64,000 nt of DNA from Gammaproteobacteria bacterium (GCA_021731145.1 JAKFXX010000027.1:1-64000), one strand, 5' to 3'. Positions 1 through 64,000 are shown, counted from the first letter of the stretch. Notes: generated by a model from the letters alone, not told the origin. A program made the numbers and translations.

Positions 1-652
1 CGCCATCGTGTGGAACGAAGCGCCAGCGCACCAAAGTGGTCGCGTCTTTCTGGTCAATGAATTTGAAGGTATGAATTCCAAAATACGCGCTATTGGCGTA
101 ACTGCTGGGCGGGTTATTGTCAGACAGGAAATCCGCCTGAGCCTTGTTGTCGGGGTGGCTGGCTTTGAAGGCTTTGATACGCTCTGGGTCAGGTTTGCCG
201 GTGGCCGGATCCGGTTTCGTCGCCACCATCAGATCGAGAAAGGTACGTGGATGTGCCGCCCCGAACACGGGTGTATTGAGCATGGCCATATGATGCAGAC
301 CGCCGTCGGGCAGTTTGAATTCCAAAGCCATCCCGCGCGCGCTCTTCGCGGTATCCGGTGCTTTGGGATTGCCGCCTGCCAAGGATAAACGGACGATTAC
401 TGGGATTGGTTTGCCGGAAAATAGCGCGGAACGGTTGAACTTGGCGGCTTCTTTCGAGCCGACAAACTCACCAATGGCACACGTTCCCTTAATGTGGTTG
501 CGACGCTCACCGGGGGCTACGCCAAACGTCGCTTCGATGGCATCGATTACCTGTAGGGGTGTAACCTCGCTATCGTCTGCCATTACGCCCTGCGAACCCA
601 GCATCATCAGACCGAAAGCCAGCCATCCTTTCAAATCGATATTGATCTGCAT
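1..652 (-). CDS. Catalase-related heme peroxidase, C-terminus cut by window edge
   Basis: The frame is open to the window edge, giving about 217 N-terminal residues of a SrpA-like catalase-family peroxidase, a periplasmic or secreted heme enzyme that removes peroxides. Residues 1-25 form a signal peptide (hydrophobic stretch ending near GVMADD). The distal histidine is about residue 53 in RRNHIKGTCAIGEF. FNRSALFSGKPIPVIVRLS and the downstream SARGMALEF stretch are typical of the compact catalase core. A GGAAAGAAG ribosome site precedes the ATG. The proximal heme-tyrosine region lies outside the window. The family is clear; the physiological substrate is not. Confidence 0.85.
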   Translation of the reverse strand, partial: MQINIDLKGWLAFGLMMLGSQGVMADDSEVTPLQVIDAIEATFGVAPGERRNHIKGTCAIGEFVGSKEAAKFNRSALFSGKPIPVIVRLSLAGGNPKAPDTAKSARGMALEFKLPDGGLHHMAMLNTPVFGAAHPRTFLDLMVATKPDPATGKPDPERIKAFKASHPDNKAQADFLSDNNPPSSYANSAYFGIHTFKFIDQKDATTLVRWRFVPHDG

Positions 653-717
653 TTTTGCTTCTTTCCTATGGTTGAGAACAGGGCTCCCTCATTAAAATTT
701 TACAACAGGCTACCATC

Positions 718-886
718 TTAACCCGAATGTTTCATAAATTGACGCGCGCCCTCACTGGTCTTTTGATTGCCATGGAAATTTTATTCAGTCGGCCGTATGA
801 ATAACTACGGCGCTTCTTCACAAAATTCCCCTATCAATCAAAATCCTGCGCGATCACCACGCGAATTTATGAAACATTCGGGTTAA
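718..886. mobile_element. 161-bp MITE with perfect 19-bp terminal inverted repeats and TTAA duplication
   Basis: CCCGAATGTTTCATAAATT at 722-740 is matched exactly in reverse complement at 864-882. TTAA flanks both sides (718-721 and 883-886) like a target-site duplication. A second inner inverted repeat, TTTTGATTG (761-769) with CAATCAAAA (835-843), lets the whole element fold into a long hairpin. It carries no ORF, so it fits a non-autonomous element mobilised in trans. TTAA targets and CCC-starting ends are known for IS1380-type and piggyBac-like DDE transposases; the assignment to such a family is inference. Confidence 0.8.
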
Positions 887-979
887 TTCACTGTTCGAAA
901 ACCGGGGTCCACTATAGCCTGCAATGTTTGACCATCGGTAGCTAATGTGATGCGGGCTGCAACACCTGACCTATTGAAC

Positions 980-1129
980 AATTAGGGGCCGTTAAGGAAT
1001 AACCAGTGCTTTTCTGGTTAAGCCTCATTGTCACACCCGTGAAGGGCGCAATGCCTTACGGTGATTACGGCCCCTTATGCCGTTCCCACCATTTTAAATG
1101 TACAGATTAATTTTGAACGACGGCTTACT
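980..1129 (+). repeat. Dispersed structured repeat, copy 1 (second copy at 55997-56126)
   Basis: This 150-bp stretch matches the carB-greA junction almost base for base, from AATTAGGGGCC to GACGGCTTACT. It has an internal hairpin (AACCAG/CTGGTT around TGCTTTT) and an outer pairing AGGGGCC/GGCCCCT. It differs from copy 2 by about 20 extra bases near 1034-1057 that resemble the core of the hairpin at 38717-38774. Its right end carries the stop codon of the small minus-strand gene 1125-1298. Confidence 0.85.
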
Positions 1130-1298
1130 TGCCGCCTTTATGCTCCAGGGTGATGCCAATAATCTCAATGATCACCCCAAGGGCCAGCACTGTCAGGCCA
1201 GCCCATTCCTCTGTCTCTGGAGCGAAAAACATCAGCAGGCCGCCAAGCACGATCAGGCTAAATGCTAATGTGCGCCGTGTGTGTGGGTTTTTTATCAT
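1125..1298 (-). CDS. Small two-helix membrane protein, 57 residues, unknown function
   Basis: The product starts MIKNPHTRRTLAFSLIVLGG and ends in ITLEHKGGK. It has two hydrophobic segments (about residues 10-26 and 34-51) separated by the acidic turn APETEEW, as expected for a small inner-membrane hairpin protein. AGAGGA lies about 11 bases before the ATG. The stop codon lies inside the dispersed repeat 980-1129. I do not recognise the family. It lies downstream of the aminotransferase on the same strand (21-bp gap) and may be co-transcribed. Confidence 0.6.
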   Translation of the reverse strand: MIKNPHTRRTLAFSLIVLGGLLMFFAPETEEWAGLTVLALGVIIEIIGITLEHKGGK

Positions 1299-1319
1299 GT
1301 CATGTATTTCCTCTGGGGA

Positions 1320-2537
1320 TCATGCTGTAGGAGCATGTCTTGGCGCGTAAACATTTCGCGCCGCCGTTTCCGCTACACCGGCCTTGATATCCGCACCTGC
1401 CGCGCCCAAAATCTCATCAAGGGCATGCAGGCACAATAAAACATTGTCCGGCCTGCTGGTGTAACCCATCAGGCCAATGCGCCAGATCTTGCCGGCCATT
1501 TCGCCTAATCCCGCACCGATTTCGAGTTGGTACTCATTCAATAGGCGTTTGCGCACTTCTGCGTCGTCTGCGCCTTGCGGGATGCTGATGGCGTTCAGTT
1601 GCGGCAAGCGCTGTGTTTCATCAACAAAAAATCGCAACCCCATCGCCTCGATGCCTGCCTTGAGCGCGCGATGATTGAGCGCGTGCCTTGCCCAGGAATT
1701 TTCCAGGCCTTCTTCTTTCAACATCACCAGCGCCTCGTGCAAACCATAGAGGGGATTGATGGGGGCGGTGTGGTGATAGGTGCGTTTGCCTGCATTCCAG
1801 TAGCCCAGCACCAGGCCAAGGTCCATGAACCAGCTTTGGCAAGGCGTCTGGCGGCGCTTGATGGCGTCAACGACACGTGCTCCGAAGCTGACCGGAGACA
1901 GCCCCGGCGTACAGCTCAGGCATTTCTGGCTGCCTGAGTAGATGGCGTCGATATCCCATTCGTCGACTTTCAGGGGCGTCCCTCCCAACGAGGTCACTGC
2001 ATCGACGATAGTGAGGCAATCATGGCGATGGGCGATATCCACCAATGTTTTGACATCGGATTGCGCGCCGGTTGAGGTCTCGGCGTGGACGAAGGCGACC
2101 AGTTTGGCATCAGGGTTGGCCTTTAGTGCGTCCTCCAGTTTGTCTGGATCGACGGCCATGCCCCAGGCATCTTCAACCACCACGGCCACACCACCACAGC
2201 GCCGCACGTTTTCGATCATGCGTCCACCGAATACCCCGTTGCGGCACACGACCACTTTGTCGCCGGGTTCAACCAGATTCACAAAACAGGTTTCCATGCC
2301 TACCGAGCCTGGCCCGGAGACGGGAAAGGTGAGGGAATTTTCCGTTTGGAAGGCATAGCGCAGCAGGGTTTTCAGTTCCTCCATCATGTCAATAAACGCT
2401 GGATCAAGATGGCCGATGGTAGGGCGCGCCATGGCAGCGAGCACGCGCGGATGGACATCGGAGGGGCCGGGACCCATCAGTGTGCGCTGCGGGGGATGAA
2501 ATGAGCTGATGTTATTGTATGAGAGCGGTGTGTCCAT
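1320..2537 (-). CDS. Class V aminotransferase, serine/alanine-glyoxylate aminotransferase-like
   Basis: This 405-residue PLP enzyme has the alanine/serine-glyoxylate aminotransferase layout. LMGPGPSDVHPRV near the N-terminus binds substrate, Asp179 in TIVDAVTS contacts the PLP ring, and Lys205 in SGSQKCL forms the Schiff base. It probably moves an amino group from serine or alanine to glyoxylate. The start is the ATG preceded by AGGAAAACAC; a longer upstream reading is possible but has no ribosome site. The phosphoglucomutase gene lies upstream on the same strand, separated by an inverted repeat. Exact donor specificity cannot be read from sequence. Confidence 0.85.
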   Translation of the reverse strand: MDTPLSYNNISSFHPPQRTLMGPGPSDVHPRVLAAMARPTIGHLDPAFIDMMEELKTLLRYAFQTENSLTFPVSGPGSVGMETCFVNLVEPGDKVVVCRNGVFGGRMIENVRRCGGVAVVVEDAWGMAVDPDKLEDALKANPDAKLVAFVHAETSTGAQSDVKTLVDIAHRHDCLTIVDAVTSLGGTPLKVDEWDIDAIYSGSQKCLSCTPGLSPVSFGARVVDAIKRRQTPCQSWFMDLGLVLGYWNAGKRTYHHTAPINPLYGLHEALVMLKEEGLENSWARHALNHRALKAGIEAMGLRFFVDETQRLPQLNAISIPQGADDAEVRKRLLNEYQLEIGAGLGEMAGKIWRIGLMGYTSRPDNVLLCLHALDEILGAAGADIKAGVAETAARNVYAPRHAPTA

Positions 2538-2598
2538 GTGTTTTCCTGTTGTCACTTTTGAGCGCACTAAAAATGAGTCTTTCCGTTGGTGGGGAAAA

Positions 2599-2687
2599 GT
2601 AGGTTGGGTCAAGCGAAGCGGACCCAACATTGCGCTGAAGCAATGATTTTGTTGGGTCCGGAGCTTACGCTCCTTGACCCAACCTAC
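2599..2687. repeat. REP-like inverted repeat (GTAGGTTGGGTC family)
   Basis: GTAGGTTGGGTCAAG at 2599-2613 pairs with CTTGACCCAACCTAC ending at 2687. Inner segments (GCGAAGCGGACCCAAC, GTTGGGTCCGGAGC) add further pairing, so the 89-bp unit can form a long stem. It sits between pgm and the aminotransferase gene, outside both coding regions. Similar GTAGGGTG-type palindromes occur at 17608, 32801 and 38717. Confidence 0.75.
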
Positions 2688-2714
2688 CCACTTGATTTTT
2701 TGAAATAGAGTTAG

Positions 2715-4385
<1,671 letters not shown>

Positions 4386-4443
4386 TCAACCACAGGTGAG
4401 GGCGGAAATCGAGGGGTGCTTGAAGTATCTGCGCGCCGCCTTA

Positions 4444-5334
4444 TTAATCACGATAACGCCGCATTAATTCCTCATAGGCATCGATGCGCCGGTCGCGCAA
4501 ATAGGGCCAGATGCGCCGTACCTGTTCGCTGCGGTGAAGATCAATCTCCGTCACCAACACAGAGGGCGCATCCGCTGGTGCTAATGCCAGCATTTCACCT
4601 TGCGGCCCCGCAACAAAACTGGAACCCCAGAACTGTATTCCTTCCGTGTGGCCTGAGGGATCTGGTTCAAACCCGGTGCGGTTGCAGGCGAGTACCGGCA
4701 GGCCGTTGGTGATGGCGTGGGCACGCTGGATGGTGATCCAGGCGTCGCGTTGGCGTGATTGTTCCTGTGTATCATCGTCCGGGTTCCAGCCGATGGCGGT
4801 AGGGTAGAGCAACAGATCGGCGCCCGCCAGTGCCATGAGCCGCGCGGCTTCCGGGAACCATTGATCCCAGCACACCAGTACGCCGAGGCGCCCAACAGAG
4901 GTTTTGATCGGGTTGAAACCGAGGTCGCCCGGAGTGAAATAGAATTTTTCGTAAAAGCCGGGGTCATCGGGGATGTGCATTTTGCGGTACTTCCCCGCGA
5001 TGCTGCCATCGGCTTCGAACACCACAGCGGTGTTGTGATAAAGCCCGGCGGCGCGGCGTTCAAACAAGGATGCAACGATAACCACCTTTAGTTCTGCGGC
5101 GATCTTCCCGAGTTGTTCCGTGCTGGGGCCGGGGATGGTTTCGGCCAGATCGAAATAGCGTGTGTCTTCGGCCTGGCAGAAATAGACACCCGTGTGCAGC
5201 TCTTGCAGTAGCACAAGCCGCGCACCTTGCGCGGCGGCCTCACGAATACCTGCAATCGTGCGGCCAAGATTTGCCGCACGGTCATTGCCGCAGGCGTGCT
5301 GGATCAAGCCAATTTTCAGTGTGTTTGCTTTCAT
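4444..5334 (-). CDS. aguB: N-carbamoylputrescine amidase
   Basis: Nitrilase-superfamily hydrolase of 296 residues that converts N-carbamoylputrescine to putrescine, CO2 and ammonia. The catalytic triad is visible: Glu45 (LLQELHTG), Lys118 (KYRKMHIPDDPGFYEKF) and Cys155 (GVLVCWDQWFPE). Its start overlaps the end of aguA by four bases (ATGA), so the two are translationally coupled and make up the agmatine-to-putrescine route. Confidence 0.95.
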   Translation of the reverse strand: MKANTLKIGLIQHACGNDRAANLGRTIAGIREAAAQGARLVLLQELHTGVYFCQAEDTRYFDLAETIPGPSTEQLGKIAAELKVVIVASLFERRAAGLYHNTAVVFEADGSIAGKYRKMHIPDDPGFYEKFYFTPGDLGFNPIKTSVGRLGVLVCWDQWFPEAARLMALAGADLLLYPTAIGWNPDDDTQEQSRQRDAWITIQRAHAITNGLPVLACNRTGFEPDPSGHTEGIQFWGSSFVAGPQGEMLALAPADAPSVLVTEIDLHRSEQVRRIWPYLRDRRIDAYEELMRRYRD

Positions 5335-6380
5335 AACGCCCCGTCAGGTAATTGCATGGTAACGCAATGCAGGCTGCCATGCTGCATGATCAATGGTAGG
5401 CAGGGGATGCCGATAATTTCCCGCTGCGGAAAACAATCCTTGATCCGTGCCAGCGCAGTTTCATCGGCGGGATCGTCATAAGTAGGTACCAGCACGGCGC
5501 CATTGATGATCAGGAAATTGGCATAGGTGGCAGGCAGGCGGTGCCCGTCTTCATCGTATTTTGCCTGTGGCCAGGGCAAGGGAACGAGATGATAGGGTTG
5601 ACCGTCGCGGGTGCGAAAGGCTTTGAGTTCTTCTTCCATGGCCTTCAGCTCTGGGTAGTGTTCGTCTCTGGGATCATTGCACGCGACATAGGCGATGGTG
5701 CGCGCATCACAAAAGCGCGCCAGGGTGTCAATATGGCTGTCGGTATCATCTCCGGCAAGATAGCCGTTATCCAGCCACAAAAAGCGATCCACGCCCAGCA
5801 GATGGCCAAGCAGCGACTCCACCTGCTGTTGATTCAAGTGCGGATTGCGCATCGGTGACATCAGGCAGCGGCGCGTGGTCAGTAGCGTGCCCGTGCCGTC
5901 CACCTCGATGCTGCCGCCTTCCAGAACCACGTCGATGTTTTGTAATGGCGTCACATTGAACGCCCCTGCGGCATGCAGCCGATCTGTCAATTGGTTGTCC
6001 AGCCCCGCATCGAATTTACAGCCCCAGCCATTGAAGGTGAAATCGAGCAGACGCGGGGCGTTGCCTTTTTCAAACACAGTGATCGGACCATGGTCGCGCG
6101 CCCAGGTGTCGTTGGACGGTACGGCATAGAGTGAGATTTGATCGAGAGCCGAACCTGCGTGTTTCAAAAGCAGCTCGACGTGGGCAAGGTGTTTCTCGTC
6201 CCAACAAACGATCACCACCCGTTCGCGCAGGCTGATCTGGTGTGCGATTTCGACAAAGACCGGCTCAACCTCGGCCAATGTGGCGGACCAATCGCTGTGT
6301 TCATGTGGCCAGGTGAGCATTGCCCCGCTTTGTAGAGTCCATTCGGGGGGGAGGTAAGAAGTGTTGGAGGAGTTTTGCAT
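5331..6380 (-). CDS. aguA: Agmatine deiminase
   Basis: A 349-residue member of the PAD_porph/guanidino-modifying superfamily that hydrolyses agmatine to N-carbamoylputrescine. Typical segments are SNDTWARDHGPITVF, LEGGSIEVDGTGTLLTT and the catalytic Cys at about residue 339 in HGSLHCVTMQLP. It is the first gene of the aguA-aguB pair. The start ATG has no clear ribosome site. Instead, an 11-bp inverted repeat (6384-6417) occupies the leader a few bases upstream, suggesting control through that element. No arginine decarboxylase gene is visible here. Confidence 0.95.
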   Translation of the reverse strand: MQNSSNTSYLPPEWTLQSGAMLTWPHEHSDWSATLAEVEPVFVEIAHQISLRERVVIVCWDEKHLAHVELLLKHAGSALDQISLYAVPSNDTWARDHGPITVFEKGNAPRLLDFTFNGWGCKFDAGLDNQLTDRLHAAGAFNVTPLQNIDVVLEGGSIEVDGTGTLLTTRRCLMSPMRNPHLNQQQVESLLGHLLGVDRFLWLDNGYLAGDDTDSHIDTLARFCDARTIAYVACNDPRDEHYPELKAMEEELKAFRTRDGQPYHLVPLPWPQAKYDEDGHRLPATYANFLIINGAVLVPTYDDPADETALARIKDCFPQREIIGIPCLPLIMQHGSLHCVTMQLPDGAL

Positions 6381-6383
6381 GTG

Positions 6384-6417
6384 TAAAATTTACGCCAAAG
6401 TTGTGACGTAAATTTTA
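6384..6417. promoter_or_regulatory. Inverted repeat upstream of aguA start
   Basis: TAAAATTTACG (6384-6394) and CGTAAATTTTA (6407-6417) are exact reverse complements separated by 12 bases. The repeat begins 4 bases upstream of the aguA start codon. It could be a regulator's operator or an mRNA hairpin covering the ribosome-binding region. No known regulator is recognised. Confidence 0.55.
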
Positions 6418-6468
6418 GCACAGGAGAGCCCCGCGGTTGTTGCGGGATTTTTTTGTAATACGAGCGCG

Positions 6469-7386
6469 CTATGCCAGTTTGACGCAGTTGCGCCCCGCTG
6501 CCTTGGCCTGATAAAGCGCCTGGTCAGCTCTGGAGAGTAGAGCCGGGGAATTCTCTCGTTCACTTAAAAACGCTACGCCCAGGCTAACAGTAGAGGCGAT
6601 CATTGCCTCATTACATACATACTTTGCCGTCTCCACTTTCTGGCGGATGCGCTCGGCCAGGCAAAGCGCACCCTCTTCGGAGGTGTTGCTTAACAATACT
6701 ACGAACTCCTCTCCGCCATAGCGAAACAGGATGTCTGTGCTGCGTATGCTGGCGGCAGCGGCATCCGCCACGGTTTTAAGGGCGCAGTCGCCAAGGGCAT
6801 GTCCATAGGTGTCATTGACACGCTTGAAATGATCGATATCCATGGCGATGAGAGACAGGGGAGTGCCGTACCTGTGGGCAAGCTCGACTTCGCGCTGCAA
6901 CGTGGCATCCATGGCGACGCGGTTGTTCACGCCCGTCAGTGGATCCTTGAGGGCGGCTTCCACGGCCTGCTTGTACATCAGCGCATTTCGTAACGGATAA
7001 ACGAGGCTACAGAGCAGGTGTTCAATCAGTATCGTTTCCGATTCGGTGAATTTCTTCTTCCGTGTAAAGGTCAAATCGCCCAGCCATTGCTCACCAATCG
7101 CCAGCCGGTAATTACCCGAATGACGCGCCTCTTTGCCCTCAGTGATCTCTATGCTCTGTGGAAGATGGCAGTAGGCAATGCTGTCATAGAAAACCAGCTT
7201 TCTGATTTCCTGGAAGAATAGCTTCAGAATTTGATCGACTTCCAGCGTCGTTTGCAGAACGTATGAAAGATGCGAGGTTTTATCCGATGCAACAATATCG
7301 TTTGATGGCAACAACCGCGACAAAGGGTCCCGGCCGGAATCCGTGTAGATGAAGTTACTGGTGGGCTGTTGTTGTGCGATAGTCAT
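6469..7386 (-). CDS. Diguanylate cyclase with N-terminal sensory domain
   Basis: A 305-residue protein. The GGDEF domain occupies about residues 140-305, with active-site GGEEF at 224-228. An intact product-inhibition site, RSTD (215-218), sits exactly five residues before it. DIDHFKRVNDTYGHALGD (183-200) is the nucleotide/metal-binding segment. Residues 30-140 look like a GAF-type sensory domain with no membrane segment, so the protein is probably cytosolic. An AGGAGGTG ribosome site supports the start. It should make cyclic di-GMP. A FleQ-like palindrome lies in the divergent region to the right, next to the polysaccharide genes. Confidence 0.9.
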   Translation of the reverse strand: MTIAQQQPTSNFIYTDSGRDPLSRLLPSNDIVASDKTSHLSYVLQTTLEVDQILKLFFQEIRKLVFYDSIAYCHLPQSIEITEGKEARHSGNYRLAIGEQWLGDLTFTRKKKFTESETILIEHLLCSLVYPLRNALMYKQAVEAALKDPLTGVNNRVAMDATLQREVELAHRYGTPLSLIAMDIDHFKRVNDTYGHALGDCALKTVADAAAASIRSTDILFRYGGEEFVVLLSNTSEEGALCLAERIRQKVETAKYVCNEAMIASTVSLGVAFLSERENSPALLSRADQALYQAKAAGRNCVKLA

Positions 7387-7502
7387 AAACACCTCCTGGG
7401 TACGAGGGCACATGCGAGAAATGTGCCATCCAGTATTGTTTGCATTGATTGCCTGATCGTAACCAAAAAACAGCATTTTGGGTAAAGTTTCAGTAGTGAT
7501 AA

Positions 7503-7516
7503 GTCAATATGTTGAC
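7503..7516. promoter_or_regulatory. FleQ-like palindrome GTCAATATGTTGAC
   Basis: In the 230-bp divergent region between the diguanylate cyclase and the TPR gene, GTCAA and TTGAC flank TATG. The site closely resembles the GTCaNTAAAtTGAC consensus reported for the c-di-GMP-responsive regulator FleQ. It overlaps a second weak inverted repeat, ATGTTG/CAACAT (7509-7526). The assignment is by resemblance only. Confidence 0.35.
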
Positions 7517-7616
7517 GCACCAACATGTTTGCCCTTGATCCCAGTGTGCATTATTCTATTCGGACCATGCAGGTGACCACTATGCACGAAGAACGTTTTA
7601 TGCGAGCGTACTCAAT

Positions 7617-8486
7617 ATGAATGAATTGATTTCTAAAAGACGCTGCTCTTCAAGCGGTGCCTTGCTGGTGACGGCCCTGCTGTTTTTTTCAGGCAGCGCT
7701 GGCGCTGGCTATGCGATGACCGCGAAAGATATGCAAATGCTGCCATCCTATTGCAGTCAACTCTCGGCTGACAATTACGAAGCCAATGCTCAAGCGTACC
7801 GGATCGCTGGCTCTTTTCCGGCAGGGATGCCCCATGGTCATCATTACTGCCATGGATTGAAATCTATCGCACGTGCCACCGCACAGTCCACAAACCGGCG
7901 CGAGATACAAGAGAATCTGCAAGCCGCAGTGGGTGAGTTCCGCTATGTGTTGGGCCATACCGGAGTGTCTTCGGAGTATTATCCCTACCTGGCCATGGTC
8001 AGAGCGGATCTCGGACGGGTCTATGATCGTCTGGGAAAGCCTGGAGACAGTTCGCAGGAGTTTATGGAGGCGATCCGCCTGAAGCCTGATTATGTTGCGG
8101 CTTATATCGGCTTGATCGACTTCTACCGGAAACTTGGTAACCGTGGAGAGGCATTGAAAGTTGCTCAGGATGGGCTCGCTCATGTACCGGAATCCAAGAC
8201 ATTGCAGCGGCGCTACCGTGATTTGGGTGGGAAATTGCCTTATCCGACCCCTATCGTTAGCGAATCAAAAGCAGCCAGTTCGGCCGAAGCCCCTTCGAGT
8301 AATGCAGCAGCGCCTAATGTGGCCGCGCCTGATAACGACAACAACACCACGGCGGCAGAGCCACCGGCAACCTCATCTCCCACGGATGATCAAAAACCGC
8401 CCCAGGAAGCCAAGCCCCAAGAGCCAAAAATAGGCTCCCCAACTAACCCGTGGTGCCGCTTTTGTCCGCCGCCTGAATTGCAGTAG
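7617..8486 (+). CDS. Exported TPR protein at edge of polysaccharide cluster
   Basis: A 289-residue protein with an N-terminal signal peptide (hydrophobic ALLVTALLFFSGSAGA at about 15-30). A cysteine-bearing region follows (SYCSQL, HHYCHGL), then two or three TPR helices (about 115-195, DLGRVYDRLGKPGDSSQEF and LKPDYVAAYIGLIDFYRKLG). A low-complexity Ala/Pro/Ser/Asn linker leads to a short conserved-looking tail, NPWCRFCPPP. It is probably periplasmic and may scaffold polysaccharide assembly; that role is inferred from position. No good ribosome site precedes the ATG. A 6-codon upstream ORF (7600-7620) overlaps its start. Its 3' end overlaps the convergent gene by 44 bases. Confidence 0.7.
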   Translation: MNELISKRRCSSSGALLVTALLFFSGSAGAGYAMTAKDMQMLPSYCSQLSADNYEANAQAYRIAGSFPAGMPHGHHYCHGLKSIARATAQSTNRREIQENLQAAVGEFRYVLGHTGVSSEYYPYLAMVRADLGRVYDRLGKPGDSSQEFMEAIRLKPDYVAAYIGLIDFYRKLGNRGEALKVAQDGLAHVPESKTLQRRYRDLGGKLPYPTPIVSESKAASSAEAPSSNAAAPNVAAPDNDNNTTAAEPPATSSPTDDQKPPQEAKPQEPKIGSPTNPWCRFCPPPELQ

Positions 8487-11400
8487 CCAAGTCAGCCTCC
8501 ATCCACGCCCTGAGTTTTTGCTCCAGGTCTTCCGCAACCTCGGGGTGGTGATCAAGCACGTTCGAGTAGCATCCGGGGTCATTTGTCAGGTCAAACAATT
8601 TGTGGATTTCTCCGTTACGCATCGGCTGATAGGTGAATTTCCACCTTTCGGTTCTAATCATCCTATCCTTCGCGCGGACGATAATTTCCTGGTATTCCGG
8701 CTTGATCGCCAGCGTGCCGTTTCGCTTATCCGGCACTTCGAGCAAATCAGGCAGGTCGGGGTAATGCAGATGATCCGGAGGCATGCCCGGCGGTGTTGTT
8801 AGCCAGATGCCAGTTTCATTGTGAGCAGTCAAGCCAAGGTTGACATCGCGGTTTTCCATATAGGGTACGAGCGATACCCCCTCCATTTCCGGTGGTTTCT
8901 CCATGCCAAGGAGATCCAGTAGCGTGGGTGCAATGTCCACGGTCCGCGTGATGTGTGAAACCGTGCCACCTGGTGGTTTGCGCGGATCCTTGATGATTAA
9001 TGGGATATGTGCGCTATGATCACCCATGACGCTGTTTCCTTGTCCCCATGTCTCGTGTTCAAAGAACTCCATGCCATGATCACTGTAGATGACGATGACG
9101 GTATTTTCTTCAATGCCGCAGGCCTTGATGTGTGCAACAATCCTGGCTACTTCATCATCAAAACTCTTCACGCAGCCATCGTAGAGATCAATGATCTGAT
9201 CAAGGTCGAACTCCTTTTTGCTATCACCCTGACGGCGGATGATCTCAAATGGATCCCGCAGGCGAGCCATCACGAATTTTGATTCGCCCCGGTAGGCAGG
9301 GTCTGAGTACAGCGTGTAATAAGGATATTCTGATCCAAAAGGCGGATGAGTGGTTGCCATGAAGATATTCAGGAAAAACGGCTGTTCTTTGGCGGACAAA
9401 TCGCTGATCATCGCCCGCGCATCACGTCCGATCTCGCGCGTCAGAGGGATGCCGGCGAGGTAATACAACTCAGGCAGGAAGCGCTTGCCGAAGCGATTGT
9501 GGGTAAACAGGGAAAGAAACAGGCGCAAATCCTTTGGTCCCTGGCGGATCAGATATTTCAGGCTCCACTGATCTTTGGGCAGATCGAGCTGCTGAAACCC
9601 CAGCTTGAATTTGCCCATGTCGGCCGCCGACCAGTCCCCCACTACCGCAGTGTGGTACCCCGCCTGCGACAGCAGCCAGGGCAGCGCAGGCATAGGCAAA
9701 GCGAGTTCATCATCTCCCGCGAAATTGTCCCGGATGCCGTGCGTGTGCGGCCAGGTTCCAGTCAGCAGTGAGATCAGGCTAGGGGCGGTGCGGGCACAAG
9801 GCACATAGCATTGGGTGAAGTGTGTTCCTTGTTGTGCAAGGGCATCCAGGTGCGGGGTGAGGTGGCGATGATACTTGTCAGCTTGCAGGCGATCTGCCCG
9901 CAAGGTGTCGGAGCCGATCATGACGATGTTGGGCTGCCCCGCTTTGCTGCCTGGCGGCGCCTTGCCCGGCACGGCCTCTCGAGATGCCGATAGCAGCCGC
10001 GCGCCCAATACGACAATAGCAGCTAATGTCGTCCAGACGAGCAGTGCGGCCCCGTCTTTATTCAAGGCGGATTTGGCAAGAGCAAGCAGCGCCGCCGTAC
10101 CTCCCACGGCAATCAGCGCCCACTGAGCGCGACGAAGCTTCGAGGGGGATAGCCACTGCCAGAGGGGATAGAAACGGCTGAGCCGATAATGTGAAGAGGC
10201 CGCGATTGTTGCCGGCAAGTAGAGCAATTGCCGGCAAAATTGCAAAAAGGTAAGGAGGGTGACGCCACATATCGCGGCTGCGATTGCCAAGGGGGTGTTG
10301 AACTCCATATCAAGGGCCAGACTCAGGCAGGTATAGACGGCTATGCCTGTAGTGGCCATCAAACCGCTCAATATTCCTCCCCAGCATGCAAGGCGCCCGA
10401 CGGCATACAGCGAGTATATGGAATAGTAACGCTGGATCTCTTCCCGTATCTGGGGGCCGGTGCGCGAGAAATCCGTGATTGATTTGAGCAAAAGAATCAA
10501 CGTGAACGCGGCAGCCACCGAGGCTACGGTTGCGGCTCCGGTAATGAGCGTTTCCGCAGGGGCAGTAGCAAGCGCGGACGCCAACACAAGCCCCATAATT
10601 GTTGCCAGTGGCGCCAAGCCGGGCGCGACATAATAGGAATCCTGCCGGGATTGCTTGCCTGCCAGCGGCTTGTCGGTGATGCCGCGAATCTCTCCCAGCG
10701 TGGCGGCCAGACGCACGAGAAAAAAACGGGTTCGGGGCCAGCTTACGGAAAACACGGCGGATCCGAGATATTCCGCGAGCTTGCGCCACATATACAGGGG
10801 GATGGCTTGCCCCTTATGATGCACGCGGGAGACCGAGCGCGAGCGCTGGTAGCTTTTTTGAAGGATATAGCGGAACTCGAACCGTTCAAGATCTACATAA
10901 TGATGCTGTACCACGTCGGGTACATACTGGATCTTTTCACCCGCCGTGAGCGCACGCAGCACGAACTCGCTGTCCTCGCCCCCACCGAGGTCATGGCCGT
11001 GCGGCCCCAACTCGGTGGAAAAGCCGCCAATCCGATCAAATACCTCGCGTTTCAGGAATAAATTGCCTCCGCCTGGCAATGGTAACTGTCCCTCGGGAGT
11101 GACGGATTGAGGTTGATTACCATAGTCATAGCGTGGCACAGGAAGAGGGTAAATTCGATAACGACCCGTGTCATGCACCCACACCGGTTCTGAACCATTC
11201 CAATCCGGCAAGATGCGTCCGCAAAACAACGTGGCCTGCGGATAATCGCTGATGGCGTTGAAAATACCATTTAAGAAATTGGGGTCGACGCGATGATCGT
11301 CATCGACCATTGCCACAAACATGGAAGTAAGCACAGGAATTGCGCGATTCAGGGCGTGTGATTTTCCGGGCGTTTTTTCTTCCAGCCAGGTTAATGGAAG

Positions 11401-11589
11401 ATAATTTTTATTATCCGTATCCCTTGTATATTGTTCAAGAAAGTCCGCCGTTCCATCGGAGCAGGCATTGGCAACGACCAGGATGTCGATCTGTCGGTTA
11501 TCCGGTCGTGCAGCCTGATTGATCGAAGCCAGTGTTTTCTCAAGCAAACCCACGCGGTTATGGGTGCAGATTAATATCGTGAGATCCAT
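8443..11589 (-). CDS. GT2 glycosyltransferase - membrane - sulfatase-fold fusion
   Basis: A single 1048-residue frame joins two enzymes. Residues 1-300 are a GT-A family 2 glycosyltransferase (MDLTILICTHNR; acidic metal motif DDD at 96-98; GGEDSEF near 203). Residues 325-530 contain about six hydrophobic segments. Residues 553-1040 are an alkaline-phosphatase/sulfatase-superfamily domain with metal motifs GSDTLRADR (559-567) and IYSDHGMEFF. At the place of the formylglycine Cys the sequence is TAPSL (601-605) instead of CxPSR. Threonine is the nucleophile in phosphoethanolamine and phosphoglycerol transferases, so a phospho-substituent transferase acting on the nascent glycan is more likely than a true sulfatase. 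It is the last gene of the cluster. Confidence 0.85.
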   Translation of the reverse strand: MDLTILICTHNRVGLLEKTLASINQAARPDNRQIDILVVANACSDGTADFLEQYTRDTDNKNYLPLTWLEEKTPGKSHALNRAIPVLTSMFVAMVDDDHRVDPNFLNGIFNAISDYPQATLFCGRILPDWNGSEPVWVHDTGRYRIYPLPVPRYDYGNQPQSVTPEGQLPLPGGGNLFLKREVFDRIGGFSTELGPHGHDLGGGEDSEFVLRALTAGEKIQYVPDVVQHHYVDLERFEFRYILQKSYQRSRSVSRVHHKGQAIPLYMWRKLAEYLGSAVFSVSWPRTRFFLVRLAATLGEIRGITDKPLAGKQSRQDSYYVAPGLAPLATIMGLVLASALATAPAETLITGAATVASVAAAFTLILLLKSITDFSRTGPQIREEIQRYYSIYSLYAVGRLACWGGILSGLMATTGIAVYTCLSLALDMEFNTPLAIAAAICGVTLLTFLQFCRQLLYLPATIAASSHYRLSRFYPLWQWLSPSKLRRAQWALIAVGGTAALLALAKSALNKDGAALLVWTTLAAIVVLGARLLSASREAVPGKAPPGSKAGQPNIVMIGSDTLRADRLQADKYHRHLTPHLDALAQQGTHFTQCYVPCARTAPSLISLLTGTWPHTHGIRDNFAGDDELALPMPALPWLLSQAGYHTAVVGDWSAADMGKFKLGFQQLDLPKDQWSLKYLIRQGPKDLRLFLSLFTHNRFGKRFLPELYYLAGIPLTREIGRDARAMISDLSAKEQPFFLNIFMATTHPPFGSEYPYYTLYSDPAYRGESKFVMARLRDPFEIIRRQGDSKKEFDLDQIIDLYDGCVKSFDDEVARIVAHIKACGIEENTVIVIYSDHGMEFFEHETWGQGNSVMGDHSAHIPLIIKDPRKPPGGTVSHITRTVDIAPTLLDLLGMEKPPEMEGVSLVPYMENRDVNLGLTAHNETGIWLTTPPGMPPDHLHYPDLPDLLEVPDKRNGTLAIKPEYQEIIVRAKDRMIRTERWKFTYQPMRNGEIHKLFDLTNDPGCYSNVLDHHPEVAEDLEQKLRAWMEADLATAIQAADKSGTTG

Positions 11590-11708
11590 GAACTTCCTAA
11601 ATTAGCCACTCTTGATCGTGAGAAGCCGGAATCGAAACACCATTTGGTTCCTAACCATAACCAGAAACCGAGTCTCCAGACGTGCGCGAGAACTGTAACC
11701 GGCTGCGT

Positions 11709-12410
11709 TTATTTGGATGTAATTCTCCATATGGATGTACGGTGTGGCTGCGGATCCGATGGTACGACGCCAAGATAATCGAGGTATTGGTATTGTCCAA
11801 GCAAGGTTCGGATGATCCCATAGCGTGACCTCTCCATATTGTCCACCATGAGCCACCCGCCATCCTTGATTTTTGGCAGGGCGCGGAACGCGCAAGACGG
11901 CCTCGCTCGACCATCGACTGTTACAAGGTCAAAGCTTCCATCTGGGTAATCGTCAATGGCATTGACGTAGGTCTCGAAGCTCATTGCCTTGTGCTCCGGC
12001 CACTCCGAGGTGAAACTCTTACAGCCATATGTGGGCGGGTTATCCATTTCCAGTGGTGTTGGCGTGCGCAGAAGGTATGTGCAATTTGTAATCTCAGAAC
12101 GACGCAACCGTTCTGCCAGAAAATGATAGAAGCTCTCGTCATGTTCCACGCTCACAACATGTGCAACGTGTCCGGCCAAAAACAGCGTCGATCCACCAGA
12201 CCCGTATTCGAAAACTTTCATGGGGGGCTTTAGGTAGGCCTCCAACCATTCGGTTGCCCTGAAGTTGATCCATGGTTGTTGATCGTCCACAGGATTGTGT
12301 CCGGGCAGCAAAGAGTAGAGCCACTTGGTTGCAAATTTTATTTCAGCGGGATTGCCAAGCAGTGTCTTGCCTGCCATAGCAAATTTTTGTATTGTTGAGG
12401 TACCCCTCAT
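11709..12410 (-). CDS. Class I SAM-dependent methyltransferase, 233 residues
   Basis: The glycine-rich SAM loop VFEYGSGGSTLFLAG and the following acidic VVSVEHDESFYHFL show a Rossmann-fold methyltransferase. FDLVTVDGRARP and GGWLMVDNMERSRY match small methyltransferases of polysaccharide clusters. The start was set at MRGTSTIQK because AAAGGAGAG precedes it with normal spacing; a longer reading starts 13 codons earlier. It lies between a GT2 gene and the GT2-sulfatase fusion; the acceptor, probably a glycan or sugar nucleotide, is unknown. The 119 bases to the next gene show nothing notable. Confidence 0.8.
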   Translation of the reverse strand: MRGTSTIQKFAMAGKTLLGNPAEIKFATKWLYSLLPGHNPVDDQQPWINFRATEWLEAYLKPPMKVFEYGSGGSTLFLAGHVAHVVSVEHDESFYHFLAERLRRSEITNCTYLLRTPTPLEMDNPPTYGCKSFTSEWPEHKAMSFETYVNAIDDYPDGSFDLVTVDGRARPSCAFRALPKIKDGGWLMVDNMERSRYGIIRTLLGQYQYLDYLGVVPSDPQPHRTSIWRITSK

Positions 12411-12450
12411 CCTTTCTCTCCTTTGGTAAACCAATCTTTTAGACGCCAAA

Positions 12451-13470
12451 CTATTCCGGGGTTTTTCCCCTTGGCAGCATCATTCGCAAACCAAATCGCA
12501 GATAGGATGCCGTTGGACGCATCTTCAACGCATTGATCAGGGACTTGTAGGCGGCCAAGCGTCTGCCGTTATGAAAGTTGAAATATGACTGGTTAAAATA
12601 TGCACTGGCAAGACTTTTACGAATCTCATCTGCCCATGGCATGAATTCTGCCATTTCTTTTGACGCGGCGAAAAGGTGCTCCTTAATGTCAATCCCTGAT
12701 AGTACTGCTCGCTCCCGCTGTGACGCTACCGAAAAATAGCCTTGTGTTTCGCATCTTTGCAAATAGACTGGAGCCATAAACATAGCGGTTTTGCAGCACG
12801 CGGCTGCGTAAATCGCCCACTCCGACTCTCGCAGTGGCGGCTGAAGACGGCGCATGGCCTGCTCTGCATCAGCGACGTTGGGGTCGTGCATGTATACGCG
12901 CCGACGCAGGGCGCTCACCCTGTTCCATGCTGCGCGATACTCGATGGATCGCTGAAATGCCATTGGCACAGAAGAGAGTAACGTCCCAAACAGCTCAGAG
13001 TCAAACAGTACAACACCTGCCTGTATTTCGTGGCCTTTGGCTTGTCTGAGCACGCTCTGCATCGCTTGTCTTTGCGACTCATTAAAATGAGAAGCTCTTC
13101 CCCCAAAACCTTTAACACCAAGGTAAACAAGCTCGATCGACGGGTCGCTTTCAAGGATGACCAAGCCTTCCTCCAGGGCATTTGGCGCGAGGAGGTCATC
13201 GTCATCCAGGTGTACAACGATATTGCCTGCCGCCGCCTGAACCCCTTGATCTCGGGCATACGGTTGCTTCATCGGCTGCTCGTTGCGTATGACCCGAACC
13301 CGTGAGCCGAAATCCCTGCGCAACAACTCTGCATTCACAGGTGGCTGTGAGCCATCATCAACAACAACCACCTCCCATTCCTGATGGGTTTGATTGCTAA
13401 CACTGGCTACTGCCTCGTGGAGCAGTGCTGGCCGGTTATGTGTTGGAATAATGACGGATACCAAAGTCAT
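12451..13470 (-). CDS. Family 2 glycosyltransferase
   Basis: A 339-residue cytoplasmic GT-A enzyme starting MTLVSVIIPTHNRPALL, with nucleotide-binding VVVDDGS and metal motif HLDDDDLLAPN near residue 93. The C-terminal 120 residues are helical and lack membrane spans. It is similar in layout to the product of 19960-20922 (same NRPxLLxEA start and LDDDDLLAP motif), so the two are likely paralogues. Donor and acceptor cannot be predicted. Confidence 0.88.
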   Translation of the reverse strand: MTLVSVIIPTHNRPALLHEAVASVSNQTHQEWEVVVVDDGSQPPVNAELLRRDFGSRVRVIRNEQPMKQPYARDQGVQAAAGNIVVHLDDDDLLAPNALEEGLVILESDPSIELVYLGVKGFGGRASHFNESQRQAMQSVLRQAKGHEIQAGVVLFDSELFGTLLSSVPMAFQRSIEYRAAWNRVSALRRRVYMHDPNVADAEQAMRRLQPPLRESEWAIYAAACCKTAMFMAPVYLQRCETQGYFSVASQRERAVLSGIDIKEHLFAASKEMAEFMPWADEIRKSLASAYFNQSYFNFHNGRRLAAYKSLINALKMRPTASYLRFGLRMMLPRGKTPE

Positions 13471-13845
13471 GGCCGTGCAAGTTTTGGTTCAATGCGGCGC
13501 CTGACATAACCACCCTGTATCCTGGAACCCGTCGCTCTAGTGTCCCCGTTTCTCAAAAAGACGCCTCTTGCCATCGTGCTGCCTTCCAAATAATTATGAG
13601 GACAGATTAACTGGAGGGGTACGAAGGTCGACGGTATGCCAAGCACCAAATATCCTCCCATCTGTAGCCAAAATCTTTCGCCAACAATGACACGACACGC
13701 CATAATGCCATTTTTCAAGTCGATTCACCCAAGCCTTTTCTTCAACGAATTTCGTATAGAGAACACATTTTAGCTTAACGGTATTGCCCGTATAGTAAAC
13801 CAGCGCAGGTAATAGATGCGAAGGACGGTGTCACATGGAGCATGT
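13471..13845. other. 375-bp gap with an unidentified start-less frame
   Basis: No intact gene is seen. On the minus strand an open frame runs from 13830 to a stop at 13594 (78 codons, no ATG/GTG/TTG start in a sensible place). It reads protein-like, for example LEKWHYGVSCHCWRKILA and HTVDLRTPPVNLSS, and may be a truncated gene remnant. The cluster's transcription is interrupted here, so promoter elements for the downstream GT2 gene may also lie in this gap; none is clear. Confidence 0.4.
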
Positions 13846-14772
13846 TCAGCTATCGCCGGTGCGGGGACCAAAGGCCCAGCCCGAGATCTGCCCGAGAAAA
13901 TACGCGATATTCATTTCTTTTCGCAGGGTGGCGTTACGGCCAGAGCTCCAATAGACGGTACAGACCGCTGAAAAAGCCCGCAAGAGCTGTCCGTAAAAAT
14001 ACGCCGGCGGTCGACGGGAACCTGCCCCCCTGCGACGGATAGCCTCCATTCGTCCCTGGCGATAGTGCAGATCGAGGAAATAGGATCGTTGCAGTTTGGC
14101 CGCCTGAATGCGGTGATGGATGATGGCCTCGGGTGTCCACCATATCTTGAAGCCAGCCGCCAGCAGGCGGCGGTAGAAGTCGACTTCCTCACCTCCAGTA
14201 TTGTCCGTGCCCTTGCGGCCCAGCATGGCGTCGAAGCCGCCCACGCTGTCGCACACGGATTTCCGGATGCCGAAATTGCCACCGTAAAAAGACGTGCTTG
14301 GGCCGGTGAGTGGCGCGATCTCCTCCGCGCGGTTGATTTCGCCTAGAAAGCCCAGGAGTTCGTCGCTGAGCCAGGGGGGGCGTATATCCTCGAACAGCAC
14401 GCGAATGCGTCCTCCGAAGGCATCTGGCAGTTTGGCGACGATGAGGCGCTCGAAGGCGCACAACCAATCGGGATCGGCGGTTTCGTCGTCGTCCATGAAA
14501 ATGACGTATTCGCCCTGTGCCTCAGCGATGGCCCGGTTGCGGGCGTTGGATAGACCCAGCTTCTCCTCCTGCACCACGCGTACCTTCCAGCCAGTGGGCC
14601 AGGTATGGCGGGAAAGCAGTTCGGGTGTGCTGTCGCGGCAGCCGTTGTCAATAACCAGGAATTCCCATGACGCCTGGGGCGTCCGGATTTTGGCCAGGTC
14701 GGTTAGTGTACGTGTCATCCTGTCGGCGTGGTTGTGGGTACACAGGGCGACAGTATAAGCGATGCTCGTCAT
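13846..14772 (-). CDS. Family 2 glycosyltransferase
   Basis: A 308-residue GT-A enzyme: YTVALCTHNHADRMTRTL start, FLVIDNG, metal motif FMDDDETADP near residue 95, and GGEEVDFYRRLLAAG in the acceptor region. Its N-terminal half resembles the GT2 part of the 8443-11589 fusion (CTHN start, GGE-D/E segment). It overlaps the upstream deacetylase gene by four bases (ATGA), so both are co-translated. Confidence 0.88.
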   Translation of the reverse strand: MTSIAYTVALCTHNHADRMTRTLTDLAKIRTPQASWEFLVIDNGCRDSTPELLSRHTWPTGWKVRVVQEEKLGLSNARNRAIAEAQGEYVIFMDDDETADPDWLCAFERLIVAKLPDAFGGRIRVLFEDIRPPWLSDELLGFLGEINRAEEIAPLTGPSTSFYGGNFGIRKSVCDSVGGFDAMLGRKGTDNTGGEEVDFYRRLLAAGFKIWWTPEAIIHHRIQAAKLQRSYFLDLHYRQGRMEAIRRRGAGSRRPPAYFYGQLLRAFSAVCTVYWSSGRNATLRKEMNIAYFLGQISGWAFGPRTGDS

Positions 14773-15620
14773 CTGCCCCCCGTGAGGCGGTCAGTCAGGC
14801 GGCTCAGGTAATAGCGTGCCGCATGGCCCAAACTACCGTCGTTGCTGCCCAGGCGGATCTTGCGCAACAGCATGGCCGGGGTGTCCGTGCCGAACACGTC
14901 CACGCGGCGGATGCGGAAGCGGTTGACGTCGACGCGATTGAAGCCTGGCTGGGTAGAGAAGGCGGCCCGGTAACCAGTCTTGCGAGTCGCGTCCTCCACC
15001 CGGTCGTCCAGGTGTCCGAAGGGGTAGGCGAGATAGCGCACCTCATGGCCTAGCAGTCCCGCCAGGGCCTGGCGCGATCCGGCCAACTGGTCAATCAATT
15101 GAGCATCACCCAGACCAGGCAGGCTGGCGTGGCTGCGGGTGTGGGATTGAAAACTCGCCCCTCGGTCCTGCATGTCACGGATCTCGTTCGCATCCAGCAG
15201 GGGGTAAGTGACACCCGCAGGGTTGTCCAAACGGGTCCACTCGTCCTGACCGCCGATCAGGTTGCTCACCAGGAACACTGTGAACGGCCAGCCGAGCCGC
15301 TCAAGCACCGGAGTAGCATGCTCTCGCACACCTCGGAAGCCATCATCGAAAGTGATGAGGCAGGCGCCTTCGGGCAGAGCCGGACCACCCTCCAGCCAGT
15401 CCACAAGTGTGTCGATATGCACTGCGCGGTAGCCCTTGTTGTCCAGCGCGCGCATATGTGCAGAAAAATTCTCCGGGGATATCGCATAACGTGCCTCCCA
15501 AGCGTTTTTGGCCTCGCCGACACGGTGGTACATTAGCACCGGCACGCCGCCTGTGCCGTTCATGAGCTTCTCCGGTTGGAGAGTCGAGCGGGCATGCGAA
15601 GCTGCACGTACATCTACCAT
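14769..15620 (-). CDS. Polysaccharide deacetylase (NodB/CE4 fold)
   Basis: A 283-residue carbohydrate esterase 4 domain. GVPVLMYHRVG opens the fold, TFDDGF carries the catalytic and metal Asp residues, SHTRSHASLP gives the metal histidines, and YLAYPFGHLDD is the active-site arginine-replaced segment. It probably removes N-acetyl groups from the glycan built by this cluster. There is no signal peptide, suggesting action on a lipid-linked or cytoplasmic intermediate. It overlaps the sulfotransferase stop by seven bases and the following GT2 start by four. Confidence 0.88.
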   Translation of the reverse strand: MVDVRAASHARSTLQPEKLMNGTGGVPVLMYHRVGEAKNAWEARYAISPENFSAHMRALDNKGYRAVHIDTLVDWLEGGPALPEGACLITFDDGFRGVREHATPVLERLGWPFTVFLVSNLIGGQDEWTRLDNPAGVTYPLLDANEIRDMQDRGASFQSHTRSHASLPGLGDAQLIDQLAGSRQALAGLLGHEVRYLAYPFGHLDDRVEDATRKTGYRAAFSTQPGFNRVDVNRFRIRRVDVFGTDTPAMLLRKIRLGSNDGSLGHAARYYLSRLTDRLTGGR

Positions 15621-16537
15621 GTGTAACCTAACTCCTCGGCCAGGGGCGATACGGCACGTTTCAGCAACCATTTTTCCAATTTACTTACCAGTACCTTTTT
15701 TCCACCCCGTTCCGAGCTGCCCACCTTATTGTCGAGAACGGAATGGTCGATGTGTATGCCAAGGTGTTTCTCAATTTCATTTAAATTCACGCGGCCTTCG
15801 ATGAGGTCTTCGTATCGAATTACAAGGGCATCCAGACTCTTCGCATTTTCCATGTATCCCTTCATGAGATATCGCCAATGTTTGCCGAAGGCCATGGGAG
15901 TGAATACCGGTGCGTCAGGGAATGTGTCATACCAGTTGCGGCCGTATCGGCAATAAGAGCGGTAGGCATCGAGAGGGTTGCGATAGAGAAAAACAAACTG
16001 GGCCTTGGGGTAGAGCCAGCGAAGATAATACGCATGTTCGACGCCCAGCCGGACCTCCTTGATGCCCCAGCGTGAAGCACCGGCCGTCTTTGCGGGATGC
16101 GCAAACAGGGTGTCGAATAATGCCCGGTGGCCCTTGCGCAAATCCGCCAAGGACGGGAACAGATTAGCAATCCAGTTTCCCGACAGTTCCCCAGGGGGAG
16201 TGCCGTCATAATAGTAATCCTGCGGAGGCCAGCCAGCCCGAAAGGCCTTGGTGGTATCCGCCAAGGCTTGGATCATGCCGCATTCGTCGTAAGGCTCGCC
16301 CCAGATCAGTACGTCTTTATCGGACATGATGAGCCGCTGCAACAGTGTTGAGCCGGAACGCCAGCCAGCGGAAAACAGGAAAATGGGCGCCTCATCATCG
16401 CCCACATCCGCAGGCGGACAGGTGGCCAGCAACTCTTCAACACCAGAAACGATGCCCGGATTCTTCTGCAATGCCTGGTGATGGGCAGCACGCGCCTGGG
16501 CTGGGCCGATGAGCGCGTTAGCTAGATATTTCCGCAT
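15614..16537 (-). CDS. PAPS-dependent sulfotransferase
   Basis: A 307-residue P-loop-like sulfotransferase. The 5'-phosphosulfate loop is SAGWRSGSTLLQRL (56-69) and the 3'-phosphate motif is FLYRNPLDAYRSY (about 178-190). VIRYEDLIEG is the usual third conserved element. Located among glycosyltransferases and a deacetylase, it most likely adds sulfate to the polysaccharide. No PAPS synthesis genes are in this window. Confidence 0.85.
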   Translation of the reverse strand: MRKYLANALIGPAQARAAHHQALQKNPGIVSGVEELLATCPPADVGDDEAPIFLFSAGWRSGSTLLQRLIMSDKDVLIWGEPYDECGMIQALADTTKAFRAGWPPQDYYYDGTPPGELSGNWIANLFPSLADLRKGHRALFDTLFAHPAKTAGASRWGIKEVRLGVEHAYYLRWLYPKAQFVFLYRNPLDAYRSYCRYGRNWYDTFPDAPVFTPMAFGKHWRYLMKGYMENAKSLDALVIRYEDLIEGRVNLNEIEKHLGIHIDHSVLDNKVGSSERGGKKVLVSKLEKWLLKRAVSPLAEELGYTW

Positions 16538-16577
16538 GGTATAGCCCTTAGCCTTTGCATATATGAGTTTCCCAGGT

Positions 16578-17561
16578 TTATCTATACTTGATAGTGCCTA
16601 TGCGCTTCACCAGGCCGGCCAGTTCGTTTTTCGTCTCGTCAAACGTAGACCGCTGTGACCGATAGCCTTCCAGCAGTGCCAATACACGGCTTTTTAGATG
16701 GCGCCGCAAATGCTCGGTGAGCATCTTCCGGTACAGGTTCGTGAGCCTGAACGAGAACTTGCGGACCGTGCGATGGCTCCAGCGGAGAAAGGGATTATTC
16801 AGATCGTCGGTGTTTCTCAAAAGCAGTGTCACCATGGCTTCCAGAACGCCCGCTTCGCTGATGAGGCCGTTCTTGTAACGCACAAGTACGTCGGCGGCCT
16901 TGACTTCACAAAACCTTGAGCAGTACAACGCGTCATCGTGCCGCCGGAAGAAATAGAGCGGCTCCGGAATATGGCACACGCTGTAGCGTTTTGCGATACG
17001 AATGAAATAATCGTAGTCTTCAACAAGGAACAACTCAGGATCGTATTCGCCCACTTCTTCGTATACCTTGCGCGTATAGAGAAAACAGGCGCCAATGTGA
17101 TTTGATTTTTCTAGCTGGAGTTTGCTTGGCAGCTTTTCATGCCGGGCATCCAATGGATTGCCTGCTGCATCCAGGTCGGCGAAGAGATAATAATCGGCGT
17201 ATACGAACTCGCAATCTTTGGCCTGCAGAGTATCAACCATTTTTTCAATGGCATTATCCGCAAACACATTGTCGTCAGATGTCCAGGTCAGATAAGCGCC
17301 ATTGGCGAGTGAAAATCCTTTGTTAAGTGCGCGCGGAAGTTTCAGATTCGGGTCGTTTTTGACGTAGCGGATGCGCGCATCATCGAATGACTTGACCACG
17401 GCGGCAGTGTCGTCAGGGGAGTTGTCATCGACGATGATCAGTTCCAGGTTTTTGTATGTCTGGCTCAAGACGCTACGGATCGCGTGCGGCAGCACATGCG
17501 CCCGTTTATAGGTGGGCAGTATTATGCTGACAAGAGGCTGCTCGGGTGCTTCGTTACTCAT
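16578..17561 (-). CDS. Family 2 glycosyltransferase
   Basis: A 327-residue GT-A enzyme with PLVSIILPTYKRAHVLPHAI, LIIVDDNSPDDT, and metal motif TSDDNVFADN near residue 95. EDYDYFIRIAKRY is the conserved acceptor-side ED motif. The C-terminal third is basic and helical, without membrane spans. It follows wecB, separated by the 145-bp inverted repeat, so it may be transcribed less strongly than the genes upstream. Confidence 0.88.
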   Translation of the reverse strand: MSNEAPEQPLVSIILPTYKRAHVLPHAIRSVLSQTYKNLELIIVDDNSPDDTAAVVKSFDDARIRYVKNDPNLKLPRALNKGFSLANGAYLTWTSDDNVFADNAIEKMVDTLQAKDCEFVYADYYLFADLDAAGNPLDARHEKLPSKLQLEKSNHIGACFLYTRKVYEEVGEYDPELFLVEDYDYFIRIAKRYSVCHIPEPLYFFRRHDDALYCSRFCEVKAADVLVRYKNGLISEAGVLEAMVTLLLRNTDDLNNPFLRWSHRTVRKFSFRLTNLYRKMLTEHLRRHLKSRVLALLEGYRSQRSTFDETKNELAGLVKRIGTIKYR

Positions 17562-17607
17562 TTACTATCGCTCTTCAGAATCAAGATCAATGCTTAACTT
17601 GACGGTA

Positions 17608-17752
17608 TTAAATGTAGGGTGGGTTAGCGTAGCGTAACCCACCAATTCGTCGCCAAAGGCGACACAATATGATATGCAACCAGCGCTTGAGTCGCCTGCG
17701 GCGACATCCGGTGGGTTACGCTCCTAACGGAGCTAATCCACCCTACATTTAA
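17608..17752. repeat. REP-like palindrome (GTAGGGTGGGTTAGCG family) that encodes the WecB C-terminus
   Basis: TTAAATGTAGGGTGG at the left end pairs with CCACCCTACATTTAA at the right. GGGTTAGCG/CGTAACCC sits inside the left arm and GTGGGTTACGCTCC/GGAGC inside the right, giving a long cruciform. The right end overlaps the last six codons of wecB (17733-17750), so the repeat supplies residues KCRVD and the stop codon. Confidence 0.85.
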
Positions 17753-18869
17753 TGTTCGCATCTTCGAGGATGCGCTTCACAATCTGGGTGCGGGCCGTGC
17801 CATCCCCATATGGATTTGCCCGGTTCGCCATCGCATGGTACGCATCAGTGTCATCCAGAAGCTTTGATGCCTCTGCCACTATATTGTGGGCATCCATTCC
17901 AATCACCTTTACCGTTCCGGCCTCTACGCCTTCCTGCCGTTCGGTGACTTTTCTCAGCACCAGCACTGGCTTGCCCAAGCTCGGCGCTTCTTCCTGCAAT
18001 CCCCCCGAATCCGTCAGCACCATATAAGCCTGTTTCATCAGATGGACCAGTGGCATATAGTCCAGAGGATCAATCAACAACACATTCTCGATTCCGGAGA
18101 GGATGCTGTTCACCACCTGCCGGACGTTCGGATTGCGATGCACCGGGTACACCAGCACGATCTGGTTCTTGTACTTGAGCGCCAACTCCCTGAGGCCGTG
18201 GCATATCGACTCGAATGGGCCACCGAAGCTCTCGCGTCGATGTGCCGTAACCAGAATGATTTTTCTCGAATCGAAAGGAATAGATTCCAGCGGAGTGCCT
18301 GCAAAACTGTAGGGTCGATTCGAAACATCGAGCAGTGCGTCGATCACTGTGTTGCCGGTCACTGCAATTTGACTGTCAGGAATGCCTTCGTTAAGCAGAT
18401 GCTTTTTTGCGGCCTCGGTATGGGCAAAATACACGTCCGCCACTGAATCGATGATTTTTCTGTTGGCCTCTTCGGGATAGGGATGCCGCTTGTCAAACGT
18501 CCTGAGTCCGGCTTCAATATGGCCGATCTTAACGCCACAGTAAAAGGCGGCCAGCGCCGCCGCCATCGAGGTGGTCGTGTCGCCTTGCACCAGCAGCAAA
18601 TCGAAATGCTCCTCGCGCAGAATGCGGCTGACTTCCTGCAGCACGCCGATGGTGATGTGCTCCAGGGTCTGATTTTCCCTCATCAGGTTCAAGTCATAAT
18701 CTACCCGGATGTTGAACAGCTTAAGCAGCGGTTCCACCATTTCCTTGTGTTGGCCGGTAAGGCAATTCCTGTTCTCGATCAGCCCCGGATATTTTTCGAG
18801 TTCTGAAATGACAGGCGCCATCTTGATGGCTTCGGGACGGGTTCCAAAAACGGTGAGCACCTTAAGCAC
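17733..18869 (-). CDS. wecB: UDP-N-acetylglucosamine 2-epimerase (non-hydrolysing)
   Basis: A 378-residue enzyme making UDP-ManNAc from UDP-GlcNAc. TVFGTRPEAIKMAP, QGDTTTSMAAALAAFY, HIEAGLRTFDKRHPYPEE and TDSGGLQEEAP are the family's substrate and catalytic segments. The start is taken as GTG (VLKVLTVFGTRP), overlapping the upstream gene by eight bases. No UDP-ManNAc dehydrogenase (wecC) is adjacent, so ManNAc itself may be the residue used. The C-terminal residues come from the repeat 17608-17752. Confidence 0.93.
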   Translation of the reverse strand: MLKVLTVFGTRPEAIKMAPVISELEKYPGLIENRNCLTGQHKEMVEPLLKLFNIRVDYDLNLMRENQTLEHITIGVLQEVSRILREEHFDLLLVQGDTTTSMAAALAAFYCGVKIGHIEAGLRTFDKRHPYPEEANRKIIDSVADVYFAHTEAAKKHLLNEGIPDSQIAVTGNTVIDALLDVSNRPYSFAGTPLESIPFDSRKIILVTAHRRESFGGPFESICHGLRELALKYKNQIVLVYPVHRNPNVRQVVNSILSGIENVLLIDPLDYMPLVHLMKQAYMVLTDSGGLQEEAPSLGKPVLVLRKVTERQEGVEAGTVKVIGMDAHNIVAEASKLLDDTDAYHAMANRANPYGDGTARTQIVKRILEDANIKCRVD

Positions 18870-19782
18870 GTTTGCCTTCCCCCTGCAGCTTGAGTGAATA
18901 GGCATCGAGAAAATACTTCACCGCCCAACTGATTTCCGCGCCAGCGATGTACTGCGCCCCCTTGCCGTAGCTGCCGTAGAACCCACCGGATTTATTCTGG
19001 ATTTTTTCGAGATATTGGATGGCGCGGTCGGCACGGTCCTTATTTCCCAATCTGTACCAGACAACGGCATATTGGGCGATTGCGGTTGAACAGGTCCATT
19101 CAACGTCGGGATAGGCCGGGATGCCGCCGTCAGGTCGCTGGCATCTTTCCACATCGGCCATGCCTTGAGTTGCCAGCTCGATCTCCCCAAGTTCCCAAAG
19201 TGCCTCCATGGCATAGGCGTGAAAATGCGCAAGCCGGTTGAACGGCACGAGTGCTTCCTGTTGCTTGTAATAGGACAGCACGAAGTTGGCCGTCTCCACG
19301 TACTCCGGCACGCCCAGCAGCTTGCCAGCCTGAACAAGCGGGGGAAGCACATAGGTGTGGATCAGATCATTGGCGATGTCAGTCCACATCTCCGTGGACG
19401 GTGTGGTCAACCGGCCGTTCGAATCCACCTGTGCCACGACCCAGTCGCACGCTTTCCGTAGCGGGGCTTCGATGCCGTCCATATCATCCAGCGCTACGCA
19501 CAGCCCGCGCATCACCTGCCCGGTATCGAAGGTGTAAGGCACGCCATCAGGCGCAGGGAAAGCGCCATCCGGGTGCTGGATGGAAAGCAGCCAGCGCGTG
19601 CATGTCCGGGCCAGCTCTTGCTCACCCCAGTTATACAGCGTTGGGATGTAATAGCCTGTCACCTCTGGATAAGGCACCGGAGTCCTGGTGTGTACGATGA
19701 TTCCCTTATCCGCCACCATGTTCTTCTTGAACCAATCCATAGCTCTCTTATAGCTTGGCTTTTGTTGCTGCCAGAAAAACAT
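18862..19782 (-). CDS. Alpha/alpha-toroid protein (terpenoid cyclase/prenyltransferase-like fold)
   Basis: A 306-residue soluble protein of repeated helical pairs. Motifs recurring about every 50 residues (QHPDGAFPAPDG, QRPDGGIPAYPD, QNKSGGFYGSYG) are the QW-like turns of the terpenoid-cyclase/protein-prenyltransferase toroid. I infer a carbohydrate-related role, such as lyase or hydrolase-like processing, from position in the polysaccharide cluster and coupling to wecB (8-base overlap). The DxDD motif of class II cyclases is not seen. Start: ATG nine bases after GAGGGG; a TTG three codons earlier is an alternative. Confidence 0.6.
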   Translation of the reverse strand: MFFWQQQKPSYKRAMDWFKKNMVADKGIIVHTRTPVPYPEVTGYYIPTLYNWGEQELARTCTRWLLSIQHPDGAFPAPDGVPYTFDTGQVMRGLCVALDDMDGIEAPLRKACDWVVAQVDSNGRLTTPSTEMWTDIANDLIHTYVLPPLVQAGKLLGVPEYVETANFVLSYYKQQEALVPFNRLAHFHAYAMEALWELGEIELATQGMADVERCQRPDGGIPAYPDVEWTCSTAIAQYAVVWYRLGNKDRADRAIQYLEKIQNKSGGFYGSYGKGAQYIAGAEISWAVKYFLDAYSLKLQGEGKRA

Positions 19783-19959
19783 TTTCTTCAACCCCTCAAT
19801 TTCGCAGCAATTACCGGTCTATATTATGCAATATAATGATTTCATCAAAGTATTATAAAATACAAATACGCTTGTTTCTTGGAAGTAACTTTCAAAAAGA
19901 TAATATTATATTACAAGAGAGCGGGAACTGCTCTGCCATGCGCTTTCTCGCTCGACTGC
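19783..19959 (-). promoter_or_regulatory. AT-rich gap, probable promoter for the toroid-wecB genes
   Basis: This 177-bp region is far more AT-rich than its surroundings and contains several TATAAT-like strings and the palindrome TATATTATGCAATATA near 19819-19835. On the minus strand TTGATG is followed 16 bases later by TAATAT, a plausible sigma-70 pair. The site separates the upstream GT2 stop from the toroid gene, so a second internal promoter of the cluster is likely. Confidence 0.4.
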
Positions 19960-20922
19960 TTACACCCAAAAGTATCTAATTAATAGCTTAAAATGCTTAA
20001 GCTGGACGGATAGCAACATTGAACGAAACAGTGCGCGGAGTCCCAGCAATTTATTTTTGTCACGAAGAAAATAGGCCTGGGTGAAGTACGCATCAGCAAG
20101 ATGGGTCTCGATAAGTTTGGCCTGATTTGATATTTTTTCATGTTTGTTGCGGTAATGCCTGCTGAGAGATTGGGCTGACACCAAACTGTTTTCCAACTGC
20201 CTCAGTGTTGCCTGATCTTTATCCTTGTCCGATAGCCAGCCGAAGTTATTTCCATGAATTCGCCAATATGTTACTGGTTCTTTCGTCAGCGCCAGGTTAC
20301 ACAGGCTAGACGCCTTGATTGCCCAGCCAGACTCCGAAAACAGGCCGCTTTCATCGAACCCGCCCACAATATTCCATGCTCCTTTTCGGGCGGCCGGCCT
20401 TTGAAAATCGATAGGGACGGAATGCAGGAGTTCTGGGAATAGCGTATCGTCGAACAGGTACAGTCCGTTAGATTCTGCTGGTTTAATGCGTTGAATAATC
20501 CCGTCAATTGCCTTCTTTCTGTTTTTTGCAGGATTGGTGGCATAAGGGCCAAAGGGTTCAACCCCTAGAAATAAGCAATCAAGATTCGGAAGGTTGACGA
20601 AAGCATCGCGTATCTTCTCCAAAGCCGTAGGGGCAAGCAGATCGTCATCGTCCAAGAGAGTAATGATGTCTCCTGTTGCCGCTCTGATGCCCGCGTTTTT
20701 TGCCCGTGCGACACCCAGTGGTTTTTCGTGCCTGATAAAAACGGCCTTGTCACCAAGAAGCGCCTCCAACTGGTGCAAAGGAAGGGCAGGGCTGGACCCG
20801 TCATCCACGATCACGGCTTCCCAGTTGGAATATGTTTGCGCAGCAATGCTGCTGGCAGCTTCTTGTAAGAGGTCTGGCCGGTTATGCGCCGGAATGACGA
20901 CGGAGATTTTCATGAAACGCAT
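19960..20922 (-). CDS. Family 2 glycosyltransferase
   Basis: A 320-residue GT-A enzyme: KISVVIPAHNRPDLLQEAAS, AVIVDDGSSPALP, and metal motif TLLDDDDLLAPT near residue 90. WNIVGGFDESGLF is a conserved acceptor-side segment. It resembles the product of 12451-13470 along most of its length, including the basic helical C-terminus, suggesting duplication within the cluster. The first ATG is used; another lies three codons in. Confidence 0.88.
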   Translation of the reverse strand: MRFMKISVVIPAHNRPDLLQEAASSIAAQTYSNWEAVIVDDGSSPALPLHQLEALLGDKAVFIRHEKPLGVARAKNAGIRAATGDIITLLDDDDLLAPTALEKIRDAFVNLPNLDCLFLGVEPFGPYATNPAKNRKKAIDGIIQRIKPAESNGLYLFDDTLFPELLHSVPIDFQRPAARKGAWNIVGGFDESGLFSESGWAIKASSLCNLALTKEPVTYWRIHGNNFGWLSDKDKDQATLRQLENSLVSAQSLSRHYRNKHEKISNQAKLIETHLADAYFTQAYFLRDKNKLLGLRALFRSMLLSVQLKHFKLLIRYFWV

Positions 20923-20952
20923 ACTCAGGCAGTAGTGGAATAAGCCAATGGC

Positions 20953-22917
20953 TCATTTGGATTCTCTGACCCGCATGATCTGGTTGGCTTTCACATTGCG
21001 CAATTTCTGAACCACGCCGCTTGGCCAACGAACTTCTATTTCATCAATCTGCGTGTGCTTGGCGAGGCCGAAATGCAGGCGCTGATGATTTTGCCCCCGC
21101 TCATGTATGCCCCCATCCTGAACTCGTATCTGAGTCACACCGCCGACAGTCACACGCACCACCGCACCGATTCCATCGCGATTGGATGCCGTTCCCGCCA
21201 GGTCAATCTTAATCCAGTGGTTGCCATTTCCAAGATTGCGGTATAGCCGGTAGGTGCCGTTTTCCGAGGGCAGCCCCAGGCTGCGGCCCATGCTTCCGCC
21301 CGTGGCGGTGAAAAGGTCAAGAAATCCGTCGCCATCGAAATCAGCCATCGTGACGGAATCGCCCACACCGAACAGGCTACCGGCCGCGCCTCCCGCTTTG
21401 GAAACGACATCGAAGTGCCCATCTCCCCGATTGAGCAGGAGCAGGTTTTCCTGTTTTCCGATATCGCCCGAGGCCAGCACAAAAAGGTCCACATCCATGT
21501 CGTTGTCGAAGTCGCCAGCAACGACATTTGTGCCTGCAACAGCACGCTCGTTGATGCCTCGCTTGTCACTCTCTTCAACCAGCTTGCCGCCCCGGTTCAT
21601 GAACAGCCGTCCGGGTGCTTCCTCGGCTTTCACAGGGTCGCCGATCGCCGCCAGTTCCGTGATGGCCTCGGAAGAGGTGACTTTTACCGCTATCTGCTGG
21701 TACTTGGGTTTGCCCACCTCAAGTATCTCGCGCGGTGCAGTCACACGCACCTCCCACTGGCCCGGCGCCGTCATGCCGATATAAACACCTGCCTGACTGC
21801 CCGGTGTGTTGGCAGCCATGCCTGTGATGCCTGGCGTTTTAGGTGATAAGTTGAACTTGAAATCCCCAGGATGCGCGCCCTGTTTGCCAAGATAGATGCG
21901 ATCAACCGACAGTGCATTGGCAGGCCAGGCAGGTGAAACCCGGAATGTTAGTTGCCCGGATGAGCTGAAGGTAAACCCCGCCGGTTTGCCTACATTGGCC
22001 TGATCGCTCCGCACATCCGCGATGACCTCCTTGCTGCCAGTTTGGCCGAAAGCGACCGGCCCAGGCGGATTTTTACGCGCCAGGTAGAGGTCAACGAGTC
22101 CATCATTGTCGAAGTCGCCAGCGGCAATGTCCTCATAAGCCGTTTGGGGGAGAAGATCAACTTCCCGTGCGGGCATTTTTGCGGTATCGAACACCTGTGA
22201 AGCCCGGTTATGTGACGAGACCCTGCATGCCAGATCCGGGTGGCTGTTGTTGTTGAGCTCGGTAATTACGCAGAATTTCGGCGACTTTGAGGCGAACTTC
22301 AGCACGTCTGTCGAGGCGGCGAATTTGCCATTTTTCTGAAGAAAGATAAAGGGCGGTTCAATGTTATCGAATCGGCTTTCCGCACCCTCGAACAGATCGA
22401 GCTGACCGTCTCGGTTGAAGTCGTACCACAGGGGCATGCGCGTCCGGCCATAGGGGTTGGATACCCCAACGGCCGCAGCTATGTCTGCGAACTTGTCGCC
22501 CCGATTCAGGAAAAGCCGTTTCGGTTCCGTGCCCACCCCGCGGCCCGCTCCAGTGAGTTGGACCAGCTCCAGATGGCCGTCGTTGTTGAAATCTGCCCAA
22601 GCGGCGCCGTGTTTGTCGCCACCCAGGTCTTCCGGCTTGAAAATTTCTCGCGTTACATCGGCGAAGTGCCCCTTGCCCAGATTTCGATACAGCTTGGCAT
22701 CGTTCAGGTGGTTGGTGACGTAAAGATCAGGCAGACCGTCGCCGTCGAAATCACCCCATGCAGCGCCGTGGGTTATGCCCACATATGCAATACCGGAGGT
22801 CGGCGTAACATCCTCAAACAGGGTGACAGCAACATTGGGGCGACGCAAAAAAGTCACGCCAACGGCTAAAACGACCACCACCGCGATCACAATCAGATAA
22901 CGCAATTTTTTTGACAT
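20953..22917 (-). CDS. Membrane-anchored FG-GAP/VCBS repeat protein with ASPIC/UnbV C-terminus
   Basis: A 654-residue CRTAC1-like protein. One N-terminal membrane anchor (about residues 6-23) is followed by many FG-GAP/VCBS blades, recognised by repeated D-x-D-x-D-G calcium loops such as GDFDGDGLPDLYV, ADFNNDGHLELVQ, GDFDNDGLVDLYL and ADFDGDGFLDLF. The last 80 residues (RDGIGAVVRVTVGG to IDEIEVRWPSGVVQKL) are the ASPIC/UnbV domain. It is probably a periplasmic beta-propeller. Its job in a polysaccharide cluster is unknown; glycan binding or surface adhesion is inference. Confidence 0.85.
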   Translation of the reverse strand: MSKKLRYLIVIAVVVVLAVGVTFLRRPNVAVTLFEDVTPTSGIAYVGITHGAAWGDFDGDGLPDLYVTNHLNDAKLYRNLGKGHFADVTREIFKPEDLGGDKHGAAWADFNNDGHLELVQLTGAGRGVGTEPKRLFLNRGDKFADIAAAVGVSNPYGRTRMPLWYDFNRDGQLDLFEGAESRFDNIEPPFIFLQKNGKFAASTDVLKFASKSPKFCVITELNNNSHPDLACRVSSHNRASQVFDTAKMPAREVDLLPQTAYEDIAAGDFDNDGLVDLYLARKNPPGPVAFGQTGSKEVIADVRSDQANVGKPAGFTFSSSGQLTFRVSPAWPANALSVDRIYLGKQGAHPGDFKFNLSPKTPGITGMAANTPGSQAGVYIGMTAPGQWEVRVTAPREILEVGKPKYQQIAVKVTSSEAITELAAIGDPVKAEEAPGRLFMNRGGKLVEESDKRGINERAVAGTNVVAGDFDNDMDVDLFVLASGDIGKQENLLLLNRGDGHFDVVSKAGGAAGSLFGVGDSVTMADFDGDGFLDLFTATGGSMGRSLGLPSENGTYRLYRNLGNGNHWIKIDLAGTASNRDGIGAVVRVTVGGVTQIRVQDGGIHERGQNHQRLHFGLAKHTQIDEIEVRWPSGVVQKLRNVKANQIMRVRESK

Positions 22918-23020
22918 CTTCGTTCTTATCCCTTTTCTTGCTCGCAACTATGCGATAACAAGGTGAAACCAGTGCATTTGTCTCTTGACGATGGCGAGCG
23001 AGTGCTTGTCGGCGACCCTG

Positions 23021-24133
23021 CTATGCCTTGCTGGATTCGTGACCTGACGTGGTTTCTCCGCCGGCATCCGCTGCTATCACCTCACTGCGCAGCACCTCCA
23101 GATAGCTGTGGCCGAAGCGCAGATCCGGTTCCATGTGGTTTCCTTCCGCCCACTCATTCCAGGATTTCAGAAAGACCAGCCGATGCTCAGGCGGTTTGGC
23201 TGACACATTCTCAAGTGCTTGGCGCAAGCTTTGGCGAAAGAGCTCGGGCGTAGAACCTTCCATGACCAATCCATTCATCCCGCTTCGCGGTGTGTTGTCC
23301 CAGCTTGGAATAACGCATGGCAGATATTCCATCTGTCGCGTGCGCTCAGGAACAAAACTTTTCAGCAGATCCTTGTATTGGTAGATAGTGAGACGATGCC
23401 CGCCGAGCTTGGCCCTAAACTTGATGAGGGGATGTCGCAAAGGTATCTTGCCCGTCAAGCCTGGCAGATTCTGAACCACTGCGGCATCAAATCCGTTAAC
23501 CTTGGGATCCCAATTATCGTGGTGAGACACGCCTACTAAATAAATCCCAGGCAGTCCGGCTCGCTCCGCCATTTGCCGGAATAGTTGGACAACATGTTGA
23601 ATATCGGGCACGTCTTTGGGTTTATAGATGATGAACAGTGGTTTGCCATCTACTCTCAAATACCGATTATCCCTGAACGCCAGCAACAACTCGCGGAAAT
23701 GGGCCTCGTAATCTTCTGTGCCGGGATAGGTCTGCTCCATCAATATCCGCTTGGGGTTGCCGTGCCAGATACCGGACCATGTCGCATTCGCCCAGCAAAG
23801 ACAAAAGGGAGAATCAGGCTTGCCCGACTCGAGTACTTCGTTGAAGGGCCGCTCCAATAAACGCTTGCCGCCAAACCAGTAATGATAGTAGCAGAACGCC
23901 TCCACCCCATACTCGCGAGCCATCTCGGCCTGCGCCGCGCGTGTTTCCGGGACGCGCAGGTCGTAGAAACCCAAGTCAGTTGGCACATGTGGCTGATAGT
24001 GCCCATTGAACAAGGGCGTAGCCTTGGTCGCGTTGGTCCACTCGGTAAAGCCTTTGCCCCACCATTCATCGTTCTCGGGGATGGGGTGGAATTGGGGGAG
24101 GTAGAAGGCGATACAGCGCGCTTTCATATTCAT
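23021..24133 (-). CDS. WbsX / GH99-like polysaccharide biosynthesis protein, divergent copy
   Basis: A 370-residue member of the WbsX family (glycoside-hydrolase-99-like TIM barrel found in O-antigen and rhamnan clusters). AFYLPQFHPIPENDEWWG, GFTEW, FCYYHYWFGGKRLLERP and KSWNEWAEGNHMEPD are family hallmarks. The motif that reads WANENWTRRWDG in the neighbouring copy is WANATWSGIWHGN here, so this copy belongs to another subfamily and probably has a different specificity. It lies directly downstream of its paralogue (24202-25431). Confidence 0.85.
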   Translation of the reverse strand: MNMKARCIAFYLPQFHPIPENDEWWGKGFTEWTNATKATPLFNGHYQPHVPTDLGFYDLRVPETRAAQAEMAREYGVEAFCYYHYWFGGKRLLERPFNEVLESGKPDSPFCLCWANATWSGIWHGNPKRILMEQTYPGTEDYEAHFRELLLAFRDNRYLRVDGKPLFIIYKPKDVPDIQHVVQLFRQMAERAGLPGIYLVGVSHHDNWDPKVNGFDAAVVQNLPGLTGKIPLRHPLIKFRAKLGGHRLTIYQYKDLLKSFVPERTRQMEYLPCVIPSWDNTPRSGMNGLVMEGSTPELFRQSLRQALENVSAKPPEHRLVFLKSWNEWAEGNHMEPDLRFGHSYLEVLRSEVIAADAGGETTSGHESSKA

Positions 24134-24201
24134 TGGTCGTTATAACCTTTGCCTTGCATGTGAACTTATCAGTGGCGACACCATTGGCTAAGATGAAACG
24201 G

Positions 24202-25431
24202 TTACCGCAGTATCCTGAGTTGTCTCAGTAGTTCCAGTTGGCGTCTTATCGCCGCGCTAGCCTTCCAGTATAGTTTGCGAGCCGCGCCCGGTGCTTCGGC
24301 GGTAGTTTCTTTTTGGAAATCTGTCACCAACCCACCGGGCGCACTCTGCAAAGCCTGCTTCGTCGCCTCCAGATAGGCGCGACCCCAGCGAAAGTCGGGT
24401 TCGAGATGATTGCCCTCAGCCCACTCATTCCAGGCATTGATGAAGACGAGACGTTCATCTCCAGCATATTTCTTGACTGTTTTGGCGACGTCCAGACGAA
24501 GCCAGTTTTCATATTTCTCCGGCGTCGCGCCTGGAAAGATATACGCATCGCGTTTCTTGCGTGCGCTGTTGTCCCATGAAGGAGTTACGCAATGGAAGCG
24601 TGTCCATGAAGGATCGGGCCGTCGAAGCATTTCACGCGCCATAGTGTCGTAGTCAATCACCTTGTTCTCTATGAATGCCTTGGGAAGCAAACCCATTGCC
24701 GCCAAGAAACGAGGCAAGGAGCCTCGGTGTTTCACATTGCCAATTGGCCAGCTAAAGGGCGCGAACTCAACCTCGGCGTCGAAGCCCAGTTCTTGGGGAG
24801 AAACATTGGCACGGGCGCTTTCATAGCTTTCGACCTTTACCAGATAGAGATCGCCCAGACCCGCCTTCGCGGCTTCGCGGCGCCATATATCGGTCGTCAT
24901 TTTTGGATTAGGGAGCAGCTCGGCTCTATACACCAAAAACAAGGGGCGGCCATGCACCCGGATATAGCGCGGATCCTGAAATGCGGGAATCAGGCTGTGA
25001 ATGTGCTCCAGATCGTCTTCCGGCGCGTAGCTCTGTTTCAACAAGACATGTTGATCTTCTCCGTCCCATCTGCGCGTCCAGTTTTCATTTGCCCAGCACA
25101 GGCAAAATGGTAAATCGGGTTTGCCGCTTTCCAACACTTCATTGAAAGGTCGTTCCAGAATGCGGCGGCCATTGAACCAGTAATGGTAATAGCAGAATCC
25201 GTGGATGCCATACTCACGGGCAAGTTGCGCCTGAGCCTCACGCACCTCGGGTAGCCGCAAGTCGTAGAAACCCAGATCAGCAGGCAGATGTGGTTGGTAA
25301 TGTCCCGGAAAAAGCGGTTTGGCCTTGGTAACATTACGCCATTCGGTGAAGCCGCGTCCCCACCATTCGTCATTTTCGGGAATGGGGTGGAATTGGGGGA
25401 GATAAAAGGCTATAGCCCGCAGGTCGCTCAA
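24202..25431 (-). CDS. WbsX / GH99-like polysaccharide biosynthesis protein
   Basis: A 409-residue paralogue of the neighbouring gene, with AIAFYLPQFHPIPENDEWW, the canonical WANENWTRRWDG motif, and INAWNEWAEGNHLEPD near the end. The C-terminal 50 residues are a basic extension absent from the other copy. The TTG at 25431 is proposed as the start because GGGAGAT lies just upstream; it gives MSDLRAIAFYLP, matching other family members. A TTG 11 codons earlier is possible. Whether the family transfers or hydrolyses glycans is not settled. Confidence 0.85.
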   Translation of the reverse strand: MSDLRAIAFYLPQFHPIPENDEWWGRGFTEWRNVTKAKPLFPGHYQPHLPADLGFYDLRLPEVREAQAQLAREYGIHGFCYYHYWFNGRRILERPFNEVLESGKPDLPFCLCWANENWTRRWDGEDQHVLLKQSYAPEDDLEHIHSLIPAFQDPRYIRVHGRPLFLVYRAELLPNPKMTTDIWRREAAKAGLGDLYLVKVESYESARANVSPQELGFDAEVEFAPFSWPIGNVKHRGSLPRFLAAMGLLPKAFIENKVIDYDTMAREMLRRPDPSWTRFHCVTPSWDNSARKKRDAYIFPGATPEKYENWLRLDVAKTVKKYAGDERLVFINAWNEWAEGNHLEPDFRWGRAYLEATKQALQSAPGGLVTDFQKETTAEAPGAARKLYWKASAAIRRQLELLRQLRILR

Positions 25432-25513
25432 AGTGATCTCCCTTGGCGCAATGGGGCTACCCAAAGAGTGTTTGCAAGCTTGGTTCGGTGCATTTCGATT
25501 AACCCGGCTTTAG

Positions 25514-26545
25514 TCATTGCTGTCTGCGCCATATACCAGTCAGTCGTTCCCACAGACTGGCCTTTGCGCGAGCCGATCGCCCTAGACCGGGGTGGTGGAC
25601 GAGGAGCTCTTTCCATTCCCGCAGCAAATCCGAGCTTGGTGTGGATGCATTATTCGCAGCGTCTACCGCGATCCAGCGGGCCCCAGCTATTTTTTTGTCC
25701 AGCATGGCCTTCAAGTCTACAGGCGGATCGCGCCGCCGCATAGCTTTCCGCACTGGCTCGAATGCCGGCTGATGCACGTATTCGTGCATCAGCACCACGC
25801 CGTCCAAGGTGATCCGGTATTGCCGCTGGGCGAAGTGGTGGGCACTGGTAGAGCCAGTATGAACCCTGAAGCTGGCTAGGGTCTTGGGTAGGTAGGTGAA
25901 GCCATGATGGGCTGCCAAACGCACCCAATACTCCGTGTCGCAGATCATGGCCAGTTCTGGGTTGAACAGGCCGTGACGAGCGAAAGCCTCTCGGCGGATC
26001 AAGGTTGCCGTGGGCTCCCCAAAGAAATTTACGCCAAACAAGTCGATCGCGGTCTCACATACGGTTCCGGGTGGGACATAAGTGATGCCCGCTCCGAACA
26101 CTCGCTCGGGGTCGGGATGTTGTTCGTAGTATCGGCGGGTTGCCTCGGGGGTGCCGTCCTCAAATATAAACGTCCGGCGGCATACGGTCAGCCAAGTGTC
26201 CGGCGTGCTTGCGGTCAGCATCTCCTCCACGCATGTCGGGGCGATCAGATCGTCCTGGAAGACGAACTTGATCCACTCGCCGTTTGCCAGTTCAATGCAC
26301 CGATTCCAGTTGTCTACCAGCCCAAGGTTGTGTTCGTTGCGCACCAGCCGGATTTGTGGATTCTTTTCTGTGTAACGCCCAATAATTTCAGGGGTGGCAT
26401 CAGTTGATCCGTCATCTACCACCAGTACCTCAATGTTTTTGTATGTTTGGCTCAATACACTGTCCAGACATGCCTCAAGATAACGAGCGCCGTTATATGC
26501 AGGTATGCAAATGCTTACTGTTGGCATTTTTTTCATGGGTGACAT
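25514..26545 (-). CDS. Family 2 glycosyltransferase
   Basis: A GT-A enzyme of about 343 residues with TVSICIPAYNGARYLEACL, VLVVDDGSTD, acceptor-side QDDLIAPT and CDTEYWVRLAAHHG. The frame is open further upstream (to 26608), but that would overlap the methyltransferase gene by 50 bases. MSPMKKMPTVS is therefore preferred, though no start has a convincing ribosome site. The C-terminal 100 residues (HEYVHQPAFEPVRKAM onward) form a helical tail. Confidence 0.85.
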   Translation of the reverse strand: MSPMKKMPTVSICIPAYNGARYLEACLDSVLSQTYKNIEVLVVDDGSTDATPEIIGRYTEKNPQIRLVRNEHNLGLVDNWNRCIELANGEWIKFVFQDDLIAPTCVEEMLTASTPDTWLTVCRRTFIFEDGTPEATRRYYEQHPDPERVFGAGITYVPPGTVCETAIDLFGVNFFGEPTATLIRREAFARHGLFNPELAMICDTEYWVRLAAHHGFTYLPKTLASFRVHTGSTSAHHFAQRQYRITLDGVVLMHEYVHQPAFEPVRKAMRRRDPPVDLKAMLDKKIAGARWIAVDAANNASTPSSDLLREWKELLVHHPGLGRSARAKASLWERLTGIWRRQQ

Positions 26546-26558
26546 GGAAGGGTAGACT

Positions 26559-27560
26559 TCAGGTTGCCCGGAAAAAAAAACACGCTCGTCCACCGTCACC
26601 TTGTTCATTTACTTTACGCGCCATTTTTTTGAACCCTTCGATCTCATCATGGGTGAAAATTTTATTTTCTTTGTTAAGCCAGTATGAATTATTGGCGGTG
26701 AGTGGTATGTCGCGTAAATATTGTTCGCTGCCGTAAAATTCAAATTCCAGCGAGTCACAGATTGTGGAATAGAGTTTTAGGCCACTTTTTTCGGCTATGA
26801 GTTGCATACTTTCCCGGGAGTGAAGATAGAGATGGCGCGGTGGATCCATTTCTACCCAGTTTGTAGCGTAGTGTCGCCATGCGTAGGAAGATACGATAGG
26901 AATGCGCACGAGGATGACACCATTTGGGGTCAGCAAGCGACGGGCAGAGACGATCGCTGATTCCTGATCGGGGATGTGCTCCAGGGAATGATGTAGAGTA
27001 ATAAGATCGAAGGATCCCGTCATCTCATCGATGTGACGTTTATATATTGTAATGCCGTCTCGATGCACGTCGGATTTTATAAAAGGATCCGCTCCAGTAA
27101 GATGGCGAAATCCCATTGTTCGCAAGTCTGCCAGCCATCGAGATCCGCTGCCGCAGCCTATGTCGAGAAAGCGGGCTGAGAAGTCGGCGACCCCTGCTTC
27201 TCTCAAGACTTTTTCTACTGGAAGTACCGTGTCGACGCGCAGATCAGGCATTTTTATAAAGTTAGCCAGAAATTGATTCAGTTTGTAACCGCGATCAAAT
27301 ATTGCATTTTTGAAACGATGCTTGAGGAGCAATGCTCGTAACGGTGAGGTACGATTATTGTTTGTGACAGTTAGCGAGTAATAGCCGGGTGGATAGAATC
27401 GTCCCAAATCTTGGGGTATGTCTTTGATTTGCAGGCAACCGCAACACTTGCATTGGAAATATTCAAACTCCTCCCTCGTGCCAAACATCATTTCTCGGCC
27501 TACGAAGTTGGGGTGGTTGTCAGCGGTACCGCAAATGCGGCAGGTATGTGAAGGAAGCAT
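26559..27560 (-). CDS. Class I SAM methyltransferase with N-terminal zinc-ribbon-like motif
   Basis: A 333-residue protein. Cysteine pairs CRIC (7-10) and CKCCGC (37-42) form a putative zinc site typical of C-methyltransferase-like enzymes acting on nucleotide sugars. The SAM loop is LDIGCGSGSRWLADL, with LITLHHSLEHIPDQE as motif II/III. It starts four bases after the wzt stop, so it is co-transcribed with the exporter. It may methylate a sugar or the terminal residue of the chain, which fits with chain-length control by a Wzt that carries a glycan-binding domain. Confidence 0.82.
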   Translation of the reverse strand: MLPSHTCRICGTADNHPNFVGREMMFGTREEFEYFQCKCCGCLQIKDIPQDLGRFYPPGYYSLTVTNNNRTSPLRALLLKHRFKNAIFDRGYKLNQFLANFIKMPDLRVDTVLPVEKVLREAGVADFSARFLDIGCGSGSRWLADLRTMGFRHLTGADPFIKSDVHRDGITIYKRHIDEMTGSFDLITLHHSLEHIPDQESAIVSARRLLTPNGVILVRIPIVSSYAWRHYATNWVEMDPPRHLYLHSRESMQLIAEKSGLKLYSTICDSLEFEFYGSEQYLRDIPLTANNSYWLNKENKIFTHDEIEGFKKMARKVNEQGDGGRACFFFRAT

Positions 27561-27564
27561 GATG

Positions 27565-28821
27565 CTACGCCTTTACCTTCGAAATAACCGGGATTGCGGG
27601 ATGTGCGCGGTCTTCCATCATCCAGTTCGCATCCAGAGCGAAGAATCCATCACGCGCGGTAATCGGTACATCGCCGATGACCTGGAAATGTTTCAGATTT
27701 TCACCGTAGAAGATGGTGCGCGCCACTTGCCCGCCAGTCACCCCAAAGCGTAATGAATAAACGCCCGGCAGGAGCGGGAGATGTCTTATTTTGCACGCTA
27801 TTTCATGTTCACCACAATCAAGATGGCTGATATGAAGTTGTTCTTCACTGTTGTGAGTGGTCAAGTATAAAAAATCCGTTGTGTGGAAACCAAATCCAAA
27901 GGTGACTTTATCGAAAGTTTTTAATACCCGGATTTTGAAATTTACGATACAGTCGTAATTATAGGAAAGGCGGTCAGTTCTCTGGTTGTTGTGATCAATA
28001 AAATGCAGGTCTAACAACTCGACTTCACCGCTGGTAGAGAAGCTGGCCTGAGCGGGGGCTGTGGTGGCTTTGATTTTTTCGTCACTTTGTTGGTAGAAGC
28101 TGTCACACACTTCTTGTGGGGTTCCTGCCTGATTGATTCGTCCATGGTCCAGCATGATCACTCGGTTACATAAGCGTTGTATCTGCCGAATATTATGGCT
28201 TACCAGTAACACCGTTTTTCCCTGCCGTTTGATCATGTCCTCCATACGGTCAAAGCACTTGCGCTGAAACGCCAGATCCCCGACCGCCAGCACTTCATCC
28301 ACAATCAGTATGTCCGATTCCACGCTGGTAGCAATGGCAAAACCCAGGCGCACCGACATGCCGGAGCTATAACGCTTGATCGGGGTATCAATAAACTCTT
28401 CCAGCTCCGCGAAGGCGACGATTCCATCGAATTTTTTCTTGATTTCGGCCTTGGGTATACCCAGGATCGCGCCATTGAGGAAGACATTCTCGCGCCCGGT
28501 GAGGTCACCTATCAGTCCCGCGCCGACTTCGATCAGTGGCGCCACTTTGCCATGTACTTTAACGCTTCCTCGGGTGGGTACGCTGATTTGTGCCAGCATC
28601 TTCAGTAGCGTGCTCTTGCCCGCACCGTTGTGGCCGATGATGCCGAGCACTTCACCTGCTTCAACCTTGAAGTCCACATCGTCCAGTGCCTTGAACAGCG
28701 GGCGTTCGGGCAAGGGCTGCCCGCGCAGTTTTGCGGCAGTACGCTGTATAGTATGCTTGAGGCTTTGCAGTTGCCCGAGGCGGTATTCTTTGGTGACGTG
28801 GTTGACTTCGATGATTGGCAT
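27565..28821 (-). CDS. wzt: Polysaccharide ABC exporter ATPase with C-terminal glycan-binding domain
   Basis: A 418-residue ATPase that drives export of undecaprenyl-linked glycan with Wzm. Walker A is GHNGAGKST (63-71), the ABC signature is YSSGMSVRLGFA, and Walker B is ILIVDEVLAVGD. Residues about 255-405 form the Wzt C-terminal beta-sandwich that binds the modified chain end (DLHFIDHNNQRTDRL onward). The usual partner wzm lies upstream, but three toxin-antitoxin modules and a second, truncated wzt start now lie between them. Confidence 0.93.
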   Translation of the reverse strand: MPIIEVNHVTKEYRLGQLQSLKHTIQRTAAKLRGQPLPERPLFKALDDVDFKVEAGEVLGIIGHNGAGKSTLLKMLAQISVPTRGSVKVHGKVAPLIEVGAGLIGDLTGRENVFLNGAILGIPKAEIKKKFDGIVAFAELEEFIDTPIKRYSSGMSVRLGFAIATSVESDILIVDEVLAVGDLAFQRKCFDRMEDMIKRQGKTVLLVSHNIRQIQRLCNRVIMLDHGRINQAGTPQEVCDSFYQQSDEKIKATTAPAQASFSTSGEVELLDLHFIDHNNQRTDRLSYNYDCIVNFKIRVLKTFDKVTFGFGFHTTDFLYLTTHNSEEQLHISHLDCGEHEIACKIRHLPLLPGVYSLRFGVTGGQVARTIFYGENLKHFQVIGDVPITARDGFFALDANWMMEDRAHPAIPVISKVKA

Positions 28822-28832
28822 AAGGGGTTGGT

Positions 28833-29231
28833 CTATTTGATATCCGAGGGAATTTTTTTCCCTTTCTCGGTACGGTCGAAGTCTTTGTCGAAGCTCACGA
28901 TGGTCAGGTTATATTTTAACGCTACGGCGTACTGATAGGCGTCATCAAAATCAAGGCTGAATTTCTGTGCTGCATCGATCACCGATTCCATGTCCTCCGC
29001 CGATATGGAGGAAACTTTTATTCCAGCGGTAAAAACCATGTCATTCAAAAACTGACGGTAGGCCGCATGCTGCTTTTGCCGAAAGACAATCAACCCAATG
29101 GAATGTAAAGAAAAATCACTTATATAGAGATCATGGCTATCGTATTTAAGCAGTAAGCTGCGTGCTTCTTCAGCCCTGTCTTGCCCCAGTAACACTTCAA
29201 GAAAAATATTGGTGTCCAGTAGCAGCTTCAT
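28833..29231 (-). CDS. PIN-domain ribonuclease toxin (VapC-like)
   Basis: A 132-residue PIN fold: MKLLLDTNIFLEVLL gives the first Asp, ISDFSLHSIGLIV the second region, and SLDFDDAYQYAVALK the acidic pair; FDKDFDRTEKG closes the active site. The start overlaps the antitoxin stop by four bases (ATGA). It is a presumed RNase neutralised by the DUF2281 protein. It lies 11 bases upstream of the wzt start codon. Confidence 0.88.
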   Translation of the reverse strand: MKLLLDTNIFLEVLLGQDRAEEARSLLLKYDSHDLYISDFSLHSIGLIVFRQKQHAAYRQFLNDMVFTAGIKVSSISAEDMESVIDAAQKFSLDFDDAYQYAVALKYNLTIVSFDKDFDRTEKGKKIPSDIK

Positions 29232-29440
29232 TCCCCCATTCTCCAGTCAGAGATTTTGTGTTGAAGCTCAGCCGAAGTATACTTCCCCGCAAGTTCTTTT
29301 AGCGCGCCCGCCCATAAGAAGCTTGGCTTTCCAGGCTTTTTCTTTTCCCTTCTTACCCATAGGAACTCCACAAAATCTTCAACCTCCGCCTGGAGTTCTG
29401 GCGGCAGTTCGTCAATTTTGCGTACAAGATTTTCCCGCAT
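29228..29440 (-). CDS. DUF2281 antitoxin
   Basis: A 70-residue protein of the DUF2281 type: MRENLVRKIDELPPELQAE, DFVEFLW, then a basic linker and KISDWRMGE tail, as in antitoxins paired with PIN toxins. GGAGGTTATC before the ATG is a good ribosome site. It is translationally coupled to the PIN gene. Confidence 0.85.
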   Translation of the reverse strand: MRENLVRKIDELPPELQAEVEDFVEFLWVRREKKKPGKPSFLWAGALKELAGKYTSAELQHKISDWRMGE

Positions 29441-29510
29441 GATAACCTCCGGTAAAATTTAGCGATCCCCCGAATAAATCGGGGACTCCATCACGGCCTT
29501 TGCCTGCACA

Positions 29511-30005
29511 TCAAGCTAACTCGCCCACATCACGCAAAACCGCATCGATCAGGTTTTTACGAATATAAATTCCATTCTCCTGTAACTGCATGAGATAGGG
29601 CTTGATCGCTCCGATCAAGCCGGTTTTTTTGGCTCGGCGCAATATACCCAAAGTGCCAATCCGAATCACGCCGAAACGTTCCGCCACGCGGCGTGCCTGC
29701 GCATCATCCAGCAGTACCGTACTTCCAGGCATGCTGAGAGCCAAGGCAATAACCTGCGCCTCGCCGCGATCTACCAGAATTGCCAAAGGTTGCAGCAACT
29801 CGGGAGCCGGGGCTTGAGTTTCCAGCCAGGTAAGCTGGCTCACTGCCAACGCACCGGGTAATCCAGCGCCATGAACAGTCACCTCTTCCCATACTATTGT
29901 CGGCACCATCACTCGCTGATATAACTTGGGCAGGAGTTCAAGTTGACCAATAATCGCTAGGGCAATCAGTGGGCTGCTGTCGCCCACAATAGTTTGATTA
30001 GTCAT
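29511..30005 (-). CDS. DUF3368 PIN-like toxin
   Basis: A 164-residue predicted nuclease: TIVGDSSPLIALAIIGQLEL carries the first Asp, LVDRGEAQVIALAL the second acidic site, and LLDDAQARRVAERFGV the third. DUF3368 proteins regularly pair with UPF0175 proteins as toxin-antitoxin modules. The ATG at 30005 overlaps the antitoxin stop (ATGACTAA). A short CCCCGA/TCGGGG hairpin (29468-29484) follows the stop and may end the transcript. Confidence 0.85.
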   Translation of the reverse strand: MTNQTIVGDSSPLIALAIIGQLELLPKLYQRVMVPTIVWEEVTVHGAGLPGALAVSQLTWLETQAPAPELLQPLAILVDRGEAQVIALALSMPGSTVLLDDAQARRVAERFGVIRIGTLGILRRAKKTGLIGAIKPYLMQLQENGIYIRKNLIDAVLRDVGELA

Positions 30006-30249
30006 CACGCAACTCATCGGCAATTTGGTCATCATCCAGATTTATTACCGGCACTTGCAAACGCCCCAGTTCAAACATGAAGCGCAGTTTGCTCATGCGA
30101 CAAAACTCAGCCGCTTTGCCCAATGAAAGGCGGCGAACCTCAAACAACTTGGCTGCCAGCAGGAACGCCAGCTCTTCTTCCAAAGCTTGCGGGGCTTTGC
30201 CGGATGTCACCAGCAAATCATCAGGGTATGGCAGGGATAAAGTGTGCAT
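29998..30249 (-). CDS. UPF0175 antitoxin
   Basis: An 83-residue protein with the UPF0175 pattern: a small helical domain LAAKLFEVRRLSLGKAAEFC followed by FMFELGRLQVPVINLDDD. It is the first gene of the pair with the DUF3368 toxin. AGGAGATAGACC precedes the ATG. Such proteins are presumed to bind DNA and autoregulate; no operator was identified upstream. Confidence 0.85.
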   Translation of the reverse strand: MHTLSLPYPDDLLVTSGKAPQALEEELAFLLAAKLFEVRRLSLGKAAEFCRMSKLRFMFELGRLQVPVINLDDDQIADELRDD

Positions 30250-30360
30250 GGTCTATCTCCTCGGTTCAAACGGAACAAACGCAGCGTCATTGTGAGGTTG
30301 AGCGAATAATACCGCTCTTGATTAGGCGAAAACGTGAAGCTGTTAGAGTCTGCTGCATTC

Positions 30361-30488
30361 CTAAAGGGGGCGAATTCGACCCCTTTAGATTGTTGATTTT
30401 TTCCTTAAACCGAAAAATTCGATGGTATGGCAAGTCAAAAGGGGTTAGACACCAATTCTCGGTTTTTGCGGCTGAAGCCGCTCCTACG
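30361..30488. repeat. Composite of short palindromic repeats
   Basis: CTAAAGGGG (30361-30369) pairs with CCCCTTTAG (30380-30388) and is followed by a T-rich run. AAAAGGGGTTAGACACCAAT (near 30437-30456) resembles the start of repeats linked to tyrosine transposases. GCGGCTGAAGCCGC with CTCCTAC (about 30470-30490) is another short REP-like hairpin. No gene is present between 30250 and 30508. Confidence 0.6.
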
Positions 30489-30508
30489 GTGGTATCGTGG
30501 GCCGGTAG

Positions 30509-30565
30509 CTTGAGGCAGATGAGTCGCCCCATCTGGTATTCTTTGTTGACGTGGATGATAGCCAT
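30509..30565 (-). pseudogene. Remnant of a wzt 5' end (19 codons)
   Basis: The minus-strand reading MAIIHVNKEYQMGRLICLK aligns with the intact Wzt N-terminus (MPIIEVNHVTKEYRLGQLQS) with a nine-base deletion; CACGTCAxCAAAGAATAC is nearly identical at the DNA level. It breaks off into palindromic repeats after 19 codons. It marks where wzt once started, or where a second wzt copy was lost, relative to the inserted toxin-antitoxin modules. Confidence 0.75.
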
Positions 30566-30628
30566 GGTTATTTAAGGTCTTCCTTACTTAGGCCGGAGTG
30601 CCTGAGAATAGAATAGTGCTCAACCATT

Positions 30629-30856
30629 CTAGGCCGCCAAATACTGCCTGACATCCACCTGCACGCCCTCGCGGATCGCTTCCTCGCCATGTGAGAGCAG
30701 GGCGCGCGTATCTTTATCAGCGATATACTCTTCGCCACAGTTGTCGCAAACCAGTGCAGGCACATTTTTAAAAACCAGCGTGGTTGGTCCACGCTCTAAT
30801 GTGACGGTAGCGAAACCCGGCTGGGTTTCGCCGTGTTTGCAAATAACACACTTCAT
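30629..30856 (-). CDS. YgiT/MqsA-type zinc-finger antitoxin
   Basis: A 75-residue protein with two CxxC pairs (CVIC at 3-6, CDNC at 37-40) and the GEEYIADKDTRALLSHGEE segment typical of the YgiT-type zinc-finger family (N-terminal half of MqsA). The DNA-binding HTH half of MqsA is absent. It overlaps the DUF4258 gene by four bases. Confidence 0.85.
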   Translation of the reverse strand: MKCVICKHGETQPGFATVTLERGPTTLVFKNVPALVCDNCGEEYIADKDTRALLSHGEEAIREGVQVDVRQYLAA

Positions 30857-31140
30857 GATGGCTTTCTCCGTTTATAAGCCGTTTCCCAGAGCTTAGGATC
30901 GGGTTCATGGGCCGTAATGATAATTGTAGCATCGTCCACGATGTTATTAGCGGCAACTACATGAATTGGCCTTGAACCAACCCACCCCAATACCAGCCGG
31001 CTCGGATACGGTGTGTCATCAAGATAATCCTGAATGACTTCACCGTTTTCCAAAGCGTGCTGTATATCCTGCTCCATAATGCCACGCTCGAACATTCGTC
31101 TAATGGCATGATTCCTGTACATCAGCAGCTTGGCTTTCAT
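30853..31140 (-). CDS. DUF4258 toxin
   Basis: A 95-residue protein with YRNHAIRRMFERGIMEQDI, YLDDTPYPSRLVLGWVG and ATIIITAHEPDPKLWE, as in DUF4258 proteins found beside YgiT-type zinc fingers. It is probably an RNase-like toxin, by analogy with its partner's family. The toxin gene comes first, the order seen in mqsRA-like modules. It begins 30 bases after wzm. Confidence 0.82.
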   Translation of the reverse strand: MKAKLLMYRNHAIRRMFERGIMEQDIQHALENGEVIQDYLDDTPYPSRLVLGWVGSRPIHVVAANNIVDDATIIITAHEPDPKLWETAYKRRKPS

Positions 31141-31170
31141 TTTCTCGATTATTTAAGGCATGGAAGTTTT

Positions 31171-31989
31171 TCAAACCACATCCGCAAAATAGGATTCCGC
31201 ACGCTTGAAAACGATGTAGCTGATGGGCAACAGGATGGCTATCAGGATCATTCCCGGCAGCATGGCAGCAAAGTCGGGGGCTTGGCCATAGAGCAATACC
31301 CGCTGAAAGGCGTCGATGACGCCGGCTATGGGGTTAAGGGTATACAGCGTGTAGAGCAGGTTTGACCATTCTCCGGCAGCCTGATTGGTCAGGAGTTTTT
31401 CCTTGACCAGGGTCAAGGGGTAGATGACCGGCGAGGCGTACATGAGCAGGGAGAGCAGGATCGGTAAAGCCGTGGCGACATCGCGGTAATAGACGTTCAT
31501 CGCGGCCCCAATGAGGGCGATGCTCAGTGAGGCCAGGACTGTGTACAGGATGATCAGGGGCAGCCAAAGCGCGTAAACACTGGGCATCATTCCGTAATAA
31601 ACCATTAGCCCGGCGAGAATGCCAAAGTTGATGCCGAGTTCCACCAGTTTGGTCATGACGCTAGTGAGGGGGAAAATCTCGCGGGGAAAATAGATTTTGC
31701 GGATCAGGTTGGCGTTGGATACCACGCTGCCGACACCTTCCGCAGTGGCTTCCTGGAAGAAAATCCAGGGCATGAGTGCCGCGAAGGTGAGGATAGGATA
31801 GGGGATGTCACCGCTGTCGATGCCTACAAAACTTTTGACGAGGGTAAATATGAGCATCAGTGTAACGGGTTTAAATACCGCCCAGGCGATACCTATATAG
31901 GCCTGTTTGTAGCGTAAGGTGATGTTTTTCCAGGCGAGCACCATCAGCAATTCGCGGTAGGCAACGATGTTTTTGGCGGCTTGAATCAT
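31171..31989 (-). CDS. wzm: Polysaccharide ABC exporter permease
   Basis: A 272-residue ABC-2 permease with six predicted membrane segments (for example VFKPVTLMLIFTLVKSF, LGINFGILAGLMVYYG, LILYTVLASLSIALIGAA, MLPGMILIAILLPISYIVF). It opens with YRELLMVLAWKNITLRYKQA, the usual amphipathic N-terminus of Wzm. It exports the lipid-linked polysaccharide with Wzt. The ATG (MIQAAKN) is preferred; a GTG 16 codons upstream at 32037 is the alternative, and neither has a clear ribosome site. It is the first gene of the minus-strand cluster. Confidence 0.9.
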   Translation of the reverse strand: MIQAAKNIVAYRELLMVLAWKNITLRYKQAYIGIAWAVFKPVTLMLIFTLVKSFVGIDSGDIPYPILTFAALMPWIFFQEATAEGVGSVVSNANLIRKIYFPREIFPLTSVMTKLVELGINFGILAGLMVYYGMMPSVYALWLPLIILYTVLASLSIALIGAAMNVYYRDVATALPILLSLLMYASPVIYPLTLVKEKLLTNQAAGEWSNLLYTLYTLNPIAGVIDAFQRVLLYGQAPDFAAMLPGMILIAILLPISYIVFKRAESYFADVV

Positions 31990-32172
31990 AATTTTCAGGG
32001 GGTTTAGGCTATCCGTATAATGGGTGAATTTTACCACACTTGAGAGTTTTTCATTGTGTAAGCCATGAAGGAAGGAATGCGTAGGACAATCCCGTCCGAT
32101 TTGGTGTTTGTTTGCATGCGATTACCTCAGGTATAGTTGTATCGGTCATTGTCGGCTGTCTTTGAGGTCATA

Positions 32173-32229
32173 TTGACACGGAGGCAGGATACCTTGATAC
32201 TTCAAAGAGATTGGTTAGACAAAGTCTAA
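32173..32229 (+). promoter_or_regulatory. Rubrerythrin promoter with downstream palindromic operator
   Basis: TTGACA (32173-32178) is followed after 17 bases by GATACT (32196-32201), a good sigma-70 pair. Just downstream of the expected start, TTAGAC-AAA-GTCTAA (32215-32229) forms a perfect 15-bp palindrome, well placed for a repressor. A further 11-bp palindrome, TACCTCAGGTA, lies upstream at 32123-32133. The regulators are not recognised. Confidence 0.55.
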
Positions 32230-32294
32230 GCGCTGGCGGGGATGAATCAATCCTCAGGCAGTTGATGTTAACGGACATTTGCAAGGAGATAGTC

Positions 32295-32714
32295 ATGAAC
32301 CTGAAAGGCAGCAAAACCGAAGAGAATCTGAAGGCCGCCTTCGCGGGCGAATCGCAGGCTAATCGCCGTTACCTGTATTTCGCCGCCAAGGCGGATGTGG
32401 AGGGCTACAATGATGTGTCCGCTGTGTTCCGTTCCACTGCGGAAGGTGAGACAGGCCATGCGCATGGTCACCTGGAATACCTGGAGGTCTGCGGTGATCC
32501 GGCTACCGGCCTGCCCATTGGCGCTACCGCCGACAACCTGAAGGCGGCGATTGCCGGTGAAACCCACGAGTACACCGACATGTACCCCGGCATGGCCAAG
32601 GCGGCGCGTGAAGAAGGTTTTGATGAGATTGCAGACTGGTTCGAGACCCTCGCCAAGGCTGAACGTTCTCATGCCAACCGCTTCAAGAAGGCATTGGACA
32701 GTCTGGGCAGCTAA
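32295..32714 (+). CDS. rbr: Rubrerythrin, diiron domain only
   Basis: A 139-residue ferritin-like diiron protein. [53 protein letters not shown] and [14 protein letters not shown] supply the iron-ligand Glu and His residues. The C-terminal rubredoxin domain of classical rubrerythrin is missing, so an external electron donor is required. It probably reduces hydrogen peroxide. AAGGAGATAGTC precedes the ATG. It heads an apparent operon with the Fe-S protein and the DUF3501 gene. Confidence 0.92.
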
Positions 32715-32723
32715 AGAACCAGC

Positions 32724-32748
32724 CACCCCACCTCGAAGGGGTGGGGTG
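32724..32748 (+). terminator. Hairpin after rubrerythrin
   Basis: CACCCCACC (32724-32732) pairs with GGTGGGGTG (32740-32748), 10 bases after the stop codon. No T-run follows, so it may stabilise the message or attenuate transcription rather than fully terminate it. Confidence 0.45.
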
Positions 32749-32800
32749 ATTGAAACAGTTGGTGGGGCTGCCAACAAAGCCATTGCTTAACGGCATTGGG

Positions 32801-32859
32801 CGTAGGGTGCGTTCCACGCACCACATGAAAATACAGTGGTGCGCGCGGCGCACCCTACG
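32801..32859. repeat. REP-like palindrome (GTAGGGTGC family)
   Basis: CGTAGGGTGC (32801-32810) pairs with GCACCCTACG (32850-32859). The interior CGCACCAC/GTGGTGCG adds a second stem. It lies between the rubrerythrin hairpin and the Fe-S protein gene, 30 bases before the latter's ATG. A shorter relative, GTAGGGTGCGCCGTGCACCC, is at 34250-34269 before the DUF3501 gene. Confidence 0.75.
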
Positions 32860-32889
32860 AAGCTTTCGGTATTCGCGCAGGGAGCTGCC

Positions 32890-34236
32890 ATGTCAAAACC
32901 GACCTCAATCCAACGGGAAGGCAGCCTCGAAGCGCCGACCCGTCACCCGCTGGACTGGAAAAATCCCGATTTTTATGATGAACCATCCCTGTTCCAGGAG
33001 CTGGAGCGGGTATTCGACATCTGTCATGGTTGCCGGCGTTGTTTTAGCCTGTGCCAGTCGTTCCCCACGCTTTTTGATGCCATCGACTCGTCGGAAAGCC
33101 TTGAGCTGGATAGCGTTGATAAGAAGGTTTACTGGCAGGTGGTGGATCACTGTTACATGTGCGACATGTGCTACATGACCAAGTGCCCCTATGTGCCGCC
33201 GCATGAATGGAACATAGATTTTCCGCATTTGATGCTGCGCGCCAAGGCGGTCAAGCACCGCAAAGGGGAATACAAGCTCCGCGACAAGATACTCGCCTCG
33301 ACCGATACTGTGGGTGCACTGGCAGGCATACCGGTGGTGGTTCAAGTAGTGAATGCCGCCAACAAGAACAAGACTGTGCGCAAGATAATGGACAAGATGA
33401 TGGGCGTGCATCCAGACGCCATCTTGCCGGAATTCCATGGTGACACCCTGCGCAGGCGTGCTGCGAAGCGCCGCGCAGTTGAAATGATTCCTGCGTCGAC
33501 CGAACAGACGCGCGGCAAGGTGGCTCTGTTTGGCACCTGTTATGGCAACCGCAACGAGCCGCAGATCGGCATGGATCTGATCACGGTATTCGAGCACAAC
33601 GGCATTCCCGTCACGCTGGCGCAGAAGGAGCAATGCTGCGGTATGCCCAAGCTGGAGCTGGGCGACCTGGAGGCGGTGGCACGCGCCAAAGAGGCCAACA
33701 TTCCAGTGCTGGCAAGGCTGGTGGATGAGGGTTGGGATATCGTCGCGCCAGTGCCTTCCTGTGTGCTGATGTTCAAGCAGGAGCTGCCGCTGATGTTTCC
33801 GGATGATCCGGAGGTGCTCAAGGTGCGTGATGCGATTTTTGATCCTTTTGAGTATCTGATGCTGCGCCACAAGGAAGGCAGACTGAATACCGATTTCAAG
33901 CGGTCGTTAGGCAATATTTCTTATCATGTGGCCTGTCATCTGCGGGTGCAGAATATTGGGCTCAAGACCCGTGATGTTCTGCAACTGATACCGGACACTC
34001 AGGTTGATCCGATTGAACGCTGTTCAGGGCATAATGGTACATACGCGGTGAAGAGCGAGTTTCACGAAGACTCGATGAAGATCGGCAAGCCGGTATTTAA
34101 TCGCGTGCGGCAGGCCAAGGCAGACCATTACAGCAGCGATTGCCCAATGGCAGGTCATCAAATTGAAGATGGCCTGGATAATGGCAGCAAGCCAGAGCAC
34201 CCAATGACGTTGCTGCGCATGGCGTATGGGATTTAA
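32890..34236 (+). CDS. Two-cluster ferredoxin / CCG-domain Fe-S oxidoreductase (GlpC/HdrD-like)
   Basis: A 448-residue protein. Two [4Fe-4S] motifs, CxxCxxCxxxC at Cys45/48/51/55 and CxxCxxCxxxCP at Cys88/91/94/99, are followed by two cysteine-rich CCG domains. The first CCG motif is intact (EQCCGMPKLELGD); the second reads CSGHNGTYAV. It resembles the iron-sulfur subunits of anaerobic glycerol-3-phosphate dehydrogenase, glycolate oxidase and heterodisulfide reductase. As rubrerythrin here lacks rubredoxin, this protein is a natural candidate for its electron donor; that is inference from gene order. Confidence 0.88.
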   Translation: MSKPTSIQREGSLEAPTRHPLDWKNPDFYDEPSLFQELERVFDICHGCRRCFSLCQSFPTLFDAIDSSESLELDSVDKKVYWQVVDHCYMCDMCYMTKCPYVPPHEWNIDFPHLMLRAKAVKHRKGEYKLRDKILASTDTVGALAGIPVVVQVVNAANKNKTVRKIMDKMMGVHPDAILPEFHGDTLRRRAAKRRAVEMIPASTEQTRGKVALFGTCYGNRNEPQIGMDLITVFEHNGIPVTLAQKEQCCGMPKLELGDLEAVARAKEANIPVLARLVDEGWDIVAPVPSCVLMFKQELPLMFPDDPEVLKVRDAIFDPFEYLMLRHKEGRLNTDFKRSLGNISYHVACHLRVQNIGLKTRDVLQLIPDTQVDPIERCSGHNGTYAVKSEFHEDSMKIGKPVFNRVRQAKADHYSSDCPMAGHQIEDGLDNGSKPEHPMTLLRMAYGI

Positions 34237-34304
34237 CCCGAAAATTTTTGTAGGGTGCGCCGTGCACCCCGATCGTTTTGCCGAACTTTTGTGAAAAACA
34301 TGCG

Positions 34305-34889
34305 ATGCAAAAACTGACACGCGCTGATTTATACAGTCTCGAAAAATACGCCGAAGTGCGCCCTGAATTCCGTGGTCGGGTGATGGCGCACAAGAAAAAC
34401 CGCCAAGTACTCATCGGGCCGCATGCCATGCTGCATTTTGAGGATCGTTTGACTATCCAATATCAGATTCAGGAGATGCTGCGTGCTGAGCGTATTTTTG
34501 AGGCCGAAGGCATTGAAGAGGAATTGGCGACGTATAATCCACTGATTCCCGATGGCGAAAATTGGAAGGCCACCTTCATGATTGAATATACTAATGCCGA
34601 TGAACGCCAGAAGGCACTCGCCGGTATGATCGGCATAGAAGACCGGGTGTGGGTGCAGGTTGAAAGCTTCGAACGTGTCTGGGCGATAGCCGATGAGGAT
34701 CTGGGGCGTGAGAATGAGCAAAAAACCTCTGCGGTGCACTTTCTCCGGTTTGAATTAACCCCGGAGATGATAGCGGCAGCCAAGGCGAATGCGGTCATCG
34801 CGATGGGAATAGGCCATGCGGCATATGCCTACCATGTAGACTCGGTTCCTGACGCAGTGCGTGCTTCGCTGGTTGCGGATTTTGATTGA
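34305..34889 (+). CDS. DUF3501 family protein
   Basis: A 194-residue soluble protein beginning MQKLTRADLYSLEKYAEVRP, with GPHAMLHFEDRLTIQYQIQEMLRAERI and VHFLRFELTPEMIAAAK. This matches DUF3501, a family of unknown function repeatedly found next to rubrerythrin and CCG-type Fe-S proteins. No cofactor motif or signal peptide is visible. Chosen start: ATG at 34305; the open frame extends a little further upstream. Confidence 0.85.
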   Translation: MQKLTRADLYSLEKYAEVRPEFRGRVMAHKKNRQVLIGPHAMLHFEDRLTIQYQIQEMLRAERIFEAEGIEEELATYNPLIPDGENWKATFMIEYTNADERQKALAGMIGIEDRVWVQVESFERVWAIADEDLGRENEQKTSAVHFLRFELTPEMIAAAKANAVIAMGIGHAAYAYHVDSVPDAVRASLVADFD

Positions 34890-34913
34890 CAATTTTTTCT
34901 GAAAAAACACACA

Positions 34914-35750
34914 GTGAATTATCGCCATAGTTATCACGCCGGCAATTTTGCCGATGTCTTCAAACACACGGTTCTGTCCTTGTTGCTGCAAACATTGCAC
35001 GCCAAAGAAAAGCCATTTTGCTATCTCGACACGCATGCAGGTGCTGGCTTGTATGATCTGCATGCCACTCACGCGCAAAAGACGGGGGAATATCAGCAGG
35101 GGATCGGGCATTTCTGGGGAACACCGGATGTGCCGCAGGAAATGGCGGGATATCTCGCCGCCGTGCATGCCGCCAATGAAGACGGCGCCTTGCGCTATTA
35201 TCCGGGCTCACCACGGATCGCGCGGCACTTCCTGCGTCCGCAGGACCGTATGGTACTCATGGAGCTGCACCCCGAAGAAGCTCATGCCCTAAAACAGGAA
35301 TTCCGTGGTGATGCGCAAGTTCATGTGCATGAAATGGACGGGTTTCTCGGGCTGAAGGGCTTTCTGCCCCCTCCAGAAAGACGCGGCATGGTGCTGATCG
35401 ATCCGCCGTTTGAGAGAGCCGATGATTTTGAGCAGTTGGTGGAAGGGCTGAAAACCGCGCACCAGCGCTGGAGCACGGGTATATATGCGTTGTGGTATCC
35501 GCTAAAGGATAGGCAGGCCGTGCAGCGTTTTCATCAACATCTCGTTGCCAGCGGACTGCGAAAACTGTTGCTGGCCGAAATCCAGCTTCATGCCGAACCC
35601 CTGCCTGGGCAATTGTTTGGGTGCGGCATGATCATCATGAATCCACCGTGGCGTCTCGACGGAACCTTGCAAAACCTGTTACCCAAGCTGATGACCGGGT
35701 TGCACGCAGCAAAGGGGCGGGCGAGGGTGGAGTGGCTGGTGCCGGAATAA
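34914..35750 (+). CDS. rlmJ: 23S rRNA (adenine2030-N6)-methyltransferase
   Basis: A 278-residue enzyme that methylates A2030 of 23S rRNA. NYRHSYHAGNFADVFKH at the start and the catalytic motif IDPPFERADD are characteristic. The start codon is GTG; the next ATG would remove the conserved N-terminus. It begins 24 bases after the DUF3501 gene and may be read through from it. Confidence 0.93.
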   Translation: MNYRHSYHAGNFADVFKHTVLSLLLQTLHAKEKPFCYLDTHAGAGLYDLHATHAQKTGEYQQGIGHFWGTPDVPQEMAGYLAAVHAANEDGALRYYPGSPRIARHFLRPQDRMVLMELHPEEAHALKQEFRGDAQVHVHEMDGFLGLKGFLPPPERRGMVLIDPPFERADDFEQLVEGLKTAHQRWSTGIYALWYPLKDRQAVQRFHQHLVASGLRKLLLAEIQLHAEPLPGQLFGCGMIIMNPPWRLDGTLQNLLPKLMTGLHAAKGRARVEWLVPE

Positions 35751-35886
35751 ATTCGTAAGTATTTCCCCTCATCTTCCAGCACGGCGGTTTTTCGATTTCG
35801 CAGAGACCCGCCGACAGGTTATAATGCCCTGCTTTGCGCCCGTGAAGAGCAATGCCTTTTTTCCATATAACCGAAAGAAATCATCC

Positions 35887-38682
35887 ATGAGTGACAAAGA
35901 ACTGCGGGAACGCGTCAGGCTGTTTGGCAATCTGTTGGGCAATATTCTTAATGCCCAAGCCGGAGAGCGGGTGTTTGTCGCTGTGGAAACCTTGCGCAAA
36001 GGTTATCTTACCCTGCACGGCAAGGAAAATGTCCGCAAAAGACAGCAGCTTGCCGAGTTTATCAGCGAGCTGGACCCGGAAACGCTGACGCATGTGGTAC
36101 GCGCCTTTAGCACCTATTTCAGCCTGGTGAATATCGCCGAGGAGGCTTATCAGCATCGTCAGCGCCGTCTTCAGGTGCGCGCGGGTGGGCCGCTGTGGAC
36201 CGGGTCGTTTGATGCAACGCTGCGCGAGTTTCACGACCAGGACATCACTGCGCAGCAGTTGCAGGCGGTGCTGGAGCGGCTTGCCTATATCCCCGTGATT
36301 ACCGCGCATCCCACTGAATCGAAGCGCCGCACCATCATGGAGGCGTTGCGGCGCATTTTCGTTACCAGTGAGCGTCTGGATGACCCGCGCGTGGGCCCCA
36401 ACGAACGCGATGAAATCATTGAGTTGCTGGAGGGCCAGATCCAGATCCTGTGGAAGACCGATGAGGTGCGCATCCATCGGCCTACGGTGCCTGACGAAAT
36501 CAAAAACGGCATTTACTATTTTCAGGAATGCCTGTTCCAGGCCGTGCCGATTACTTACCGTTACCTGGAAAAGGCCATCAAAAAGACCTATGGCGCCGAT
36601 CCATCCAATGGCAGGGCGATTGCCGCGCCGAGCTTGCTGCGCTTTGGGTCGTGGATCGGCGGTGACCGGGACGGAAATCCCAACGTCACCCCGGAGACCA
36701 CGGTGCTTGCGCTACGCCTTCAGGCGCGGGCCGTTCTGCTGGAATACATTAGCCGGGTGACACAGCTTAGCTATGTCCTGACGCACTCTGTGCTGTTGTG
36801 TCAGCCGTCCCTGGCGTTTCTGGCCAGCCTGAAGCGGGATGATCACTTCCTGGACAAGGCCTTGCGCGATGCGCCTACCCGGTTCGCCAATGAGCCCTAC
36901 CGGCGCAAACTGTACGTGATGCGTTATCGTCTGGAGGCCAACCTCCTGCTGGTCAAAAAGCGTATCGAAAATAAAGAGGTGAATGATCCGGGAATGGGTT
37001 ACGACTCCGAGGAGGAATTACTCACTGATCTTTATTTGATGCACGATTCTTTGGTCAGCCACGGTGATGCCAGTGTCGCCGAAGGCGATCTTAAAGACCT
37101 GATACGCCTGGTCGAGACCTTCGGCTTTTTTCTGATGCATCTGGATGTGCGCCAGGAATCATCGCGCCATACTGCGGCTGTTGCGGAGTTGCTGGCTCAG
37201 CAACCGGAGGCCGTTAATTATTTTGGGTTGTCCGAAGTGGAGCGCATGGCGCTGCTGTCTGCGGTTATCGCTGAAGACCGCCCGCTGACGGCCGATGTGG
37301 ATGTGTTGAGTCCCGCCACGCTTGAAACCCTGGAGGTATTTGCGGTAATGGCGCGTATGCGCCATGAAATCAGCCCTAAGGCCTTCGGCAGTTATGTTAT
37401 TTCAATGACCCACGCTGCCAGTCACATTATGGAGGTGATGCTGCTGGCGCGTCAGGCGGGGCTGGCCGGTTGTAATGACGAAGGGTGGTTCTGCAATATT
37501 CATGTCGCGCCGCTGTTTGAAACCATCAATGATCTGGCGCATATCGAGCAGGTGCTGACGGCGCTTTTCGATAATCCAACCTACGCTTCACTGCTCAAGG
37601 TATCGGGCAACAAGCAGGAGGTGATGCTTGGATACTCCGATTCCTGCAAGGACGGCGGGATTTTAACCTCTTCGTGGTACCTCTACGAGGCGCAGAAAAA
37701 AATCACCGCCATCACTACCTCGCGCGATATCGAGTGCCGCCTCTTCCACGGGCGCGGCGGCACAGTGGGGCGTGGTGGTGGCCCTACGCACGAGTCCATT
37801 CTTTCCCAGCCTGCGGGTACGGTGTTTGGCCAGATCAAATTCACCGAACAGGGCGAGATGATCTCGTACAAGTACAGCAACACGGAAACGGCGGTCTATG
37901 AGCTTTCCATGGGCATCACCGGCCTGCTCAAGGCCAGTCGCGGGTTGATCCAGACGCCTGCCCCAGAGCAGCGTGAGCATCTTGATACCATGGCTCAGTT
38001 GTCGCAGGCCGGAGAGGCGGCTTATCGAAACTTGACGGACCATACCGCAGGTTTTCTCGACTATTTCTATGAGGCTACACCCGTCAGCGAGATCGGCTTG
38101 CTCAACATCGGCTCCCGCCCGTCACACCGTAACAAGGCGGATCGCTCGAAGAATTCAGTGCGCGCGATTGCCTGGGTGTTTGGCTGGGGCCAGTCGCGCC
38201 ACACATTGCCGGCATGGTTCGGCATCGGCACTGCGCTAGCGAGCTGGCGGAAAAATACACCGGAGCGCTTTTCCCAGCTCCAGGCCATGTACAAGGAATG
38301 GCCGTTTTTCCGCGCCATGTTGAGTAATACCCAAATGGCACTGTTCAAGGCGGATATGTCGATCGCACAGGAATATGCGGAGCTGTGCAATGATGCGGAT
38401 GCGCGGCAGTGTGTCTATGATCTGATCCTTGGTGAGTATGAACAGACGGTTAGCCAGATTCTGGATGTGGCCGGGATAGAATCTCTGGTCGAGGAAAATC
38501 CGCTGCTGGCACTCTCCATGCGCCGCCGCAATCCTTACCTGGATCCGCTTAATCATATCCAGGTGACCCTGCTCAAACGCTACCGCGACACCTCACTCAG
38601 TGATGCGGAACGCGCCGCCTGGCTGGACCCGCTATTGCGATCCATTAACGCGATTGCAGCGGGGATGCGCAATACGGGTTAA
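35887..38682 (+). CDS. ppc: Phosphoenolpyruvate carboxylase
   Basis: A 931-residue anaplerotic enzyme converting PEP and bicarbonate to oxaloacetate. VITAHPTESKRRT holds the catalytic His, GGDRDGNPNVT the PEP-binding Arg, and FHGRGGTVGRGGGPTHE the mobile loop. The usual C-terminal tail (MRNTG, cf. GMRNTG) is present, so the gene is complete. The ATG at 35887 gives the standard N-terminus; the frame is open a further 21 codons upstream. Confidence 0.97.
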   Translation: MSDKELRERVRLFGNLLGNILNAQAGERVFVAVETLRKGYLTLHGKENVRKRQQLAEFISELDPETLTHVVRAFSTYFSLVNIAEEAYQHRQRRLQVRAGGPLWTGSFDATLREFHDQDITAQQLQAVLERLAYIPVITAHPTESKRRTIMEALRRIFVTSERLDDPRVGPNERDEIIELLEGQIQILWKTDEVRIHRPTVPDEIKNGIYYFQECLFQAVPITYRYLEKAIKKTYGADPSNGRAIAAPSLLRFGSWIGGDRDGNPNVTPETTVLALRLQARAVLLEYISRVTQLSYVLTHSVLLCQPSLAFLASLKRDDHFLDKALRDAPTRFANEPYRRKLYVMRYRLEANLLLVKKRIENKEVNDPGMGYDSEEELLTDLYLMHDSLVSHGDASVAEGDLKDLIRLVETFGFFLMHLDVRQESSRHTAAVAELLAQQPEAVNYFGLSEVERMALLSAVIAEDRPLTADVDVLSPATLETLEVFAVMARMRHEISPKAFGSYVISMTHAASHIMEVMLLARQAGLAGCNDEGWFCNIHVAPLFETINDLAHIEQVLTALFDNPTYASLLKVSGNKQEVMLGYSDSCKDGGILTSSWYLYEAQKKITAITTSRDIECRLFHGRGGTVGRGGGPTHESILSQPAGTVFGQIKFTEQGEMISYKYSNTETAVYELSMGITGLLKASRGLIQTPAPEQREHLDTMAQLSQAGEAAYRNLTDHTAGFLDYFYEATPVSEIGLLNIGSRPSHRNKADRSKNSVRAIAWVFGWGQSRHTLPAWFGIGTALASWRKNTPERFSQLQAMYKEWPFFRAMLSNTQMALFKADMSIAQEYAELCNDADARQCVYDLILGEYEQTVSQILDVAGIESLVEENPLLALSMRRRNPYLDPLNHIQVTLLKRYRDTSLSDAERAAWLDPLLRSINAIAAGMRNTG

Positions 38683-38716
38683 GGCGGCAGTACTTCAAAG
38701 CGACAATAGTTATGTC

Positions 38717-38774
38717 GGGTGCGTGCATTGTGCCCTTCACCGTAAGGTGACAATGTCACGGGTAGGACGCACCC
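38717..38774. repeat. REP-like cruciform between ppc and lpxH
   Basis: GGGTGCGT (38717-38724) pairs with ACGCACCC (38767-38774). Inside, CATTGT/ACAATG and TTCACC/GGTGA (loop GTAA) make further stems. It lies in the convergent ppc/lpxH gap and may act as a bidirectional terminator. Its core resembles the extra bases of dispersed-repeat copy 1 (near 1034-1057). Confidence 0.7.
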
Positions 38775-38793
38775 CACGAGATTTAGAATGGAA

Positions 38794-39522
38794 TTAGGGC
38801 TCTACTGTGTATGGCGCCAACCGGCAGCCTGCGGCATCACAGGTTAACGCGCTTCCTTGATGATACCAGTCGCCAAGCACGACGCGCTGCGCGGTTTTGC
38901 CGTCTACCGTAATTTCGTGCGTGGCGGGGCGGTGGGTATGGCCGTGGATCAAGCGGGTCACGCCGTGTTCGCGCAAGGTGTTTTCCACTGTTTGCAGGTT
39001 TACATCCATGATTTCCTGCGCCTTCTGGCTGGATTTCTCGCGGCTTTGGGTGCGGTAATCCATGGCGATGGCGGTGCGTTGTTGCGGGGGTAATGAGAGA
39101 AACTGCTGCTGCCGCGCCGAGTCACGCACTTGGGTGCGGAAATGCTGGTATTCGATGTCATCGGTACACAGCGTATCGCCGTGCATGAGCAGGGTTGATT
39201 CGCCATGCAGATCTATAATGGTGGGGTCGGCGATGATGCGACAGCCGCTGGCCTCCTCAAAACCTTTTGCCATCAAGAAGTCCCGGTTGCCGTGCATTAC
39301 ATAGACAGGGGTGCCGCTGTCCACCAGATGTCGCAGACCTTCGATGACTGCGCGATGTTCGGGCACGGAGGCATCATCGCCTATCCACACCTCGAACAAA
39401 TCGCCGAGAATATACAGCGCATCGGCCTGGACAGCCTCATTGCGCAGAAACTCTAAAAAAAGACGGGTAATCTCGGGCCGCTCTGCGCTCAGGTGCAGGT
39501 CGGAAATAAATAGCGTGTTCAT
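38794..39522 (-). CDS. lpxH: UDP-2,3-diacylglucosamine diphosphatase
   Basis: A 242-residue calcineurin-like phosphoesterase of lipid A synthesis that cleaves UDP-2,3-diacylglucosamine to lipid X and UMP. Metal ligands are in FISDLHLS, GDLFEVWIGDD, HGNRDF, LMHGDTLC and HGHTHRPA. It is encoded convergent to ppc. Gram-negative envelope is implied. Confidence 0.95.
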   Translation of the reverse strand: MNTLFISDLHLSAERPEITRLFLEFLRNEAVQADALYILGDLFEVWIGDDASVPEHRAVIEGLRHLVDSGTPVYVMHGNRDFLMAKGFEEASGCRIIADPTIIDLHGESTLLMHGDTLCTDDIEYQHFRTQVRDSARQQQFLSLPPQQRTAIAMDYRTQSREKSSQKAQEIMDVNLQTVENTLREHGVTRLIHGHTHRPATHEITVDGKTAQRVVLGDWYHQGSALTCDAAGCRLAPYTVEP

Positions 39523-39585
39523 AAAATTGAAGAGGCCTTTTCAGCTATGCAGGGAAGGGTTACCTGCTTTCCCGGGGGGAATAAC

Positions 39586-39611
39586 AGGGGCGGGGTTTCA
39601 AACCCGCCCCT
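39586..39611. terminator. GC-rich hairpin between cyclophilin and lpxH genes
   Basis: AGGGGCGGG (39586-39594) pairs with CCCGCCCCT (39603-39611). No T-run follows on the minus strand. A near-twin (GGGGCGGGTTT/AAACCCGCCCC) occurs after ftsH at 60415-60447, so it may be a repeated element rather than a simple terminator. Confidence 0.5.
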
Positions 39612-39647
39612 TGCGGTCTGGCCAGCAACGGTTGTCCCGTCAGGTGA

Positions 39648-40250
39648 TTATTTTGCTTTAGCCGCACCGATCAGCGAGACCTTTTTGATAACTACGGCAA
39701 CTTTGGGAGCATCGCTAGGGAAGGGGCCACCCGAACCGGTAGAAACGGCGCGAATCTTGTCTACTACATCCATGCCCTCGACCACTTTGCCGAATACCGC
39801 ATAACCCCAGCCGCGCGGGTTGGGCGCGCTGTGATTCAGGAAGTCATTGTCGACGGTGTTAATGAAAAATTGCGCAGTGGCAGAATGGGGGTCGCCGGTG
39901 CGCGCCATGGCAACGGTGCCGCGCATGTTCGAGAGGCCATTGTCGGCTTCATTGTTGATAGGTGCGCGGACTGGTTTTTGCGCATAGTCCGAGGTGAATC
40001 CGCCGCCCTGAATCATGAAGTTGCTGATGACGCGGTGAAAAATGGTGCCGTCGTAAAAGCCATCCTGCACATATTTGACGAAATTCTCCACCGATTTTGG
40101 CGCCTTGGCGCGGTCCAGTTCCAGCACGATATTGCCCAGGCTGGTTTCCATGAGTACGCGGGGATGGGCGTCGGCAACTGGTGCGGCGGTCGTCTGCGCG
40201 CTAACTACCATAAGGGTACCAAGGGTCAGGGATTTCAGCAGGTATTTCAT
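39648..40250 (-). CDS. Periplasmic cyclophilin-type peptidyl-prolyl isomerase
   Basis: A 200-residue PPIase with an N-terminal signal peptide ([20 protein letters not shown]). The cyclophilin core has [35 protein letters not shown] and [14 protein letters not shown], which hold the active-site Arg, Phe and Gln. It is the exported (PpiA-like) form acting on periplasmic protein folding. lpxH follows on the same strand. Confidence 0.93.
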
Positions 40251-40336
40251 AGCGATGTTGATTCCATTGTTGGTTGTAAACAGTGTGCTGCAAGTGTAAA
40301 TGAGACGCGCGGCAAAACCAAGCCATCAACACAGTG

Positions 40337-41170
40337 TCAACGGTTGTTTCTACGCCCCTTGTTTTTAGTTGCATCTTCATAAAGCGGCATAACAATCGGC
40401 ATCAGTGCTTCCATGTCCTGAATCCGCGACTCAGGGGCAGGGTGGGTACTCAGGAACTGGGGCGGGCCGGCGCCATCTGCCGCCTGCATCTTTTTCCACA
40501 CGCTGATTCCAGCGCGCGGGTTGAAGCCGGCACGGGCAGCCAGCTCAAGGCCGATACGGTCAGCTTCCCGTTCATCTTTTCGTGAATGAGGCAAGGTTAG
40601 CCCGACTGTCGCGGCTTGTTGCAAAACATCGAGCTGCGTGGCATTCATTCCGGTGAAAATGGACAACCCGGCGAATATGGCTTGTTGACCGAGCGCCTGG
40701 GACATCTGTTCACGCGAGTGTTCACGCAGCGCATGGGCGATTTCATGCCCCATTACAACGGCTATCTCATCGTCCGTGAGTTTGAGTTTGTTGATAAGGC
40801 CGCTGTAAAACCCGATTTTCCCGCCGGGCATGCAAAAGGCATTTATCTCATCGCTATTGAACAGGCTGATTTCCCATTTCCAGCTTAGTGCGTCGGAACG
40901 GAACACGGCAGTTTGAGGTATGATGTTGTTGGCTATTGCAACCAGACGGTCATATTGTTTTTTATCGCTGTTGAGTGCGCCACGTGCCGCAAATTGCTGT
41001 TTTAACTGCGCGTATTGGGCGCTTCCGGCACGCTGTGCATCCTCTTCTGAAACGATCATGAACTGTTTGCGGTCAGCGCCCACCGCGCCGGACTGTGTCG
41101 TGCTTTCCGTGGCGCAGCCGGTCATCATGGCGGCGCCCATGCAGGCGATCAGTAAAGTCTTTATGCGCAT
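40337..41170 (-). CDS. M48 family metalloprotease lipoprotein
   Basis: A 277-residue zinc protease. A lipoprotein signal ends at the lipobox MMTGC. The zinc site is HEIAH in VMGHEIAHALREH, with downstream ligand Glu in DEREADRIG. It is probably anchored to the outer membrane facing the periplasm and degrades misfolded envelope proteins, like E. coli LoiP/YcaL. The frame is open 17 codons upstream; MRIKTLLIACMG was chosen because it yields the lipoprotein signal. Confidence 0.88.
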   Translation of the reverse strand: MRIKTLLIACMGAAMMTGCATESTTQSGAVGADRKQFMIVSEEDAQRAGSAQYAQLKQQFAARGALNSDKKQYDRLVAIANNIIPQTAVFRSDALSWKWEISLFNSDEINAFCMPGGKIGFYSGLINKLKLTDDEIAVVMGHEIAHALREHSREQMSQALGQQAIFAGLSIFTGMNATQLDVLQQAATVGLTLPHSRKDEREADRIGLELAARAGFNPRAGISVWKKMQAADGAGPPQFLSTHPAPESRIQDMEALMPIVMPLYEDATKNKGRRNNR

Positions 41171-41323
41171 GGTTTGTTTTGTCGTCACTGTATGAAATTC
41201 CTTCATATCTATATACCGCATAAACTATGATGGTTATGATGAAGCAATAATTATAACTTATAAGCGCTGGACGTTGTCTGCCCAGCCTCAGAGCCGATCC
41301 ACGGCAACATTAAAAGTGACACT

Positions 41324-41881
41324 ATGGCCCTTAAAGCAACTATTTTTAAAGCCGAGCTACAAATCGTCGACATGGATCGTAACTACTACCATGATCATGT
41401 CCTTACCATTGCCCAGCATTCATCGGAAACCGACGAGCGCATGATGGTGCGGTTATTGGCTTTTGTGCAGCACGCTCACGAGGCATTGGTGTTTGGCAAG
41501 GGGCTGAGCGCTGATGATGAGCCCGATCTCTGGCAAAAGGATTTAACCGGCGCCATCGAAACCTGGATAGATGTGGGCTTGCCCGACGAAAAACGGATTC
41601 GCAAAGCCTGTGGCCGTGCCCGGCACGTATTCATTTATAATTACGGCGGCCGCAGCGCCGATATCTGGTGGGATCAAAACAGCGGCAATCTTGAACGGCT
41701 GAAAAATCTCACAGTGATAAACCTGCCAATAGCCGTAAGTCAAGCCCTGGCGAAGCTGGCGCAGCGCAATATGCAGTTGCTATGCACCGTTCAGGACGGA
41801 CAGATTTGGCTGGCCGACAAGGACGACACGGTGCAGGTAGACTTGGTAATGTTAAAAACCCCCGCGCTCCCCTTACGCTGA
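41324..41881 (+). CDS. yaeQ: YaeQ family protein
   Basis: A 185-residue protein starting MALKATIFKAELQIVDMDRNYYHDH, with GLSADDEPDLWQKDLTG and IWLADKDDTVQVDL, the signatures of YaeQ, whose fold is related to PD-(D/E)XK nucleases. Cellular role is not firmly known. It is divergent from the M48 protease and followed by trhO 15 bases later. Confidence 0.92.
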   Translation: MALKATIFKAELQIVDMDRNYYHDHVLTIAQHSSETDERMMVRLLAFVQHAHEALVFGKGLSADDEPDLWQKDLTGAIETWIDVGLPDEKRIRKACGRARHVFIYNYGGRSADIWWDQNSGNLERLKNLTVINLPIAVSQALAKLAQRNMQLLCTVQDGQIWLADKDDTVQVDLVMLKTPALPLR

Positions 41882-41896
41882 TAAACCGAAAAAGCC

Positions 41897-42841
41897 ATGA
41901 CAAATACTATTGTTGCTGCCTTATACAAATTTGCCAAACTGCCTGACTACCGGGACATGCAATCCAGTGTGCTCGATTTTTGCGTTGCGCAAGGGCTAAA
42001 GGGAACCCTTCTGCTTGCCGCGGAAGGCATTAACGGCACCGTCGCGGGCACGCGTGCTGGGATTGATGCCCTGATCTCATTCTTGCGCGCTGATGCGCGG
42101 CTTGCGGACCTGGAACACAAGGAGTCTTATGCCAACGAAATGCCTTTTTACAGGATGAAGGTTCGCCTGAAAAAGGAAATCGTCACGCTGGGTGTGCCGG
42201 GCGTCGATCCAAACGAAAAGGTCGGTATTCGCGTTGCCCCTGAAGATTGGAACGCCCTGATCTCCGATCCTGATGTGGTGCTGATTGATACACGAAATGG
42301 CTATGAATACGATATTGGCACTTTTCGCGGTGCGGTTGATCCCGGCACTGATACATTCCGCGAGTTTCCGGACTACGTCAGCAAAAACCTCGATCCCGCA
42401 AAACATAAAAAAGTCGCAATGTTTTGCACCGGTGGCATTCGCTGTGAAAAAGCCACATCCTTCATGCTGGAGCAGGGCTTTGAAGAGGTCTACCACCTGC
42501 AAGGCGGTATTCTAAAATACCTGGAAAAAATCCCCGCTGAAAAAAGCCTGTGGGAGGGCGAATGTTTCGTGTTTGACCAGCGGGTGGCTGTCGGGCATGG
42601 TCTGGCATTGGGTGAATACGACCAATGCCACGCCTGCCGTTACCCCGTGTCTCCACAAGAAAAAGCCTCGCCAAAATACCAGGAGGGCATATCCTGTCCA
42701 CACTGTTTTGACTCTCTGACGGAAGAAAAGCGCGTCAGCTCAGCGGAGCGGCAAAAACAAGTCGAATTGGCGCTCAAGCGGGGCACGGCACACATCGGGT
42801 CACCGCAGAAAAAGCGAGACGCTAGAGGAATCTCTGAATGA
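41897..42841 (+). CDS. trhO: tRNA uridine-34 hydroxylase, rhodanese-like
   Basis: A 314-residue YceA/TrhO protein that hydroxylates U34 of tRNA on the route to 5-methoxyuridine-type modifications. The rhodanese active loop is [13 protein letters not shown]-terminal zinc-like site is formed by CHACRYPVS and CPHC. The last five codons and the stop fall inside a perfect 13-bp hairpin (42825-42855), so the terminal residues RGISE derive from that element. Confidence 0.92.
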
Positions 42842-42878
42842 ATCAGAGATTCCTCGGCACAGGGATGTGCCGACATTT
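42825..42878 (+). terminator. Hairpin at the trhO stop codon plus rho-independent terminator
   Basis: GAGGAATCTCTGA (42825-42837) pairs exactly with TCAGAGATTCCTC (42843-42855), with the trhO TGA in the loop. Next, CGGCACA-GGGA-TGTGCCG (42855-42872) is followed by ACATTTTT, a standard intrinsic terminator for the plus strand. Confidence 0.75.
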
Positions 42879-42906
42879 TTCGATCACGACAAGTGATTGA
42901 AAAATG

Positions 42907-42973
42907 AAGAAAAGCAAAAATCACATTTTTTGCTTTTCTTGCTCTGAGAATTCCAGGAAGGAATTATTCAGAG
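42907..42973. terminator. Two further hairpins between trhO and selO
   Basis: AAGAAAAGCAAAAA (42907-42920) pairs with TTTTTGCTTTTCTT (42927-42940), A-rich on one side and T-rich on the other, so it can end transcription from both directions. CTCTGAGAATTCC then pairs with GGAATTATTCAGAG (ending at 42973). Together with the preceding element, four hairpins fill this convergent gap. Confidence 0.65.
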
Positions 42974-42982
42974 CTTCTTATG

Positions 42983-44452
42983 TCAAGATGAGCAACTCAC
43001 TGTAATATGACGAGCCCATTCCGGCGGTATTGCAGCATAATCCTCCATCTCCGGCTGTTCGTTAAAAGGATTTTGGAGCAATGCCAGCAAGCGATCCACT
43101 TCTGAAAAATCGCGTCCCTGCTCGGCCTTGTCGATTGCAGTCTGCGCCAAGTGATTGCGTAGAATGTACTTTGGATTGACCTTGTCCATGCGTATTTTGC
43201 GCTCTTCATCCGAGCCTTGCTCCCTTTGCAAGCGGGCGCGGTAAGATTCGCTCCAGGTGTCGAACGCTGTGCGGTCGATGAACTGATCGCGCAACGCAGC
43301 GTTTTTCTCCCCAGGTGCCGACTTGAAATGGCTTAAACCGCGAAACAGGTTGGTGTAGTCGGCGTGGCTGGTGTGCATCATGTCCAATAGCGTATTAATC
43401 AGCGAAGCATCGTCTTTGCTTGTTTGGGTCAGGCCCAGTTTCTGTCCCATTAATGCCGTATAGCGCTCGGCGTAAGTTGGGGCGTAGTTTTTAAGGGCTG
43501 TTTCTGCGTCTTCCTTAGAGATGATCGGCGTCAAGGCCTGTGCCAGGCAGGCGAGATTCCATAATCCAATTTGTGGCTGTTGATTATAGGCGTAGCGCCC
43601 GGCAGGGTCGGAATGGTTACAGATATAACCAGGATCATAATTTTCCATAAAACCGAACGGGCCATAGTCAAAGGTAAGCCCCAGGATAGACATGTTGTCG
43701 GTGTTCATGACGCCGTGAGAGAACCCCACGGCTTGCCACTGGGCCATCAGGGTTGCGGTGCGTGTTACGACTTCATTGAAAAAGCGTGGGTATTTGTCCG
43801 GTGCGTCAATCAGGTGCGGAAAATGCCTGGCGATTACGTAATCGGCGAGCATTGCAAGAGGCTGGATCTGTCCACGATAGAAAAATACTTCAAACGAACC
43901 AAAGCGCACGTGCGAGGGCGCGATGCGCGTAACCACTGCAGCGGTTTCAACGGTCTCGCGGTAAACCCTGTGATCGCTGCCCACGATACACAAGGCGCGC
44001 GTGGTAGGGATGCCCAGACCATGCATGGCCTCCGAGCACAAGTATTCACGGATGCTGGAGCGGAGCACGGCGCGGCCATCGCCATTTCGCGAGTAAGGGG
44101 TGCGCCCGGCGCCTTTGAGCTGGACGTCCCAGTATTCCCCCGCGCCATTCTTGATTTCACCGAGCAATACCGCGCGTCCATCCCCCAGTTGCGGGACGTA
44201 GTGACCAAACTGGTGTCCCGCATAGAGCATCGCCAGCGGCTCGCAACCGGGCAGCAAACGGTTGCCAATGAAATATTCAGCGAAGTCGGCGCGCTGGGTT
44301 TCGGAACTGTCCAGGCCAATCAATGGGGCGGCGTTCGTGTTGAAGCTGACCAGATATGGCTCAGGCAGCGGGGTAGGGTGGAGACGGCTGTGAAATATGT
44401 CCGGCAGGCGGGCAAACGTATTGTCAAAATCAAGCTGTTCAAGTTTTCGCAT
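42983..44452 (-). CDS. selO: Protein adenylyltransferase SelO
   Basis: A 489-residue pseudokinase-fold enzyme that attaches AMP to proteins. YAGHQFGHYVPQLGDGRAV, ELKGAGRTPYSR-like QLKGAGRTPYSRNGDGRAV and FSHGVMNTDNMSILG are the hallmark nucleotide-binding and catalytic segments. The C-terminus ends CSS; the Cys replaces the selenocysteine of animal homologues. It is convergent to trhO. Confidence 0.95.
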   Translation of the reverse strand: MRKLEQLDFDNTFARLPDIFHSRLHPTPLPEPYLVSFNTNAAPLIGLDSSETQRADFAEYFIGNRLLPGCEPLAMLYAGHQFGHYVPQLGDGRAVLLGEIKNGAGEYWDVQLKGAGRTPYSRNGDGRAVLRSSIREYLCSEAMHGLGIPTTRALCIVGSDHRVYRETVETAAVVTRIAPSHVRFGSFEVFFYRGQIQPLAMLADYVIARHFPHLIDAPDKYPRFFNEVVTRTATLMAQWQAVGFSHGVMNTDNMSILGLTFDYGPFGFMENYDPGYICNHSDPAGRYAYNQQPQIGLWNLACLAQALTPIISKEDAETALKNYAPTYAERYTALMGQKLGLTQTSKDDASLINTLLDMMHTSHADYTNLFRGLSHFKSAPGEKNAALRDQFIDRTAFDTWSESYRARLQREQGSDEERKIRMDKVNPKYILRNHLAQTAIDKAEQGRDFSEVDRLLALLQNPFNEQPEMEDYAAIPPEWARHITVSCSS

Positions 44453-44546
44453 TGCGCAATTGTAACAGGAGAATTATTTTGTGTTTACGGCACTGATATA
44501 TAATGCTCAGTAATCTTGAGATGAACGCGAATCGAGGAAGGTGCAT

Positions 44547-44930
44547 ATGCCGACGAAAAAATCACAACCCAACAACGACAAGCTGGACCGGATTGTAGCC
44601 GAGGCCCAGCGCAACAAGACACAACGGGAGTTGGGCTATCGGGAGCAGTCGCTCAAGCTTTATCCTTGGATATGTGGACGGTGCATGCGCGAGTTCGCCC
44701 GGGAAAATCTTCGGGAGCTAACCGTCCACCACCGGGATCACAATCACGACAATAATCCGTCTGATGGCAGCAACTGGGAGTTGCTGTGTATCTATTGTCA
44801 CGACAATGAACACTCGCGGTATTTGGATGCTGCTGGACAGGGAGCTGTGACCCCGGGCGGCATGCAAGAAACCTCGGCCCAATTCAAGCCGTTCGCCGAT
44901 CTCAAGGCGCTGTTGAAGGGTGAAGAGTAG
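44547..44930 (+). CDS. yajD: YajD family HNH nuclease
   Basis: A 127-residue HNH endonuclease-like protein: CGRC and CIYC zinc pairs, the HNH core VHHRDHNHDNNP, and SNWELLCIYCHDNEHSRY. It ends in FADLKALLKGEE. ATG at 44547 follows GAGGAAGG. The 3' end and flanking bases are repeated at 46431-46592, a sign of rearrangement at this locus. Function in the cell is not established. Confidence 0.9.
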   Translation: MPTKKSQPNNDKLDRIVAEAQRNKTQRELGYREQSLKLYPWICGRCMREFARENLRELTVHHRDHNHDNNPSDGSNWELLCIYCHDNEHSRYLDAAGQGAVTPGGMQETSAQFKPFADLKALLKGEE

Positions 44931-44998
44931 CTGTTCTATTGCGATTTTGAGTGTCAGTTATGCTCTGCCGTCGGCCAGGGAGGGTGGCTGATCGTGGC
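44832..44998. repeat. Direct repeat A: yajD 3' end plus peroxiredoxin 3' end
   Basis: This segment, from GCTGGACAG within yajD to GGCTGATCGTGG, matches 46431-46592 with roughly 80 percent identity by eye. It contains the last 33 codons of yajD and, on the minus strand, a copy of the last 13 codons of the peroxiredoxin gene (DQPPSLADGRA). It is therefore a copy of the original convergent junction. Confidence 0.85.
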
Positions 44999-45117
44999 AT
45001 ACTTTATGCGATGTATTGATATACGGTGGTGAAGAAGTGCAGCAGCAGCGGCATGATTTTGATGTCATGCCGTTTGCGGAAGTCCGCGCATGGTTGATTG
45101 GCAAAGGGTTGATATGA
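44992..45117 (+). other. Unidentified 41-codon frame fragment
   Basis: After repeat A an open frame with no ATG start reads LCDVLIYGGEEVQQQRHDF and ends FAEVRAWLIGKGLI. It could be the 3' tail of a gene truncated when the cassette inserted. I do not recognise it. Confidence 0.3.
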
Positions 45118-45142
45118 CCCGTTTCCCTTTGAAAATTACGTA

Positions 45143-45187
45143 TTGCAACATGAAGTACATAAATGTATAATATTTTGCGATACATTT
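45143..45187 (+). promoter_or_regulatory. Consensus promoter and palindromic operator of the DUF1778/GNAT module
   Basis: TTGCAA (45143-45148), 17 bases, then a perfect TATAAT (45166-45171). Inverted repeat AAATGTAT (45161-45168) / ATACATTT (45180-45187) overlaps the -10 box and the start region, ideal for autorepression by the ribbon-helix-helix antitoxin. The AGGAGGT ribosome site follows directly. Confidence 0.75.
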
Positions 45188-45201
45188 AGGAGGTGCATCC
45201 C

Positions 45202-45486
45202 ATGAAGCAGAGAAAAGCGTCTTCCCCCGTGCCCGTCACTATCAGTATCCGCGCAAAGGCGCAGCAACGCGATTTGATTGACCAAGCTGCGGATCGGCTC
45301 AACCGCAGCCGGTCTGATTTCATGCTTGAAGCATCGTGCCGTGAAGCAGAGGATGTACTGCTTGACCAAACTTATTTTGCACTTGACGCCAACGCCTTCG
45401 CTCAATTTCAGGCGACATTGGACAATCCGCCTACACAAACAGACAGATTACGCCGATTGCTCGCCACGAAAGCGCCGTGGGAATGA
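45202..45486 (+). CDS. DUF1778 ribbon-helix-helix antitoxin (TacA-like)
   Basis: A 94-residue protein: VTISIRAKAQQRDLIDQAA is the ribbon-helix-helix DNA-binding part and RSDFMLEASCREAEDVLLDQ the linker; the C-terminal tail wraps the toxin. AGGAGGT with good spacing fixes the start at MKQRKAS. It overlaps the toxin start by four bases and probably represses the promoter at 45143-45187. Confidence 0.92.
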   Translation: MKQRKASSPVPVTISIRAKAQQRDLIDQAADRLNRSRSDFMLEASCREAEDVLLDQTYFALDANAFAQFQATLDNPPTQTDRLRRLLATKAPWE

Positions 45487-45980
45487 CAGCGGGCACGTTG
45501 TCGGCCCCCGCCCCTCTTGCGGAAGGCCACGTTCTCGAAATGTTTGATTGCGGGGAAGTGGGGCTCAATGAATGGCTGAAAAAACGCGCCCTTCGAAACA
45601 ATATCGCAGGTGCATCGCGCACTTACGTTGTGTGCCACGGTAAAGAAGTTGTCGGTTATTACTGTTTGGCGGCCGGTGCTATCGGACACAAAGAAGCGCC
45701 CAGGGCGTTGCGACGGAATATGCCTGATCCCGTGCCTGTTTTAGTGCTGGGACGATTGGCTGTGCATAAGGATTATCATAATCGCGGCATTGGCAGTGCT
45801 TTGTTGAGGGATGCGCTGCTTCGCGCCCTGCAAGCATCGACGATTGCAGGTGTCGCGGCGCTGCTCGTTCATGCGCTCTCTGAGCCAGCAAAACGGTTCT
45901 ATTTATCGCGCGGCTTTCTGGAATCGCCAGTTAATTCGATGACGCTATGCGTTATGCTGGCAACCGTTGAGAAGGAATAA
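45483..45980 (+). CDS. GNAT acetyltransferase toxin (TacT-like)
   Basis: A 165-residue GNAT enzyme. FDCGEVGLNEWLKKRA, VVGYYCLAAGAI, the acetyl-CoA loop LAVHKDYHNRGIGSALLRDA and SEPAKRFYLSRGFLESP match the TacT/AtaT group, which acetylates the amino group of aminoacyl-tRNAs and stops translation. It is coupled to the antitoxin by an ATGA overlap. Confidence 0.92.
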   Translation: MTAGTLSAPAPLAEGHVLEMFDCGEVGLNEWLKKRALRNNIAGASRTYVVCHGKEVVGYYCLAAGAIGHKEAPRALRRNMPDPVPVLVLGRLAVHKDYHNRGIGSALLRDALLRALQASTIAGVAALLVHALSEPAKRFYLSRGFLESPVNSMTLCVMLATVEKE

Positions 45981-46017
45981 AATGCAAGGGGGCATGGCGA
46001 ATGCTTTAGGCGAGGCG

Positions 46018-46351
46018 TCAGTCGTGGGCGGCTACATACCCCTTACCTTGAAGGCGCACCTGGGTGCGTCGCTCGGTGGCGGGCAAAGCCTTGGAGAATT
46101 CCATTTTGATCAACCGCCAACGCGTGGCGAAATCGGCGTAGTGCAAGGGGAGTTCGATTACGCAATGCAGGTGGTCGGACAACACCGCCCAGCCATGAAT
46201 AATGAAGGGTTGCCGGTTGCTGCACCGCCCCCACCGTTGCGCGCAGCAATCCGATATGACGGGTCAGCAGGTCATTGTCGTGCCGTTGCAGTAGGTTGAC
46301 GGTGAAAAAGTAAGTTTCGCCCGGATGCCAGGCGCGGCGGTAATCGGGCAT
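46018..46351 (-). pseudogene. REP-associated tyrosine transposase (RAYT), frameshifted and truncated
   Basis: Reading from 46351, MPDYRRAWHPGETYFFTVNL and LLQRHDNDLLTRHIG are the RAYT N-terminus. Near 46215 the frame shifts, and the continuation FIIHGWAVLSDHLHCVIELP carries the HUH-type metal motif (HLH). It proceeds to FATRWRLIKMEFSKALPATE and stops at 46018 after GKGYVAAHD. The catalytic tyrosine region is lost. A REP-like sequence (46384-46412) lies upstream, as usual for RAYT genes. Confidence 0.85.
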
Positions 46352-46383
46352 GGCGATAGTCTCGTGGCGCTTTACATACGGCG

Positions 46384-46412
46384 CAATGCGCTTACGCTTA
46401 TTGACGCCCTAC
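46384..46412. repeat. REP-like sequence next to the RAYT remnant
   Basis: On the minus strand GTAGGGCGTCAATAAGCG is followed by TAAGCGCATTGCG, the GTAGGG...GCGCATTG pattern of REP units served by RAYTs. It lies 33 bases upstream of the pseudogene start. Confidence 0.5.
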
Positions 46413-46430
46413 GGAGTGCGCCGTACGCGC

Positions 46431-46592
46431 GCTGGACAAGGGCCTGTGACCCCGGGCGGACATCAAGAGACCTCTGCTCAATTCAAGCCGTTCGCCGACC
46501 TCAAGGCGTTGTTGAAGAAAGAGTAAAGAGTCGCCATTCAGAGTGTCAGTTATGCCACTCTGCCATAGGGCAGGGAGGATGGCTGGTCGTGA
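46431..46592. repeat. Direct repeat B: second copy of the yajD/peroxiredoxin junction
   Basis: Matches 44832-44998. It carries a broken copy of the yajD 3' end (GPVTPGG, ETSAQFKPFADLKALLK) followed by the genuine 3' end of the peroxiredoxin gene. Together the two repeats enclose the DUF1778/GNAT module and the RAYT remnant (44999-46430). Confidence 0.85.
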
Positions 46593-47074
46593 CCGGCATC
46601 TCTACCTGTTTGGATCATCCGCAGCATGTGCAAGGCTTCGCGTGCGCTGTGTGACACATTCATTGGGTTTGTGGAAACCCCGGCGACTTGCCCGCTGGGG
46701 TCGATAATGAAGGTGGCATACTCGGCCATGCCCTCTTCCCCGGAGAGCACCCCAAAGCGTCTGGCGAGCTGGCGCGTGGCATCGCCGATGAGGGGAAAGC
46801 CGATTTTGCCCAGACCGTTGGTGGTCCAGGCGCGATGCGCGTAAACGCTGTCCACGCTTGCGCCGAGTAATATCGCGTCGCTTTCCGTGAATTGCCTGAC
46901 CAGATCGTGGTAAGCGCGGATGTTCATAAGGCAGGTGAAGGTGAAGTCCCACTGCCAGAAAAACAGCACCTTCCATCGGCTGCGCTGTTCGCCCAGATTG
47001 ATGAGGCGGTAGTCGCCATGGGGTGTAAGGGCTTCGACGTCGATGGCAGGGATGGTTTGTCCTATGGTTAGCAT
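46550..47074 (-). CDS. AhpC/TSA-type peroxiredoxin with altered active-site motif
   Basis: A 174-residue thioredoxin-fold peroxidase. TIPAIDVEALTPHGDYRLIN opens the fold; the peroxidatic Cys is in DFTFTC, corresponding to the family's PxxxTxxC but with the Pro replaced by Gln. STNPMNVSHSAREALHML is the normal C-terminal part. No resolving VCP motif is apparent, so it may act as a 1-Cys enzyme. AGGAGATACAGTC precedes the ATG. A Fur box overlaps its promoter, pointing to iron-linked control. Confidence 0.85.
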   Translation of the reverse strand: MLTIGQTIPAIDVEALTPHGDYRLINLGEQRSRWKVLFFWQWDFTFTCLMNIRAYHDLVRQFTESDAILLGASVDSVYAHRAWTTNGLGKIGFPLIGDATRQLARRFGVLSGEEGMAEYATFIIDPSGQVAGVSTNPMNVSHSAREALHMLRMIQTGRDAGHDQPSSLPYGRVA

Positions 47075-47191
47075 GACTGTATCTCCTTCGTGGCGATTAA
47101 TAATGGGCTTCGTCAGAATCAATTTTCCGTTGCTGGTCAGGCGCAGGCGGTGTTCCTCGCCTGCTTGCTCGATTTAGCTGTCACCTCAAGT

Positions 47192-47228
47192 GAGAATGAT
47201 TATCATTCGTAATTGATGACAATGTCAA
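47192..47228 (-). promoter_or_regulatory. Fur box overlapping the peroxiredoxin promoter
   Basis: GAATGAT-T-ATCATTC (47194-47208) is a perfect 15-bp palindrome matching the Fur consensus core. On the minus strand TTGACA (47223-47228), 18 bases, then GATAAT (47199-47204) form a near-consensus promoter; the Fur site covers its -10 box. The peroxiredoxin start is about 120 bases downstream. Confidence 0.8.
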
Positions 47229-47238
47229 GCCGCCGGGA

Positions 47239-47284
47239 TGAATTTTTCTGGTTTTGTCTTTCTTGATGGGGTGAATTAGACTCT
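47239..47284. repeat. Direct repeat left of the VapBC-like module
   Basis: The stretch ending GGGGTGAATTAGACTCT is repeated at 48172-48216. The last 15 bases are identical and the preceding 30 about three-quarters identical. The two copies flank the module 47404-48042. Confidence 0.75.
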
Positions 47285-47403
47285 GATTACGAGCGCGAGG
47301 GTGTTGTTGGTGATTGATCTGTTTATTGAACGCGGGCAGTTAAAACGGAGAGTGGGATAAGCCCTGCTTACGTTCCTGCCGCCGGATTGAAGCGAGGTGA
47401 GGT

Positions 47404-47664
47404 ATGAATGCGATTGTGATTGAGCATGTAAAGGTGGACGATCTGCCCCAGGATTGGCGCGAACGGTTGCACGCAAAGAGTGATGCGCGGGTGACTGTGC
47501 GCATCGAGGAAGAGGCGGAGCAGACTGCCGCGAATCAGGCAGAACCCTTTGTTACCAACGATCCTGCATTCGGCATCTGGCGTGATCGCGAAGACATGGC
47601 GGACGTGGACGCTTATCTGCGCAAGCTGCGCGCGCCACGCTTCTCACGCGAACAGGAGCCGTAA
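47404..47664 (+). CDS. VapB-like antitoxin
   Basis: An 86-residue protein. The N-terminal half (EHVKVDDLPQDWRERL, ARVTVRIEEE) looks like a short DNA-binding/dimerisation part. The C-terminal DPAFGIWRDREDMADVDAYL is the toxin-binding peptide common in antitoxins paired with PIN toxins. AGGTGAGGT precedes the ATG. Its stop is directly followed by the toxin ATG. Confidence 0.85.
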   Translation: MNAIVIEHVKVDDLPQDWRERLHAKSDARVTVRIEEEAEQTAANQAEPFVTNDPAFGIWRDREDMADVDAYLRKLRAPRFSREQEP

Positions 47665-48042
47665 ATGCTGGTGGATACCGATGTATTGATTTGGCATCTG
47701 CGCGGCCTACCACAAGCAACGCGGCGGCTCGATCAGTTGCCGAACCTGACCATTTCAGCGGTCACGTGGCTTGAGTTGTTGCAGGGTTTTCGCAGTAAAG
47801 CGGAGATGGCCGCAGTGCAAAAAAGTTTCGAGATGCGCAGAACGCAACGCCTGCCGCTGACACCCGCAATTACCGAACGCGCGACTGTCTTGATGGAGGC
47901 ATTGTCTTTGAGTGACGGATTGCAGTTGGGTGATGCGCTCATCGCCGCCACCGCGTTGGAACATAATCTCACCTTACTCACCGGTAACATCAAGCATTTC
48001 GTGCCTACCGAGTCACTCAAAATCGAGCGCTTTGAACGGTGA
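47665..48042 (+). CDS. PIN-domain toxin (VapC-like)
   Basis: A 125-residue PIN nuclease: MLVDTDVLIWHLRG (first Asp), ISAVTWLELLQGFR (Glu) and LSDGLQLGDALIAATAL (Asp pair), ending LLTGNIKHFVP. Likely cleaves tRNA or rRNA when freed from the antitoxin. It is encoded directly after the antitoxin gene. Confidence 0.92.
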   Translation: MLVDTDVLIWHLRGLPQATRRLDQLPNLTISAVTWLELLQGFRSKAEMAAVQKSFEMRRTQRLPLTPAITERATVLMEALSLSDGLQLGDALIAATALEHNLTLLTGNIKHFVPTESLKIERFER

Positions 48043-48171
48043 GCGAGCGCAGCGTTGTATGCGCGAACAACCCACAAGAGCGGTTATCGTCGCCAACACA
48101 TGGCCAATCCACCAGATGGGTGCCCACGAGTCCGCGCAAAAGTCGCTTACTCTAATCCCAATATTACAATG

Positions 48172-48216
48172 TGATTTTTCCGCTTTTGCCTTTCCTGGTT
48201 GGGTGAATTAGACTCT
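48172..48216. repeat. Direct repeat right of the VapBC-like module, in the dapB leader
   Basis: Partner of 47239-47284, ending GGGTGAATTAGACTCT, 46 bases before the dapB start. The pair suggests that the toxin-antitoxin module was inserted into the dapB upstream region with duplication of the target. Confidence 0.75.
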
Positions 48217-48228
48217 CAAGTCAACTAA

Positions 48229-49065
<837 letters not shown>

Positions 49066-49099
49066 TTGATGGCTACGTTGTGAGGCGGAAAAGTACGCG

Positions 49100-50584
49100 A
49101 TGAAGCAGGAAGGCGGCAATCAGCAGGATCTCGATCAGTGGCGCCAGAAATATTATGGTTCTCTGGAGAAACTGGAGCAAAAACAGCAACAGTGGGAAGA
49201 TTTGGAAAAAACCCTGCGCCGCTGCATTTCCCGTCTGGCGCTGGCGGCGGACGGCATCTATCCCGAGATTGACATTCAACTGGAGAGTCTACGCAAGGCG
49301 ATCAGGGACGGCGTGGGTGCCGTGGGATTGCAGGATCGTATCGAAGGGATCTCGCAAGCGCTGCTGAAGCTGGACCAGCAACCGGCGCCAAGACCAATAC
49401 CCACGGAAGCGACCGCTGTGGAAGGCCGTTCTGAAACGGCGGCGTCGCCGGGCTTTTTGGGCAAGCTGCTGGGTGGGCTTTCCTCGAAGGGCGCCCGCGA
49501 GACGCCGGTGGTTACGGAGGTCGCGCAACCAAGAGGCATTCCGTCGGATGTCCACGAAGCCCTCGCCCAGCTATTGGAGCGTCTGGCGCTGCAACCCGAG
49601 ATGACCGAGCAGGTGGAAGTGCTCAAACAGCAGCTTGGAGATGACATTGAGCCGGGCGCGCTTTCCTCATCATTGCAATCAATCGCGACGCTGGTGGCCG
49701 ACGCCCTGGAAAAAATCCGTAGTGAAAAAAGCGACCTTGAAGCCTTTCTCCTTCAGCTTACTGAGCGTTTGCAGGAGATCGATCAGCGCTTATCCGATAA
49801 TGCGGTAACGCAGCAGGCGTCGCAGCAAAACCAGTATCGGCTGGATGTTGCCGTGCATGCCCAGGTAGAGGGTATCGAGACTACCATGAAGGAGACCTCC
49901 GATATCGGCCAGTTAAAGCTGGAGATTCAGCGCCGTCTGGATGGGATACGTGAGCACATGGATTCCTTCCGGGAGGATGAAACGCAGCGTCAGGTTGCAT
50001 CAAAGCAGCAGGTTGACGTGCTGACCTCCCGTTTGCGTAGCATGGAAAAAGAGATCAGCCAATTGCACAGCCGGGTGCGCAAAGAGCAGGAAAATGCCTT
50101 GCAGGACGCCTTGACGGGCATTCCCAACCGGATGGCCTATGAGAAACGTGTTGCAGAAGAGTATGCACGCTGGAGGCGCTACCATGCACCTCTGTCGATG
50201 ATCGTTGTTGATATCGATCATTTCAAGCGTATTAACGACCTGTACGGGCACCAGGCAGGGGATAAAGTGATCAGGGTCATTGCGCTGGAGCTGAGCAAAC
50301 AACTGCGTGATGTGGATTTCATGGCTCGCTATGGCGGGGAGGAGTTCGTTGTCCTGTTGCCGGAGACCAACATTCAAGTTGCCGGCATCGTGGCGGATAA
50401 ACTTTGTGCTGGTGTGCGCGGCTGTGAATTCCAGCACGGCGGGTCGCGCGTGCCCATTACCGTGAGCGGTGGCGTCGCCCAGTTTGGAGGGGTCGACACG
50501 GTGGCCCAGGTATTCGAGCGCGCCGATGCGGCGCTGTATCGCAGCAAACATAAGGGGAGAGATCAGTGGAATTTCGAGGAGTAG
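49100..50584 (+). CDS. Diguanylate cyclase with N-terminal coiled-coil domain
   Basis: A 494-residue cytosolic protein. Residues 1-330 are largely coiled coil (EKLEQKQQQWEDLEKTLRR, LQQ-rich stretches) with a low-complexity linker near 95-150. The GGDEF domain covers about 335-494: DALTGIPNRMAYEKRV, VDIDHFKRINDLYGHQAGDK, I-site RDVD five residues before GGEEF at about 412-416. It should make c-di-GMP. Downstream, the secreted RNase gene overlaps its 3' end. Confidence 0.9.
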   Translation: MKQEGGNQQDLDQWRQKYYGSLEKLEQKQQQWEDLEKTLRRCISRLALAADGIYPEIDIQLESLRKAIRDGVGAVGLQDRIEGISQALLKLDQQPAPRPIPTEATAVEGRSETAASPGFLGKLLGGLSSKGARETPVVTEVAQPRGIPSDVHEALAQLLERLALQPEMTEQVEVLKQQLGDDIEPGALSSSLQSIATLVADALEKIRSEKSDLEAFLLQLTERLQEIDQRLSDNAVTQQASQQNQYRLDVAVHAQVEGIETTMKETSDIGQLKLEIQRRLDGIREHMDSFREDETQRQVASKQQVDVLTSRLRSMEKEISQLHSRVRKEQENALQDALTGIPNRMAYEKRVAEEYARWRRYHAPLSMIVVDIDHFKRINDLYGHQAGDKVIRVIALELSKQLRDVDFMARYGGEEFVVLLPETNIQVAGIVADKLCAGVRGCEFQHGGSRVPITVSGGVAQFGGVDTVAQVFERADAALYRSKHKGRDQWNFEE

Positions 50585-50997
50585 GGCGTGCCATCTTGTT
50601 GTGGTTGTTCTCGGCTGTTTTTTTGCTGGCTGGAGGGTTGCACTCTGCGGTGGCCAAGGCGGATGGTCAGCACCCGTTCGCGGTTGGTTTTTTTGGCGAT
50701 AACGCGGCGCAGCCACAAGGCTTGGGCGTTATCTTCGTCAACGATCTTCCTCCTGAGGCGCAAGAAACGCTGAAGCTCATCCATCGGGGTGGGCCGTTTC
50801 CCTATGGCAAGGACGGATCGACCTTTGGTAACCGGGAAAGACGCCTGCCCTCGCGTGAGCGCGGTTACTACAAGGAATATACCGTCAAAACGCCCGGCTC
50901 CCGCGACAGAGGCGCCCGGCGGATTATCGGCGGGATGGGCGGGGAGTTTTACTATACCAGCGATCACTACAATACTTTCAGGCGGATCAAGGAGTAG
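50566..50997 (+). CDS. Secreted barnase-type guanyl-specific ribonuclease
   Basis: A 143-residue RNase of the barnase/N1/T1 group with signal peptide (ILLWLFSAVFLLAGGLHSAVA). LPPEAQETLKLIHRGGPFPY, FGNRERRLP and GYYKEYTVKTPGSRDRGARR are the fold's hallmark, giving catalytic Glu (KEYTV), Arg (GARR) and His (DHY). GTG start preceded by GGGGAGAG, overlapping the diguanylate cyclase gene by 19 bases. A barstar gene follows at once, so the cell is protected from its own enzyme. Confidence 0.92.
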   Translation: MEFRGVGRAILLWLFSAVFLLAGGLHSAVAKADGQHPFAVGFFGDNAAQPQGLGVIFVNDLPPEAQETLKLIHRGGPFPYGKDGSTFGNRERRLPSRERGYYKEYTVKTPGSRDRGARRIIGGMGGEFYYTSDHYNTFRRIKE

Positions 50998-51000
50998 CTT

Positions 51001-51444
51001 ATGAGTGGCTTGCCATTGTTACTGCAAGATAGCGAATCTGCCGGGATGTATTTGCTTGATACGCCGATTACTGCGATGGAGATTGAAACAGAGGTTGCGC
51101 AGTGTGGTTGCGCCTTTTTTTATCTGGAAGGAGAGAGCATCCTCAGTAAGGAGCAATTTCTGGAGCAGATCGCCCGTGCCATGGATTTCCCCGGCTATTT
51201 CGGTGGCAACTGGGACGCACTGGAAGACTGTCTCACCGACCTTTCCTGGTGTGAGGCGCCAGGTTATGTGATCTTGTACGACCATTTCGATGTTTTTGCC
51301 GAACAGGTTCCGGATCAGTTCGAGACCGCGCTGGAAATTCTTGACGCGTCCGTCGAGTTCTGGCGCGCGCAGGGTAAGCCGCTGTTTGTCATGTTGCGTG
51401 GAAAGGGTGGGCCGGAGTGGGGGTTGAAGCTGCTTACCTTCTGA
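51001..51444 (+). CDS. Barstar family ribonuclease inhibitor
   Basis: A 147-residue protein. The C-terminal 90 residues are barstar-like: SKEQFLEQIARAMDFPGYFG, GNWDALEDCLTDLSW and VILYDHFDVFAEQ, which include the inhibitor's Asp/Trp contact region. The first 50 residues are an extra domain. It begins three bases after the RNase stop codon and is the expected immunity partner. Confidence 0.92.
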   Translation: MSGLPLLLQDSESAGMYLLDTPITAMEIETEVAQCGCAFFYLEGESILSKEQFLEQIARAMDFPGYFGGNWDALEDCLTDLSWCEAPGYVILYDHFDVFAEQVPDQFETALEILDASVEFWRAQGKPLFVMLRGKGGPEWGLKLLTF

Positions 51445-51583
51445 GAAGGTCGGGTGAATGTCATAGACAGCAAGGGGCTTGGTGAAGTAGAATTCGGCTG
51501 ATTAATCATGGTAATTTTTGCAGCGGCGGGAGGGGTTTCAGCCTGGTCTCCTGTCGCTTCGCGCGTCTGATGTGGAGGTAGTT

Positions 51584-52705
51584 TTGCGGCATCAAGCCCT
51601 GTTAGCCCTGGAAGATGGCAGCCTCTTTTGGGGGGAGCCTATCGGTATTGAGGGGCAGTCGACGGGGGAGGTGGTATTCAATACCGCCATCACCGGCTAT
51701 CAGGAAATTCTCACCGATCCTTCTTATTGTAAACAGATCGTTACCCTCACCTATCCGCATATTGGCAACACCGGCGCCAACAGTGAGGATGAAGAGTCCT
51801 CGAAAGTGATGGCCAGTGGCCTGGTGATACGCGATTTGCCGCTGCTGGCGAGTAGTTGGCGCTCTAAAGAGACTCTGGACGCCTATTTGCGCAGGCAGCA
51901 GGTGGTTGGCATTGCGGGTATCGACACCCGGCGTTTGACGCGGTTGCTGCGTGAAAAGGGCGCTTTGAGCGGCTGCATCATGGCGGGGGATGCCGATGAG
52001 GCAGCAGCGCTCGATGCCGCGCGCACTTTCCCGGGATTGAACGGCATGGATTTGGCCAAGGTGGTCACCACCGAGGCGCCTTATCGCTGGGAACAGGGAA
52101 GCTGGACGCTGGGCGGCGCCCCCGTTATTCCTGATGCGCGTTTCCATGTGGTGGCCTATGATTACGGCGTCAAGCACAACATACTGCGCATGCTGGTGGA
52201 TCGCGGATGCCGTGTCACCGTGGTCCCGGCACAGACCCCGGCGTTTGAAGTGCTAGCCATGAAGCCGGATGGCGTGTTTCTCTCCAATGGGCCGGGTGAC
52301 CCGGCACCGTGCGATTATGCTATCGCCGCGATTCAAGTGATTGTCGAAACAGGTATGCCGGTATTTGGCATTTGTCTCGGCCATCAACTATTGGCCCTGG
52401 CCTGCGGCGCAAAAACCCTGAAAATGAAGTTTGGCCATCATGGCGCCAACCACCCGGTGCAGGACCTGGCTACCGGGCGGGTGATGATCACCAGCCAGAA
52501 TCATGGTTTCGCAGTGGACGACGCCAGCTTGCCCCCCACGCTGCGTGCAACGCACCGCTCGCTGTTCGATGGCTCGCTACAGGGCATCCATCATACCGAC
52601 AGACCCGTCTTCAGCTTTCAGGGGCACCCCGAGGCGAGTCCCGGCCCGCACGATGCCGCGTCGCTGTTCGACCACTTTATTGATCTCATGAGAGGTAACA
52701 AGTGA
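51584..52705 (+). CDS. carA: Carbamoyl-phosphate synthase small subunit
   Basis: A 373-residue glutamine amidotransferase that feeds ammonia to Car[20 protein letters not shown] is the N-terminal hallmark; the catalytic Cys is in [10 protein letters not shown] with the HxE pair in [11 protein letters not shown]. The start is proposed as TTG at 51584: GGAGGT lies four bases upstream, and the product then aligns with the E. coli start ([13 protein letters not shown] against IKSALLVLEDGT). A longer reading from 51518 has no such support. Confidence 0.93.
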
Positions 52706-52788
52706 CAAGTTGCACGTTGCACGTTACAAGTAAAAACCCCATTGTTTTTCTCTTGCTACTTGTTGCTTGGACTTGTAACTGATTTTTT
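52706..52788 (+). promoter_or_regulatory. carA-carB spacer with hairpin and T-run
   Basis: GTTACAAGT (52723-52731) pairs with ACTTGTAAC (52771-52779), immediately followed by TGATTTTTT and the carB ATG. GTTGCAC occurs twice in tandem on the left. No ribosome site is visible before carB. The structure could attenuate or modulate carB expression, or it may be a repeat; the loop is long (39 bases). Confidence 0.4.
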
Positions 52789-55700
52789 ATGCCAAAACGT
52801 ACTGATATCAAGACCATTTTAATTATCGGCGCCGGACCCATCGTGATCGGTCAGGCCTGTGAGTTCGATTATTCCGGCGCGCAGGCCTGCAAGGCATTGC
52901 GCGAGGAAGGCTACCGCGTGGTGTTGATCAACTCCAACCCCGCCACCATCATGACCGACCCGGAGACGGCCGACGCCACCTATATAGAACCCATCACCTG
53001 GCAGGTGGTCGCCCGCATTATTGAGAAGGAACGCCCCGACGCACTATTGCCCACCATGGGCGGACAGACCGCGCTCAACTGCGCGTTGGACCTGGTGCGT
53101 GAGGGCGTGCTGGAAAAATACGGCGTGGAGATGATCGGCGCCTCGCGCGACGCCATCGACATGGCCGAAGACCGTGACCGCTTCCGCCACGCCATGCGCG
53201 ACATCGGCCTCAACAGCGCACGCGCGGCGATTGCCCACAGCATGGAAGAGGCGTTGCAGGTGCAGGTGCAGATCGGCTTTCCCACCATCATTCGTCCCTC
53301 ATTCACGATGGGCGGCAGCGGCGGCGGCATCGCCTACAACCGCGAGGAATTCGTCGAAATATGCGAGCGTGGCCTGGATCTTTCGCCGACCAATGAACTG
53401 CTGATCGAGGAATCGCTGCTCGGCTGGAAGGAATTCGAGATGGAGGTGGTGCGTGACCGCAAGGATAACTGCATCATCATCTGTTCCATCGAGAACTTCG
53501 ACCCAATGGGTGTGCATACTGGCGATTCCATCACCGTTGCCCCCGCCCAGACGCTGACCGACAAGGAGTATCAGCTGCTGCGCGATGCCTCCATCGCCGT
53601 GCTGCGCAAGATCGGCGTCGATACCGGCGGTTCCAATGTGCAGTTCGCCATCAATCCCCACGACGGGCGCATGATCGTCATCGAGATGAACCCGCGCGTA
53701 TCGCGCTCCTCAGCGCTGGCCTCCAAGGCCACTGGCTTCCCCATTGCCAAGGTGGCAGCCAAACTCGCAGTGGGTTACACCCTGGATGAATTGCGCAACG
53801 AGATTACCGGCGGCGCCACCCCGGCGTCGTTCGAGCCATCCATCGACTATGTTGTAACCAAGGTGCCGCGCTTCACCTTTGAAAAATTCCCCAAGGCCGA
53901 CCAGCGCCTCACCACTCAAATGAAGTCGGTGGGCGAGGTGATGGCGATAGGCCGCACCTTCCAGGAATCGCTGCAAAAGGCACTGCGCGGGCTGGAGACC
54001 GGGGCGGATGGGCTGAACGAAAAACTTGATCTTACCTTGCCGGAGTCCATTGACCGCATCCGTAACGAGCTGCGCACACCGGGGCCGGATCGCATCTGGT
54101 TTGTGGGTGACGCCTTCCGTGCCGGCTTATCCTCCGAGGAAATCCATGAGCTGAGTCAGATTGATCCCTGGTTCCTGGCGCAGATTGAGGATCTTATCAA
54201 GAGCGAGGCGGAGGTGCGTGCTGCGGGGCAGTCAAGGCTTGATAAGGCGCGTGTCTTCGCGCTCAAGCGCAAGGGTTTTTCCGACCGCCGCCTGGCTGCG
54301 CTGCTGGGCGTCAGCGAGAACGAGTTCCGCGCGCGGCGTCATGCGCTGGGCGTGCGTCCGGTATACAAGCGTGTGGATTCCTGCGCCGCTGAATTTGCCT
54401 CGGCCACGGCGTACATGTATTCCACTTATGAAGAAGAGTGCGAGGCCGCACCCACTTCCCGTGACAAGATCATGGTGCTCGGTGGCGGACCCAATCGCAT
54501 CGGGCAGGGCATCGAGTTTGACTATTGCTGTGTCCATGCCGCGTTCGCCCTGCGCGAGGATGGCTATGAAACCATCATGGTCAATTGCAACCCCGAGACC
54601 GTTTCTACCGATTACGACACCTCAGACCGCCTGTACTTCGAGCCGCTTACCTTGGAAGATGTGCTTGAGATCATCGCCGTGGAGAAACCCAAGGGCGTGA
54701 TCGTGCAATACGGCGGGCAGACGCCGCTCAAGCTGGCACGCGCCCTGGAGGCCGCCGGCGCCCCAATCATCGGCACTACACCTGATTGCATCGACATCGC
54801 CGAGGATCGAGAGCGCTTCCAGCAGATGATCAACGCGCTGGGGCTACGCCAGCCGCCAAACCGCACTGCACGCCACCCCGAGGCGGCGGTGGAACTGGCG
54901 AAGCAGATTGGCTATCCGCTGGTAGTGCGGCCTTCCTATGTGCTGGGCGGACGCGCCATGGAGATTGTCTACAACGAAGACGACCTGCGCCGTTACATGC
55001 GTGACGCCGTGCAGGTCTCCAACGATTCCCCGGTGCTGCTCGACCGCTTCCTGGATGACGCCACCGAGGTGGATGTGGATGCCATCAGCGACGGCGTGGA
55101 CGTGCTGATCGGCGGCATCATGGAGCATATCGAACAGGCCGGTGTGCATTCCGGCGACTCGGCGTGCTCGCTGCCGCCCTACAGCCTGAGTGCCGAAATT
55201 CAGGATGAGCTGCGCGAACAGATCCGCCAGATGGCCTCCGCGCTGGGCGTGGTGGGTCTGATGAACGTTCAATTTGCTATACAGGGTGACAAGGTTTTCG
55301 TCCTTGAGGTTAACCCGCGCGCTTCCCGTACCGTCCCTTATGTCTCCAAGGCGACAGGGTTGCCCCTGGCGAAAATCGCCGCTCGCTGCATGGTGGGGCG
55401 CAGCCTGGTCAGCCAGGGGGTTACCAAAGAAGTGATCCCGGATTACTATTCCGTAAAGGAAGCGGTGTTTCCGTTTATCAAATTCCCTGGCGTCGATCCG
55501 ATCCTGGGGCCTGAGATGAAATCCACCGGCGAGGTGATGGGCATAGGACGCAGTTTCGCCGAGGCGTTTGCCAAGTCACAGGAGGCGGCGGGCATTACCC
55601 TGCCGCGCGGTGGCCGTGCTTTTATCAGCGTGAGAGAGGCCGACAAGCCGCGCGTGGCGGCAGTGGCGCGGGATCTTGTGGCGCTTGGGTTCAAGGTGCT

Positions 55701-56019
55701 CGCTACCCGGGGCACGGCGAAGATCCTGGAAGGCGAGGGTATCCCATGTCTTAAAGTAAACAAGGTTGCCGAGGGTCGCCCCCATATTGTCGATATGATT
55801 AAAAACGACGAAATCAGCCTGATTATCAATACTACGGAAGGCAAACAGGCGATTGCGGATTCCTATGAAATTCGCCGTGCCGCGTTACAGCACAAAGTTA
55901 CCCACAGCACCACATTGGCTGGCGCCAGGGCGACTTGTCTGGCCTTGCAGCAGCCGGATGAGCGCGCGGTGAATCGTTTGCAGGATCTGCATCAGGAATT
56001 AGGGGCCATTAAGGAATAA
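52789..56019 (+). CDS. carB: Carbamoyl-phosphate synthase large subunit
   Basis: A 1076-residue enzyme with two ATP-grasp halves (start [20 protein letters not shown]; second half [20 protein letters not shown] at about residue 560). The C-terminal MGS-like allosteric domain runs from about 935 ([20 protein letters not shown]). It makes carbamoyl phosphate for pyrimidine and arginine synthesis. The last seven codons (ELGAIKE) and the stop lie within the dispersed repeat 55997-56126. Confidence 0.97.
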
Positions 56020-56126
56020 CCAGTGCTTTTCTGGTTAAGCCTCATTGTCACCTCACGGTGATTACGGCCCCTTATGCCGTTTCCACCATTCTAAATGTAC
56101 AGATTAATCTTGAACGACGGCTTACT
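55997..56126 (+). repeat. Dispersed structured repeat, copy 2, at carB 3' end and greA leader
   Basis: Matches 980-1129 from AATTAGGGGCC to GACGGCTTACT, with few mismatches and lacking about 20 internal bases. Hairpins AACCAG/CTGGTT and TCAC/GGTGA and the outer pair AGGGGCC/GGCCCCT are conserved between copies. It spans the carB stop codon and ends 18 bases before the greA ATG, so it may terminate carB or regulate greA. Confidence 0.85.
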
Positions 56127-56144
56127 CGGGAGAAATATAACAGC

Positions 56145-56621
56145 ATGAGCAAAGTACCGATGACAGCGAAAGGCGCGCAGCAGTTGCGCGAAGAGCTGCA
56201 GGAATTAAAGAGCGTTGCAAGGCCGCGCGTTATCCAGGCTATCGCCGAGGCCCGCGCGCACGGTGACCTGAAGGAAAATGCCGAGTATGCCGCCGCCAAG
56301 GAGCAGCAAAGTTTTATTGAAGGGCGCATCTCCGAAATCGATGGGCAGCTCTCCAACGCCCAGATCATTGATGTTGCGACAGTGAATGCCAATGGCAGGA
56401 TCGTCTTCGGCACCACGGTGGGCCTGGTGAACGTCAAGACCAGTGAAGAAGTGACTTATCAGATCGTGGGTGATCTGGAGGCCGATATCAAACAAGGCAA
56501 GATCTCGATCAGTTCTCCCATCGCCCGCGCCCTGATCGGCAAGGAGGAGGGTGACATCGCCGTGGTGCGTGCGCCAGGCGGTGAAATCGAGTATGAGATT
56601 ATGACCGTCAAATATATATGA
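56145..56621 (+). CDS. greA: Transcription elongation factor GreA
   Basis: A 158-residue factor that stimulates transcript cleavage in backtracked RNA polymerase. The N-terminal coiled coil carries the tip residues in [14 protein letters not shown], and the C-terminal domain ends [16 protein letters not shown]. Length equals E. coli GreA. The ATG at 56145 is used rather than an earlier in-frame start inside the repeat. Confidence 0.97.
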
Positions 56622-56630
56622 GTCTCTAAA

Positions 56631-57098
56631 ATGCGTTTCGCGCTCATCAGTGAAAGGATTTTGTTGACCCTGTGGGTCGGTGGCCTGTGGGCCATCGGCT
56701 ATCTGGCCGTACCCGTGCTGTTTAACATGCTCAACGACCGGCAACTGGCAGGCGAGCTTGCCGGAAAAATGTTCAGCATCATCAGCATTATAGGTTTGGT
56801 GTTCGGTGTTTTGCTGCTTATAGGGGCATTCTACCGGGCGGGTGACAAATGGCTCCGCGCCTGGCGAGTATGGATGCTTGTCGCCATGCTGGTGTTTGTT
56901 GCTGTCGGTTTCTTTGTTTTGCAGCCGATGATGCAGGACCTCAAAGCCCATGGTCTGGTTGAGGGCAGCGTCCAGGCGACGAACTTTGGGCGATTGCATG
57001 GCATTTCGTCAATACTGTATCTGGCGACCAGCCTGCTGGGGTTGGGGCTGGTGATCGCAGGTCCAGGTGGCAGGCGGCCTTCCAGGTATACTCTTTAG
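56631..57098 (+). CDS. DUF4149 membrane protein
   Basis: A 155-residue protein with four predicted helices (RILLTLWVGGLWAIGYLAVP, IISIIGLVFGVLLLIGAFY, WMLVAMLVFVAVGFFVLQP, LYLATSLLGLGLVIAG). LWVGGLW and HGISSILYL are conserved in DUF4149 proteins, which commonly lie beside greA/yhbY. Function unknown. It starts nine bases after greA. Confidence 0.85.
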   Translation: MRFALISERILLTLWVGGLWAIGYLAVPVLFNMLNDRQLAGELAGKMFSIISIIGLVFGVLLLIGAFYRAGDKWLRAWRVWMLVAMLVFVAVGFFVLQPMMQDLKAHGLVEGSVQATNFGRLHGISSILYLATSLLGLGLVIAGPGGRRPSRYTL

Positions 57099-57140
57099 AA
57101 CGCAGGGCGGGCCTTGCGTAACCCGCCAAGCCTTCCCCTC

Positions 57141-57434
57141 TCAGGTAATTTTGATGTTCGGCTTGTCTTTATTACGCAGATAAATCAGTGCGATATGGCC
57201 GATGCGTTGTACCAGCGTGGCGTGTGTGCCGCTGCAAATTTCATCTATCATATGGTCACGCGCAGCACGGTCGGCAGCGTTTACCCGGATTTTGATCAGT
57301 TCATGATGGTTCAGAGCCAGCCCGGTTTCCTTGAGTACGGCCTCCGTCAGACCGGCATTTCCAATGATGATCACCGGCTTTAATTTATGGCCGAGTGTCC
57401 GCAAATAACGTTTGTTTTTCTCAGTAAGTGACAT
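57141..57434 (-). CDS. yhbY: YhbY RNA-binding (CRM domain) ribosome-associated protein
   Basis: A 97-residue CRM-domain protein: MSLTEKNKRYLRTLGHKLKP, VIIIGNAGLTEAVLKE with the GxxG loop, and HELIKIRVN. It binds pre-50S ribosomes. It is convergent with the DUF4149 gene and divergent from the small ORF at 57446, the two start codons being only 11 bases apart. Confidence 0.95.
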   Translation of the reverse strand: MSLTEKNKRYLRTLGHKLKPVIIIGNAGLTEAVLKETGLALNHHELIKIRVNAADRAARDHMIDEICSGTHATLVQRIGHIALIYLRNKDKPNIKIT

Positions 57435-57445
57435 ATAAAGTATCG

Positions 57446-57736
57446 ATGGCCAAAGATGATGGTAAGCAGAGCAGTATAGCACAACGCAAACGCGGCTTCA
57501 TGGTGGCGCCCAGCCCGATGAATGCCGTCAAGCTTGAGCTGGCTATTATATGTTGCGCTGGTGTATTGCTGTGGCTGGCGCAGGAGCGTATCACCGTCGA
57601 CCCGATGGCCCAGTTCCTTCTTCTGGGTGGGTATGGTTGCGCAGGGATGTTATGGATTGTTTTTCGTGCCCGGCGTGTGCTGGTCAAGGCACGAACCAGC
57701 GAAGATGGCGAGTCTCGGAATTATGGCCAGGAGTAA
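57446..57736 (+). CDS. Small membrane protein between yhbY and rlmE
   Basis: A 96-residue protein: a basic N-terminus ([20 protein letters not shown]), two hydrophobic helices ([16 protein letters not shown] and [20 protein letters not shown]), then a basic tail. It overlaps the rlmE start by 14 bases, suggesting coupling. No strong ribosome site precedes it. Function not recognised. Confidence 0.6.
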
Positions 57737-58343
57737 AAGCAGCAGCCGCTGGCTGAAAGAGCATTTTGTTGACGCCTACGTCAAAAAATCGTGGCAGGAT
57801 GGCTATCGCTCACGGGCGGCTTATAAACTGCTCGAAATCAACGAGCGTGACCACATCCTGCGGCCAGGCATGACGGTGGTCGATTTGGGCGCGGCGCCGG
57901 GTGGTTGGTCGCAGATAGCCGTGAAGATAGTAGGGGATAAGGGTAAGGTGATTGCCACGGATATCCTGTTGATGGAACCCTTGGCTGGAGTTGATTTCCT
58001 GCAAGGTGATTTTCGTGAGCAGGAAGTATTTGACAAGCTGCTCGAAATGGTCAAAGGCCGTAACGTGGGGCTTGTAATTTCCGATATGGCGCCTAATATA
58101 ACAGGTATGGCCTCGGTCGATCAGCCGCGCGCGATGTATCTTGCCGAACTGGCATTGGATATGGCGCGTAAGGTGCTGGCTCCAGGCGGGGATTTTCTGG
58201 TGAAGGTGTTTCAGGGCAGCGGTTTTGATGCCTTCCATAAGGAGATTCAGCCCTTGTTTGATAAGGTGCTGATCCGCAAGCCCAAAGCGTCGCGGCCCGG
58301 CAGCCGCGAAGTATATGTGCTGGCGAGGAACTATCTTGGCTGA
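57723..58343 (+). CDS. rlmE: 23S rRNA (uridine2552-2'-O)-methyltransferase
   Basis: A 206-residue FtsJ enzyme that methylates U2552. [17 protein letters not shown] is the SAM loop; the catalytic Lys-Asp-Lys-Glu set lies in [34 protein letters not shown] and [18 protein letters not shown] is the natural start. ftsH follows 135 bases later. Confidence 0.97.
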
Positions 58344-58478
58344 AATGGCTCTTTATATGTATGAAAAGGGCGCGACAGATCGCCAGATTTATGGCTTAAA
58401 GCGCATGGTCTGATAAATGCATTATGGTCAGTGTTAGGTTGATATATACTGTATTTCTCTTAAAGCAGAGGCGCACAC

Positions 58479-60410
58479 GTGAGTGATATGGCAAAGAATA
58501 TAATCTTATGGGTGGTGATTGCCGTCATCCTGGTGTCGGTGTTTAACAATTTTGGCCCGCCTCAGGTTGCCGCGGCGCAACTTCCCTATTCGCAGTTTAT
58601 CGCGGATGTGAAACAGGGTAATGTCCAGAAGGTTGTGATTGAGGGGCGCACTATCCAGGGTCTGTATCAGAGTGGCGAAAAATTCGTCACCTATAGCCCC
58701 GGCGACCCCGGTCTGGTTGGCGACTTGCTCAACAAGGGCGTAGTAATCCAGGCCCGTCCGCAAGAGCAGCAGGGCGTGCTCATGCAGATGTTCATCTCCT
58801 GGTTCCCGATGTTGCTGTTGATTGGCGTGTGGATTTTCTTTATGCGCCAGATGCAGGGCGGCGGCGGTGGTGGCCGTGGCGCGATGTCATTTGGGCGCAG
58901 CCGTGCCCGGATGATGGGTGAGGATCAGGTCAAGGTGACCTTCGCGGATGTCGCGGGCGTGGAAGAGGCCAAGGAAGAAGTGGCTGAGCTGGTCGAGTTT
59001 TTGCGCGACCCCAGCAAGTTCCAGAAGCTCGGCGGAAAGATCCCGCGCGGCGTGTTGATGGTAGGTTCACCAGGTACTGGTAAGACGCTGCTGGCCAAGG
59101 CTATCGCAGGCGAAGCCAAGGTGCCGTTCTTCTCGATTTCCGGTTCGGATTTCGTGGAAATGTTCGTCGGCGTCGGCGCGGCGCGTGTACGCGATATGTT
59201 CGAGCAGGGCAAGAAACATGCGCCGTGCATCATCTTCATCGACGAAATTGACGCCGTGGGCCGTCATCGCGGTGCTGGTTTGGGTGGCGGACATGACGAG
59301 CGCGAGCAAACACTTAATCAGTTGTTGGTTGAAATGGATGGTTTTGAAGGCAGTGAGGGTGTGATCGTGATCGCAGCCACCAACCGTCCCGACGTGCTGG
59401 ATCCCGCTTTGCTGCGTCCCGGCCGTTTCGACCGCCAGGTGGTGGTGCCGTTGCCCGATGTGCGTGGCCGCGAGCAGGTGCTCAAAGTGCATATGCGCAA
59501 AGTGCCGATTGATGATGATGTCAAACCGGCGATTATTGCGCGCGGCACGCCGGGCTTCTCAGGCGCCGATCTCGCCAATCTGGTGAATGAAGCCGCTCTG
59601 TTTGCGGCACGTTCCAATCGCCGCACCGTCGGTATGAACGACTTTGAAAAGGCTAAAGACAAGATCATGATGGGTGCGGAACGCCGCTCCATGGTGATGA
59701 ACGACGAAGAGAAAAAACTCACCGCTTATCACGAGGCAGGCCATGCCATCGTGGGCTTGAGTGTGCCCGCCCATGACCCCGTGCATAAGGTGAGTATCAT
59801 TCCGCGCGGCCGGGCTTTGGGTGTGACCATGTTTCTGCCGACCGAGGATCGTTACAGCTATAGCAAGCAACGCCTGGAAAGTCAGATTTCCAGTATGTTC
59901 GGCGGGCGGGTTGCCGAGGAGTTGATCTTCGGGGTGGAGGCGGTTACGACTGGCGCCAGCAATGATATTCAGCGCACAACCGAACTTGCACGCAGCATGG
60001 TGACCAAGTGGGGTCTGTCCGAGAAGCTTGGCCCCTTGACGTACGCCGAGGAAGAGGGCGAGGTGTTCCTGGGCCGCTCTGTGACGCAGCACAAAGGGGT
60101 GTCGGATGAAACCGCACATACCATCGACGGGGAAATCCGCACGATTGTTGACCGCAATTACGAGCGTGCCAGACAGATACTCACCGAAAACATGGACAAG
60201 CTGCATGCCATGGCTGCCGCGCTGATCAAGTACGAGACCATTGATGCCGAGCAGATCAGCGACATCATGGCAGGCAAAGAGCCGCGTGCGCCGAAGGACT
60301 GGGGTGAAGACTCCGGATCCAGTTCCGGGCGCGGCGCCAGCGCGGAGGCATCCAGTGAGGGTGGCAAGCCTGCGGATGGCACGATCGGCGGGCCTGCAGG
60401 CCAGCATTAG
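58479..60410 (+). CDS. ftsH: ATP-dependent zinc metalloprotease FtsH
   Basis: A 643-residue membrane AAA+ protease. Two membrane helices (about 8-24 and 105-124) flank a periplasmic domain. Walker A is GSPGTGKT, with Ser where Pro is more common. Walker B is [12 protein letters not shown], the arginine-finger region ends [12 protein letters not shown], and the zinc site is HEAGH. The GTG at 58479 has AGAGG at correct spacing and gives MSDMAKN; E. coli begins at MAKN, equivalent to the ATG three codons later. Confidence 0.97.
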
Positions 60411-60414
60411 TCCA

Positions 60415-60447
60415 GTAGGGGGGCGGGTTTTAAACCCGCCCCCCTAC
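60415..60447 (+). terminator. Perfect 16-bp inverted repeat after ftsH
   Basis: GTAGGGGGGCGGGTTT (60415-60430) pairs with AAACCCGCCCCCCTAC (60432-60447), five bases past the ftsH stop. GC-rich and stable, but followed by only a weak T-rich stretch (GTTATAGCCTTTCC). It resembles the hairpin at 39586-39611. Confidence 0.6.
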
Positions 60448-60481
60448 GTTATAGCCTTTCCTTAAATATTTTGTTTATACA

Positions 60482-61303
60482 ATGGATTTTGCCGGGAAGC
60501 TGCTCGACCTCAATCAGCCCCAGGTAATGGGAATACTCAATGTCACCCCCGATTCCTTCTCGGACGGGGGTGTTTTTTTGTCCGCGCAAGCTGCATTTGC
60601 CGGGGCGCGGCGGATGGTCGAAGAGGGTGCGGCGATTATCGACGTGGGTGGTGAATCGACCCGTCCTGGTGCTGCTCCCGTTTCTGTTCAGGAAGAGCTG
60701 GATCGGGTCATTCCTGTTATTGAAATTCTTTCACGCGAACTCCCCATCATTGTTTCCATAGATACCAGCAAGCCCGACGTTATGCGTGCGGCGGTGGCCG
60801 CAGGGGCTGGCTTGATCAACGATGTCCGGGCGCTTAGGGAAGAAGGTGCGCTACAGGCTGCGGCGCAAGCCTGCGTGCCGGTATGCCTGATGCATATGCA
60901 GGGCGAGCCGTGCATCATGCAGCATAGTCCTCACTATAACGATGTGGTTTTAGAGGTGGGAGCCTTTCTGGTTGAACGGGTTCATGCCTGTGAGGCGGCG
61001 GGGATTCCCCGTGCGCGGCTTTTGGTCGATCCGGGTTTTGGATTTGGCAAGGCTTTGGGGCATAATCTGCGTCTGTTTAAATACTTGGATTCTCTCCGTG
61101 ATCTGACGTTGCCCCTGGTGGTGGGTGTATCGCGCAAATCCATGATTGGAGCGGTGCTAGGCAAACCAGTGGAGCAGCGCCTCTATGGTGGTGTTGCCCT
61201 GGCGGCGCTTGCGGTTTGGCAGGGAGCCTCAATTATCCGTACCCATGATGTGCAGGCCACTGCGGATGCGATAAGAATGGCGTGGGCTGTCAAACAGGCA
61301 TAG
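60482..61303 (+). CDS. folP: Dihydropteroate synthase
   Basis: A 273-residue TIM-barrel enzyme of folate synthesis and the target of sulfonamides. GILNVTPDSFSDGG, INDVRALREEG, CLMHMQGEP and VDPGFGFGKALGHN are the pterin- and pABA-site motifs. Gene order ftsH-folP-glmM is the usual gammaproteobacterial one. Confidence 0.97.
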   Translation: MDFAGKLLDLNQPQVMGILNVTPDSFSDGGVFLSAQAAFAGARRMVEEGAAIIDVGGESTRPGAAPVSVQEELDRVIPVIEILSRELPIIVSIDTSKPDVMRAAVAAGAGLINDVRALREEGALQAAAQACVPVCLMHMQGEPCIMQHSPHYNDVVLEVGAFLVERVHACEAAGIPRARLLVDPGFGFGKALGHNLRLFKYLDSLRDLTLPLVVGVSRKSMIGAVLGKPVEQRLYGGVALAALAVWQGASIIRTHDVQATADAIRMAWAVKQA

Positions 61304-61341
61304 GTGTGTGTTCAGCAGGACTTATTTAAGGAGTGATCGCA

Positions 61342-62700
61342 GTGAGCAAGGGCCAGCAAAGAAAATATTTTGGCACGGACGGTATTCGCGGGTTGGTCGG
61401 GGAGACACCGATCACTGCGGAATTCGTGCTCAAATTGGGCTGGGCGGCGGGACGCGTGCTGACCAAGGGTGGGCGCGGCAAGGTGCTGATCGGGAAAGAT
61501 ACCCGCATCTCAGGCTATATGCTTGAATCCGCGCTTCAGGCAGGCCTGTCTTCCGCTGGTGTCGATATTCGCCTGCTTGGCCCCATGCCGACGCCTGCTA
61601 TTGCTTATCTGACCCGTACGCTGCATGCGCAGGCGGGCATCGTTATCAGCGCGTCACACAATCCTTTTCAGGATAACGGCATCAAGTTTTTTTCCGCGCG
61701 CGGGGAGAAGCTTCCTGACGAGATCGAGCTGGCCATAGAGGCGGAGCTGGACAAACCCATGCACACAGTGGATTCCTCGCTGCTGGGCAAGGCCGAGCGT
61801 GTGCGCGATGCCGAGGGGCGGTACATTGAATTTTGCAAAAGCACCATCCCGGGCAATGTCGAGTTGCGCGACATGAAACTGGTGGTGGATTGTGCGCATG
61901 GTGCGACATATCAAGTTGCACCGCATGTGTTCGAGGAGCTGGGCGCCGAAGTCATTCGCCTCGGAGTGCAGCCCAACGGTCTTAATATCAACAATGGCTG
62001 CGGTTCCACGCATCCTGAAGCCATGCGGGCCGCCGTGCTTGCACACAAGGCGGACTTGGGAGTTGCGCTGGACGGTGATGGTGACCGGCTGATTATGGTG
62101 GATCACAAGGGCGAACTGGTGGACGGCGATGAACTGCTGTTTATCATCGCCCAATCGCGGCGCGAAGCCGGTAATCTCAAGGGTGCGGTGATCGGCACGG
62201 TAATGAGCAACCTGGGTCTGGAACATGCGCTGTGCGCACTTGGAGTGGACTTCCGGCGCGCAGCGGTGGGTGACCGTTATGTGATGGACCTGCTCCGCAA
62301 GGAAGGCGGGACATTGGGCGGGGAATCGTCTGGCCATATCATCTGCCTGGATTGCACTACCACTGGCGACGGTATTGTGTCGGCATTGCAGGTGTTGGCG
62401 GCGCTCGTGCAGTCCGGGCGTTCGTTGCATGAATTGAAATCAGGGATGGCAAAATACCCGCAGTGCCTGGTCAATGTGCGCACCGAGAAAAAATTCGATT
62501 TTGCGGCATCCAGCCATGTGCAGGACGCATTGAGTGCAGTGGAGGCGCAGTTGGCGAGCAAAGGCCGGGTATTGCTGCGTGCTTCCGGCACCGAGCCGCT
62601 CATACGTGTAATGATCGAAGGTGTTGATGCGCAGCAAGTCGAGTCGCTGGCAAATTATTTGGCGGCAGCGGTTCGTCAGGCTTACGAAGCCGCAAACTGA
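61342..62700 (+). CDS. glmM: Phosphoglucosamine mutase
   Basis: A 452-residue enzyme converting glucosamine-6-phosphate to glucosamine-1-phosphate for UDP-GlcNAc synthesis. YFGTDGIRG, phosphoserine motif [17 protein letters not shown], metal loop DGDGDRL and GGESSGHI are all present. GTG at 61342 with GGAG eight bases upstream gives [14 protein letters not shown]; an in-frame GTG three codons earlier is less likely. Confidence 0.97.
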
Positions 62701-62733
62701 TTTTTCCATAGAACCAAGTAAAATACGAAACCG

Positions 62734-64000
62734 ATGACGTTACACATCCATAACAGCCTGACCGGCAAAAAAGAACTTTTCATACCCATCGAACCCGGCA
62801 AAATCCGCATGTACGTGTGCGGCATGACCGTTTACGACTATTGTCACCTTGGCCATGCGCGGGTGATGGTGGTGTTTGATACGGTGGTGCGTTATCTGCG
62901 CGCGCTGGGTTATCAGGTTACCTATGTGCGCAACATCACCGATATCGACGACAAGATCATCAAACGCGCCGCCGAGAACCACGAAGATATCGACGCGCTC
63001 ACCGGGCGCTTTATCGACGCCATGCACGAGGACGAGCGCGCGCTGGGTGCGTTGCCGCCGGATATCGAGCCGCGTGCGACAGAGTCCATCCCTGGGATTA
63101 TCAGTCTGACACGGACGCTGATTGGCAAGGGTTATGCCTATGTTGCCGCGAATGGCGATGTTTATTATGACGTGAGCCGCTTTGAACATTATGGCGAGCT
63201 TTCCGGCAAACGTTTGGAGGACTTGCGCGCCGGAAGCCGCGTGGAGGTGGACGAGGCCAAGGACGATCCATTGGATTTCGTGCTGTGGAAGGCCGCCAAG
63301 CCCGGCGAGCCGCGATGGGATTCTCCGTGGGGGCCGGGCCGGCCCGGCTGGCACATCGAATGTTCGGCGATGTCCGGCCACTGCCTGGGGGATCATTTCG
63401 ATATCCATGGCGGCGGCATGGATTTGAAATTTCCGCACCATGAAAACGAAATCGCCCAGTCCGAGGGCGCCACCGGCCACAAATTCGTTAATGTATGGAT
63501 GCACAACGGTTTCGTGCAGGTGAACGAGGAGAAAATGTCCAAATCGCTGGGCAATTTTTTCACAGTGCGCGAGGTGTTGAAGCACTATACGTCGGAAATC
63601 GTGCGCTATTTCATTCTGGGCAGCCACTACCGTGGCCCGCTCACTTACTCCACGGAAAACCTGGACAATGCCAAGGCCGCGCTGGAGCGGTTTTACATGG
63701 CGTTACGCGGCTTGCCGAGTGGACAGGAGGCCGGTATCAAGGGGCAAGAGACGGAATATGAGCAACGCTTCAGCGCAGCCATGAATGACGATTTCAACAC
63801 GCCGGGAGCCATGGCGGTGATGTTCGATCTGGTGCGCGATATCAATCGCGTGCGTGGCGAAGATATGAAAGAGGCTGTGCGTCTGGGTGACGTGTTGCGG
63901 CGGCTGGGTGGCGTGCTGGGGTTGCTACAGGGCGATCCGGAAGGATTTTTGAAAGACACCAAAACCGTGAGTGGGTTGGCGCCCGAAGAAGTTGAGCATC
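62734..64000 (+). CDS. cysS: Cysteinyl-tRNA synthetase, 3' end beyond window
   Basis: About 422 residues of a class I synthetase. [15 protein letters not shown] contains the first zinc Cys and the HIGH-like [14 protein letters not shown] and [10 protein letters not shown] complete the zinc site, and KMSKSLGN is the KMSKS loop. The frame is open to the window edge; roughly 40 C-terminal residues are missing judging by the usual length of about 460. Confidence 0.97.

Follow-up and report, generated by a model that had tools for sequence, protein, structure and literature searches.

Herein, we describe a gene that joins a GT2 glycosyltransferase, six membrane helices and a sulfatase-fold domain with a predicted threonine nucleophile in a single reading frame. 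The gene occupies positions 8443-11589 on the minus strand of the window (the whole 64,000-nucleotide stretch of gammaproteobacterial DNA that was analyzed, GCA_021731145.1 JAKFXX010000027.1:1-64000). Its protein is a member of a known superfamily; its architecture is modular and its predicted orientation is unusual. The fusion is real and conserved, and our literature search found no paper describing either a GT2/sulfatase-fold fusion or its family.

The frame encodes 1048 amino acids followed by a stop codon, without interruption, and its extent is supported by Pfam and by full-length relatives. Residues 1-305 (10675-11589; this and all other parts of the fusion lie on the minus strand) form the GT2 domain. 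Glycos_transf_2 (PF00535) matches residues 4-187 with 54 bits (cut-off 23), PF13641 also scores above its cut-off, and the DDD (residues 96-98) and GGED motifs (the latter as GGGED) are present, with D96 and D97 kept in a six-row family alignment. By these motifs, the domain reads as a GT2 of the GT-A type with an acidic metal motif and a catalytic acidic residue. It is followed by TM0 (residues 325-343; 10561-10617), identified by hydropathy, alignment and AlphaFold as an extra helix of fused forms that is missing from nearly all stand-alone forms, and by TM1-TM5 (residues 348-534; 9988-10548), for which hydropathy, loop statistics and AlphaFold were used and whose TM1-TM2 (FSRTGP) and TM3-TM4 loops are rich in Lys and Arg. 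Hydropathy and the AlphaFold model (111-row alignment, mean pLDDT 88.6, pTM 0.72) gave six long membrane helices, at residues 326-342, 345-373, 390-425, 432-457, 482-508 and 514-533. Residues 552-1040 (8470-9936) then form a sulfatase-fold domain of the alkaline-phosphatase (AP) superfamily, including its C-terminal subdomain, as seen in fold matches and in the Sulfatase model PF00884, which covers residues 553-896 with 150 bits (cut-off 25) in the same frame as the GT2 domain. The fusion is the sole PF00884 protein in the source genome. Pfam, hydropathy and AlphaFold thus confirm the original prediction of a complete GT2 domain, about six membrane segments and a complete AP-superfamily domain in one frame at these coordinates, for which it had named no strand.

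When 84,980 species genomes were scanned, 187 loci with relatives were found, and locus counts were made on the best 80. Among these best 80 of 187 loci, a stop-free fusion to a homologous GT2 was found in 53, and a fusion to a different GT2 class in five; eight loci start at or near a contig end, where the fusion state is not judgeable. Intact stand-alone forms numbered 14, and in 12 of them the cluster also contained the same GT2 class as a separate gene, which in most cases lay 1-4 kb upstream. Taken together, the fusion in 53/80 loci and the separate in-cluster GT2 in 12/14 stand-alone loci show a strong functional coupling between the GT2 and the membrane/AP part. Isolates with fused forms include Thiobacillus thioparus DSM 505, T. 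denitrificans RG, Sulfuricella sp. T08, Aromatoleum anaerobium and Thauera terpenica. A frameshift or assembly artifact joining two genes, which the original prediction had named as an outcome that would undo it, is ruled out by stop-free fusions in many independent genomes, isolates included; the fusion is a true one, and the search for the same domain pair in other genomes succeeded.

Within the same GTDB family, fused homologs were found in four other genomes: two with overall identities of 70% and 51%, and two, from species of the window's own genus, with 73% identity across the membrane/sulfatase part. One further genome has adjacent genes instead of a fusion, with a different GT2. The family is limited and sporadic: of 369 genomes sampled from the class, 22 had relatives; no match other than the source genome turned up at E 1e-40 among 398 genomes drawn from across the phylum; and no plasmid record covered 80% of the fusion query. 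Within Thiobacillus, Nitrotoga, Sulfuricella, Chromatiaceae, Thauera and related taxa, however, the family is widespread.

Phylogenies indicate that the GT is a replaceable module, repeatedly swapped among three classes on a constant membrane/phosphatase part. The GT tree unites GT2 class B in a single, fully supported clade. The membrane/sulfatase tree, in contrast, requires 9 changes of the class B label and 5 of the class C label, of which at least 7 and at least 4, respectively, are forced by well-supported branches; both trees were built with FastTree and carry local support only. Divergence within the window's own genus points the same way, with the GT being 46% identical versus the 73% of the remainder.

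The active site of the sulfatase-fold domain was read from alignments to solved structures and to relatives. At the position of the sulfatase signature CxPSR, the fusion has T601-A-P-S-L (within RTAPSL). The predicted nucleophile, Thr601 (9787-9789), falls, in alignments to solved sulfatases, on their Cys or engineered Ser and sits at the start of a helix in the AlphaFold model, and Thr is found at this position in 95/96 rows of the relatives' alignment. A nucleophile at another Ser or Cys was ruled out, as it is T601 that lines up with the catalytic residue, and S604 corresponds to the Ser at +3 in CxPS. Asp561 (9907-9909) is a predicted metal ligand; just before it, where sulfatases have the first Asp of their DD pair, the family has Ser, Ala, Thr or Cys. 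Asp837-His838 (9076-9081), in SDHG, are predicted metal ligands as well. The sulfatase motif GKWH becomes GDW(S/A/C) in the family: an invariant Asp652 (9634-9636) replaces the Lys, and the His is Ser, Ala or Cys. D561 and T601 align with D268 and T302 of E. coli YejM, and D561, T601, D837 and H838 with E245, T288, D461 and H462 of EptC. The earlier claim that formylglycine cannot form holds up here, since Thr takes the Cys/Ser position, and the metal/nucleophile set is akin to that of the Thr-type phospho-group transferases. Judged by sequence and structure, the AP-fold domain is a sulfatase-type scaffold with a Thr-type site.

The fold places the domain closer to another group. A structure search with the AlphaFold model returned S1 sulfatases, phosphonate monoester hydrolases and YejM with Z scores of 31-37 over spans of ~330-410 residues (31.6 for YejM), while neither EptA nor LtaS was among the fold matches listed. 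The comparison with EptA, LtaS and arylsulfatases proposed in the original prediction bears out a kinship with the transferases for the site, which is of the Thr type. The body is another matter: both its sequence and its fold are nearer to those of S1 sulfatases and phosphonate monoester hydrolases than to those of EptA or LtaS. Curated models scored far below their cut-offs on the fusion (LtaS, 34 bits against 970; YejM, 31.5 against 825; CptA, 20.7 against 404).

Our preferred reading, held tentatively, is that the fusion serves a surface-polysaccharide pathway as a bifunctional enzyme of the inner membrane, with both domains in the cytoplasm and with Thr-type phospho-group transfer, or less likely hydrolysis, acting on the glycan before export. 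At the cytoplasmic face, the GT2 domain would extend a glycan, either lipid-linked or growing, by a sugar. The adjoining membrane-anchored Thr-nucleophile metal site would form a covalent phospho-threonine intermediate, and would then, ahead of export, transfer (less likely hydrolyze) a phospho group on this glycan. The donor may be a phospholipid head group. We infer the chemistry, the donor and the order of these steps. Two features tip the balance slightly toward transfer: the site, which is of the YejM/EptC type, and the conserved five-helix part, with which a lipid donor would fit well. That modification is coupled to chain assembly had been one of the options in the original prediction, and it is a sensible reading.

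The gene neighborhood is that of a polysaccharide cluster, and in the window includes several GT2 genes, a deacetylase, WecB, WbsX, a sulfotransferase and an ABC exporter with Wzt_C. The sulfotransferase (15614-16537, minus strand; PF13469, 54.6 bits) is a real one of the PAPS type, as had been noticed before. A convergent TPR protein (7617-8486, plus strand), ending in NPWCRFCPPPELQ and recognized by Pfam and locus comparison as a conserved neighbor, overlaps the 3' end of the fusion gene. Neighbors recurring in the best 80 of 187 loci are GT2, GT4, deacetylase, MBOAT, sulfotransferase and the convergent TPR protein. A sulfotransferase lies near the fusion or its relative in 65 of these 80 loci, and more than half of the loci that lack it are contigs of <18 kb. 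A capping role tied to Wzt, prompted by the Wzt_C of the window, was rejected, as Wzt or Wzm occurs in only 2-3 other loci. No activated phospho-alcohol donor gene recurs in the clusters of the best 80 of 187 loci, and PF04464 (CDP-glycerol glycerophosphotransferase) is absent from the source genome; both were counted against a phosphotransferase. PF04464 is present as a third domain in a Nitrotoga relative (L075), which was counted in favor of a phospho-group reaction.

Alternatively, the domain may be a cytoplasm-facing phosphatase or phosphodiesterase that strips a phospho group from a glycan carrier, or that drives synthesis by removing a by-product that would inhibit it (nucleotide from the GT, or PAP from the sulfotransferase). 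This reading ranks closely behind the preferred one, albeit rather unlikely in itself. YejM, with the same Thr site, has been reported to be a metal-dependent phosphatase whose activity requires the corresponding Thr site (PMC7576196). The nearest sequences are those of S1 sulfatases and phosphonate monoester hydrolases, which hydrolyze, a point counted against phosphotransfer, and the nearest solved relatives, phosphonate monoester hydrolases included, are hydrolases too; the frequent sulfotransferase neighbors also speak for such a role. However, nucleotides and PAP are normally cleared by housekeeping enzymes, the presence of the five-helix part in every relative suggests that the substrate is a lipid or is linked to one, and the fusion partner is a GT rather than a sulfotransferase.

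One option of the original prediction was that the sugar may be added on the cytoplasmic side and the phospho group on the periplasmic side; the domain would then be a periplasmic transferase like EptA or LtaS, with the GT working in the cytoplasm. The Thr nucleophile with its D/D-H ligand set, as in LtaS, EptA and YejM, and the five-helix stand-alone form, which resembles these proteins, favor that arrangement, yet it is improbable and is contradicted by the topology prediction. The number of helices from the GT2 to the phosphatase-fold domain is even in all three fused classes, and a periplasmic domain would fit only if one of the six failed to cross the bilayer. The Lys/Arg bias is strong and puts the C-terminal domain inside, with mean Lys+Arg counts of 5.65 in the TM1-TM2 loop, 6.19 in the TM3-TM4 loop and 4.07 in the linker to the domain, versus 0.17, 0.26 and 1.13 in the opposite loops. 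Stand-alone forms, which have five membrane helices instead of six, have one helix instead of two ahead of the conserved FSRTGP loop, and their N-terminus is uncharged. Class C fusions have eight helices, two of which are contributed by the class C GT2 itself. In one stand-alone form (L030), the extra helix is still present and the N-terminus is positively charged, which fits a later split of a fused form.

GT2 enzymes use cytoplasmic nucleotide sugars. This need, the even helix count and the Lys/Arg-rich loops on the side of both domains lead to the prediction that the GT2 and phosphatase-fold domains both face the cytoplasm. When the same procedure was applied to controls, the domains of YejM and EptC were placed outside, as known, and four helices were called for E. 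coli OpgB. Single-sequence helix calls are weaker than family averages, and three stand-alone relatives received only four calls, one helix falling under the threshold. The catalytic domain of known membrane-anchored Thr-type transferases lies outside the membrane, and this was counted against the cytoplasmic placement.

It is quite improbable that the sulfatase-fold domain is non-catalytic and instead links the GT to the membrane complex as a binding or regulatory partner. YejM-like proteins are signal transducers (E. coli yejM is annotated as lapC, an LPS signal transducer), and the repeated swapping of GTs, with the TM-AP part unchanged, could be in keeping with a docking platform. However, D561, T601, H748, D837 and H838 are kept throughout the alignment of about 95 diverged relatives, a pattern that points to catalysis. 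A sulfatase trimming the sulfate placed by the neighboring sulfotransferase is very improbable, for although the S1 sulfatase fold (Z up to 37), the sulfotransferase neighbors and several FGE-domain proteins in the source genome could be cited for it, Thr precludes formylglycine, and the replacement of the sulfate-binding Lys and His of GKWH and of the first of the paired N-terminal Asp residues argues that the fusion is not a type I sulfatase.

If both domains are cytoplasmic, a sulfatase-type scaffold would have been re-used with a Thr nucleophile for glycan modification before export. A wider generalization, which is speculative and doubtful at present, is that there exists a class of cytoplasm-facing Thr-nucleophile sulfatase-fold phosphotransferases that sit beside interchangeable GT modules and phospho-decorate each polysaccharide unit as it is built, before export. 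The natural swapping of GTs, with the membrane/phosphatase part kept constant, gives a way to learn which sugar bears the modification. For sulfur-cycle organisms, the automatic annotation "sulfatase" would be misleading.

Among known systems, S1 sulfatases, choline sulfatase and phosphonate monoester hydrolases (PF00884) have the whole-domain fold in common with the fusion, C-terminal subdomain included, and give the best matches in sequence and structure. The D837-H838 pair and H748 are retained. Unlike S1 sulfatases, the fusion has Thr for the formylglycine-forming Cys/Ser, Asp and Ser/Ala/Cys for the Lys and His of GKWH, and no first Asp of the DD pair, and it is membrane-anchored and joined to a GT. 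LtaS, EptA/EptC and YejM/PbgA share with it the Thr nucleophile, the single N-terminal acidic metal ligand and (EptC, LtaS) the Asp-His pair, and they carry about five helices ahead of the catalytic domain, similar to the fusion family. In contrast to LtaS, EptA and YejM, its domain is predicted to be cytoplasmic, the opposite orientation, and is closer in sequence to S1 sulfatases.

The GT2 enzymes of exopolysaccharide clusters (HpsE, EpsD) have the GT2 domain, the DDD and GGED motifs and the polysaccharide-cluster setting in common with the fusion, which however scores under their equivalog cut-offs and carries a membrane-anchored phosphatase-fold domain. By alignment, Thr at the nucleophile position is not unique to the fusion family, as it is also found in uncharacterized Thr-type sulfatase-like proteins of Leptospira and haloarchaea. 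A Leptospira protein (L131) further shares the membrane part and the ETGIW motif. These Leptospira and haloarchaeal proteins differ in having no GT domain and are about 27-30% identical to the fusion. A search for a link to methyl phosphoramidate transferases led to a Campylobacter phage match that is an ordinary Cys-type sulfatase. Finally, the known enzymes of the superfamily that modify glycans act outside the membrane, whereas the proposed class would act inside.

The convergent neighbour of the fusion gene, located on the plus strand at positions 7617-8486 of the window and corresponding to cluster 4 among the related loci, encodes a TPR protein with a conserved C-terminal tail, G-x-P-x-N-P-(Y/W)-C-R-F-C-P. 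The CxFC motif was present in all relatives examined (57/57). The protein may act in export or assembly, specifically for this cluster.

The genome carrying the window encodes approximately nine proteins with an FGE-sulfatase domain (PF03781), on contigs C3, C4, C9, and C11. Since its sole sulfatase-family protein is the Thr-type fusion, generating formylglycine for sulfatases is probably not their role.

Further genes lie within the polysaccharide cluster on the minus strand. An FG-GAP/ASPIC-UnbV repeat protein is encoded at 20953-22947, and small toxin-antitoxin-like genes were found between Wzt and Wzm (28833-29440 and 30629-31140); one set comprises a PIN-domain protein and a small partner, and the other a YgiT/MqsA-type zinc finger adjoining a small protein.

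Among related loci, a GT2 of a different class (C), which brings two membrane helices of its own, is joined to the same membrane/sulfatase part in L053, L074, L080, L082, L094, and L026. In locus L030, this pair is split between adjacent genes. The fusion protein of a Candidatus Nitrotoga genome (locus L075, positions 8936-13297; 1454 amino acids in total) has an additional, third domain at its C-terminus, which resembles CDP-glycerol:poly(glycerophosphate) glycerophosphotransferase (PF04464, 45 bits).
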